Source: Bacteroidales bacterium (GTDB taxonomy: Bacteria; Bacteroidota; Bacteroidia; Bacteroidales; ML635J-15). From it: a DNA stretch of 42,893 bases. The notes under the pieces are model-generated. The model was not told where the DNA came from. It did not search any database and saw only the letters and a program-made list of their open reading frames with translations. The DNA lies in contig JAQIBY010000037.1 of assembly GCA_027858835.1 (NCBI GenBank), forward strand, positions 1 through 42,893, read 5' to 3'. The translations under genes were made by a program, and so were the position numbers. This document shows, one piece after another, positions 1-42,893 of this stretch. Every line of letters begins with the position of its first letter. The stretch's first letter is position 1.

Positions 1-2
1 TA

Positions 3-731
3 TTTGAAGGATTTCAATATACGGAAACTTATTTTGATTTTACAGGTTTGATTTACGATGGAATATATGATCATGACATGGGCTATGGAGTTAAAAAACT
101 ATCCTATTACACCTATAAATTATTAGTTGAAAAATTGGAAGGAAGTGACTGGGATAGCATTACAACAATTATTGATAGTATTGACAATAAATATGCCTAT
201 AAATTTATTAACGACAGCACAGGAAACCCGACTTACGTAGCTTGGTGGGATTATTTTAACGATCCAACATATAATCAGGGCGACAGCAATCTTATAACTC
301 TTTCGGAAATATCGGCAAATCAGGTAATAATAACCAATACAATTCCAACCGATACTTCAGGAATTGATATTACAGATTACAACACAGCTTTCAGTATTGA
401 TACTATAAGTATTTCAGGAGGCTCTGTTTCATTTTACTTAAAAGAAAGTCCTGTTTATGTTGAAGAGTTGAATTCAACTTCAATTGCTAATGAAGTGGAT
501 TTTAAACAAAATATAAATATCTACCCAAACCCAATGGATGGTGTGTTTACAATTCAAGGAGAAAATATTCAATTAATCGAAGTTTTAAATATTAACGGAC
601 AAACAATAAAACAATTATCAATTGATAATAAGCTGTTTACAATTGATTTAAGTAATCAGCCAAAAGGAATTTATTTGATTAAAATAGTAATAGACAAAGG
701 AATAATAAATAAAAAAATAGTATTAGAATAG
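3..731 (+). CDS. Secreted glycoside-hydrolase-like protein, C-terminal part, with T9SS sorting domain (5' truncated by window edge)
   Basis: The reading frame is open from base 3 with no convincing start, so the gene begins outside the window; a TTG at 48 is not a credible start. The visible ~243 residues open with a segment of the type KLSYYTYKLLVEKLEGSDW followed by YKFIND..GNPTYVAWWDY, which I recognise as the end of a (beta/alpha)8 glycoside-hydrolase-like domain plus its C-terminal beta-sandwich in Bacteroidota secreted proteins. The last ~75 residues are a type A T9SS sorting domain: INIYPNPMDGVFTI, then LNINGQTIK, then LSNQPKGIYLIKI and a basic KKIVLE end. The product should cross the outer membrane by T9SS and be cell-surface attached or released. 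The substrate cannot be judged because the catalytic part is missing. The sorting-domain call is firm; the glycosidase call is moderate. Confidence 0.8.
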   Translation, partial: FEGFQYTETYFDFTGLIYDGIYDHDMGYGVKKLSYYTYKLLVEKLEGSDWDSITTIIDSIDNKYAYKFINDSTGNPTYVAWWDYFNDPTYNQGDSNLITLSEISANQVIITNTIPTDTSGIDITDYNTAFSIDTISISGGSVSFYLKESPVYVEELNSTSIANEVDFKQNINIYPNPMDGVFTIQGENIQLIEVLNINGQTIKQLSIDNKLFTIDLSNQPKGIYLIKIVIDKGIINKKIVLE

Positions 732-752
732 CCAACGCTTCGCAGTAAATCA

Positions 753-786
753 CGACCTGTCCCGATATTTCGGGATTGGCAGGTCG
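753..786. repeat. Nested palindrome (CCCGATATTTCGGG core), possible terminator
   Basis: CGACCTG (753-759) pairs with CAGGTCG (780-786), and the perfect inner palindrome CCCGATATTTCGGG lies at 761-774. It sits 22 bases after the stop of the T9SS cargo gene. The same 14-base core recurs at 4355-4368, so this is probably a dispersed intergenic hairpin that may also end transcription. There is no T-run, so a classical intrinsic terminator is not certain. Confidence 0.6.
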
Positions 787-1100
787 CTAAAGGCTTTCAC
801 ACAGCCAAAACCAGCCAAAGAGCTTTCTGCCAAAACCATTCACCGCCAATTCAATTTTGACTTAACAATTAAATCATTTTTATCTTAAACGAGATCCTAA
901 TGGCGACAAAACACCGGATTTGAACAAATTTGTTAATAATTCCCAATAAATTCCACCTTTATAGATGAAATTATTCATTTAGTTTTGCTATATTTGATGT
1001 GTAGATTGCCTCTAAACATGTGGATATACACGAAATAGAAACTGTATTGTGCATGTTCTGTGAAGGGATAAATGAGTTGTAGCCAATAGAAAAAAACTAT
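787..1100. other. Intergenic region without a recognisable gene
   Basis: No open frame with coding character was seen. A TATATTTG at 989-996 fits the Bacteroidota -7 consensus TAnnTTTG and could start the DUF2971 transcript, but no TTTG lies at the expected -33 distance, so this is weak. Confidence 0.35.
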
Positions 1101-1895
1101 ATGATAAAAGTCTTAGGAGAAATCGAATTACCTGAAATTTTATATAAATATCGAGATTGGAATTCTAAATACCATAGACAATTAATTGAAAAACAGATTG
1201 CTTATTTTGCATCACCTGGAACTTTTAACGACCCATTTGATTGTAAAATTCCTATTAGATACGATATAAATTCAGAACAGCATTTAGAAGACATTTATTC
1301 CGATATTATAAAAGCAACGCCTGAAAATGTAAGTGAGAAAAAGATTAGGGAATTATCGAAAAGATGGGTGCAGAAAGGACCAATATCACCAGACTCCTTC
1401 AAGAAAAATGACCAAGAATATTTCAACGACCTAAACAAAAGAATGGGAGTATTTAGTATTTCAGAAAAGAATAATGACATACTGATGTGGGGCCATTATT
1501 CTAACTCTCACACAGGATTTTGTGTCGGATTTGATACGGCAGAACTATTAAAAACAGAAGGTGTTGATTACATTGGTAAAGTTGAATATTTTCAAGAATT
1601 CCCTGTTATAATTCCTGACAGAAATCTAGAATCTCAGTTTAAAAAGCAAATTTTTAGTAAATGGAACAAATGGCAATACGAAAATGAATTCCGTCTGACA
1701 AAGAATCACATTAAAAATCGAAAAATTAAAATCCCCAAAACAGCATTTAAGGAAGTAATATTGGGTTTTCAAATGCCAGAAAAACAAAGAGCAAAGTTAA
1801 TTAAACTTGTAAGGAGGAATTTTCCAGAGATTTTAATTTATGAAGCATTGCCTAACGAAGAAAAGTTTAATATTGAGATAAAAGAAATTGAATAA
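1101..1895 (+). CDS. DUF2971 domain-containing protein
   Basis: A 264-residue soluble protein with the conserved landmarks of DUF2971: an N-terminal LYKYRDWN, then a short segment reading FASPGTFNDPFDC, a central FSISEKNNDILMWGHYSNSHTGFCVGFD, and WQYENEFRL near residue 200. Length is typical for the family. The biochemical role of DUF2971 is not established; members are often found as single genes in accessory regions and near phage-defence genes. There is no signal peptide or membrane segment, so it is cytoplasmic. It stands alone, flanked by palindromic elements on both sides, which suggests a cassette-like acquisition rather than an operon. The ATG at 1101 is the natural start; an A-rich stretch precedes it and no Shine-Dalgarno is seen. 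Confidence 0.85.
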   Translation: MIKVLGEIELPEILYKYRDWNSKYHRQLIEKQIAYFASPGTFNDPFDCKIPIRYDINSEQHLEDIYSDIIKATPENVSEKKIRELSKRWVQKGPISPDSFKKNDQEYFNDLNKRMGVFSISEKNNDILMWGHYSNSHTGFCVGFDTAELLKTEGVDYIGKVEYFQEFPVIIPDRNLESQFKKQIFSKWNKWQYENEFRLTKNHIKNRKIKIPKTAFKEVILGFQMPEKQRAKLIKLVRRNFPEILIYEALPNEEKFNIEIKEIE

Positions 1896-1898
1896 CTA

Positions 1899-2041
1899 CT
1901 GGTTACAACAGGCGGTCATACACCATGCGGCGGATGATTTGGTAATTAAACTGAACATCATTAAATTAGCGGTGTGGTGGAGCTAAAAGCTGTGAGGTAA
2001 AGTGCCGCACGGTGCATACCGCCAAACCGTTGGCAGCAAGC
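1899..2041. repeat. Long imperfect inverted repeat between stand-alone genes (attC-like cassette end)
   Basis: The arm 1911-1931 (GGCGGTCATACACCATGCGGC) and the arm 2004-2023 (GCCGCACGGTGCATACCGCC) pair over 20 positions with one extra base (C1917) and two mismatches. Outside them lie CTGGTTACAACA on the left and CCGTTGGCAGCAAG on the right, giving an outer CAAC/GTTG pair. The shape (two arms with an extrahelical base, a variable middle of ~70 bases, at a cassette 3' end) is like a folded integron attC. The outer boxes do not strictly satisfy RYYYAAC / GTTRRRY, so the call stays tentative. From memory, elements with similar CTGGTTACAAC...CCGTTGGCAGC ends are frequent between genes in environmental Bacteroidota. 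Confidence 0.55.
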
Positions 2042-2072
2042 AAAAAAAAACATCACGCTTTAATTAAAATTC

Positions 2073-4328
2073 ATGAAAACTATTAAAGAAATTTCGGAGG
2101 ATATTAGAAGTAAAGGTTTAGACCCATTTAACCTCGAAAATCTTCTAGAGGAACTAAAAATTCAACCAAAAGATTTTGACAAGGATGAAATCATTGACTA
2201 TCTCGCCTCAAATAAAAATTTTGATTATCATTCAACGCAAAATGATATATCGTGGCTGATGGCACAAATTGGACAATTGTACAAGCCAAAAGAAGTAGTT
2301 GATTTATGTTGTGGATTAGGTAACATTTTGTTACATATTGATTACTGCAATTCTGTGGGTTTTGAGATAGATGAAAATATAAGCAACATTGCCAAGTTCA
2401 TTTCCCCAACATTACAAATAATAAGTGTTGACAGTCTTGAGTACAATCATATTAAAAAATACGATGCCATAATTTCATATTTCCCATTTGGTAGAATTCA
2501 GATAAATGGACGTAAGGATGACTACGAGAATGTCTTTATAGTGAAAGCTATAGAAATGCTAAATGAAAAAGGTGTTCTTATCTGTCTTGTTCCAAATAGA
2601 TTACTGTGTGCCACAAATACACAGGATTTTCGAAACACTATAATTGAACAAAATCATTTAAGCACTATAATTTCATTACCGGCAGGATTTTTCCAAAAGA
2701 CAGCTATAAAAATGTCAATCTTGGTAATAGAAAAGCAATTTTCACAGAAAAAAACTCATTTCATTCAATACTCAAATTCAGATGAAACTTTCGAAAATGT
2801 CAACCTTAAACAAGGTGGTTTTTTTATTGACAAAGAAAGTTTGAGAACAAGATGGGATTACGATTATCATCATCCAGAACATTCAAGATTAGAAACAGAA
2901 CTTAACAATCAAGAAACCAAAAGAATTAGCGACCTATCAAAAATTATTATTGGACACAATCACTCAAGAGTAAGAAAAGAAAAAGGCGATTTTCTTCTTT
3001 TGCACCCTCGCAACATAAAAAATGGTAAATTATCGACATATGAAAATAGTACATTTATTGACCAAACAGATTTAGTAAAACAAAATGAAACTATTCTAAA
3101 ACAAGGCGATATAGTAATACCGAGAATTTACAACGACTTCAAAAAATTATATGTCCACGATAAAAACTCTCAACCATCAGTTGCTGGACCTCATTTAATT
3201 ATTCTACGTTCCCAAAACAACGAATATTTGAGAATGTATTTAACTACTATTGAAGGCAGAGAGCTTTTTAACCAACAAGTAAAAAGAAATATTAAAGGTG
3301 GCGCAATGCCACTAATTTTAATTAATGATGTAAGAAACTTCCGCATACCAATCTTACCAATTGAAGATATAAGATTATTGACAAAAGATAACCTTGGAAC
3401 ATTAACCCAACTTGAATTAAGAGAATTAAGGGAAAAGTTAGAAAAATCAAATCAACAAAACACCGACCTCAAAGAAGAGAATTTGAGTTTGAAAGCAAGA
3501 GCTTCATTGACTAAAGAAGTAATCTCTAAACTTAATTTACTAATTGATAAAACTGATGTTATTGAGAAAAAGATTGACAACGTTTTAAAACAAATTCAAG
3601 GCTTGTCCAAAGATTTTCAGAAAATAAAAAATTTGCCCAGAAGTGATGAGAGTAAAATTTTGCGAATGCAAATTCAATTAGATGAAAAGCTCAATCTTTT
3701 AGTTAAAGAAAAATCGGGCATCAAAGTATACATCAATGAAATTAAGTTGTGGTTTGAATTATGGGAAATGTTAGAACCAGAAAGTCAAAAATTTATCCCA
3801 CAGGCTGAATTTCTTTTAGACCAAATAAACGAATTAGAAGATGCGGATTATTCACCATTTATAATACAATACAGTAGAGCATTAGAAAATGAGATTTTAA
3901 TAAAGCTATTCAATTCATATCACGACTTTTTAATAAGAGAAAATATTGACCGAGATAAATTAACGAATAATGAATTTGAAAATAGAAAAACTGTTTCCTT
4001 TGCAAAGTCCGTTAAAAAGGACGATAGAAAATACACCTTTGGGACTATGAATTTTATTATTAGTTTACTAAAAAATGGAGGTAGTACACTATCTCAAAGT
4101 TTACTTCTTCAAAACTTCAAGGATTATGTAAGTGAATATTTCGAAAGCAATATTTTAGAGAAAGAATATTTGAAGAAACTGAATACAATAGTCAGCGAGT
4201 ATCGAAACAAAGCTGCTCATCCAAACATTATTTCAGCAGCTTCAGCAATGGAATTTCACGAATTAATTAAGGAATGTATTATTGAATTCGTTGAAGGATA
4301 CCGCGAAAAGCCAGCTGTCAATATATAG
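2073..4328 (+). CDS. N6-adenine DNA methylase-like (HsdM-type) protein with TRD-like region, coiled coil and C-terminal HEPN-like motif
   Basis: 751 residues. Residues ~60-225 have the HsdM methyltransferase fold: motif I VVDLCCGLGNIL (75-86), and the later LNEKGVLICLVPNRLL and LSTIISLPAGFF blocks. Motif IV, normally NPPF, reads SYFPFG (135-140): the catalytic Asn and first Pro are replaced by Tyr and Phe, so methylation activity is doubtful. Residues ~260-440 resemble a type I specificity half with a target-recognition domain (DLSKIIIGH...GDIVIPRIYND). A coiled coil follows (~445-550). The C-terminal helical domain ends with YRNKAAHP, in which R711 and H715 form an Rx4H HEPN signature found in many ribonuclease-type effectors. 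No HsdR, HsdS or second methylase is adjacent, so it is a stand-alone protein, possibly a DNA-sensing defence factor. The fold is firm; the role is inferred. Confidence 0.7.
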   Translation: MKTIKEISEDIRSKGLDPFNLENLLEELKIQPKDFDKDEIIDYLASNKNFDYHSTQNDISWLMAQIGQLYKPKEVVDLCCGLGNILLHIDYCNSVGFEIDENISNIAKFISPTLQIISVDSLEYNHIKKYDAIISYFPFGRIQINGRKDDYENVFIVKAIEMLNEKGVLICLVPNRLLCATNTQDFRNTIIEQNHLSTIISLPAGFFQKTAIKMSILVIEKQFSQKKTHFIQYSNSDETFENVNLKQGGFFIDKESLRTRWDYDYHHPEHSRLETELNNQETKRISDLSKIIIGHNHSRVRKEKGDFLLLHPRNIKNGKLSTYENSTFIDQTDLVKQNETILKQGDIVIPRIYNDFKKLYVHDKNSQPSVAGPHLIILRSQNNEYLRMYLTTIEGRELFNQQVKRNIKGGAMPLILINDVRNFRIPILPIEDIRLLTKDNLGTLTQLELRELREKLEKSNQQNTDLKEENLSLKARASLTKEVISKLNLLIDKTDVIEKKIDNVLKQIQGLSKDFQKIKNLPRSDESKILRMQIQLDEKLNLLVKEKSGIKVYINEIKLWFELWEMLEPESQKFIPQAEFLLDQINELEDADYSPFIIQYSRALENEILIKLFNSYHDFLIRENIDRDKLTNNEFENRKTVSFAKSVKKDDRKYTFGTMNFIISLLKNGGSTLSQSLLLQNFKDYVSEYFESNILEKEYLKKLNTIVSEYRNKAAHPNIISAASAMEFHELIKECIIEFVEGYREKPAVNI

Positions 4329-4342
4329 GCATATGAGCAGTG

Positions 4343-4377
4343 CGCCAGCTTTGTCCCGATATTTCGGGAAGCTAGCG
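4343..4377. repeat. Hairpin with second copy of CCCGATATTTCGGG
   Basis: CGC/GCG and AGCT/AGCT arms enclose TCCCGATATTTCGGGA (4354-4369). It begins 15 bases after the methylase-like stop codon and shares its 14-base core with 761-774. Likely a dispersed palindrome that may double as a bidirectional terminator. Confidence 0.6.
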
Positions 4378-4891
4378 AGTATTCCCGGTTGAACCAAATC
4401 CTTTTGCCGGGTTATGCATTTTAAGACAGTTTTGTGTGTTTTGCAGGTTGATTATTTGCTAAAGGGATGGCTGACCTAGTTTATGTGACCTACACTATTG
4501 CTATTTTCGAACATTGATATCTGCGATTTTTACGGTAATTTCATGATATGGGCAATACGCATTTGGTTCAACAATGGCTATAAATAATTGCTTGTTCTCG
4601 CTTACCTCTAAAAATCCGCGAGAATTTTCAGCTTGGTGTGTACTTGCAAAATTTAGTACTAATCCACGCAACTACTCATAGACTCACCCCCTCAGCCACT
4701 CACACATAATCCCAATTGTGTTTCAGAATTGATAAAGAAATTCTAAAACGACTATCGGTATGTTTTCTGAAAATCCGGACATGACACCAGTTTGCACCCA
4801 TATTTCAAAACACCCATGAAAAGTAAAAATTCTTTTGCCATTAAACCCTGTTTTTTATATCTTGTCAACAGATAGATAAAAATTCAGGATT
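4378..4891. other. Intergenic region, about 510 bases, no gene seen
   Basis: All frames are interrupted and nothing coding was recognised. Near its end TTTG (4834-4837) and TATCTTG (4858-4864) are 20 bases apart and approximate the Bacteroidota -33/-7 promoter, which would give a short leader before the amidase start at 4892. The -7 box is one T short of TAnnTTTG, so this is a weak assignment. Confidence 0.35.
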
Positions 4892-7800
4892 ATGAAACAG
4901 ATTTTATTCATTAGCATACTATTTCTGTCTTTTGTGGGATTTTCACAAACAGAATTAAGCGAAATTTCATCCTATTATGAAGCAGAAACAAGCATTCTGT
5001 CTTACCGAATTGACAGCGAAATTCAATTTGACAGAGAAAAAGGCTATGGAATTAAAATGAAAACTCCGCAGCAGTTTACTTCATTTGCTGTCGGTTGGAT
5101 TGGACAATTAAATCAGCATCCGGCAGGAATGTTTGATATTTCTTACAAAGTCCATAAACCGGGAAAAGGTTGGACTGACTGGAAATCGGATGAAGGTTTT
5201 ACCAATATCGGGGAAACCAGAAATCGCTTTAATCAGTCGGATTTACTCTTCGGAATGGATGAATATTTGCACGATTCCGTTGAATTCTATATCTCATGTC
5301 CCGAAAATGAAGTCATCGACACCTTGTTTCTCATTACAATGGACATCAGCGCAAGCTTAAATCAACAGGCAAATTTAAAATCCGGTAATTTACAAACACG
5401 AAATTGTCCAGCTTTGCCCGAAATCATTCCTCGTTCTGACTGGTGTGGTGAATATACAGAATGTCATAACCCAACATATGCTGTGACCTATCGCAGTCCT
5501 ACGCATACGGTGATACATCATGGCGCAAGTCCGGATGCTTATACCGATGGATACGCTGTTGTTCGCAGTTATTGGAATTACCATGTGAATACTAATGGAT
5601 GGAATGACATCGGATATAATTATTTATTCGATAAATTCGGAAATCTTTTTCAGGGAAGATACAATCCCAACATGCCAACGCAGGATGTACATGCAGCCCA
5701 CGCCGGCTATGCAAATACCTATTCGATTGGCCTGAATTATTTGGGGAACTCCGATGAGCCGGATACCCAGCCAACGACTGTGCAGACTGAAAAATGCGCT
5801 GAATTTCTTGCCTGGTGGTATAATCAAAAAGGGTTTGATCCAATAAGTTCAGATAGCATTTTAAATCAAGCAGGGACAGAATGGATTACCTTACCGCGTA
5901 TTTGTGGACATAAAGATGTAAATCCGGGTGGGACAACTTGCCCGGGTGATGCTTTGTATGCGCTTTTGCCCAATATTCGAACACAAACAAATCAAATATT
6001 AATTGATTGCGATGATCCGATAGCACCGACAACAAGCATTCAAACGGATAGAAATTGGTACAACAAAGATTTTTCTGTGACCTTTAATGATGCTGATAAC
6101 GAGGGCGGGAGCGGAGTCAAATACAGTTTTTACCAAGTGATGGATTTTGATGGTAGCGAATGGCGTGCAAATACGGATTATGGATTTCTGAACGATAATT
6201 TTGATACTCAAATTCATCCCGATTGGACAGATTTATGGGGCATATGGGCAATCTCTGCCGGACATCTTCTGCAAAGCGATGAAGTAACATCCAATTCCAA
6301 TCTTTATGCAAATATCCAACAGGAAATCGGAAATGTTTATTTGTATCATTGGCAACAAAAAATCTCAGGATCGGGTGCAAACCGACGCTCAGGAATGCCC
6401 TTTTTCTGCTCAGAGCCCACAGAAACCGGGCGTGGCGACTCATACATGCTATATCTTCGTGCCGACAATAATACCGTGCAAATTTACAAATACATTGACA
6501 ATTCCTATTCGGCTACAGGAGCATGGTATGTTACAGAAAATTTTACAATCAATGCCGATGCTTGGTATGACGTAAAACTTATTTTTGATACAAATACGGG
6601 TGAAATTTCTGTCTTTTTAAATGATGAACTTGCTGCATCGACTGTTGATCCAGCTCCATTTACATCAGGCACTGCAATCTCTTTGCGCACCGGCGAGTGT
6701 CAAACGGAATATGATGATTTAAAAGTGTATCGTTCCAGAGAGCAAGCAGTGGAAGTAAATACCGCATTGTCTGAGGATGCAGAAATTCGTTATGAAAGTA
6801 TAGATTCAAATTCCGAAGCCGGTAGAATCCGGACATTGTTAATTGATAATGCCAATAATTGGTCTATAAGCGCTTCGAAAAATATTTTTACGGATTTTCA
6901 GGCGCCTGAAACAAATATCCCAAGCGGAAATGCATGGGAAACTGGCGATTTTACGGTGTCAATTAACGATACAGATCTTCCCTCAGGAATTGAAAAAGCC
7001 ATGGTTTCTATTGCCGATTATAATGGGCTAAATTGGACAGCAAATGCTGATTTAGGCTTTATTTACGATGATTTCTCAAATGGAATGTCAGATGACTGGA
7101 CAAGTGCAGTCGGAACATGGACAGAAGACAGCGGTGTACTTGTGCAAACTGATGAAAGCAATGGAAATACAAATAGCTATATTGCACTGAATCAGGAATT
7201 ATCAAATCAGTATTTGTATGAATTTGACATGAAAATTGATGGCAGCGATCCAAATATTCGAGGCGGATTTCATTATTTTTCCGATAATCCTGAGTTGCCG
7301 AATCGCGGAAACGGATATTTCGTGTGGTTCAGGCTTGCAAGTCAGGATTTGGAAATTTATAAAGTAACAGATGATGTGTTTTCACTTGAAGCTTATACAG
7401 ATATGAATCTCACTGCCGGACAATGGGTGAATGTGAAACTTATTTTTAATCGCATTTCCGGTGAAACCTTTCTGTATATGGACAATCAATTGGTTGGTGA
7501 ATATATTGATGATAATCCGTGGCAGAGTGGGGAATACGTCTCTTTCCGCAGCGGAAATTCAAATTTCTCAATTGATAATTTCAAAGTGTATCGAAGTCGT
7601 TACCCGGAAATAAGCGTGGAAATTGGAAATCCCGATGCGCATGTGAGATATCAAAATCCCTTGCCATCACAAGCTGCTGCCAGAATTTACTCCATTGTCA
7701 ACGATTCTGCTAAAAATATTTCATCTGTTGAAATGATAAATCAAAATATCGACTGGACAGCACCTACTGCCGTTCCTTTGGTGAATGATGGGCTTGGCGC

Positions 7801-8779
7801 AGATGTGGATGCCATGAATGATTCTGGTGATATTTCTGCCAATTGGGATGATGCTGTGGATGAAAATTCCGGTATATTGGCCTATTATTATGCTGTGGGA
7901 AGTACGTCTGGCGATACGGATATCCTGGATTGGACAAATAATTCAACAGAAACTTCATTTGTGGAAAACATTTCCGGCTTAAGCCTTGGTGAAACCTGTT
8001 ATGTGGCTGTTAAAGCTGAAAATAATGCCGGTTTATTTTCTGAAATTACCGTTTCTGACGGATTTACGCTTACTACAGATATTTCATGTCCCGGCGATTT
8101 TGATATTTGTTTGGATGAGCCCGCATTTTTACTTGAAGGCGCAAGCCCAACAGGTGGCGACTATACAGGTCCCGGTGTGGCAGCGGATAATAGTTTTAAT
8201 GCATCAAATGCAGGACTCGGAGCACATACCATAATTTATACTTACGAAACCGAATCCTGTGAGTTTGTAATCACGGTGGATGATATTCCTGAGGTAGCTT
8301 GTCCATCTGATATTACACTTGCGCAGGATGACGAACCATACAGCTTGCAGGGCGGAATGCCTGAGGGTGGTTCCTATTTTATTGAGGGAATGCCGATCGA
8401 AGTAATTTATCCCGGGGATTATGCGCTTGGAGACTATCTGATGTTTTATACCTATCAAGATGAAACGCTTGGTTGCGGAAATACCTGTTTCTTTGATTTA
8501 TTCATAACGCCTTCGGTAGGGATAAATAGTCTGAAAAGCCAAGAAATTACTGTGTATCCGAATCCGAATCATGGACATTTTACTTTGGAAATGCAGGGAT
8601 TTGACAAAGCGCTTGTTGCTGAAATTGTGGATATGCAAGGACGTGTACTTTATCAAGAAAGCATTCCTCAAAACACATCCATTGTGGAATTTAAACTTGA
8701 CAATTTAAGTGCAGGAATGTATTTGTTAAATTTAAAATCAGATGGTTTTCACAGGGTTAAAAAACTGACAGTAAAATGA
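4892..8779 (+). CDS. Secreted N-acetylmuramoyl-L-alanine amidase (PGRP/amidase_2 fold) with T9SS sorting domain
   Basis: 1295 residues. A signal peptide (1-18, ending GFSQ) is followed by an amidase_2/PGRP domain at ~175-365. Zinc and catalytic positions are present: H209/H210 in HTVIHHGAS, Y242 in WNDIGYNYLF, H340 in CGHKDVNPG and C350 in TTCPGD, so it should cleave the MurNAc-L-Ala bond of peptidoglycan. Next come two copies of a ~270-residue unit, each pairing an Ig-like segment (..TSIQTDRNWYNKDFSV..) with a concanavalin-like lectin segment that starts with (G/I)FIYDDF-type sequence and contains GDSYMLYL or NGYFVWFR. A fibronectin-III-like part (~960-1065) and a type A T9SS sorting domain (ITVYPNPNHGHF to the end) follow. 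It acts outside the cell, for example in wall lysis of other bacteria or recycling. It is not in an obvious operon. Confidence 0.9.
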   Translation: MKQILFISILFLSFVGFSQTELSEISSYYEAETSILSYRIDSEIQFDREKGYGIKMKTPQQFTSFAVGWIGQLNQHPAGMFDISYKVHKPGKGWTDWKSDEGFTNIGETRNRFNQSDLLFGMDEYLHDSVEFYISCPENEVIDTLFLITMDISASLNQQANLKSGNLQTRNCPALPEIIPRSDWCGEYTECHNPTYAVTYRSPTHTVIHHGASPDAYTDGYAVVRSYWNYHVNTNGWNDIGYNYLFDKFGNLFQGRYNPNMPTQDVHAAHAGYANTYSIGLNYLGNSDEPDTQPTTVQTEKCAEFLAWWYNQKGFDPISSDSILNQAGTEWITLPRICGHKDVNPGGTTCPGDALYALLPNIRTQTNQILIDCDDPIAPTTSIQTDRNWYNKDFSVTFNDADNEGGSGVKYSFYQVMDFDGSEWRANTDYGFLNDNFDTQIHPDWTDLWGIWAISAGHLLQSDEVTSNSNLYANIQQEIGNVYLYHWQQKISGSGANRRSGMPFFCSEPTETGRGDSYMLYLRADNNTVQIYKYIDNSYSATGAWYVTENFTINADAWYDVKLIFDTNTGEISVFLNDELAASTVDPAPFTSGTAISLRTGECQTEYDDLKVYRSREQAVEVNTALSEDAEIRYESIDSNSEAGRIRTLLIDNANNWSISASKNIFTDFQAPETNIPSGNAWETGDFTVSINDTDLPSGIEKAMVSIADYNGLNWTANADLGFIYDDFSNGMSDDWTSAVGTWTEDSGVLVQTDESNGNTNSYIALNQELSNQYLYEFDMKIDGSDPNIRGGFHYFSDNPELPNRGNGYFVWFRLASQDLEIYKVTDDVFSLEAYTDMNLTAGQWVNVKLIFNRISGETFLYMDNQLVGEYIDDNPWQSGEYVSFRSGNSNFSIDNFKVYRSRYPEISVEIGNPDAHVRYQNPLPSQAAARIYSIVNDSAKNISSVEMINQNIDWTAPTAVPLVNDGLGADVDAMNDSGDISANWDDAVDENSGILAYYYAVGSTSGDTDILDWTNNSTETSFVENISGLSLGETCYVAVKAENNAGLFSEITVSDGFTLTTDISCPGDFDICLDEPAFLLEGASPTGGDYTGPGVAADNSFNASNAGLGAHTIIYTYETESCEFVITVDDIPEVACPSDITLAQDDEPYSLQGGMPEGGSYFIEGMPIEVIYPGDYALGDYLMFYTYQDETLGCGNTCFFDLFITPSVGINSLKSQEITVYPNPNHGHFTLEMQGFDKALVAEIVDMQGRVLYQESIPQNTSIVEFKLDNLSAGMYLLNLKSDGFHRVKKLTVK

Positions 8780-8879
8780 CAGTCTAAACCTAATCGCTAA
8801 TTAATGCAGGACTTTTTTAATATAGTTTGTCGTTTAATTCTATAATTATTTATACCTTTATACAGTAAAAAAATGAATT

Positions 8880-10811
8880 ATGCGCCATTATTTACTCGTT
8901 GTTTTGCTTGTTTTGATGTCTCAATTTAGTGTGGGACAAAGCATCTCGGTCGCTTCTTTTGAAAAACGCAGCAATGATATGGATGCCCGCATTCATTCGC
9001 CTGTAAAAGATCAAAACGGCGATTTATGTGCCTTGCTAAAAATCGAAACCACTGAAACCGGATTTGTGTTTGAAGGCGGCAGCCTTGGAATCATGAAAAC
9101 CGAAAAAAAAACCGGCGAATATTGGGTGTATGTGCCTTATGGCTCAAAACGCATCAGCATTAAGCACGACCAACTTGGCATTTTACGCGATTATATGTTT
9201 CCGGAGCCGATTGAAAAAGCCACGGTTTATCTCATGAAATTAACCACCGCTACGCTGCGTACCATTGTTGAAGATGTTGTTATTGAATCGCAATGGCTTG
9301 TAATTAATTCAGAACCCACAGGTGCCAATGTGTTTATTGATGATCAACTGGCAGGAAGCACACCTTTTCAGCGAAAATACAAAGCAAGCGAATACACTTA
9401 CCGTTTAGAAAAAAATCGTTACCACCCACAAGCCGGAAAAATTGATTTGTCAGTGGAAAAAGAAAAACTGGATTTAATATTAAAACCAAAATTCGGAGAT
9501 ATTTACATTTCTTCTGTGCCAGAAAGCGACATGCAGATTTATTTGGATGATGAAAACACCGGCAAGACAACACCTGCCACATTGAAAGCGGTTGCTTCCG
9601 GTGCGCATAATGTGAAACTCCAAAGCCAATGGTTTCAGCCGCAAACTAAAGTGCTTACTGTAAATGATGAACAAAGCACGAATGTAGATTTTGTTATGCA
9701 ACCCGCCTATGCCGAACTCAGCATTACCGCTAAACCCAATGCCGATATCCTTATTGACGGCGAAAGGAAAGCCTCAGGTAGCTGGAATGGCAGATTATTA
9801 AGCGGAATTTACAGCATAAAAGCTGAAAAATCCAAATATTACAGCGAGGAAAAGCAAATTGAAATAATTGCCGAAAAAGATGAAACCCTCAGTTTTAATC
9901 TCAAAGGAAAAACAGGCAGTGTAGATGTCATAACAACTCCCATGGAAGCCAAAGTGTATTTGAATGGCGAATTGCAAGGCACATCTCCCATGACATTAAA
10001 AGATTTGCTTATTGGTGAGTATGAAATTGGGTTGGAAAAATCCGGCTACGGCATCATTACAAAAACCGTTGATATCAAAGAAAATGAAAGCATAAGGGTG
10101 GAAGAAAAACTCCCACAAGGCAAAGAAATTACTATTATTAGCACTCCCTCGGGAGCAAACTTAAGCATTGACGGTGAAAACAGAGGAAGCACACCATACA
10201 CTGGCACGCTCAGTTTTGGAAGCCACAGCATAAAACTTGTAAACGGTAAAAAAGTGGTAGAAGAAAGCATTTCTGTAAACCAAGCTGGTAAAAACAGGTG
10301 GGAGTTTGACGTGCGTAAAATACCATATGGGTTAATGACCGATACCCGAGACGGTAAAACTTACAAAACTGTGAAAATAGGAAAGGAAATCTGGATGGCA
10401 GATAATTTAAATTACAGAACAACTGATTCATGGTGTTACGATAACGAAAGCCACAATTGTGACAAATATGGTAGGCTTTATAAATGGGAAAGCGCAAAAA
10501 ATACTTGTCCGGACGGCTGGCACTTACCTTCAAAGAGAGATTTTAAAATCTTATTAAAAAGTGTAGATAAGAGTAATGTTTATAATGCTTTAACAGAAGG
10601 TGGTGAAAGTGGTTTTTCTATACCTCTAGGGGGCTGGGGGAATTCTAAAACCAATTTTAGTGGTTGCGGGTATATTGCATATTACTGGACTTCTACCTAT
10701 TATGTTAGCAGTGGCGTGTGGTATTTTGATATTTACAAACATACTGAATCAGTTGATTTACATTTAGTCAATAAAAATGTGGGTTTATCTGTTCGTTGCA
10801 TTAAAGATTAG
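8880..10811 (+). CDS. PEGA-domain protein with C-terminal FISUMP (Fibrobacter major paralogous) domain
   Basis: 643 residues. A signal peptide ends near SVGQ (residue 20). From ~140 to 470 there are about five PEGA-type repeats recognisable by GANVFIDDQLAGSTPF, AKVYLNGELQGTSPM and GANLSIDGENRGSTPY, the last typical of surface carbohydrate- or protein-binding beta repeats. Residues ~480-643 form a FISUMP/TIGR02145 domain: DTRDGKTYKTVKIGKEIWMADNLNY, YGRLYKWESA, CPDGWHLPS, WTST and a final VRCIKD with paired cysteines. There is no T9SS sorting domain, so it is probably periplasmic or outer-membrane associated. The -7-like TACCTTTA (8853-8860) precedes the ATG but is spaced 23 bases from TTTG (8826-8829), so a promoter there is only possible. 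Role unknown. Confidence 0.85.
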   Translation: MRHYLLVVLLVLMSQFSVGQSISVASFEKRSNDMDARIHSPVKDQNGDLCALLKIETTETGFVFEGGSLGIMKTEKKTGEYWVYVPYGSKRISIKHDQLGILRDYMFPEPIEKATVYLMKLTTATLRTIVEDVVIESQWLVINSEPTGANVFIDDQLAGSTPFQRKYKASEYTYRLEKNRYHPQAGKIDLSVEKEKLDLILKPKFGDIYISSVPESDMQIYLDDENTGKTTPATLKAVASGAHNVKLQSQWFQPQTKVLTVNDEQSTNVDFVMQPAYAELSITAKPNADILIDGERKASGSWNGRLLSGIYSIKAEKSKYYSEEKQIEIIAEKDETLSFNLKGKTGSVDVITTPMEAKVYLNGELQGTSPMTLKDLLIGEYEIGLEKSGYGIITKTVDIKENESIRVEEKLPQGKEITIISTPSGANLSIDGENRGSTPYTGTLSFGSHSIKLVNGKKVVEESISVNQAGKNRWEFDVRKIPYGLMTDTRDGKTYKTVKIGKEIWMADNLNYRTTDSWCYDNESHNCDKYGRLYKWESAKNTCPDGWHLPSKRDFKILLKSVDKSNVYNALTEGGESGFSIPLGGWGNSKTNFSGCGYIAYYWTSTYYVSSGVWYFDIYKHTESVDLHLVNKNVGLSVRCIKD

Positions 10812-11039
10812 CACTTGCTTCCATTCAAACAAACTAGGAATTCTTGCAGCAGTCGCATGATGAATTAGTTATCCAAATTTATTGTAGTGAGCAGTTTGAT
10901 TTTGCACCCTAACGATTAAAAATATCACCTAAAATTTAGTATTTTTGATCATGGTGTTCTCAAACAAAAAGCGATTTTCCAACAAATGACTTCGGTTGCA
11001 ATCATGGGATTATGGCTGGAATTGAAGTTTCTTAGTTGG

Positions 11040-11205
11040 TAAAACACAATCAAACTACGACCTTCAGGTCATTGTGGTAAGAATGAAAAAGAAGGAATGG
11101 GCTCAAGCCTTTTCAGTTGAATACTGCTTTGAGTACTGGCTTAACCCAGACCTTTAGGTCGGGGGTAAGCAGCGAAAGAAGTAATACATGGGCTTTAGCC
11201 CTGAT
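11040..11205. repeat. Cluster of REP-like palindromes
   Basis: Several short palindromes occur in a row: GACCTTCAGGTC (11059-11070) inside ACTAC/GTGGT arms, GGGCTCAAGCC near 11099-11109, the longer hairpin 11139-11170 with GCTTAACCC / GGGGGTAAGC arms around GACCTTTAGGTC, and GGGCTTTAGCCC (11190-11201). The last motif recurs in related form at 42831-42844. The pattern fits repetitive extragenic palindromes. The upstream 10812-11039 shows no gene. Confidence 0.6.
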
Positions 11206-11231
11206 GTTTTTATTTCACAAATCGCTTAATA

Positions 11232-12206
11232 CTATTCTTGTCGTTTAAAACTTCTTGCCATCTTTTTAAAACAGGGCAATCGGGCTTCAAAGTTTTTCAG
11301 GCTTGTCCCGGTAAGTTGATACACCGTGGTTCCATCAAATAAAACAGCAATGTATATCAGTTCTGATTTGTTGAGTTTGGTATTATGTCCTATGGCATGA
11401 AACTCCAGACCGGGAAGTCCGTCAACTTCAATCGCTTTTGGTTCCAAATCTTGTTTTGTGCTATAATCAATTGGGTAGGACTGAATGACTTTATTTAAAT
11501 AATTGTCATGTTTCTCACCGAACGGAATCTTACTTTCGTTAATCATAAATGCCGTTTTTGCTTCAGTTTGACTCGGAATTTGTCCGTCATCCGTGTAAAC
11601 GAGGGAATTCATTAAAATATTTCCGGGTTTCAGATTACATGCTGAAAAATCAACAGAAAAGTCGAACGCTTCAGTAATTGCTTCATCTTCTTCAGGAACA
11701 AAAATAATACCGAGCAATGCTTTCCGGATGCGTTTTGCTTCTTTCTCAAAATCTGCATCTTTATACCACGACGCATTAAATACATAAGTGTTTTTCATGT
11801 CGCCAATCACAAACACATAGCGCATGTAGGTTTTTCCGTGGGCAAACTGTACGCCGGCCTGTAACAGCGCATCAAATCCGTTGATTAAGAACATTTCCTC
11901 CCTGGCAACTACCATGCCTTTTTGAATGTCTTTATTTCGCTTAAATGCCACCATATTTTCATTGACACTGCCGGGAACTCTAAAAATCATGATTGAGCTA
12001 CCTGCAAGTATGTTTTCATATCCGTTAAAGCGATCCGATTCTTTATAATTTTCGGGAGGAACAATATAGAGCTGGGTTCCCGAGATTTTTTTATAAGCGG
12101 CATGTTTATTGTTAGTAATTTTCTTGGCCGATTGAGCCTGTAAAGATAAGGTCGGACCGAGAAAAATAATGCTAAATAATGTCAGAGCGAAAATTTTGTA
12201 TTTCAT
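11232..12206 (-). CDS. Secreted protein of unknown function
   Basis: 324 residues from the ATG at 12206, chosen because it begins a clean signal peptide (MKYKIFALTLFSIIFLGP..LQAQ); the open frame continues 15 codons upstream but those residues do not fit a signal. The body has two similar halves, each with strands followed by a closing helix; the C-terminal one reads YQLTGTSLKNFEARLPCFKKMARSFKRQ, a pattern seen in PsbP/Mog1/DcrB-like folds. That fold assignment is inference by eye. It is divergent from the T9SS plug protein with only ~47 bases between the chosen starts, so the two may share a control region. I do not recognise a function. Confidence 0.65.
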   Translation of the reverse strand: MKYKIFALTLFSIIFLGPTLSLQAQSAKKITNNKHAAYKKISGTQLYIVPPENYKESDRFNGYENILAGSSIMIFRVPGSVNENMVAFKRNKDIQKGMVVAREEMFLINGFDALLQAGVQFAHGKTYMRYVFVIGDMKNTYVFNASWYKDADFEKEAKRIRKALLGIIFVPEEDEAITEAFDFSVDFSACNLKPGNILMNSLVYTDDGQIPSQTEAKTAFMINESKIPFGEKHDNYLNKVIQSYPIDYSTKQDLEPKAIEVDGLPGLEFHAIGHNTKLNKSELIYIAVLFDGTTVYQLTGTSLKNFEARLPCFKKMARSFKRQE

Positions 12207-12253
12207 GGCTTGTATAGTTTTATTAATTTTGTCAAACAAGGATGATGCCAATT

Positions 12254-13519
12254 ATGATTAAAAAAATAGTTACACTGTTGATAGCAAAAGTAATGATTCT
12301 TTCTTTGAGTGCCGAAGAAAATCCGGTTTTTGATAATATGATTTATGATGCGGATATTAAAACAGTTCGCATACACCATAGCGAGTGGGAGTTGAGTTGG
12401 CCGTATTATGTGTTGCATTCAGATATTGAATTGGTGCTTAGTTTTGATGATTTGCGAGATGAACCACGGAATTTTGAATATCGGATAGTGCATTGCAATC
12501 AGGATTGGACAAAAAGCAATCTGTTCTTTTCGGATTATATGGACGGTTTTGAGCGAAATCCTTTGGAGAATTATGAAATGTCGATGAATACTATGATTCC
12601 GTACACACACTATGAGCTGCTAATCCCGAATGATGATGTTGAATTCAGAACATCAGGGAATTATGTGGTTTTGGTTTATGATACCGAAAATCTTGAAAGC
12701 CCGATACTTTCCCGTCGCTTTTTTGTGGTTGATCAGGAAATTTCAATTGAAGCAGAAGTCAGGCAGCCGGTTTTAGGTTTGTATAAAACATTGGGGCATG
12801 ATGTGCGTTTGTCATTGAAAACCAATAACATGCAGTTTCATGATATCTTTAATGAGATTAATGTCTGTGTGATGCAAAACAATCAGTGGGACGGAATGCA
12901 GTGTAATTTAGAACCTGATTTTATTCAAAATGATGAAGTCGTTTTTCATCGGGATGATCAGGCGGTATTTAAAGCAAATAACGAGTATCGCATGCTGAAT
13001 ATGAGAAATCTGAAATTTACCAACGATAAGATGGCAAAAATAGATTTCAAAAATCCGGATTATTTTATTACGCTTTATCCTGATAAAAATAATCAGTTTA
13101 TGCAGTATCTGGATCGTCAGGATTTTAATGGTCGATTTGTAATTTCAAACCGGGATGGCTGGGAGTCAAAAACAGATGCGGATTATGTGCATGTATTTTT
13201 TCGTGTTCCTGCAAGGCTTGACCAAACCGGCGGCTCGGTGCATGTTTATGGTGAATTGACAAACTGGCGTTGCGATGAAAGCAATAAGATGCTTTATAAT
13301 ACCGAGACAGGAATGTATGAAAAAGAGCTTTTCTTAAAGCAGGGAGCGTATTCATATCGATACGTGCAAAAACAAGATGGAAAAGTTGATCACATGCGAT
13401 TTGAGGGCTCGCATTGGGAAACCGAAAATGATTATATTATTCTTGTTTATTACCGCGATTTACAACTTGGTGCCGATCGAATTTTGGGTTTGGAGGTTGT
13501 AAACAGTCATCCGGAATAA
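12254..13519 (+). CDS. Type IX secretion system plug-like protein (DUF5103 / T9SS_plug)
   Basis: 421 residues from the ATG at 12254 (signal MIKKIVTLLIAKVMILSLSAEE); ATGs at 12242 and 12245 are in frame and cannot be excluded. The family's landmarks are clear: an early TVRIHHSEWELSWPYYVL, LVLSFDDLRDEPRNFEYRIVHCNQDW, GFERNPLENYEMSMNTMIPYTHYEL, SGNYVVLVYD and SRRFFVVD, then a beta-rich C-terminal part with HVYGELTNW. In Flavobacterium and Porphyromonas relatives, proteins of this family bind the SprA translocon of T9SS and close its periplasmic side. That fits the presence of T9SS cargo in this window (first gene and amidase). It stands alone, followed by repeat-rich DNA. Confidence 0.85.
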   Translation: MIKKIVTLLIAKVMILSLSAEENPVFDNMIYDADIKTVRIHHSEWELSWPYYVLHSDIELVLSFDDLRDEPRNFEYRIVHCNQDWTKSNLFFSDYMDGFERNPLENYEMSMNTMIPYTHYELLIPNDDVEFRTSGNYVVLVYDTENLESPILSRRFFVVDQEISIEAEVRQPVLGLYKTLGHDVRLSLKTNNMQFHDIFNEINVCVMQNNQWDGMQCNLEPDFIQNDEVVFHRDDQAVFKANNEYRMLNMRNLKFTNDKMAKIDFKNPDYFITLYPDKNNQFMQYLDRQDFNGRFVISNRDGWESKTDADYVHVFFRVPARLDQTGGSVHVYGELTNWRCDESNKMLYNTETGMYEKELFLKQGAYSYRYVQKQDGKVDHMRFEGSHWETENDYIILVYYRDLQLGADRILGLEVVNSHPE

Positions 13520-13857
13520 AAATTGAGTGCGAAAAAAAGCGAAGAGGCGAAGGTGAAAAAACGAGCGTGAGAGGGAAAACGAAGTCATTCGATGGGAAAA
13601 GGAAAACGATTGTCATACAATTGAAAAGTGGTAGGGCGTAGTTGCGATGAAAAAAACGTAGTGGCGATGGGTTTCTTCTCAAGCACTCGCTCAGCAAAGG
13701 AATGCGCGACGGATAGTCGAGGCTTTGAGTTAAGAAACAGCGTAGTGTCGAAGATGCTCTACTGCCGACCCCGTAGGCGGTCGCATATTTGTAACCCGGG
13801 ATGAAATGCAGATGCGCTAGCATCAAATGAAATCCCGGGGTACAAAAGAACTCAAAT
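13520..13857. repeat. Repeat-rich intergenic DNA with 45-base hairpin
   Basis: No gene is evident. CCCGGGAT (13795-13802) pairs with ATCCCGGG (13832-13839), with the inner stem GATGC/GCATC (13811-13824), forming a strong hairpin between two convergent genes. A 16-base piece at 13556-13571 is the exact reverse complement of 35099-35114 (TCTCACGCTCGTTTTT), showing that this material is dispersed. A short ACCCCGTAGGCGGTCGCA-like segment precedes the hairpin and looks like part of the same repeat unit. Confidence 0.55.
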
Positions 13858-14787
13858 TTATTTTTCCTTCAAGTTTTTATCCAAATTGATATCCAATGGT
13901 TTAATTTCTTCTCCCCAGTACAATGTGGTATGTGGGAATGGAATTTCAATGTTTTGAGCATCGAAGGCTTTTTTCAGCAGGGCGCGATAAGCTCTGCCAG
14001 TTGCCCATTGTTCTGCCGGTTTCGTACGGATTCTCGCTTTAATAACTAAGGCAGAATCGGCAAATTTGTCTAAGCCGAAAATCTCAATGGGGTCTAATAT
14101 TTTTGGACCAAATTCCGGATCTTTTATCAATGTTTCGGAAACTTCCTCCATTATTTTTGAAACCGCCTCAATATCTTCTTTGTATGCAACGCCTATTTCC
14201 AGAACAATTGCAGACCATTCTTTTGTCATGTTGGAGAGGGAGTTGATTTTTCCATTCTGAAAAACATGCACAACGCCGGATAAATCTCGTAAGATTATTG
14301 TTCGCAAAGCAATTTCCTCAACTAATCCTGCAGTACCGTTAATAATGGCAACGTCGCCGTTTCGAATCTGATCCTCCAGCAAAATGAAGAATCCGGAAAT
14401 TACATCTCGCACTAATTCCTGAGCACCAAATCCCACAGCAAGTCCAAGAATTCCTGCTGATGCCAGAATAGGAGCAATGTCAACACCGAATTTGCTAAGT
14501 AATATCATAATTGTAATTAACCAAATGATGGCTTTAAGGACCGAATTCAATATGCTGATTAAGGTATTTGCACGTTTTTCAACTTCTGAATGACTTGTGT
14601 CCTGTTTTCTTGAAGAACGTTTTATAACAAGGCTTTTTAGTCGTTTTGTGAAAAATTTCAGCAATCTGAAAGCAACAAATCCAATTAAAATGATGATAAT
14701 AATAGATAATCCGTTTTCTATAATCCAGTTTAAGAGCCGATTGCCGATTTGTATCCAAAATTGGCCTGCAAAAATATTTTCTTTCAT
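13858..14787 (-). CDS. Small-conductance mechanosensitive channel, MscS family
   Basis: 309 residues. Hydrophobic segments lie at ~25-45, ~85-100 and ~103-135; the last is the pore-lining TM3 with the Gly/Ala pattern ASAGILGLAVGFGAQELVRDVISGFFILLEDQ that defines MscS. The beta domain (IRNGDVAIINGTAGLVEEIALRTIILRD) and the cytoplasmic alpha/beta cage (VLEIGVAYKEDIEAV...) follow. It should sit in the inner membrane and release solutes on hypo-osmotic shock. On its strand TAAATTTG (14811-14804) is a perfect -7 match 17 bases before the ATG, though a clear -33 box is missing. It is divergent from tRNA-Arg. Confidence 0.93.
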   Translation of the reverse strand: MKENIFAGQFWIQIGNRLLNWIIENGLSIIIIILIGFVAFRLLKFFTKRLKSLVIKRSSRKQDTSHSEVEKRANTLISILNSVLKAIIWLITIMILLSKFGVDIAPILASAGILGLAVGFGAQELVRDVISGFFILLEDQIRNGDVAIINGTAGLVEEIALRTIILRDLSGVVHVFQNGKINSLSNMTKEWSAIVLEIGVAYKEDIEAVSKIMEEVSETLIKDPEFGPKILDPIEIFGLDKFADSALVIKARIRTKPAEQWATGRAYRALLKKAFDAQNIEIPFPHTTLYWGEEIKPLDINLDKNLKEK

Positions 14788-14857
14788 AATTATTGTGTTT
14801 TGACAAATTTAAATAAAACGAATCAATAACTGAGAATAATTGAGTTTTTTTATCCGC

Positions 14858-14887
14858 TTTGTCTGCGCAAAAAAAATATTAAATTTG
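14858..14887 (+). promoter_or_regulatory. Bacteroidota-type promoter of tRNA-Arg
   Basis: TTTG (14858-14861), an 18-base spacer and TAAATTTG (14880-14887) match the -33 TTTG / -7 TAnnTTTG consensus. The expected transcription start falls just before the mature tRNA 5' end at 14901. Confidence 0.75.
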
Positions 14888-14900
14888 CAACTCAAAAAAT

Positions 14901-14972
14901 GGTCCCGTAGTTCAACGGATAGAATAGCGGTTTCCTAAACCGTAGATATGGGTTCGATTCCCGTCGGGACTA
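14901..14972 (+). tRNA. tRNA-Arg (anticodon CCT)
   Basis: All four arms fold: acceptor GGTCCCG/CGGGACT with a G-T end pair, D stem GTTC/GAAT, anticodon stem GCGGT/ACCGT with loop TTCCTAA giving anticodon CCT (reads AGG), and a T arm with GGTTCGATTCC. The discriminator is A and CCA is not encoded, as usual in this phylum. It lies at the boundary between the core-like stretch and the RHS island, a common integration landmark, but no duplicated tRNA 3' end was found. Confidence 0.95.
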
Positions 14973-14984
14973 CTAAAAGAGAAT

Positions 14985-15027
14985 AAAGGCGCTTGATTAA
15001 TAGGATGTTAAGTGTCTTTGTTCTTTT
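14985..15027 (+). terminator. Probable terminator of tRNA-Arg
   Basis: AAAGGCGCTT (14985-14994) pairs with AAGTGTCTTT (15010-15019) through G-T wobbles, followed by GTTCTTTT. Confidence 0.45.
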
Positions 15028-15194
15028 GAATGCTTGACACATGCTCGACAAAATTTAAAGAACCTGTAAGCTTCCCCGAAATTCGTCCATTAAAAATAAA
15101 ATGCAATTATTTAACCGACTTTTTCACTATAATTGTTTTAATATATATATGAAAATAGATTTAATAGTTGTTATCACTAAATGAGAATAGTAAA

Positions 15195-18100
15195 TTATTC
15201 CTCTCTCAGATAATGCTGATCATACTCTTTAAATTTACTCAATCCAAATTTGATACTTTCAACATATTCTTGATAGAGACTTCCATTGGGATAGTAAATG
15301 TATTTTGTTGCAAAGTTGTTGTTGTCAAGTACAGCTTTTACATCATTTGTTTTTCTGTCATAAACCATCGCATTGACTTGCGAGTTAATTGGCTGAAAAC
15401 GAATGTCATCAAGATAGTGGATGGATGATGTGCTTTCACCGTTAAAGCTTATGTTAAGCTTGTCATCTGGCTGAATATTACTTAAATCAACAGTTAACTT
15501 GACATAGTGCCAGCCTTCAATTTCCGGATAGGCATTGCTAATAGAATTATAGGTGTAATTTAAAACATTATCTGTTGATTGATCTGAATGTATAACCTGC
15601 ACATTTACCTGCAGGTTTTCATCGGAATTTTCATTCACCCAGAATATCAAATTATATGAATTCGGTTTGAATTTTTCGCAACTTGCTGTGTATGTTAGGG
15701 TAGTATTTTGCAAGCAGTAGTAAAACTCGCCAGTATGTGCATTTAGATTTTGTATTGATGTGAAATTTCCTTTAGCAGTGGAATTATCATTTATCCTCAA
15801 CCCAGAATTGTTTGCAGTAAAAAGTTGTCTATCATAAATGGTTAAGCTTCCTTTTTCTTCATAATTCTCGAAACTTGAATGAAAATAAGCGAGATATGCA
15901 CTGTTGCTACCGGATGACAAGGGTAGCAGGCCGTTATGGTCATATTTTATGGAAGAATAATTTCCGTTTATATCTATTGACTCCAGTAAATTTGAATGCT
16001 CATCATATGCAATATTTTCAGACATACTGACCCAACCGTTTTGTTCGTTGTCTTCAAGATTTGTAAGTGTCCAGTCAAATCGTTTGTCTAGACCTTCTTC
16101 AAAGAAATCAGCGTAAGCTCCATTATTTTTAGTTGTTCCCTTCCAAGTGTACTCCTTTAAAATCTTATACGAGTTATTTGTAACACTATAATCGAAACAA
16201 TTGATAGATTCATTAAGAGAAGGATATTCCCAAGAATCGGAAATCATCTGTATTGACATAGAAAAGTAATCTCCACTTTCCTTGACCTCAGATTGAGAAG
16301 CTAGAGAATATATGTTTTTATTGTTATGTGTCTTATATTTTCCACTTAAAAGGTTATATGGGTTTTGTCCACCTGATTCTGTGATTAAATATGTAGGTGT
16401 AGAAATGATTTTACGACCGCCTGCTGATATTCCTAAAGGATTGCCTGATTCTAAATCAAATTTATCTATTTCTGTGCTACTGATGTCACCATTGTTGTTT
16501 TTTGTCGTTTGTATTAATACTGATGGAATACGACTTATAACTGCTTGTTGATCCAATAAAAGCGTTGTATCAACACCATCAGTTGTGTATGTTCTCAATT
16601 TTCTTGTAGTAAAAGATTCTTGCACTATTCCTGCTGATGATAAAGGAGAGTTAAAGCTATAATCAGATTCTTCATTTGCATACTTATAGAATTCCTGTGC
16701 AATTAACTGTAAATCTTCATTTACATATTTGTAATGTTCAGTTGCTTCAATTCGACCTATTTTTGAAAAAGATTGCTTTATCTTAAAGCTCCGACTGTCT
16801 GCTGATGCACTTACTGCAAGAATATTAGGGATTTGATCTGGACTGGCATTATCCCATTGAATTTCTGGGGTGCAATAGTAAAAAATCGATTTAGTTGTTT
16901 TCTGCCCACCAGTTTCATTAATCATTTCTGCCTGCTTAAAATGTAACACGGGATTTGGTCTCGCATAAAATAATGAGATGAAATCCGAAGTGTTAAAACG
17001 AAATCTTGGTTTGTGTGGAATTACGGGGTTTTTAAAATCATACAATATGCTTATTAGTTTGTTTTCACCGTGCTCATTGTTTGATTTAATGCGCTCAACA
17101 GTGTTATAATTAATTGGGAGAAGTCTATATTCTCTTGTGGAAATATTATCATTAATTGATAGATTTATATAATCAATGATTTCCGAAGATCCCAATGCGT
17201 TCCTTACAGAACATAAGTTCCCCCAGCCATTTTGTATCCACCCATGTTCAAAAGATAACTGGGGTGCTTGATTAGAGTCTAAATTATCTTTATATCCAAA
17301 CTCGGTTTTAGGACTAATATCCTCATTATTACGCTTTGTTTGGATATCTGTTAAAGTGAGCTTGCCGGTGTTGTTATCTATTGTATTATTTTCATAACCA
17401 GCCCTAATGCTATAATCATAATTAAATACAATTTTTTTTGAAGCACAAGTTAATAAATCAGTAATGTTATCTGAAGCATCAAGAATGTTTCCTTGGTAAC
17501 TTGGAATGAAGCTTTTTTCATAAGAAGGGACATAATAATTTACAGTTCCAATTGTGATTAATTCAGAAATATCTACCGTGCCAGTGTTTTGAGATTGCTC
17601 TGTACTTTGTTGCCATAAAATATTACTATTTGGATATTTTTCACTTGCAAATCGCTTATTAACTAAAACTATTTCATCTAGCTTTTGCATGCTAACTTGT
17701 TCTGCACTGATTTCTTCTGATACTGTTTTTGAATGCTCAGCATTTAAATCACCAGTGTAAATTTCGTCGTTATTTTGATTATAAATAGTGTCCGCAATTT
17801 TTATTGTTTTATCCTGATAGGCCGTATAACTGTTGTTTTCATTTAATGTTTGTCCTAGCGCGTCATTTCTGGCTGATTTTATAAAATATGCAATATGCGT
17901 TGAAGTTTCTATGCTGTTTAAATAGTAAATCTGCTTTCTCCCCAAATATTGTCTATTTATTTCATTGATTAACAACTCGTCAGTGAACTCTGTTTGCCAT
18001 ATATAACCATCAGACCATTTACCATAGTTAAATTTTACCCAGTACCCAGAATCTTCTTCTCCTAATGTACCGTATTGATTTGACGAATTCGGGTTATCAA

Positions 18101-19568
18101 TATAATCTGGACCTGTGACGGCAGTCAATAACCAAGAATAAGCAAACTTTTTAAAACTGTATTTGGTTAATGAACTAATAAAGTTTTCACTTTGATTTAA
18201 CAATTTGTCTTTTAGAAACCACTCAAACTGATATACGGGAAGAGAAAAGTGGTAAGACAAACCATTTTTATCTGTAATGGTATAAGCTCCAATTCCTGAT
18301 GGATCAACATTTGTATCATTTGATCTTTCATCAAATAAACTGTTACACTCAACAAAACCTCTGCTAGAATTATCTGTATTACTGTAATCTGTCAACTCTG
18401 AATTAATAAAATATTCAATGTTATATGCTGTTGCTTTTTTCTTGTTGAATGTAATATTTAAGTTGTTTTCTTGATCATTACTTTTATTATATAAACCCTG
18501 TATATCTATAGGCAGATTATTTGGATTAGCTCCTGTGTCTTGAAAGCTATGTATTTCTGTATTATACGTTGCAATTTCTTCACTCCTATACCCTGCATGT
18601 TCATTCAGCATAAAGAATTCAGGTTTATCTTCAAAGTCATTAACCGCATAAAAAGGAACTTCTTCACCAGACTCCGTTTCAAAATCTAAGCAATAATTTA
18701 CACGAAAATCAGGATTCCCATTAATATCTTCATATTGACAGCCTTGCCCAAACAAGTCACCATTTTCAAATAATTTTAAACCAAAAGTACCTTTTAAGTT
18801 AGCTGTATTTACATGAAATTCGTCATAATTTGGAAATAACAGATTTAAAGCTCCATGTATTTCATAATCTTTAAAACTTGGATTTTGAATTGAATAGTCA
18901 CCAGTTGGTAAATAGTTGCAGTAATAAGTATCCATGAAGTAGTATGGGAAAACCTTAAAACGCTTATCGTTAAGTGAAATGGTATTGCCACTTGGCGTTG
19001 TAATCGTTATATCATTAAGCACTCCTTGTGGAATAATATCTCTGAAATACAGAGGACCTGTCCCAAAGCTTACCGGTTGATTTAGGTCATCACTAAATGT
19101 TTTTTCTTGAAACCCAAATAAAGCTCTATTAAATCCAAAAACATGTTGTAATGCTGGAGATATCCATGACTCGTGGTTGTATCCAAAGTTCAATGTATGG
19201 CTATCGTTTGTCGTTAGGGCATCTTCATCATCAACACAAGTTAGAAATCTAGCATCTTTTACGTCATCAGGAACACCATTGAGTGTACGTGTAATTGAAC
19301 CAGGACTTAAGTACCAACCAGCTCCAACCCATGATGCCTCTTGATCATATGCTAAATTGGACATGTAATTAAGATTTATTGTATAACCACCTCCAGGACC
19401 AGGTACATGAAGAATATTTAAATTTTTATGATATCTTCCTGTTGACATGTCAACACCATTTTGGGTAAAGATAATATGATCGATGTTATTCGGCCCAGTA
19501 TTTTGTGTATGACCCAATAAGCTTGTGAATAAGCTAAGAATAAGAACTGTTACTTTAATAAGCTTCAT
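15195..19568 (-). CDS. Large secreted RHS-type N-terminal-region protein without RHS core or toxin tip
   Basis: 1457 residues from the ATG at 19568, chosen because it starts a good signal peptide (MKLIKVTVLILSLFTSLLGHTQ); a TTG nine codons upstream is open but unlikely. The N-terminal block (YTINLNYMSNLAYDQEASW, then VGAGWYLSPGSITRTLNGVPDD) is the hallmark of the large Bacteroidota secreted proteins related to the front half of SpvB/RHS/Tc proteins. The middle is beta-rich with many Asn/Ser/Tyr residues; ~1190-1400 includes a lectin-like segment (YYCLQNTTLTYTASCEK..WHYVKLTVDLS). It ends with AMVYDRKTNDVKAVLDNNNF and a YD-like YIYYPNGSLYQEYVES, a normal end for the group, so it looks complete. 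There is no sorting domain or toxin end. It is divergent from the RHS toxin operon and may act with it on the surface; this is inference. Confidence 0.75.
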   Translation of the reverse strand: MKLIKVTVLILSLFTSLLGHTQNTGPNNIDHIIFTQNGVDMSTGRYHKNLNILHVPGPGGGYTINLNYMSNLAYDQEASWVGAGWYLSPGSITRTLNGVPDDVKDARFLTCVDDEDALTTNDSHTLNFGYNHESWISPALQHVFGFNRALFGFQEKTFSDDLNQPVSFGTGPLYFRDIIPQGVLNDITITTPSGNTISLNDKRFKVFPYYFMDTYYCNYLPTGDYSIQNPSFKDYEIHGALNLLFPNYDEFHVNTANLKGTFGLKLFENGDLFGQGCQYEDINGNPDFRVNYCLDFETESGEEVPFYAVNDFEDKPEFFMLNEHAGYRSEEIATYNTEIHSFQDTGANPNNLPIDIQGLYNKSNDQENNLNITFNKKKATAYNIEYFINSELTDYSNTDNSSRGFVECNSLFDERSNDTNVDPSGIGAYTITDKNGLSYHFSLPVYQFEWFLKDKLLNQSENFISSLTKYSFKKFAYSWLLTAVTGPDYIDNPNSSNQYGTLGEEDSGYWVKFNYGKWSDGYIWQTEFTDELLINEINRQYLGRKQIYYLNSIETSTHIAYFIKSARNDALGQTLNENNSYTAYQDKTIKIADTIYNQNNDEIYTGDLNAEHSKTVSEEISAEQVSMQKLDEIVLVNKRFASEKYPNSNILWQQSTEQSQNTGTVDISELITIGTVNYYVPSYEKSFIPSYQGNILDASDNITDLLTCASKKIVFNYDYSIRAGYENNTIDNNTGKLTLTDIQTKRNNEDISPKTEFGYKDNLDSNQAPQLSFEHGWIQNGWGNLCSVRNALGSSEIIDYINLSINDNISTREYRLLPINYNTVERIKSNNEHGENKLISILYDFKNPVIPHKPRFRFNTSDFISLFYARPNPVLHFKQAEMINETGGQKTTKSIFYYCTPEIQWDNASPDQIPNILAVSASADSRSFKIKQSFSKIGRIEATEHYKYVNEDLQLIAQEFYKYANEESDYSFNSPLSSAGIVQESFTTRKLRTYTTDGVDTTLLLDQQAVISRIPSVLIQTTKNNNGDISSTEIDKFDLESGNPLGISAGGRKIISTPTYLITESGGQNPYNLLSGKYKTHNNKNIYSLASQSEVKESGDYFSMSIQMISDSWEYPSLNESINCFDYSVTNNSYKILKEYTWKGTTKNNGAYADFFEEGLDKRFDWTLTNLEDNEQNGWVSMSENIAYDEHSNLLESIDINGNYSSIKYDHNGLLPLSSGSNSAYLAYFHSSFENYEEKGSLTIYDRQLFTANNSGLRINDNSTAKGNFTSIQNLNAHTGEFYYCLQNTTLTYTASCEKFKPNSYNLIFWVNENSDENLQVNVQVIHSDQSTDNVLNYTYNSISNAYPEIEGWHYVKLTVDLSNIQPDDKLNISFNGESTSSIHYLDDIRFQPINSQVNAMVYDRKTNDVKAVLDNNNFATKYIYYPNGSLYQEYVESIKFGLSKFKEYDQHYLREE

Positions 19569-19595
19569 AATACATGAAATTGTTTTAATAAGCAA

Positions 19596-20031
19596 AAGAA
19601 AAAAATAATCTTATAAAAGAAAAAATAATTGTATAAACGTAGTTAATTTATAAATTAACGTTGCGGCAAAGCTTGGATTTTTCAAGGTGTGAGATGCTGT
19701 TTCTCCTTATAAGTGTCTGTCTTTCAGTTGTCGGCGATGTCTTTGGATTATAATTGGATTTGTTTCTCCAATTAATGGGTCGGAATGGCTATAAACTGTG
19801 TCATAAAACTCATTAAAAAAAATAAGTAGTGTATATAAATAATAAAAACCAAATCTCATTTCCTGTAATTCCAATGATTTTAAGGCTTTTTAATTTTGGG
19901 TATGCATCTTTAATATGCCAGATAAATAGAATTTTGTTGCGTTAATCATTAAAATGCTAGCGTTAATACAAAAGATATGGTTTTAATTATATTATTGAGT
20001 TTATTGGCTGCAAAATTAAATCATTATTGTT
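19596..20031. promoter_or_regulatory. Divergent control region between the two RHS-type units, with an 18-base perfect palindrome
   Basis: No gene is seen. GTTAATTTATAAATTAAC (19642-19659) is a perfect palindrome ~75 bases upstream of the minus-strand RHS-type gene and could be an operator or just a cruciform-prone AT element. The rest is AT-rich, as expected for promoters of the minus-strand gene and of the plus-strand operon starting at 20032, but no confident -33/-7 pair could be assigned. Confidence 0.4.
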
Positions 20032-20451
20032 ATGAAAATTTCACTAAAGGTAGTTTTATCATTGGTTTTTGTTTTAGGATTGAATTTTGTACTCATTGCT
20101 CAAGAAAGTGATCCTTTTAATTATTATGTAAGGTATCAGCCTGTGAATGTACAAAACACAACTGACACAGTATATCAGATAGATTTTTGCTTGTTAAAAG
20201 AGAGCCTCTCAAATGTCAATCTCATTAGTGAAGTCGATGTTTCCGTAGGATCATATAAAGGGGCTCATGACATTTTTTCTTATGTTTTTATATTGGATTC
20301 AGAGGCGACCTTGCCTAATGGAATGAGCATAAGTTCAAACGAAAGTGAGATTGTCCTTACGATTGGGGAGTTTTTACCACAAGCATTTTATTTCTCAGTA
20401 ACGTTAAAAACGCTTGATGGTACAATAATAGGTCCTGTATTTAAAAAATAA
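20032..20451 (+). CDS. Small secreted protein preceding the giant RHS gene
   Basis: 139 residues with a signal peptide (MKISLKVVLSLVFVLGLNFVLIAQ). The remaining ~115 residues are predicted beta-rich (YYVRYQPVNVQNTTDTVYQIDFCLL..., VVLTIGEFLP-type strands), with no recognised domain, and end LDGTIIGPVFKK. It is only 7 bases from the giant RHS start, so the two are almost certainly co-transcribed. It may assist export or anchoring of the RHS protein; that is inferred from position alone. Confidence 0.75.
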   Translation: MKISLKVVLSLVFVLGLNFVLIAQESDPFNYYVRYQPVNVQNTTDTVYQIDFCLLKESLSNVNLISEVDVSVGSYKGAHDIFSYVFILDSEATLPNGMSISSNESEIVLTIGEFLPQAFYFSVTLKTLDGTIIGPVFKK

Positions 20452-20458
20452 TTCTGAT

Positions 20459-23400
20459 ATGTTCTTGAAAACAGTAAAATTTAGCCTGATTTTTTTGCTT
20501 ATACTACCTAAGTTGGCGTATCCTTATACAGTTAAAGATACAATTGTAAATGTTACACAAGATGCTATAATTAGATCATCCTCTCCTTATACTAATTATG
20601 GGGATTCTGATTATATTTTAGCTACTTGTACTCCACTATTAAGAATTAGTTCTATTCAACGTAGTCTGGTAAATATTGACTTGTCAAATATTCCATCAAA
20701 TGCTATAATATTAAGTGCAAGCCTAAATTTGAAAGGAGCGACACATTCTGGTATTGGTTTAAGTCTGCTTACGATGAGAGTAACTGAGACATGGGATGAA
20801 AACACAGTAACATGGAATAATCAACCCTCTACTACAGTTAGTGGTTATATAACTAATCCTTCACCAGATGACCCAAATGCTGATTGCGAGATTGATATAA
20901 CAGCATTTGCCAAAGGATGGCATACGGGGCAGTATACGAATTATGGGCTAATGCTGAGACTTTATTTTGAATACCCAACAAAACAATTGCAATACTATTC
21001 ATCTGATTATTCAAATGCAACAAAACATCCTACAATAACAATAAAATATGTTATTCCTGAAACGATAAATATAATGCCAATAGAAGATATTGTTGTTGCT
21101 TCTTTATACCCAGATTCGGTTTTTTTATCTACTAAACAATATATTGATTTAATTGCATGGACTGAGGGTGGGCAGGTTAATATTCGGAGATCGTTAATGA
21201 AATTTAATTTGGACACCTTACCAGAAGATGTCTCCCTGCTTTCTTCAAAATTACATACTTTTTGGAATGGGTTTTCTTGGGCAATTCATTCAGGAGATAA
21301 TAAAAGTCATATATATCCGATAAATACCTCATGGAGTCAAGATACAATAAAATGGAATAACCAGCCAACTTATATAACAACACCAAATGCCATCATCCCT
21401 GCAACTACGAGTAGCACCCAAACGAATTTTGAATTTGATATTTTTGAGATTATTAATTCATGGTATCTAGGTGATAATGAGAATAACGGAATAATAATGA
21501 AACTAGATACAGAATCAATTTACAGAAAAATCTGTTTTGCTTCTAAAGAACATACCGATGTTTCAAAACGACCTTTTCTAACATTAGGTTATATCCCTAA
21601 ATTACTGGTTGATTATAATTATTCATTGCCTCAGTATGATGAAGCTACTGACATTGAAGTTGAACCTATTGGAGGAATAAGTCCCTATAGTTATTACTGG
21701 TCTCATTTAGACTCCGTTGTAACAGATTCAACAATAGAAATTTTTTCAGGAACATATAAGTTAACTGTAGTCGATTTTTTTGATAGTACGTTCGTGAAAG
21801 ATGTTAATGTTTTTCAACATGTTAATTGGAATATACTTGACAGCATACAATTTTCAAATGGAGAATTAACTACCCTTATTTCATCAAATAATTGGGGAGC
21901 TAGAGCTTTGGCAAAGCATAGTATTGAAATTAATGACGACGGACTTATAAAACATGTTTTAGATACCTCTGCTATTCAATCTTCAGGAAAATATATTGTT
22001 GGATTTCAAAAGACGAAACAATTGCCAAATTATTTTTCAATTAATTATGGATTTCTCGTTAGTAAAGATAATGTACAAGTAATTGAAAACGGAAATTTAT
22101 TTAGTTCAGTTAGTTACAATCAAAACGATGTTATCTACATTGAAAGGAAAGACGGTCATATTAATTATTACCAGAATGATTCTCTTATTTATACAAGTTT
22201 TAGTGATTTTCAAAATAAACTTCACATTGTTTTGGCATCAAATTCACCATCATGTAGCATAAGCGATATATATACTACCGGACGTTACGATATTGCACAG
22301 AGTATAAGATTTATTGCTAATGATTACCTTAATGGGGAATTCAAGATAGATTTTTATTCACCTGAAAACATGTCTTTCTTGTGGGATGATAATTCTACAG
22401 ATAGTTACTGTTTTATTGATAAGGGAATAAGAAATCTAGTGTTATCAGATTCACTTTCACGTGTTATTAATTATAGCTTAAGATGGGGAAATGTTCTTTT
22501 TTTATCTGATGCAATACATTTTATGAATGATAGTACATTTGGTTTGTATGAATCGAATTTTATTCTTTCTGAGAATGAGGTTGATACAGAGCTGTCTTTA
22601 CTAGCTTACCCTGTATTGTCAGTTGACAAACCTGATGTTGAACAGTATAAATACTTGGGTTTATGTCCGAATGGTTCTGAGACATTTGCAGCAGGTTTTA
22701 AATTTGGGAATGATTCTATTTTCACTATAGCAAATTTAGTTGAGACTTATATTGGCAGTTATAATAGTATATCATTTATCCAAATGCAATGTGTTGAGGA
22801 TAGTGTCAAGCTATATATGGATAATACATTATTGGGAACTTATGCTTTAACTCCGGAACAGGAATACCATTATGGTGTGTTTTCAACCGATCATGTTCGA
22901 TTTACAGATTTGTTTACAACTAATTGCTCAAGCAAGATTGAGGTAGATTACAATCTAACACCAACCAGTGATGACAATTATCAACTTGATGTTTTAACAT
23001 TTGGAGGAGTTTATCCTTTTAATTATTTATGGGAAAATAGCAGTACAGCTATTTCTAGAAGCTCAATATCCCAAGGGTACTATTCACTTACTGTTTCTGA
23101 TATAATAGGAAATATTGCCAATAGCGATTACTTCATTTGTGACACAGTGCAATTTTATAATATTGAGAATGCAAATGTATCTGAAAATGGAGTTGTTTCT
23201 GTTCCAAGTTCAGATGATTGGTCGTGTAAAGCACTAAGTTTTAATAAGCTTACCAGAGGGGAAAATGGACTAGTGGAATGGAAAATTCAAAACGATTTTT
23301 ATAACCAATCTGAAAACACTGAAGTTTTTGTTGGTTTATGTGATGGTGACTTTAATACTTATGCTGACCTTTCTCATGCTTTTTATTATGATTCTGGACA

Positions 23401-26400
23401 GTTGAGTATTTATGAGCATGGTGACTTTAAAACACAAGTAGGAAGTGCCTCATTATCTGATGTATATGCAATTAAAATAAAGGGTAATAATGTTCACTAT
23501 CTAAAAAACGATTCTTTGTGTTATTCAAGCACTTTGGGAGATCAAAACAATCATCGATTAGGGGTTAACATAAAAACCGAAATCCATTTCATTGAAGATC
23601 TTTATGTTAGTTTTTCTGACGATGGTCTTGAACCTGTTTACTTAAGACCTATCTCATTCAACAATAACCGTTTGTCAATACGTGCCTATAATGAAAATGA
23701 CACTACACTAAGTCAAATTATGTGGAGTAATGGAATGAATGGCATTGATAATGATTTAATGCTTAGCAAGCTTTATTCTTATCAAATAAAGGATAGTTTA
23801 AATCGAAAAACAGATGATAAAACTATTGTATCTGAATTGAATTGGGATGTCTTAGACTATCTGAATCAAAATGATTCTGCTATAATTGCAACTGTAGGAA
23901 ATTGGAATGCATTTGCATATTCGGAAAAATCAGTAATGAATGAAGTAACTGGATTTGTAGCATATCCAATTTCAGATTTAGATTATTTAGCAAATAATTC
24001 AGGATCAAGAATATTTGGCTTTTCTGATGAACAAAACACTTCATACAACTCCATTGAACATGGATTTTTACTTTACAATCAGAAATACAGCATCTATGAG
24101 TCTGGAGTTCAAAAAACTGCAGAACAAACTATTGTTCCTGGTGATCTCTTGTCTATTCAAAAAGTTGAAGATAGCATTTTTTATACCTTGAATGGGACTA
24201 TTGTGTATTCAACACTTGCTATTGAAAACGCTCAATATCCGGTTGTTCGCCTTGAGGATGCGTCAAGCAGTTTTGGGAATCTATTGTCTGACCTGAGAAC
24301 TCCATTGAAAATAGTTGCATCAAAATTTGCGGAAGATTCTATTTCCCTTGATGTTTCAGGAGGAGTTAAGCCGTATCAATTCACTTTAGATAATGAAACT
24401 GTAAATACAAGTCTTTTTGCAGACTTTGATAATTCAAATCATCTATTTCAAGTTGTCGATTATTTTGGCGACACTGCATCTTATAACTTTACTTCTTTAA
24501 GTATTCCTTACTGGCATTTAACGCAGGATATGATAATGGGTGATGGTTATTTCGTTCGAAATGATAGCACAGTGGCTAAAGGTCAATCATATTCATACAA
24601 TTTACTTAAATTTGAAAATGATGGTGCTATAATTAAGCCGACAAATGACATTAGTGCTAATACGAGATCTTTTGGGCTAACAAATTCAAATGATTCAGAC
24701 TCTATTCCTGATTTTAAAGTTAGCTATGAAAATGGTTTAGTACGCTATTATGAGAATAATTCGCTGACAAAAACAATTTCGTTTCAAAATATTGGGACCG
24801 ATTCTTATTTGACAATGAAGAAAGTGGAGGATGATTTAATTGTAAGTCTGAATGATTCTGTTTTACTGTCAAGATCAAATGTAATTACTTCTGACTTAAT
24901 TTCGATTATAGAAGTTAATGAGCTTGGTGATACAGCATATTTTCCGTATTGTACTTTTTCTCCTTTACCGCTTACATGCACTGTTGATGCAACTACACCA
25001 GGTGAAACTGGAAATGTTTCAATCAGCAATATAATTAATGGAGTTCCTCCTTATCACATCGAATGGCAAAATGGTGACACTGTCGATTATTTAAATAATG
25101 TTTCACCAGGTGTTTATCCGTTTACTATTACAGATGCCAGTGGTTATGAATTAGATACCATTGCAACATTTGTGAATTATTGTGCTTTCATCCTTTTTGG
25201 AGATTGCTCTTATAAAGGCAATGGGGTTATAAAAGACCAAAGTTTTTCGGTTAACGATTATGCAATTTCTTCCTCCTATATTCCGGCCAATAATTCTGCT
25301 GTTTTTGAGATTGAAGAAATGGACGGTGAATATACACTTCACAGTAAAATTTTTGGTTTCTCAGAAAAACAAACTGATCCACAAATACAGGATTATTGTT
25401 TTGGAGTACATGTTGATAGAGGTAATTTGTATTTCATTGCTAATGGACAAAAAATCCCAGCAACACAGAAATTTGAAAAAGGTGATATTATAAAGCTTTA
25501 TGCGCTTGACAATCGTTTTGTCATAAGATTAAATGATGAAGCTATTTTTGAGCAAAACCGAAACCCGGAAAAAGATGTTTTCTTTGTCACCCATTTATAT
25601 GAGTCTTTTGGTCTTTTATCACCGGTGCTTTCAAGTACGGTGAATAATAATCAAGCGATTAAGCATGCAAGTCCTCGATTTACAGGAAAGAGCTTAGTCA
25701 TTGAACCTACTTGCGCTAACATTATTGATAGTGGTAATAAGTTTGCTACAATAAATGCATCGAATGAGATTACATGGCAGAAGAATAATGGGGAGGTCTT
25801 AAGGACATTATTAAATTATAATGTTGATTTATTACCTAAAGATGTGGAAATTGCTTCTGCAAGGCTTTTATTATCACCAACCGGTTCATCTTTTGGCGTA
25901 AACAACAGTGTCATTGTTGCTTGTTCGGATGATTGGCATACTGATAGTGTGAATTGGGATAATGTGCCTAAAACTAATAAAGATTATTTAATAGATATAG
26001 CGCAAACCGATTCTGTCAATGAGGCATATGCTATTGATGTCAGTAAACTTGTAAAAGCATGGTATTCCAATGAAATACAGAATCATGGTGCTTTGTGTCG
26101 TTTAGCGGATGAATACATTGATGGAGGTATGTCATTTTCCGGAGGCGATTCTGTTGTTTATAATTCTCAGCCACGGTTGGAGATCTTTTATTATGAACCA
26201 TTGAAATTGGAAACACAATCAATCAAGCTGAAAGATACCTATGCTTTTTCGGCAAAGCCAACTAATATTCATGGGGATAATAAGGAGCTGGTTCTAAATG
26301 GCGGAGATATAGCACGAGTTTACATTCACTTGCCAATTGAAGATATCCCATTTAATGCAAATATTGATTCTGCGAGTTTAGTGCTTCATGTTGGAAATTA

Positions 26401-29400
26401 TACAACTCCAAATGCATCTTCTGCTTATTTAGTAAAAGACAACTGGAGTGAAGATAGTTTAACGTGGAATAATCAACCCGATTATTATGCTAAATATAGT
26501 AATATTGCTTTAGGAACTATTTCTACAAATGACAGCATTGTTATTGATATTGCAAAACTCATTCCTTTATGGAAAAGTGGCATAGTTGAAAATAATGGCA
26601 TAATGATCAAACTTGATGACGAAGCAAATGGAGAAAATGTTGTATTTATGAGTTCTGAAAGTAATGACAGCACAAAACACCCCAAAATGCATTTGCAGTA
26701 CTCAATTGAGCCTTTGGATCTTTATGTCAAAGATTTAACCGGTGAAAATGACAGTTTAGCCAGTGTTAGGCTTATTGCAACTGGTGGTGTTCCTCCTTAT
26801 GAGATGACTGTTAATTCATTGAAAAATGGCGCTGATGCTAGTTTTTACAATGAAGAGTTCTCAAATAAAAACATTCGCATTGCAGATGCTTGGGGAAATG
26901 TGTTAAATAGAAACATTAACTTGCAACAACATCAGGATCTTGACTTATCCTCTTCTACTCCAAATTCAGGATGGAACTGGTATCAATCAAGCGTTTTTAA
27001 CAAAGACGAGGTTAATGGTACACTTGTTACAAGTAAGGTTGGAGAGTCACGAATTTATTTTGATTCTTTTGGAAGAACACATCAAGCACAATCACGATCT
27101 TTTGAAGATGACAATATTTTGTGTCAACAAGTTATATATGACAAAAGAGGTAGAAATTCAATACAAAGTCTCCCTGCTCCTGTAAATGATAATAGTTTCG
27201 ATTACAGAAATAATTTTATGACTAGTAATGGAGCTGCCTTTGATGAAGAAACACCAAATCTTAGTCCGGAACAGAGAAAAGTAGACAATAATTCGTTACT
27301 CGGGGCTTATTACAGCAATAATAATAGTGATGAATTATATGTTCCTGCAACGGATTACCCATATTATCAGGTGAAATATAATGAAATATTAGGGTCTATA
27401 CCTGATAAAACAAGTATGGCTGGTGATAATCTTTACATGGGAAGTGGAAATGAAAACAAGTCATATCCTATGTTTATACGTTCTAATGAATTGTTTCACA
27501 TTACAGGGGCTCAGGGTTTCCTTATTAATGAAAATTATCATGTCTTTGAGGAAGAGCTTGATGTGGAAAATCCTGTGAATTTCCTTTATGAAAAAGGAAT
27601 GATGAAGGTGCTTTCAGAAGATGCTGATGGGAAACAGTTTGTTTCCTATGCAATAGGAGGGAAGAAAGTTGCTAGTGCAAAGGTTGCGCAAGGTGAAAAA
27701 GCCGGGAATTATCAACGCACTGTTTTTTCGAGAATGGCACCATTTCAATCCTATATTGACATACATATTTCTGAAGGTGTTGTTGATGATGGAATTAGCA
27801 TTCAAGCAAACTTTGAAACAGATATGAAGATTTATTCTGTTTCAAGTGGCGAGCTTGTTTGGGCGACGGAAAATACAAATGAGTATTTCTATAGCATTAA
27901 TGATAATCAAATAGAGGACGTAGTGATAAATGGAGAAGATTGTGAGTTAAGCATTCAACAATCAGATAGTCCAGTTGATTTATTAATTGAGGCCCCATCA
28001 GGTTGTGATTTATATCGTGCCATTCAAATTAGTGGACTACCTGAAGGTGTATATCGCATATATCGCTCTAATCCCTATTACTTGTCTCAAATAATTAATA
28101 TCGAATATATGATTGATTATTATAATTATAATTTATCATATTACGACAAAACCGGAAAACTAAGTAAGACAATTTATCCGGAAGGTGTGCAAACATTACC
28201 GGAAGAGAACGGATTTACTACCACTATTCATTCTTCCTCTGCAATAATACAGTCTATTGAACCCGATGCAGACCCAGAAGATGATGAAAGTATTCCTTTC
28301 GTACCTCATTTTACTTCTGCAAATCAAGACGAGAATGGCGCTTATCAAAACATAATCAGCATTCCTGTTGAACATGATGAAAATAGCCTTGATTATGGAA
28401 AGATTTCCGTGAGAATGTACAAAACGGATCAGATTATTGTTGTGGATGATTTGGCTCAGCATTTTGCGTGTGTTGCTGAAACCAATGATGGTCTTATCTT
28501 GAGAAATATAGCCATGGCTGGGAATGTTAATTCCAGTAAATCAGTAGAGAATATTTCACCATATGTTTTTGGTAGTTTATTTTTAATCAATGATACTTGC
28601 CTGAAACCTGTAGTTGATATTGATGGGTATGTTTATAGTTTGGATTCATCAACAAACTATGGTGCATGGCATAGCAACAATGCGCTTATTTCTGGCTTAC
28701 AAGAAGTTGATTTTAATACTCCGGTTGTGTACGCAGACCAATATTCAAATATAAGTGATTTAGAAATTATTGATCTAAATACCATTAACTATAATCAGAA
28801 TTTTGCTTTAAATACTAGTAACGCAATGACTGTTTTAAGAAATGGAGTAAGTTCAGATAAATACACTGAAGTCATTACACTTAGACCTGGTGAGGAGATT
28901 ATACTTGATTGGGATGATGACTTTGTGGATCATGAACTCCCACCATTGCCGACTGTGAGTAATAATGTTAAACTCGATTTTGTTGTTTATGGAGTTGTTG
29001 AATCTTCAGGAGGCGGAACAAGTCGTTTTGTGATTGATGATGAGTTTACTTATACTATGTATGTGCGAGGAGACAATACTTTAGTAACCGATGGTTTTTA
29101 TTTTGATTTTAATGCACCTGATGTTGTGCACAGAGGTGAATTAGAAATTCCAGCAGATGTTTATGAAAACATAGTTGAAATTCAATTAGAGCTTAAAGAA
29201 ATTCATTGTAATCAATCAAATGTTCCACCAAGTGGGCTTGCAACAGATGCGGTTTATTGCACTGATTATTACATTGGAAACTACTCTACCGGTGACTTGA
29301 GTTTGCCGTATAATGATTTTGTCGGTAGTCAAGATTATGACTATTACCAATTTGGAGGCTTAGACGATTATGAAATTGATGTTCGTTTAGAATATAATCA

Positions 29401-32400
29401 ATTGCAAAATGCACCTGAGCATACAATGTTTGATACTTACTCATACAACAACTGGGGGCAGCTATTGTCTAACACAACCGTTGATGTTGGAGAAACAAAT
29501 TACTTGTATCGTAAAGACGGCAAAACTCGCTTTATTCAAAATGCAAAACAAGCGGATGATAATACGTTCTCATACATCAATTACGATGATTTAGGACGCA
29601 TTATGGAAACAGGAGAGTATAACGAAGATGCTACCAATAACTTCGCTAACCTAAACAGTATTCTTGAAAATGTTATCCTTAATAATGATTTCTCAACTGA
29701 TCCATTAAATAATGCAAATTGTGAAGATCAAATTTATTTCAGGTATGATACCAGAGACCAAACGAGTACATTTGAAAGCGAAACAGGGCTTTCTGCAAGT
29801 AATTATCCGGTGAGCTTTACAGGAGGTCGCTTGTCTAAAACATGGACAGATAAATTAAGCAAATGGTTCTCATATGATGACTTTGGACGTTTGTCTTGGA
29901 TGGTGGTGCATTACAACGGAATGGGTCAAAGTACCATAGAGGGAACAAAAACCTACCATATGGATTATGACTTGTTGGGTAATCTGAAATGCATGACATA
30001 TCAGAAAAACAATGAAAATGAGCGATTCGATTACATGTATTCATACAATGCGAATATGCAATTGGTTTCTGTTACCATAAAGACCAATTATGTGTCAGGA
30101 ACCCCAAATCTTGTTCAGGAAGTTGCAAGTTATCAGTATTATCCTGATGGTAAGCTTAAACGTACTGTTATTGAAGAAGATTTACAAGGCATAGATTATG
30201 TTTACACCATTAATGGTTGGTTGAAATCCATCAACAATCCAAATTTGGGAATGGAATATGCCGGAAAATTGACTGACCCCGGGCAAGATGATATTATTGA
30301 CAATGGTATTTCTCAAGATGTCTTTGGAATGACGCTTGATTATTTTGATGGCGATTATAAACGTGAAGCTAATACTGCCGGAATTGGTGCAAGCTATATT
30401 AACTCTGGCGAAGGGCAGAATAATTACTCCGGACTTATTCGCTCACAACGTTGGAATACAGCAGGAGGGCCACAAAACAACCAATTGGCAAATGAACGTA
30501 CACATTGGATGTTCCAGTATAGTTACGATGAATTCAATCGCTTTATTGAGGCGGAGTTTGGGCAGTACACAACCAACATGCAAACCAATGGAACAAACGG
30601 ACAAAGTCCACACAATTTGGTTGACGATGTGCTCAGACAAATCTCCGATATTCAAGCTACCCCATCTGTAAATAATGGGAATGTATATTCTGGATTATTA
30701 ACACAAATTGCCGATGCAGGAAAAGACCTGAATTATTTTAACAATCATACTTCACAAAGCGGAAATACGACCACTAATTTTGAAAACTCAGAAAATTTTA
30801 CTTACTTTAATGCCAATGCAGCAATTGTTCAAAGCATGGTAGAAACAGGACATGACATATCCTTGCCACAAAGTCAGGCAAGTCTTACGTATGGTTATAC
30901 AAGTGATGTTGAGGAAAAATATCATGTGTACGATATAGCATATTCTGCCAATGGAAACATTACCCAGCTCAAACGAAATGGGAATTTGAGCGGTAGTGAT
31001 GTCTTTATGGACGATTTAAGCTATTATTATCTTTCCAACAGCAACCAATTGGATTATGTTAGCGATGCTGTTCCAACTGTCCGTTATGATTATGACATAG
31101 ACAACCAGAGCAGTGGTAATTTTGTTTATGATTCGATTGGTAGCATGATCGAAGATGCTGTGGACGGATTGTATCATGTAAAAGACTCTAGAGGGAAAAC
31201 AATGGAGTTAAGAGATGCACAATCGAATACTTTGCTCACAGAATACACTTACGATGAAAGCGGACGTTGCATTTGCATTTACGATGTTGATGCGAAACAA
31301 GCTACTTGGTTTGTACGAGGGCCCGGAGGAGAAATAATATCTGTATTTTCTGAACTTGAAGGGCAAATCTCAAAACATGAAGAACAGTATTTGTATGGAC
31401 TAGGGCGTATAGGGAAAGCATCCACAGATGAAAATCATACTGACATTGCATTACTGCAATACGAGTATCAAGATAACCTTGGCAATGTGCGAGCTGTTTT
31501 CCATAACAATGCAGGCGAGCCCGAATTACTTGCAATAAACGATTATTATCCCTTTGGTATGAAAATGCCTGATCGCTGTGTGAGTACCGGAAATTACGGA
31601 CATGCTTATCAGGGTGTTTTTGCGCAGGAAGATGCACAATACAGCCAATATAACCGTTTTCAGTTGCGTACTTACGACAACCGCCTCGGGCGTTTCCTTT
31701 CTCCCGACCCTTACGGGCAGTTTTACTCAGCCTATACCGGCATGGGCAACAACCCCGTAAATTTGGTTGATCCGAGTGGTGGGTATATTGTTCATTTCAC
31801 TTATACAAGTGAAGGTATAGAGATTAATGATTGGTATGAAATACTTAATTGGAGGCAAGAATGGGAAAGTCCTTTTGTTTTTGGACCCACCGGCGGTGGC
31901 GGAAATAGCGGTTCCACAGGTCCCGGATCTGGCAGCGGAGATGGATCAGGAGTTAGCAACCCTGACGGTAGTTTATCTGGACCTTCAACAGATGAAGGTG
32001 GTGAAGACTATGAACCTGAAGTTGTTATGCCAGGTGAGCCGGATGCGTATGAAACAGCTTTAATAAATGCATTAATTAAAGATCCAACCAATCAGGAGCT
32101 AATGAAGGAGTACGTTGCGGCTGCTGGGGATGATAATGGAAATAGCGGGGGTGTTGATGGTTTAGACAATATTTTGTTTGTCGTTGATATAGGTAAACAA
32201 GGTGGAGATAAAGCTGTTCAATACTTTCAAATGAGTAATGAAGACATATTAAGAATTGCTGTCAATAACGATATACCTACAGAAAGGATAAAAAACATAA
32301 TGAGGTCAACAGGGAAAGTTGGTACTTGCTTGAAAGTTGTTGGTGTTATTGGAAATGTTGCGAGTGCTGGACATACTGTTTATAAAATATCGCAAGATGG

Positions 32401-33130
32401 CATGTCTGTTCAGTATGGTGCTGACTTAGTTTTTAATATTATTGCTTTTGTGCCTCCATATGGTTGGGTAGTTTCAGGAATTTACTTTGGTGGAAAAGCT
32501 CTTGTAGAAAGTGATGGGTATAAAGCTAACCAGCAAGAATATCGTAAGAAATATCCAATAACAGGAGCACCTCCTTATATGATAGGACATTGTTTTGTGG
32601 AAGGAACTCAGGTTTTAATGAAGGACTTTTCGCTTTGTGACATCGAAAATATTGGAGTAGGTGACACTATTAAAACATTTAATTTCCGAATCTCGCAATT
32701 AGAAAATAATCGAGTGCTTAAAATTTCATCTCCAATACATAATAATTTAGTAACCATTAGATTTGCTAATGATATTAAGAATATTAATACTGAAGACCAC
32801 CCATATTATGTGAAAGGGAAAGGCTGGTGCTCATTTAAGCCGGAGCTAACTTTTCAAAGGTACGGTTTGGAAGCGTTGCAGCTAAAAGGTGGTGATATTT
32901 GTTATTACTATAAAGGCAGTGAACTATTGGAAATAAAGCTTGTTGAAATCATTTCTTTAGACATTGAAGTAAAAACATATAACCTTACTGAGATAGAGAA
33001 TAGTAATAATTATTTTGCAAATGGATTTTTAGTTCATAATGAGTATGGGAATTTGAAAAACACCACGAAAGTGCCCTTGAATAAGAATGGGCAAAGAATA
33101 ATGTTTAAACCATTGAAGTTAAAAGATTGA
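20459..33130 (+). CDS. Giant secreted RHS-family polymorphic toxin with DNRLRE, tandem lectin/SprB-like modules, RHS core and Hint domain
   Basis: 4223 residues. Signal peptide 1-23. Two DNRLRE-type domains (~25-198, ~200-380; VTETWDENTVTWNNQP, DTIKWNNQPTY) and two more at ~1736-1909 and ~1914-2084 flank six tandem ~220-residue modules starting near residues 457, 677, 896, 1127, 1350 and 1574. Each module pairs a lectin-like sandwich with a SprB-like strand pair (GGISPYSYYW, GGVYPFNYLW, NGVPPYHIEW). The RHS part follows: an N-terminal block (~2184-2240), YD repeats (~2990-3740) and the core NRLGRFLSPDPYGQFYSAY..NPVNLVDPSGG (~3740-3776). A Gly/Ser linker (~3809-3842), a hydrophobic pre-toxin segment (~3955-4025) and a Hint domain (C4044 in HCFVEGTQ, TEDH box, terminal FLVHN) come next. 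Only 29 residues follow. It probably acts at the surface in contact-dependent competition. Confidence 0.88.
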   Translation: MFLKTVKFSLIFLLILPKLAYPYTVKDTIVNVTQDAIIRSSSPYTNYGDSDYILATCTPLLRISSIQRSLVNIDLSNIPSNAIILSASLNLKGATHSGIGLSLLTMRVTETWDENTVTWNNQPSTTVSGYITNPSPDDPNADCEIDITAFAKGWHTGQYTNYGLMLRLYFEYPTKQLQYYSSDYSNATKHPTITIKYVIPETINIMPIEDIVVASLYPDSVFLSTKQYIDLIAWTEGGQVNIRRSLMKFNLDTLPEDVSLLSSKLHTFWNGFSWAIHSGDNKSHIYPINTSWSQDTIKWNNQPTYITTPNAIIPATTSSTQTNFEFDIFEIINSWYLGDNENNGIIMKLDTESIYRKICFASKEHTDVSKRPFLTLGYIPKLLVDYNYSLPQYDEATDIEVEPIGGISPYSYYWSHLDSVVTDSTIEIFSGTYKLTVVDFFDSTFVKDVNVFQHVNWNILDSIQFSNGELTTLISSNNWGARALAKHSIEINDDGLIKHVLDTSAIQSSGKYIVGFQKTKQLPNYFSINYGFLVSKDNVQVIENGNLFSSVSYNQNDVIYIERKDGHINYYQNDSLIYTSFSDFQNKLHIVLASNSPSCSISDIYTTGRYDIAQSIRFIANDYLNGEFKIDFYSPENMSFLWDDNSTDSYCFIDKGIRNLVLSDSLSRVINYSLRWGNVLFLSDAIHFMNDSTFGLYESNFILSENEVDTELSLLAYPVLSVDKPDVEQYKYLGLCPNGSETFAAGFKFGNDSIFTIANLVETYIGSYNSISFIQMQCVEDSVKLYMDNTLLGTYALTPEQEYHYGVFSTDHVRFTDLFTTNCSSKIEVDYNLTPTSDDNYQLDVLTFGGVYPFNYLWENSSTAISRSSISQGYYSLTVSDIIGNIANSDYFICDTVQFYNIENANVSENGVVSVPSSDDWSCKALSFNKLTRGENGLVEWKIQNDFYNQSENTEVFVGLCDGDFNTYADLSHAFYYDSGQLSIYEHGDFKTQVGSASLSDVYAIKIKGNNVHYLKNDSLCYSSTLGDQNNHRLGVNIKTEIHFIEDLYVSFSDDGLEPVYLRPISFNNNRLSIRAYNENDTTLSQIMWSNGMNGIDNDLMLSKLYSYQIKDSLNRKTDDKTIVSELNWDVLDYLNQNDSAIIATVGNWNAFAYSEKSVMNEVTGFVAYPISDLDYLANNSGSRIFGFSDEQNTSYNSIEHGFLLYNQKYSIYESGVQKTAEQTIVPGDLLSIQKVEDSIFYTLNGTIVYSTLAIENAQYPVVRLEDASSSFGNLLSDLRTPLKIVASKFAEDSISLDVSGGVKPYQFTLDNETVNTSLFADFDNSNHLFQVVDYFGDTASYNFTSLSIPYWHLTQDMIMGDGYFVRNDSTVAKGQSYSYNLLKFENDGAIIKPTNDISANTRSFGLTNSNDSDSIPDFKVSYENGLVRYYENNSLTKTISFQNIGTDSYLTMKKVEDDLIVSLNDSVLLSRSNVITSDLISIIEVNELGDTAYFPYCTFSPLPLTCTVDATTPGETGNVSISNIINGVPPYHIEWQNGDTVDYLNNVSPGVYPFTITDASGYELDTIATFVNYCAFILFGDCSYKGNGVIKDQSFSVNDYAISSSYIPANNSAVFEIEEMDGEYTLHSKIFGFSEKQTDPQIQDYCFGVHVDRGNLYFIANGQKIPATQKFEKGDIIKLYALDNRFVIRLNDEAIFEQNRNPEKDVFFVTHLYESFGLLSPVLSSTVNNNQAIKHASPRFTGKSLVIEPTCANIIDSGNKFATINASNEITWQKNNGEVLRTLLNYNVDLLPKDVEIASARLLLSPTGSSFGVNNSVIVACSDDWHTDSVNWDNVPKTNKDYLIDIAQTDSVNEAYAIDVSKLVKAWYSNEIQNHGALCRLADEYIDGGMSFSGGDSVVYNSQPRLEIFYYEPLKLETQSIKLKDTYAFSAKPTNIHGDNKELVLNGGDIARVYIHLPIEDIPFNANIDSASLVLHVGNYTTPNASSAYLVKDNWSEDSLTWNNQPDYYAKYSNIALGTISTNDSIVIDIAKLIPLWKSGIVENNGIMIKLDDEANGENVVFMSSESNDSTKHPKMHLQYSIEPLDLYVKDLTGENDSLASVRLIATGGVPPYEMTVNSLKNGADASFYNEEFSNKNIRIADAWGNVLNRNINLQQHQDLDLSSSTPNSGWNWYQSSVFNKDEVNGTLVTSKVGESRIYFDSFGRTHQAQSRSFEDDNILCQQVIYDKRGRNSIQSLPAPVNDNSFDYRNNFMTSNGAAFDEETPNLSPEQRKVDNNSLLGAYYSNNNSDELYVPATDYPYYQVKYNEILGSIPDKTSMAGDNLYMGSGNENKSYPMFIRSNELFHITGAQGFLINENYHVFEEELDVENPVNFLYEKGMMKVLSEDADGKQFVSYAIGGKKVASAKVAQGEKAGNYQRTVFSRMAPFQSYIDIHISEGVVDDGISIQANFETDMKIYSVSSGELVWATENTNEYFYSINDNQIEDVVINGEDCELSIQQSDSPVDLLIEAPSGCDLYRAIQISGLPEGVYRIYRSNPYYLSQIINIEYMIDYYNYNLSYYDKTGKLSKTIYPEGVQTLPEENGFTTTIHSSSAIIQSIEPDADPEDDESIPFVPHFTSANQDENGAYQNIISIPVEHDENSLDYGKISVRMYKTDQIIVVDDLAQHFACVAETNDGLILRNIAMAGNVNSSKSVENISPYVFGSLFLINDTCLKPVVDIDGYVYSLDSSTNYGAWHSNNALISGLQEVDFNTPVVYADQYSNISDLEIIDLNTINYNQNFALNTSNAMTVLRNGVSSDKYTEVITLRPGEEIILDWDDDFVDHELPPLPTVSNNVKLDFVVYGVVESSGGGTSRFVIDDEFTYTMYVRGDNTLVTDGFYFDFNAPDVVHRGELEIPADVYENIVEIQLELKEIHCNQSNVPPSGLATDAVYCTDYYIGNYSTGDLSLPYNDFVGSQDYDYYQFGGLDDYEIDVRLEYNQLQNAPEHTMFDTYSYNNWGQLLSNTTVDVGETNYLYRKDGKTRFIQNAKQADDNTFSYINYDDLGRIMETGEYNEDATNNFANLNSILENVILNNDFSTDPLNNANCEDQIYFRYDTRDQTSTFESETGLSASNYPVSFTGGRLSKTWTDKLSKWFSYDDFGRLSWMVVHYNGMGQSTIEGTKTYHMDYDLLGNLKCMTYQKNNENERFDYMYSYNANMQLVSVTIKTNYVSGTPNLVQEVASYQYYPDGKLKRTVIEEDLQGIDYVYTINGWLKSINNPNLGMEYAGKLTDPGQDDIIDNGISQDVFGMTLDYFDGDYKREANTAGIGASYINSGEGQNNYSGLIRSQRWNTAGGPQNNQLANERTHWMFQYSYDEFNRFIEAEFGQYTTNMQTNGTNGQSPHNLVDDVLRQISDIQATPSVNNGNVYSGLLTQIADAGKDLNYFNNHTSQSGNTTTNFENSENFTYFNANAAIVQSMVETGHDISLPQSQASLTYGYTSDVEEKYHVYDIAYSANGNITQLKRNGNLSGSDVFMDDLSYYYLSNSNQLDYVSDAVPTVRYDYDIDNQSSGNFVYDSIGSMIEDAVDGLYHVKDSRGKTMELRDAQSNTLLTEYTYDESGRCICIYDVDAKQATWFVRGPGGEIISVFSELEGQISKHEEQYLYGLGRIGKASTDENHTDIALLQYEYQDNLGNVRAVFHNNAGEPELLAINDYYPFGMKMPDRCVSTGNYGHAYQGVFAQEDAQYSQYNRFQLRTYDNRLGRFLSPDPYGQFYSAYTGMGNNPVNLVDPSGGYIVHFTYTSEGIEINDWYEILNWRQEWESPFVFGPTGGGGNSGSTGPGSGSGDGSGVSNPDGSLSGPSTDEGGEDYEPEVVMPGEPDAYETALINALIKDPTNQELMKEYVAAAGDDNGNSGGVDGLDNILFVVDIGKQGGDKAVQYFQMSNEDILRIAVNNDIPTERIKNIMRSTGKVGTCLKVVGVIGNVASAGHTVYKISQDGMSVQYGADLVFNIIAFVPPYGWVVSGIYFGGKALVESDGYKANQQEYRKKYPITGAPPYMIGHCFVEGTQVLMKDFSLCDIENIGVGDTIKTFNFRISQLENNRVLKISSPIHNNLVTIRFANDIKNINTEDHPYYVKGKGWCSFKPELTFQRYGLEALQLKGGDICYYYKGSELLEIKLVEIISLDIEVKTYNLTEIENSNNYFANGFLVHNEYGNLKNTTKVPLNKNGQRIMFKPLKLKD

Positions 33131-33138
33131 CCACATTT

Positions 33139-33543
33139 ATGAATATTTTAAAGTTATATGATTATTTATATTATAGAGTTTACAAATTGTATTTGATCAA
33201 ATGGAATGAAAGCATGCCTTGGTTATATGCTTTAGGTTTAGTTTCAATTATCCAAGTTTTTAACTTAGCCACGTTGCATTTTGCCTATGCGTTATTATCA
33301 GGTTCATATAAAATATTTGCGAGATTTGGACTGATGCTAACTATTGGAATAATAGTATTTAATTATATAAGGTATCACTCACGTAGATATAATTATAGCA
33401 GTTTATCAGAGAAATGGGCTAAAGAAAATTACGAAAAAGAAAAGTCCAGAGGCAAGATTTTAATTGTTTTCATTGGGCTTTCATTTTTGGTCTGTCTTGG
33501 AATGGCAATATTGCTTGGAGAGCTTAATCAGGGTAGATTGTAA
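33139..33543 (+). CDS. Small three-TM membrane protein, candidate immunity protein for the giant RHS toxin
   Basis: 134 residues from ATG 33139; a TTG at 33127 overlaps the RHS stop but is a poor start. Hydrophobic spans lie at ~30-50 (YALGLVSIIQVFNLATLHFA), ~57-77 (FARFGLMLTIGIIVFNYI) and ~108-128 (ILIVFIGLSFLVCLGMAILL), with a charged KWAKENYEKEKSRGK loop. It begins 8 bases after the RHS gene. A small gene directly behind an RHS toxin is the usual place for immunity, and membrane topology fits a toxin acting at the inner membrane. No family was recognised; the immunity role is inferred from position. Confidence 0.65.
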   Translation: MNILKLYDYLYYRVYKLYLIKWNESMPWLYALGLVSIIQVFNLATLHFAYALLSGSYKIFARFGLMLTIGIIVFNYIRYHSRRYNYSSLSEKWAKENYEKEKSRGKILIVFIGLSFLVCLGMAILLGELNQGRL

Positions 33544-33612
33544 TGTAATGCTGTAAATTCTCTGAACCCTAAAAACTCAAAAAAGTAAAATATTTGTTCT
33601 CTAATTTTCAAA

Positions 33613-33795
33613 AATAATTGCTTAACTTAGCCTTGTGTTTACTACCACAACAACATATAAAGCTTTTAACCAACGGCTCATCGGCCGTTTCCTTTCTCCC
33701 GACCCTTACGGGCAGTTTTACTCAGCCTATACCGGCATGGGCAATAACCCCGTAAATTTGGTTGATCCGAGTGGTGGGTATGTGAAGCACTGGAG
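33613..33795 (+). repeat. Conserved 5' block of orphan RHS tip, copy 1
   Basis: 183 bases that match 35120-35302 at 181 positions. The block covers ~22 untranslated bases (AATAATTGCTTAACTTAGCC), the GTG start and the GRFLSPDPYG...VDPSGGYVKHW coding part. Its last ~96 bases also match the giant gene at 31691-31786 with one mismatch. Confidence 0.92.
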
Positions 33796-34555
33796 AATAC
33801 GTAGAGGGGAAATGGTTGATGATGACACACCACCCTCGTTTCCAGATATTGGTCAGGTTTTAAAAAGGTATGATATTTTTGTTTTCATTGATTTTGGTCC
33901 AGGACCCACCGGTGGTGGCGGTGGTGGCGGAAATGGCGGTTCCACAGGTCCCGGATGTGGCAGTGGAGGTGGTTCTGGCTCACCAAACTCTGACAGCCAT
34001 TTATCCGGACCTCCGCCAGATCCGGATGAAGAAGAGGAGACTGAAACAGTTCCTCGAGGAGAGCCGGATGAGTATAAAACATTTACAGTGTCACCAGCGA
34101 TTCCTGGTGCACCAGCGATCCCTGCTGCAATTAAAAAAGTTTTGGAGATTTATGCAGCAACCTCATTTGCATTAGTTGGTTCAGTAGCAGCCGTTGTGGT
34201 TCTTACTAGTAGTGACACTCGTCCTCCAGAACCACTACCTGAGCCAGATGTCGTTGACGAATTATTAATGATTTTCCTAGTTAAATTTATCAGCAATTTA
34301 ATGACAGGCAATGAACATTATAAAGGACCATGGAAGACAGAAAGGCCTTTAGATTATATAAAGTCAGTTCGGGGGCATGATAATACAATTATATTTCCTA
34401 ATGGAAGTGGTAGGCCTATAATAGAATTTATCTTACAAGTTGCTGGTGGTTTTGTATTAATCAAGACATTTTATGATGCAACAGAAGTAGAACCTGTGGA
34501 TACTACGCAGAACAATAACGTTGAACCAGATGTGTTTTATTATGAAAAAAATTAA
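33635..34555 (+). CDS. Orphan RHS tip 1 (core end, Gly-rich linker, hydrophobic toxin-like domain)
   Basis: 306 residues starting at GTG (MFTTTTTYKAFNQRLIGRF...). It carries only the last part of the RHS core (GRFLSPDPYGQFYSAYTGMG..VDPSGG, ~18-48), a variable segment, the linker GPGPTGGGGGGGNGGSTGPG (~88-107), and then a unique C-terminal domain with a TM-like helix ATSFALVGSVAAVVVL (~175-190) and a second hydrophobic stretch IIEFILQVAGGFVLI near 267-282. No signal peptide or full RHS shell is present, so it cannot be exported by itself. It is best read as a displaced toxin end that can be recombined onto the giant gene. Toxin activity is unknown; pore formation is possible but unproven. Whether it is translated is uncertain. 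Confidence 0.75.
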   Translation: MFTTTTTYKAFNQRLIGRFLSPDPYGQFYSAYTGMGNNPVNLVDPSGGYVKHWRIRRGEMVDDDTPPSFPDIGQVLKRYDIFVFIDFGPGPTGGGGGGGNGGSTGPGCGSGGGSGSPNSDSHLSGPPPDPDEEEETETVPRGEPDEYKTFTVSPAIPGAPAIPAAIKKVLEIYAATSFALVGSVAAVVVLTSSDTRPPEPLPEPDVVDELLMIFLVKFISNLMTGNEHYKGPWKTERPLDYIKSVRGHDNTIIFPNGSGRPIIEFILQVAGGFVLIKTFYDATEVEPVDTTQNNNVEPDVFYYEKN

Positions 34556-34567
34556 AATTATTTATAT

Positions 34568-34735
34568 ATGAAAATAGTTTCATTAATTAAAAACATAAGC
34601 CTTTTTATGATAGTTGTATTAACAGTAATGGGTATTTTAAATTTTAAATTTAAAATTTTGTTATTTGTTTTATTAGCATTTTTCTTGACCTTATCAATCG
34701 TTTCAAATCTTTTAATTTATTTAAAAAAAAAATGA
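34568..34735 (+). CDS. 55-residue two-TM membrane peptide
   Basis: ATG at 34568, stop TGA 34733-34735, which overlaps the next gene's ATG in an ATGA. The peptide is almost entirely hydrophobic, with two helices (SLFMIVVLTVMGIL and ILLFVLLAFFLTLSIVSNLLI) and a KKK end. The 4-base overlap and in-frame length support translation. With the following gene it probably forms the immunity pair for orphan tip 1; that role is inferred from position. Confidence 0.6.
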   Translation: MKIVSLIKNISLFMIVVLTVMGILNFKFKILLFVLLAFFLTLSIVSNLLIYLKKK

Positions 34736-34938
34736 AGAAAATATTGTATTATTTAGCGTATAATTCGTTCTATTTTGTAAAATTACTATTTGCCATTAGT
34801 TTGTTAAGTGTAACCGTAATCTGGGCTGTAAACGACAAGGAAGTGCCAGTTTTTTATTTTTATATTCTTTTTTTTGTAATTGGGTTACTTGCCGGATATT
34901 ATATATCCCTTATCTCAATAAAGCATTTAAATAAATAG
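34732..34938 (+). CDS. 68-residue two-TM membrane protein, candidate immunity partner
   Basis: The start codon ATG overlaps the stop of the 55-residue peptide (ATGA), indicating translational coupling. Two hydrophobic helices (FVKLLFAISLLSVTVIWAV and FYFYILFFVIGLLAGYYISLI) are separated by a short NDKEVP turn, and the end is KHLNK. No known family. Its position directly behind orphan tip 1 and its membrane nature suggest immunity against a membrane-active toxin. Confidence 0.6.
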   Translation: MKKILYYLAYNSFYFVKLLFAISLLSVTVIWAVNDKEVPVFYFYILFFVIGLLAGYYISLISIKHLNK

Positions 34939-34942
34939 GCAT

Positions 34943-34979
34943 AGAGCTAGGTAATCCTTCAAAAAGGTTGGTAGAGTAA
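34943..34979 (+). pseudogene. Remnant of a lost gene 3' end (..NPSKRLVE stop)
   Basis: Bases 34952-34979 match 39043-39070 at 23 of 28 positions, and both encode NPSxxLVE followed by TAA. Here no start or upstream gene body exists in that frame, so it looks like the tail left after an earlier immunity- or toxin-type gene was removed by recombination. Confidence 0.4.
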
Positions 34980-35119
34980 TCCACAATTAAAAGTCAGAAA
35001 GAAAAATGTTTGTGTAAAACTAAAACCGATTTTCCGCAACCACGCGTCTTCGCCAAATCGCAACCACGCAATTTTCGCACGCTCGCAAGCTCTCACATTC
35101 TCACGCTCGTTTTTCTAAT

Positions 35120-35302
35120 AATAATTGCTTAACTTAGCCTTGTGTTTACTACCACAACAACATATAAAGCTTTTAACCAACGGCTCATCGGCCGTTTCCT
35201 TTCTCCCGACCCTTATGGGCAGTTTTACTCAGCCTATACCGGCATGGGCAATAACCCCGTAAATTTGGTTGACCCGAGTGGTGGGTATGTGAAGCACTGG
35301 AG
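35120..35302 (+). repeat. Conserved 5' block of orphan RHS tip, copy 2
   Basis: Matches 33613-33795 at 181 of 183 positions. Upstream the two copies diverge abruptly: here a segment with two CGCAACCACGC repeats and TCTCACGCTCGTTTTT (35099-35114), which is also present inverted at 13556-13571, ends just before the block. Confidence 0.92.
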
Positions 35303-35954
35303 GATTGCACAAGTCACGTCTCAAAAATCATATCCTCGTTTTGGAGAAGGAGGAGGAACGCTTATTGATGTTGATTATATCGATATATTCATTGATTTTG
35401 GTCCAGGACCCACCGGCGGTGGCGGAAATAGCGGTTCCACAGGTCCCGGATGTGGCAGTGGAGGTGGATCTGGCTCACCAAACTCTGACAGCCATTTATC
35501 TGGACCTTCAACAGATGAAGGTGGTGAAGACTATGAACCTGAAGTTGTTATGCCTGGTGTGTCGGATGCGTATGGTACAGGTTCTGGGGATGATCCACCT
35601 AGAGAGCCACTAGTAAAAATTGATACTAACAAACTCAAAATAAAAATTGAAGATCAACTAATAAGTATTGACAATCGTGATAAATATACACGTCGCGCCT
35701 CTATTAACTTTCCAACACAAGTAGCTCAAGAGGCCAAAAGACGATATAAATTAGAAACTGGCAAAGAACTTAATATTAGGACGAAATCGTTGTCCGTAGA
35801 AATTCAAGTTCATGCAGCATTTTATATTTTAGAGATTCGAATAGAAAGTACGGAAGTCGCGGATTGTGGTGAAAAAGAGAAAGATGGCAACAGAATAATT
35901 TGGGATATAATAACGTGGGATATAATAACGATAATAGATATTAATAAAAAATGA
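35142..35954 (+). CDS. Orphan RHS tip 2 with unrecognised C-terminal domain
   Basis: 270 residues from GTG, with the same first ~52 residues as tip 1 and then a different end. The linker (GPGPTGGGGNSGSTGPG, then DEGGEDYEPEVVMPGVSDAYGTGSGDDPP, ~92-155) is close to that of the giant protein and marks the toxin junction. The unique C-terminal domain (~160-270) is charged and probably alpha/beta: KIDTNKLKIKIEDQLISI, a helix FPTQVAQEAKRRYKLETG, strands LSVEIQVHAAFYILEIRI and a repeated WDIITWDIITIID at the end. No catalytic signature was recognised. The stop overlaps the following LRR lipoprotein start (ATGA), so the pair is translationally coupled and reads as toxin and immunity. Confidence 0.75.
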   Translation: MFTTTTTYKAFNQRLIGRFLSPDPYGQFYSAYTGMGNNPVNLVDPSGGYVKHWRIAQVTSQKSYPRFGEGGGTLIDVDYIDIFIDFGPGPTGGGGNSGSTGPGCGSGGGSGSPNSDSHLSGPSTDEGGEDYEPEVVMPGVSDAYGTGSGDDPPREPLVKIDTNKLKIKIEDQLISIDNRDKYTRRASINFPTQVAQEAKRRYKLETGKELNIRTKSLSVEIQVHAAFYILEIRIESTEVADCGEKEKDGNRIIWDIITWDIITIIDINKK

Positions 35955-36748
35955 AGCGAATAATTATTTATTTTATTTTAAGCGCAATATGTTTCTCCTG
36001 TACATATCAAAATAAAGGAGAACTTGTGTTTAAAGACCGTCGATTAGTAAAAGCGATTGAAAATGCGTTGTCAAAGAAACTATCTTTAGCAACAGATGAA
36101 GAGCTTAAACTAATTACAGAAATATCATGCATGAGGTGTCAAAATCTAAGTGGTCTTGGTAAATTAGAATCATTGGAAAGTTTAAGTTTAACAAACTCAA
36201 GGAATTTGAATGGACTTGAAGAATTAAATAAACTAAGTAATCTTAAATCATTAAGTATACGAAATTGCAATGTTTCTGAAATTACATTTTTAAAAAGTCT
36301 AAATAAATTGGAGTATCTATACCTGACAGACAACAATATTTCGAATTTAGACCCTGTCACTAATTTGGAAAATTTAAAGGTTTTAGTTATTGATAATAAT
36401 AAAATTGAAAACATAACTGTTCTGCGCACACTTGAAAATCTTGAAAGAATTAATTTGCGTCGTAATAAAATAAAAAACATACCTAATCTGTCTAGTTGTA
36501 CTGAACTAAATAAGATAGATCTTGGTGGGAATCAGCTAACTGATAACACAAACTTCTTGCACTTGAGAAGTGTTGAAGAACTTATCTTATTTGACAATAA
36601 TATTACTAGCTTAGAATGGATTCATTATTTAGAGAATTTAAAATATATTAATATATGTGAAAATCCAATAAATTGTGATGTTTTAACTGTCGAGATGAAA
36701 AGGATGATTGAAAAAGATATTTTAATCACAGATTGTAAAAAATATTAA
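35951..36748 (+). CDS. Leucine-rich-repeat lipoprotein, candidate immunity protein of tip 2
   Basis: 265 residues. The signal sequence MKRIIIYFILSAICFSC ends at a probable lipobox cysteine (C17), so it would be anchored in a membrane facing the periplasm or surface. From ~65 to 245 there are about eight SDS22/internalin-like repeats of 21-22 residues: LESLESLSLTNSRNLNGLEEL, LNKLEYLYLTDNNISNLDPV, LENLKVLVIDNNKIENI, LENLERINLRRNKIKNI, VEELILFDNNITSLEWI. The end includes a C-x-n-C pair (INCDVLT..ITDCKKY) like an LRR cap. It overlaps tip 2 by 4 bases. An LRR solenoid is a plausible binding scaffold to neutralise the toxin; this is inferred from the coupling. Confidence 0.75.
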   Translation: MKRIIIYFILSAICFSCTYQNKGELVFKDRRLVKAIENALSKKLSLATDEELKLITEISCMRCQNLSGLGKLESLESLSLTNSRNLNGLEELNKLSNLKSLSIRNCNVSEITFLKSLNKLEYLYLTDNNISNLDPVTNLENLKVLVIDNNKIENITVLRTLENLERINLRRNKIKNIPNLSSCTELNKIDLGGNQLTDNTNFLHLRSVEELILFDNNITSLEWIHYLENLKYINICENPINCDVLTVEMKRMIEKDILITDCKKY

Positions 36749-36800
36749 ACTATTGTTTTGGTCGTATATTGTGTTAAAAACAAATAAGATATTTTAGTAC

Positions 36801-37622
36801 ATGATAAAAATGATTTTGTTTAAATATACTAATTCAAATTTGATTAAAAATGTAGTTTTTTTCATTTGCCTTCCTTTGTTTTCATGTGTTACAAACTTAG
36901 AGACAGAAGAAGATTACATAAATGAAGCAAAGACCTTACTGTACATTAGGGATACAGATTATTATGATCAAGCTTATAGGGATGAATTGGATTACTTAAC
37001 AAAGAATTATTTTATTGAAAATAGTAAAAATAAGAAAATCGTTAATTTTTATTATGTATGTGAATTGGGTGATACCGTTGCCACAAAGGTTGTTTTCCCC
37101 TTAAATAAAAATACATACAATAGGAAAGACGTCACAGTATATTTTGATTATAGAAATCTATGGCTGCTTAATCAATCAGAAAAATTAAACCGTTTCAAAA
37201 ACTATCTCCAATACATGATGTTTTCTGATGAAAAAAAAGAAAATATTTTTGAAATTTACAGGAAAAGAAAGCTTTATAGATTATTGTCTGAAATGAATTT
37301 GATGCAAAAGTTTTTAAATGGTATAACAGAAAAAGATATCATAATTCAAGAAAATGAGCTTGAACCGATAAATAAGACCAACATTCAGGTGTGCTTAAAT
37401 AACTCATTGTTTTGGTATGATTATATGGGACATGATAGATGGTTAATTAATTTTTATAAACCAATTTCTGTTGGTTATTCTAAAAGTTCTGGAAGAATGT
37501 TTAATGATTATTATTCAACGATTGAAATTAATATTGATTCTACATTGCAAATTGTACTATTAACAACCGGTGAGTTTTCATATTTGCAAGATTCCATAAT
37601 TTTAGCAAATAAGAACAAATAA
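36801..37622 (+). CDS. Putative lipoprotein of unknown function
   Basis: 273 residues. An N-terminal hydrophobic stretch ends in LPLFSC (C29), a likely lipobox. The body is rich in Asn, Tyr and Lys, with a helical part (YYDQAYRDELDYLTKNYF; KLNRFKNYLQYMMFSDEKKENIFEIYRKRKLYRLL) and a C-terminal strand-rich part (SLFWYDYMGHDRWLINFY...IEINIDSTLQIVLLTTGEF). No family was recognised. It lies 52 bases after the LRR gene in the toxin/immunity array, so it may be a second immunity protein or one left from a lost tip. Confidence 0.6.
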   Translation: MIKMILFKYTNSNLIKNVVFFICLPLFSCVTNLETEEDYINEAKTLLYIRDTDYYDQAYRDELDYLTKNYFIENSKNKKIVNFYYVCELGDTVATKVVFPLNKNTYNRKDVTVYFDYRNLWLLNQSEKLNRFKNYLQYMMFSDEKKENIFEIYRKRKLYRLLSEMNLMQKFLNGITEKDIIIQENELEPINKTNIQVCLNNSLFWYDYMGHDRWLINFYKPISVGYSKSSGRMFNDYYSTIEINIDSTLQIVLLTTGEFSYLQDSIILANKNK

Positions 37623-37671
37623 TTCATAATCAAAAACAGCACGATAGCGAACTTTTCCTTAACTTTAACCC

Positions 37672-38355
37672 ATGCAATCCGCAATGCACATAATAACATC
37701 CGTTGAGTTTCTAAGAACTATTGCAGGGTATGATGGTAGCACATCTGCTTCCTCACCCTCTGGTTCACGCCCAACAAATAATTCGGGCTCAACAAATGAA
37801 TATAGCTCGCCTTTGCATGTATGGGGTATTGGCACACCAAGAGAGATTGTGCTAGATGCGTATGGAACAGGTTCTGATGGTGAACCACCCACTATTAATG
37901 TTCTAAATGATGATTTTGAAAAAGTATTACAAGAGGAAACAAACTGGTGTGTATTTGCTGTTACAGAGATAATTTATAATGAGTTTGGAGCTCAAATAGA
38001 TCAAAGTGATATTGCAAACGATTTTTATAATAAAATAGGAGTTCCTGAAAACTCAAATTTACCTGTCCGTTCTTTGGAATTTATTAATGAGTATTTCCAA
38101 TCAGATGATAACTATTTTGTACGCGATTTTAAGGATATTGCAAAAGCTCTAAAACGAGGATATCCAATTTTGGCTTCAATTTGTGTTGAAAACTCTGACG
38201 TTGGCCATGCAATTTATATTTATGGCGTTGACAACTTAAACGGATCATACAAATTTCATTATTGGGATACTGGTTCAAAAGCATCATATACTATAAGTTC
38301 GTTTGATTTAGCAATTAAAATTCAATTTGCCTATGTTGTCAAAGATCCATTTTAA
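37672..38355 (+). CDS. Displaced RHS tip 3: papain-like cysteine protease toxin domain (C39/C70-like)
   Basis: 227 residues from ATG 37672; the start is uncertain because the gene lacks the conserved VDPSGG core and seems cut at its 5' side. Residues ~20-73 are a Ser/Gly/Pro linker ending DAYGTGSDGEPP, which matches the junction DAYGTGSGDDPP of tip 2 in protein and DNA. The domain from ~80 has ETNWCVFAVTEIIYNEFGAQIDQSDIANDFY with catalytic C93 and a Q-x-DIA element, GHAIYIYGVD with H179, and WDTGS with D199, the Cys-His-Asp layout of C39/AvrRpt2-like papain-fold proteases. It should cleave a target protein or peptide in a recipient cell if delivered. A lipoprotein gene overlaps its end and is the likely immunity gene. 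Confidence 0.72.
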   Translation: MQSAMHIITSVEFLRTIAGYDGSTSASSPSGSRPTNNSGSTNEYSSPLHVWGIGTPREIVLDAYGTGSDGEPPTINVLNDDFEKVLQEETNWCVFAVTEIIYNEFGAQIDQSDIANDFYNKIGVPENSNLPVRSLEFINEYFQSDDNYFVRDFKDIAKALKRGYPILASICVENSDVGHAIYIYGVDNLNGSYKFHYWDTGSKASYTISSFDLAIKIQFAYVVKDPF

Positions 38356-39070
38356 TAAATATTATCTATTCTGCCTTTTATGTGTACTGAGTTGTACTGA
38401 TTTTAATTGCAAGGATAAAATTGATTTAAGAAAAGCTGAGATCATAAGCTTTTCTAAGGGTGATAAAAAGTTTGTTTTAAATGCAAATTCCAATACATTT
38501 TTGAATGGAATTCCATTAGAAGTCTATGATTTAAATAGTGAATTTATTAATTACAATGGAGAAAAAGATTTTAGTCAATTTGTTGATATATGTGAAAATA
38601 GAAAAAACATATTTGTATACATATTGAACCAGCCCATAGCTTATGTGAAAATTGAGTTGATTGATAATAAGTGGATGTTACTTGATGATATTTATTCTAT
38701 TGAATCCGTAAACAATGATTCCATTACTCAAGATAGAGGGTATTATTTATTTGAAATGGCGAATTGGTTGAAATTAAATAAAAATAAAAATGTATATACT
38801 GTAAGGTATTTAGGTGGTTTTTGGTACAATCAGAATGATAAAACTCAAGTTTTCAATTTTTTTAGTGTGCCGATGGAGTTTTGTGCTGCTGATATTTACA
38901 TAAAAAGCTCTTTTATGGAATCTGATTTTAAATATATTGTTAATTCAAATACTCTAAACTTTGATAGACTTAATTGCTCAAATTCGAAAGGATATCAATA
39001 TTTGATGATACCCAAAATAGAGCGATTAGTAAATAAAAATGCTAATCCTTCAAACGAGCTGGTCGAGTAA
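38333..39070 (+). CDS. Lipoprotein, candidate immunity protein for the cysteine-protease tip
   Basis: 245 residues from ATG 38333, overlapping the protease tip by 23 bases; a TTG two codons upstream is also open. The N-terminus (SKIHFNKYYLFCLLCVLSC) ends in a lipobox-like VLSC. The rest is beta-rich without a recognised family and ends NANPSNELVE; the last eight residues (NPSNELVE) resemble the remnant at 34952-34979 (NPSKRLVE). The tight overlap with the toxin domain strongly suggests a toxin-immunity pair, with the lipoprotein meeting the incoming protease in the periplasm. The function is inferred. Confidence 0.65.
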   Translation: MLSKIHFNKYYLFCLLCVLSCTDFNCKDKIDLRKAEIISFSKGDKKFVLNANSNTFLNGIPLEVYDLNSEFINYNGEKDFSQFVDICENRKNIFVYILNQPIAYVKIELIDNKWMLLDDIYSIESVNNDSITQDRGYYLFEMANWLKLNKNKNVYTVRYLGGFWYNQNDKTQVFNFFSVPMEFCAADIYIKSSFMESDFKYIVNSNTLNFDRLNCSNSKGYQYLMIPKIERLVNKNANPSNELVE

Positions 39071-39125
39071 ATTAAGGAGCTTAAATTGTTAAAAATCGAC
39101 AAGTGCGAAAAAATAGAATTACTAT

Positions 39126-39161
39126 AGTAAGGATGATTGAATGATCATCTTTACTGTTTTT
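39126..39161 (+). terminator. Intrinsic terminator ending the RHS toxin array
   Basis: AGTAAGGATGAT (39126-39137) pairs with ATCATCTTTACT (39144-39155) with one G-T wobble, a 6-base loop, and is followed by GTTTTTG. It lies 56 bases after the last lipoprotein gene. Confidence 0.7.
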
Positions 39162-39233
39162 GAAAAGTATCCCCCCGAGCAACCCCATCTTTTTAGCCAG
39201 AATATTTCTTTGAATTTTGGTCAAAAATGAGAT

Positions 39234-39371
39234 ATGGATTTACAGGAAAAGATATTTTCAGAAATTAATGCATGGCGCGAATCAGGCTTAACAAAGCATG
39301 TGTTTGTAGAGGACAAGGAATATACCCTTGCAAAATTCAATTATTGAATAGCAAAGCAGAGGGCTAAATGA
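39234..39371 (+). pseudogene. Remnant of an IS66-type TnpA accessory protein
   Basis: The frame reads MDLQEKIFSEINAWRESGL, then TKHVFVEDKEYTLAKFNY, then TGA (39345-39347), then IAKQRAK and a second TGA. The pattern I..W.ESGL.K..F........F.YW..K.R is that of IS66 TnpA; the first TGA replaces the expected TGG of FNYW. No TnpB, TnpC or inverted repeats are next to it, so this is a decayed insertion. The assignment rests on a short motif only. Confidence 0.5.
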
Positions 39372-39410
39372 TACGTTTAAGCTTTTTGTAGCTCAACGTT
39401 TTCAAAATTA

Positions 39411-39469
39411 CTTATCCGCTCGCAACCTTGGAACACGGCAGGATGGTCACAAAACAACCAATTAGTAAA
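39411..39469 (+). pseudogene. RHS gene fragment homologous to the YD region of the giant gene
   Basis: Fifty of 59 bases match 30434-30492 of the giant RHS gene, and the encoded residues LIRSQPWNTAGWSQNNQLVK parallel LIRSQRWNTAGGPQNNQLAN there. The flanks do not match, so it is a relic of another RHS gene copy that once lay here. Confidence 0.7.
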
Positions 39470-39493
39470 AACTCAAAAGAAGTAATAAGTGTT

Positions 39494-40525
39494 CTATTGT
39501 TCCTTGTTAAACATTGGGAATTTAAGCCAGTCTATTGTATTATTAATAATTTCCCCACTTTCATTCATTTCATAAAATCTAGCAAAATCCCCTTTGAAAA
39601 TGTCATTAAATTTAAATATTCTAGTAGCATGTACAGGCTCCATAGTTGCTGAATTATAGCCATTTAAATCTAATCTTATTCTGTAATTTGTTAGTGCTTT
39701 AAGGTTTTGTAAAAATGTTTTCTCTTTAGCTGTTAATAATTCAAGCAATATTGATTTTTCGTTTGTTGTTACAATCGTTCCTTTTTTTATTAGTGCCTTT
39801 GGGTTGCTTATTTTATGTGTTAAATTCCAAGAAAGCCTAATTTCTGGTATTTCAACTTTTGATAATTTAAGTTCTGTCCATTCTCTCCCATAATAACCAT
39901 TTTCATCTTTGTAAATTTTTATTAAGTTTAATGTTAGTTTAACATTAATCATACTATTTGGACCAGTAAAGCCAATTTTGAATTTTATTTTAGTATCAAT
40001 TTTATTTAGCATGATTTTGTCATGTATAAGAATGCAATCCTTGGGTCCGCGGGATATTATTTTATCTTTTATGTCAAAATATGCATCTTGGAGAGCTATT
40101 TGTCTTTCTTTTAATGTTAATCTACTCTCTGTTGAAAAGTCAAATTTACAAGTATTAATACCCAGAAGATCTGATGGCAATTTTAGATCTGAATTATTTG
40201 GTATTATAGGGAAAACTCTTTTTTCTCCTAAATAACCTATGAGTAATCCTAATTCAAAAATAGTATTATCTCGTGGTGTATCGTAATTCTTATCTCTATG
40301 CCTTAACTTATCATCAGGGGTGAAAATTATTATTCCAAAGTCATAATTTTTTAAATTGTTCAATTGAGCAAATGTAGAGGCATAGTCAGTAGATTCAAAA
40401 TGTAGATTCCAAGTAACAATATCAATTTCATCTTTTGAAAAAAGCTTTGTCAATGCCTCGGTATAGCTTATCGATTCTATTGTTGAGCCGATGAATACTT
40501 TTGGTTTTCTGTATATCTTTTTCAT
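39494..40525 (-). CDS. TIR-domain protein (Cap12-like) fused to an inward-rectifier K+ channel (Kir/IRK) cytoplasmic-type domain
   Basis: 343 residues, no membrane segment. Residues ~8-110 are a Cap12/Pycsar-effector-type TIR domain: KPKVFIGSTIES, then VTWNLHFES, YDFGIIIFTPDD, and RDNTIFELGLLIGYLGEKRVFPI with the expected catalytic Glu at 91; such TIR domains hydrolyse NAD+. Residues ~180-340 align by eye with Kir C-terminal domains: ELKLSKVEIPEIRLSWNLTH (218-237), LDLNGYNSATMEPVHATRIF (285-304, compare GIDET..QTVHARTSY) and FNDIFKGDFARFYE (306-319, compare DIVWGARFADMF). There is no pore helix or TVGYG filter, so the Kir part is not a channel and may sense or bind a partner or ligand. It is last in a three-gene minus-strand operon, 78 bases after the 2TM gene. 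The TIR part is firm; the Kir part is moderately strong. Confidence 0.78.
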   Translation of the reverse strand: MKKIYRKPKVFIGSTIESISYTEALTKLFSKDEIDIVTWNLHFESTDYASTFAQLNNLKNYDFGIIIFTPDDKLRHRDKNYDTPRDNTIFELGLLIGYLGEKRVFPIIPNNSDLKLPSDLLGINTCKFDFSTESRLTLKERQIALQDAYFDIKDKIISRGPKDCILIHDKIMLNKIDTKIKFKIGFTGPNSMINVKLTLNLIKIYKDENGYYGREWTELKLSKVEIPEIRLSWNLTHKISNPKALIKKGTIVTTNEKSILLELLTAKEKTFLQNLKALTNYRIRLDLNGYNSATMEPVHATRIFKFNDIFKGDFARFYEMNESGEIINNTIDWLKFPMFNKEQ

Positions 40526-40603
40526 AATTATGTTGTTTTAGTTTTGATTGGATGATACTATTTATTTGCCATATGCTTTCTTGTCATCATAGGTGTAGAA
40601 TTT

Positions 40604-41680
40604 TCACAAAAACTGCTTTGCCATTGTTTTTTTCACCTTAAGTTCTGATTCTTTTTCAATGATATTGCTTTGCAAATTAGATAGCTTAGCTAGAATTGCT
40701 TTATAATCCTGCGTAATTTGCTCTATTTCTTGTTTGCTTAACACTGATTGCGTTGTTGCAACATCCTTGGATAATAGTTTTGATTTCCTGTCTTTTTCAA
40801 TTTTAAGAGCTGTAACTTGTTCCTTCTTTATGTTTAATTCTGTTTCTGTATGCTGTATTTCTTGCAAAATTGCTTTAATTTCATTTTCAGAGACCTCCTT
40901 TTCTGCTTTCATTTTTTCAATATCCAACCTGCCCGATTTAAAGTTCTTAACTAGTGTACTTGCAGGGTTTATTAATAAATTTGTAAAATCAGTATTTGGA
41001 TAGGATAAGGTTTCAAAATATTGTTTGGTTTCTTCAGTAACCAGTCTTCTCGATTCTACGATTGCGATATTTAATGCATGTTTGAATTCTTCGCTTAGTG
41101 AATTGCTATTGGTTTCAATGGCTTGCCCATTTTTATAATCGTTTTCTAATCTGAACAATATGTTTTTTAGTTCCGTAAATGCTAAATAAAATTGACTTAG
41201 ATATTTTCTTTTTTCAAGCCAGGAGGTGATAAATTTATGTGTTGCCATTATGGATGTTAGTATTATAGATATAACACCGATGATGATTTCGCCCGTTTCC
41301 AGATTTTCAATTTGTGGTGCATAGTGAAAGGTAATAAACCAAATAAGGAAAGGAATAGCTAGCAACAGAATTATTGAAATAAAAAAGTATATTGTTCGCC
41401 AAAACGTTTCTCTTTTAATGTGCTTTCTATACCATATAATGTTCATGATGTTTTCGTATCCGAATACATAAATAAGCCTTTTGTCTGAAGTGCTTAAGTG
41501 TTCGCATTGCTCGCAGATGGAGATACGTTTGCAAAATGTGTGGATCTGATCATTTAAAAGCTTTTTAAACTTTTGGGCTTTGTCTTTTTGAAATTTATAG
41601 TTGAGGTTTTCCATCGGCTTTAATATTGAAAAAAGATGAAAAGCGATGGCTTTCACTTCACAGTTGAAAATGAAATCCAT
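40604..41680 (-). CDS. Two-TM membrane protein with long C-terminal coiled coil (SLATT-like)
   Basis: 358 residues from ATG 41680; an in-frame ATG at 41614 (MENLNYKFQ..) is an equally possible start. Two TM helices lie at ~97-119 (YFFISIILLLAIPFLIWFITF) and ~131-148 (EIIIGVISIILTSIMATH), close together and followed by a conserved-looking amphipathic helix (EKRKYLSQFYLAFTELKNILFRLENDY), an arrangement like the SLATT two-TM effector domains of nucleotide-signalling defence systems. Residues ~255-355 are a coiled coil (KEVSENEIKAILQEIQHTETELNIKK). CEQCE near residue 57 may bind metal. No K+ filter is present. It lies between the unknown protein and the TIR-Kir protein and may be the membrane effector or anchor of the system. 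The SLATT assignment is inference. Confidence 0.65.
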   Translation of the reverse strand: MDFIFNCEVKAIAFHLFSILKPMENLNYKFQKDKAQKFKKLLNDQIHTFCKRISICEQCEHLSTSDKRLIYVFGYENIMNIIWYRKHIKRETFWRTIYFFISIILLLAIPFLIWFITFHYAPQIENLETGEIIIGVISIILTSIMATHKFITSWLEKRKYLSQFYLAFTELKNILFRLENDYKNGQAIETNSNSLSEEFKHALNIAIVESRRLVTEETKQYFETLSYPNTDFTNLLINPASTLVKNFKSGRLDIEKMKAEKEVSENEIKAILQEIQHTETELNIKKEQVTALKIEKDRKSKLLSKDVATTQSVLSKQEIEQITQDYKAILAKLSNLQSNIIEKESELKVKKTMAKQFL

Positions 41681-41707
41681 CACTTTCGGTTTTCCTACTG
41701 AACATAA

Positions 41708-42523
41708 TTAAACAGTGAATTCTGAAAAGTTTACATCATCCAGAATCACATCTCTTTCTTGTGATTGATTCTCTGCAATTAGATAGTAATCTTCAGATTT
41801 TTCAAATTTTATACTGCGAAATTTAAAAAATGGATAGAATTTTTTGTCAAAATCCAGATTGATATCAAGACTATTGCTGGAATCTGTATTTAAACCAATT
41901 TTCGCCTCTGCCAAGTCGATTTCTTTTACTTCTGCAATGGCTTTGATTTTAGCAATGGTTTCCTCGTCCATGCTTGACTTTAGTGTGATTCCTTTTATCC
42001 ATATGCCGCGAGTGGCAACATAATTATCTCCATCAAGTATTTGTTGAATGCGGGGGTCGTTCTGATTTGCCATTTTAGTTAGGAAAACAGCGAGTTCTCC
42101 TTCTTCAATGTAATCCACACCCCAGCTTTTGATGTCAACGGTGACATTTCTGGCTTTTTTAATTAAAGTTTCAAGCTCTGCACTGATGTTGGTGATTTTT
42201 ATCGTTTCCAGAATATTTGCAAGTACATTCAAATCTGTGTTTTGTGCAACATCCAATTCAAAGCTGGTTGATGCTTTGGCAGAATCATTTAGTATTCTTG
42301 GAAAGTTGGCGTATTTTTTATCCAGACTTTCGTGTGTAAAGACCAGATTTCGGTCGGAGAAATTCCCGAAAAAATTCTTGTCCATATCATAAATTGATCC
42401 AACAGGAATGCTGTTGGCCATCGACATAAACATGCCGTTTTTCCTAGAAATGTTTGTGCCAAAAAATGCGATGTCTTTAATATCCCACCACATTCTTCTT
42501 ACTTGTCTTTTTACTTTGCTCAT
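41708..42523 (-). CDS. Unknown protein, first gene of the TIR operon
   Basis: 271 residues, no signal peptide or TM. It begins with a basic segment (MSKVKRQVRRMWWDIKD), then FFGTNISRKNGMFMSMANSIPVGSIYDMD, an alpha/beta region with FELDVAQNTDLNVLANILETIKITNISAEL and VTVDIKSWGVDYIEEGELAVFLTKMAN, and ends with strands FYPFFKFRSIKFEKSEDYYLIAENQ and VILDDVNFSEFTV. I recognise no family. The spacing of 27 bases to the next gene's first ATG indicates one transcript. It is probably the sensor or regulator of the operon, judging only from position and lack of known effector domains. Confidence 0.65.
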   Translation of the reverse strand: MSKVKRQVRRMWWDIKDIAFFGTNISRKNGMFMSMANSIPVGSIYDMDKNFFGNFSDRNLVFTHESLDKKYANFPRILNDSAKASTSFELDVAQNTDLNVLANILETIKITNISAELETLIKKARNVTVDIKSWGVDYIEEGELAVFLTKMANQNDPRIQQILDGDNYVATRGIWIKGITLKSSMDEETIAKIKAIAEVKEIDLAEAKIGLNTDSSNSLDINLDFDKKFYPFFKFRSIKFEKSEDYYLIAENQSQERDVILDDVNFSEFTV

Positions 42524-42830
42524 GACATTTGGTTTTAGTTAATACACTATGCTTTGTTTTAATTGTTTTTTTTGCAAGCTTGATTTGCTCAGATTTTGCA
42601 TAAATTATCGAAGTCTCTCGCATGTCCTAACTCACATGAAATTTAGGCAAATTATCATTGGCTTTAAAATGCTATGCGAAAGATAATGAAAATAATGAAA
42701 AATACCAAGGTATGACGGATTTTTTTTTACTACAATAGAACGGATAGTGTTTTGGTGCTTTGTTAAACTTTTGAGTTCTACTGCAAATTTAGTGGAATAC
42801 TTTATCAACTATAATCCATAAATGCATATC
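42524..42830. other. Upstream region of the TIR operon, no gene seen
   Basis: About 300 AT-rich bases with interrupted frames in both directions. It should contain the promoter for the minus-strand operon, but I could not find a convincing TTTG / TAnnTTTG pair on that strand. A run of T at 42720-42728 on the plus strand is the only simple feature. Confidence 0.35.
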
Positions 42831-42888
42831 AGGGCTAAAGCCCTATTCTATTATTTCGATTCAGAACCCCGACATAAATGCCGGGGTT
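42831..42888. repeat. REP-like palindrome pair
   Basis: AGGGCTAAAGCCCT (42831-42844) is a perfect palindrome of the same type as GGGCTTTAGCCC at 11190-11201, and AACCCCGACAT/ATGCCGGGGTT arms (42865-42875 and 42878-42888) form a second hairpin with one mismatch. The cluster may continue beyond the window. Confidence 0.6.
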
Positions 42889-42893
42889 AATCG

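Follow-up and report, generated by a model that had tools for sequence, protein, structure and literature searches.

What might switch a TIR effector that carries, in the position of a sensor, the cytoplasmic domain of a Kir channel but none of the channel itself? This question is raised by an intact ORF, referred to here as TIR-Kir, in a window of 42,893 nt that takes up the whole of contig C129, in a genome that is 3.6 Mb in size and 99.07% complete. The two domains of this protein, its active-site residues, the missing pore and the order of the surrounding genes are direct observations, and their positions are compiled in the table below. TIR-Kir, represented by one instance, combines a TIR effector with a control domain that is new.

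Features of the TIR-Kir locus, with positions in the window and the evidence for each
Feature	Position	Strand	Evidence
TIR-Kir ORF, 343 aa	39494..40525	-	intact; ATG at 40525, stop ending at 39494
Cap12-class TIR domain, residues 9-129	40139..40501	-	PF10137; same span in genome profile search
Predicted active site, R85-D86-N87 to catalytic E91	40253..40273	-	alignment with SfSTING and invariance
D119, counterpart of SfSTING D110	40169..40171	-	SfSTING alignment and invariance
KirBac cytoplasmic-domain homology, residues 160-283	39677..40048	-	profile, shuffle and reciprocal searches
Last residues (284-343), where the Kir domain may end, uncertain alignment	39497..39676	-	
2TM SLATT-like protein, 359 aa	40604..41683	-	hydropathy; SLATT_1 match below cut-off
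Weakly gasdermin-like protein, 271 aa, first gene of the putative operon	41708..42523	-	bGSDM models

The initial annotation had assigned the N-terminal part of the protein to the Cap12-type TIR domains with E91 as the catalytic Glu, and this assignment is borne out by the profile score, by the alignment with SfSTING and by residue invariance. Specifically, Pfam PF10137 matches residues 9-129 with 87.2 bits (cut-off 24.7, E 1.1e-24), and a profile search of the 99.07% complete genome returned the TIR-Kir ORF as the sole PF10137 match, with no other. PADLOC TIR effector models also match (best E 9.3e-36), the N-terminal half finds PDB chains of TIR-STING and PycTIR by phmmer, and the PHROGs match of the TIR is to an unnamed family. 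In the alignment with SfSTING, in which the offset of the SfSTING residue numbering was fixed via E84, residues R78, N80, E84 and D110 of SfSTING align with R85, N87, E91 and D119 of TIR-Kir, and SfSTING S10 aligns with T15. A separate TIR alignment has 23 rows, TIR-Kir included, and every row carries R85, D86, N87, E91 and D119. According to the accessible text of PMC9402430, E84 is the catalytic residue of SfSTING and D110 crosses over from the dimer mate to complete the active site of the partner subunit, so that NADase activity depends on the packing of the TIR domains. An AlphaFold2 model built from TIR rows has block means of 74-92 over residues 11-160, with the exception of residues 41-50 (51), and its best Foldseek match is the TIR-STING structure 9lmq (E 3.1e-9). 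The TIR domain is a predicted NADase of the Cap12 class.

No pore precedes the C-terminal half, as the initial annotation had also held. The most hydrophobic 19-residue stretch of TIR-Kir has a Kyte-Doolittle mean of just 1.00, from which we conclude that the protein lacks a transmembrane segment, and the T-x-G-Y/F-G filter motif that is present in 8 KirBac relatives is absent from its sequence. In Kir channels the cytoplasmic domain begins directly behind the second pore helix, and the sequences of the KirBac relatives follow this rule. In TIR-Kir, the last TIR helix spans residues 138-159 in the model and the similarity to KirBacs starts from residue ~160. The TIR domain therefore occupies the place of the pore.

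The evidence for the Kir-like domain comes mainly from profile comparisons. When the C-terminal 184 aa were searched against 395 genomes of the phylum, 9 genomes matched, namely its own and 8 others, and all 8 non-self matches are pore-bearing KirBacs, their filter reading TVGYG or TVGFG. Reciprocally, a profile of 8 KirBac cytoplasmic domains had the TIR-Kir ORF as its sole match in the TIR-Kir genome (E 1.0e-10). Comparison of the C-terminal half with a KirBac alignment (A2) by hhalign gave a probability of 96.7 and an E of 4.6e-10 for a single comparison, and a cytoplasmic profile of 20 KirBacs gave 45.0 bits, the best of 5,000 shuffles reaching 9.7. This 20-KirBac profile holds 18 distinct domains (L049 repeats L003, and L057 repeats L009), and the other high rows of the test are due to its background set, in which copies of TIR-Kir and an overlapping copy of L037, a KirBac, were present as well. 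The hhalign, 20-KirBac and reciprocal scores are inflated, because the 8 KirBacs of A2, two of which are from one genus and nearly alike, had been found by their similarity to TIR-Kir. As a control, we therefore took 4 plasmid-encoded KirBacs (Caballeronia and Synechocystis) that were found through KirBac L003 and not through TIR-Kir, two of them being nearly identical. The control profile gave 23.4 bits in HMMER (best of 10,000 shuffles 10.7), and a single control KirBac gave 15.1 bits (best of 10,000 shuffles 9.4) in an alignment starting at residue 161; hhalign with the same 4 KirBacs was weak (probability 13.3, E 0.0021).

The similarity is unevenly spread over the C-terminal half. Against the Kir profile, residues 160-250 score 28.6 bits and residues 251-283 score 8.5 bits, with none of 5,000 shuffles as good in either case, and residues 279-343 likewise score 8.5 bits, with 1 of 5,000 shuffles as good. 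The last two segments compete for identical positions of the profile, which therefore indicates an insertion, a repeat or a mis-alignment at the end of the domain. Since the scores of the 4-KirBac control and of the other profiles far exceed those of the shuffles, we regard residues ~160-283, as judged from sequence, as truly homologous to Kir cytoplasmic domains; the support for the distal third (279-343) is marginal and its alignment insecure. Accordingly, the Kir landmarks that the initial annotation had seen in the expected order stand, by profiles and shuffles, for the part up to residue ~283, and only marginally for the second block (GYN..T..PVHA / F.DI, within 279-343), where the score is the 8.5 bits given above. 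The Pfam model IRK_C (PF17655), to which the same annotation had pointed, went unreported at a limit of E 10, in a HMMER search whose filters drop most matches above ~0.1; two KirBacs in the same search scored 60.6 and 76.0 bits. A phmmer search of the PDB found KirBac3.1 (E 0.018 and 0.0092), a match that is not decisive because casein kinase II scores close to it (0.063 and 0.029). The triad that forms the subunit contact of KirBac3.1, given as E173/D175/H177 in the accessible text of PMC3879539, reads N194/K196/T198 in the alignment with TIR-Kir, and the known KirBac3.1 contact is therefore not kept.

Structure prediction was less conclusive than the profiles. In the AlphaFold2 model built from TIR rows, nearly all of the C-terminal half has a pLDDT below 50, so that this model is no independent proof of a Kir fold. 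Foldseek places KirBac3.1 at rank 24 for it (E 2.2e-3), and the source of this match may be the amino-acid term. A model of the C-terminal part built with Kir rows is of low confidence (mean pLDDT 47.8). For the latter model, which is biased by its own alignment, KirBac3.1 leads the Foldseek matches (E 5.2e-7), and VIA-align 2 gives a Z of 7.7 for Kir and of 7.3 for Asf1 and HAP2 domain 3. The near-duplicate rows L053, L058 and L061 had been excluded from the structure alignments. The answer on the Kir fold proposed at the outset is thus mixed: the sequence and profile tests speak for a Kir domain and KirBac leads in Foldseek, but the model confidence is low (47.8) and unrelated Ig-like folds come out almost level.

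The initial annotation had proposed a search for further proteins of the TIR-IRK_C architecture; no second one emerged from 395 phylum, 395 class, 247 order and 61 related genomes (overlapping sets), nor from plasmids, phages and viral contigs. Full-length TIR-Kir gave 36 rows in the 395 class genomes, comprising itself, 28 TIR-only rows and 7 C-terminal-only rows. No non-self row covers both domains, the furthest TIR row reaching residue 190 in a stop-bearing stretch (L033). Four of the 7 C-terminal-only rows correspond to genomes whose KirBacs were read, with G555, G488 and G551 left out. The plasmids and phages were searched with the C-terminal half and the viral contigs with both this half and the full protein, in each case without a TIR-Kir relative, and by eye none of 23 viral TIR relatives (C-terminal parts up to 200 aa) has the architecture. 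An exact-peptide scan of genome_contigs with the C-terminal half, which is insensitive to distant relatives, found no relative; a degenerate-pattern scan, also of low sensitivity to distant relatives, returned 131 matched stretches that reduce to 12 loci, all 12 of them pore-bearing KirBacs and none a TIR-Kir. No TIR-Kir fusion appears in the titles or abstract openings of the literature searched; subscription papers lay outside this search, and a prior mention is possible.

Among the TIR relatives, a viral contig encodes a Cap12-class TIR (L077:3001-3369) whose C-terminal half, ~157 aa long and perhaps beta-rich, is of another kind; this is possibly another sensor swap. The best TIR match in the class by E-value after TIR-Kir itself is a 495-aa frame of genome G697 (L012) with a long unassigned C-terminal half. 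The TIR stretches at L013, L028, L032 and L033 have internal stop codons and are apparently decayed genes.

The genes next to TIR-Kir, which the initial annotation had passed over, are relevant to its mechanism. On the minus strand, the gasdermin-like gene is followed by the 2TM SLATT-like gene and, as the last of the three, by TIR-Kir, with gaps of 24 and 78 bases respectively. Such short same-strand gaps suggest a single putative three-gene operon, co-transcription being read from the spacing. Only 370 bases of contig precede the first gene, and a further gene of the operon could therefore be missing. Among the ORFs scanned elsewhere in the window, no known defence system was identified.

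The middle gene encodes a protein with hydrophobic segments at residues ~92-123 and 128-152 (Kyte-Doolittle) and a long charged, coiled-coil-like tail. Its match to SLATT_1 (NF033634; E 0.003, 17.5 bits) is below the cut-off of 41. In 296 phylum genomes its relatives amounted to itself and 2 weak partial matches (L084 and L085); L085 has a stop inside the match and sits in a seemingly unrelated two-gene pair. TIR genes that adjoin SLATT genes, or share one system with them, are described in the accessible parts of PMC9503650 and PMC7159879. The first gene encodes a protein without a hydrophobic segment and without cysteine, which matches the PADLOC bGSDM model (E 2.1e-6) and the NCBIfam gasdermin model NF051890 (E 3.7e-5; 23.6 bits, below the cut-off of 100). 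It has a homologue in genome G262 (L047:7939-8796; E 1.3e-26) that opens with a signal-peptide-like stretch and matches no gasdermin model. AbiE and Gabija genes lie near this homologue, and the family of the gasdermin-like protein therefore does occur in a defence island. The gasdermin model rang in 3 of 80 class genomes, the TIR-Kir genome included, never above the cut-off, and no similarity was found between the gasdermin-like protein and a divergent bGSDM-like protein of genome G403. A confident gasdermin label was rejected because the score is below the cut-off and the G262 homologue has no gasdermin match. Neither neighbour has relatives in the viral contigs or plasmids, and below E 0.01 there is no PHROGs match to either.

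On the other strand, the window encodes a 4223-aa ORF (20459-33127) in which four stretches are CBM96 and matches to AXH and DUF6443 occur once each. Behind it come smaller ORFs, among them one for an LRR protein (35951-36748) and one for a C39-like peptidase (37672-38355). Together, the long ORF and the smaller ones have the look of a cassette region attached to a large surface protein. T9SS sorting domains and plug domains also occur among the proteins of the window, and they would fit a Bacteroidota origin. At 39234-39347 on the plus strand, a remnant reads MDLQEKIFSEINAWRESGLTKHVFVEDKEYTLAKFNY before a stop, and we take it to resemble the small ORF of IS66-type transposons. Close to the contig end lies a palindrome, AGGGCTAAAGCCCT (42831-42844), which may belong to a genome-wide repeat at which the assembly broke off.

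The reading that we favour, with a confidence slightly better than even, is that TIR-Kir acts as a cytosolic abortive-infection NADase of the Cap12 kind, in which a pore-less Kir domain controls assembly instead of STING. As stated in the accessible text of PMC9402430, cleavage of NAD+ by Cap12 requires packing of the TIR domains, with an Asp of one subunit completing the next active site. This trans-acting Asp is retained in TIR-Kir as D119. In channels, the Kir domain is a four-fold assembling and gating module. The cyclic-dinucleotide sensor STING would have been replaced in TIR-Kir by such a cytoplasmic domain, which would bind an infection-linked ligand or partner and thereby hold the TIRs in their active packing or release them from it. 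Control would most likely take place at the membrane, with the 2TM protein encoded in the putative operon as the link, and the outcome would be loss of NAD+ and abortive infection. The NADase activity, oligomeric state, sensing role, membrane partner and anti-phage function that this assigns to TIR-Kir are what we infer from the locus. Of the initial interpretation, which is thus partly supported, the gating of the NADase by a ligand or ion state is likewise a putative feature. Points that speak for it are the TIR family and residues, the Foldseek match to TIR-STING, the Kir homology and the start of the Kir-like domain at residue ~160 after the last TIR helix, together with the absence from the genome of a SMODS match and of any other PF10137 or KirBac-profile match, and the tight gene order with a 2TM SLATT-like protein, given the TIR-SLATT neighbourhoods already described. 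Against it stand the single instance, the low-confidence Kir models, the loss of the KirBac3.1 triad and the finding of no known defence system among the ORFs scanned elsewhere in the window.

The same gene order would accommodate other divisions of labour. The TIR might make a cyclic ADP-ribose-type messenger that opens the 2TM protein, the Kir domain being the sensor that activates the TIR; the gasdermin-like protein would perhaps also be opened, and death would result from membrane damage. We regard this as the main rival and consider it unlikely, albeit with a real chance of being right. It is in line with the 2TM SLATT-like gene adjoining TIR-Kir and with the prediction, in the accessible parts of PMC9503650 and PMC7159879, that SLATT proteins are membrane effectors controlled by ADP-ribose derivatives and encoded beside TIR genes. 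However, the SLATT match is far below its cut-off (17.5 bits vs 41), the gasdermin match is weak and finds no echo in the G262 homologue, and the studied Cap12-class TIRs are known to deplete NAD+ rather than to signal (accessible text of PMC9402430). If the Kir-derived domain were a passive scaffold for tetramer formation or docking, the 2TM protein or the gasdermin-like one would sense the trigger. The putative operon does encode these two additional proteins, and in the tetramers that Kir cytoplasmic domains build, gating is governed by the interface between subunits (accessible text of PMC3879539), but with the KirBac3.1 triad lost, and with a pure scaffold expected to keep the TIR constantly assembled unless held off, we find this arrangement rather improbable. 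We also give little credence to a split channel-like switch, in which the 2TM protein would form a ring with a TIR-Kir tetramer docked beneath it. In a Kir channel, the 2TM pore sits on top of the gating domain in the cytoplasm; in TIR-Kir this gating domain would have been cut from its pore and joined to a predicted NADase, with a separate 2TM protein adjoining, and the docking would mimic the position of a Kir domain under its own pore. A phage-caused change of membrane potential, ion level or lipid state would then turn the ring, and the turned ring would align the four TIRs into active NADases.

Two further explanations concern the nature of the domain itself. Residues 160-343 could be a generic immunoglobulin-like sandwich whose likeness to Kir arose by convergence, as the silence of IRK_C at E 10, the Z of 7.3 for HAP2 domain 3 and Asf1 beside 7.7 for Kir, and the phmmer value of casein kinase II (0.029) near that of KirBac3.1 (0.0092) would allow. 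This is very improbable given that all 8 non-self matches and all 12 pattern-scan loci are KirBac channels, that the profile scores far exceed those of the shuffles and that the reciprocal genome search finds TIR-Kir alone (E 1e-10). A role of TIR-Kir as the partner and regulator of a K+ channel in its own cell is scarcely credible. Kir cytoplasmic domains do assemble together in channels, but up to E 1 the KirBac profile matches nothing besides TIR-Kir in the genome (99.07% complete); a search of this genome with PF17655 was likewise without a match, with controls that were equally silent. Since TIR-Kir lacks a pore and no other Kir was found in the genome, we rejected its identification as a K+ channel or a regulator of one.

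The known switches of bacterial TIR NADases are cyclic-nucleotide sensors or phage proteins. A Kir domain in the place of STING, as in our favoured reading, would extend the triggers of TIRs to lipids, nucleotides, ions and partner proteins, and a Kir domain outside a channel would be an allosteric module that is portable without the pore. If the split switch were true, the gating mechanics of an ion channel would have been reused for switching an enzyme.

Several known systems can be compared with this locus. The bacterial gasdermins (bGSDM) are matched by the first gene of the putative operon only weakly and below the curated cut-off, and this operon has no protease gene; the nearest protease-like ORF found is C39-like and lies at 37672-38355 on the strand opposite to the operon. 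As in TIR-SLATT neighbourhoods, a TIR gene adjoins a 2TM gene whose product has a coiled-coil-like tail, but here the 2TM protein is sub-threshold for SLATT and the TIR is fused to a Kir-like domain. The Pycsar effector PycTIR (8jsj) has a TIR of the same Pfam family as TIR-Kir (phmmer E 1.6e-11). PycTIR bears a cyclic-nucleotide-binding domain ahead of its TIR, which has no counterpart in TIR-Kir. With Cap12 TIR-STING (SfSTING; 7un8, 9lmq), TIR-Kir has in common the PF10137 class, the catalytic Glu, the positions of R and N, the Asp that acts in trans and the layout of a TIR first and a sensor second; the two proteins are also of about equal length. The difference is that a Kir-like domain is carried instead of STING: the NCBIfam Cap12 models NF050172 and NF050171 give 91.6 and 77.9 bits (vs 450) and cover just residues 7-155 and 9-143, from which it follows that TIR-Kir has no STING domain. 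A SMODS (PF18144) cyclase of the CBASS type was found nowhere in the genome up to E 0.01, in a search whose controls rang in 4 of 14 genomes. An identity as CBASS Cap12 was therefore rejected for lack of both the STING domain and the SMODS cyclase. KirBac3.1 (4lp8/2wlj) and the other KirBacs, finally, have a cytoplasmic domain that is homologous to residues ~160-283 of TIR-Kir; where these channels have a pore with its selectivity filter, TIR-Kir has a TIR domain.
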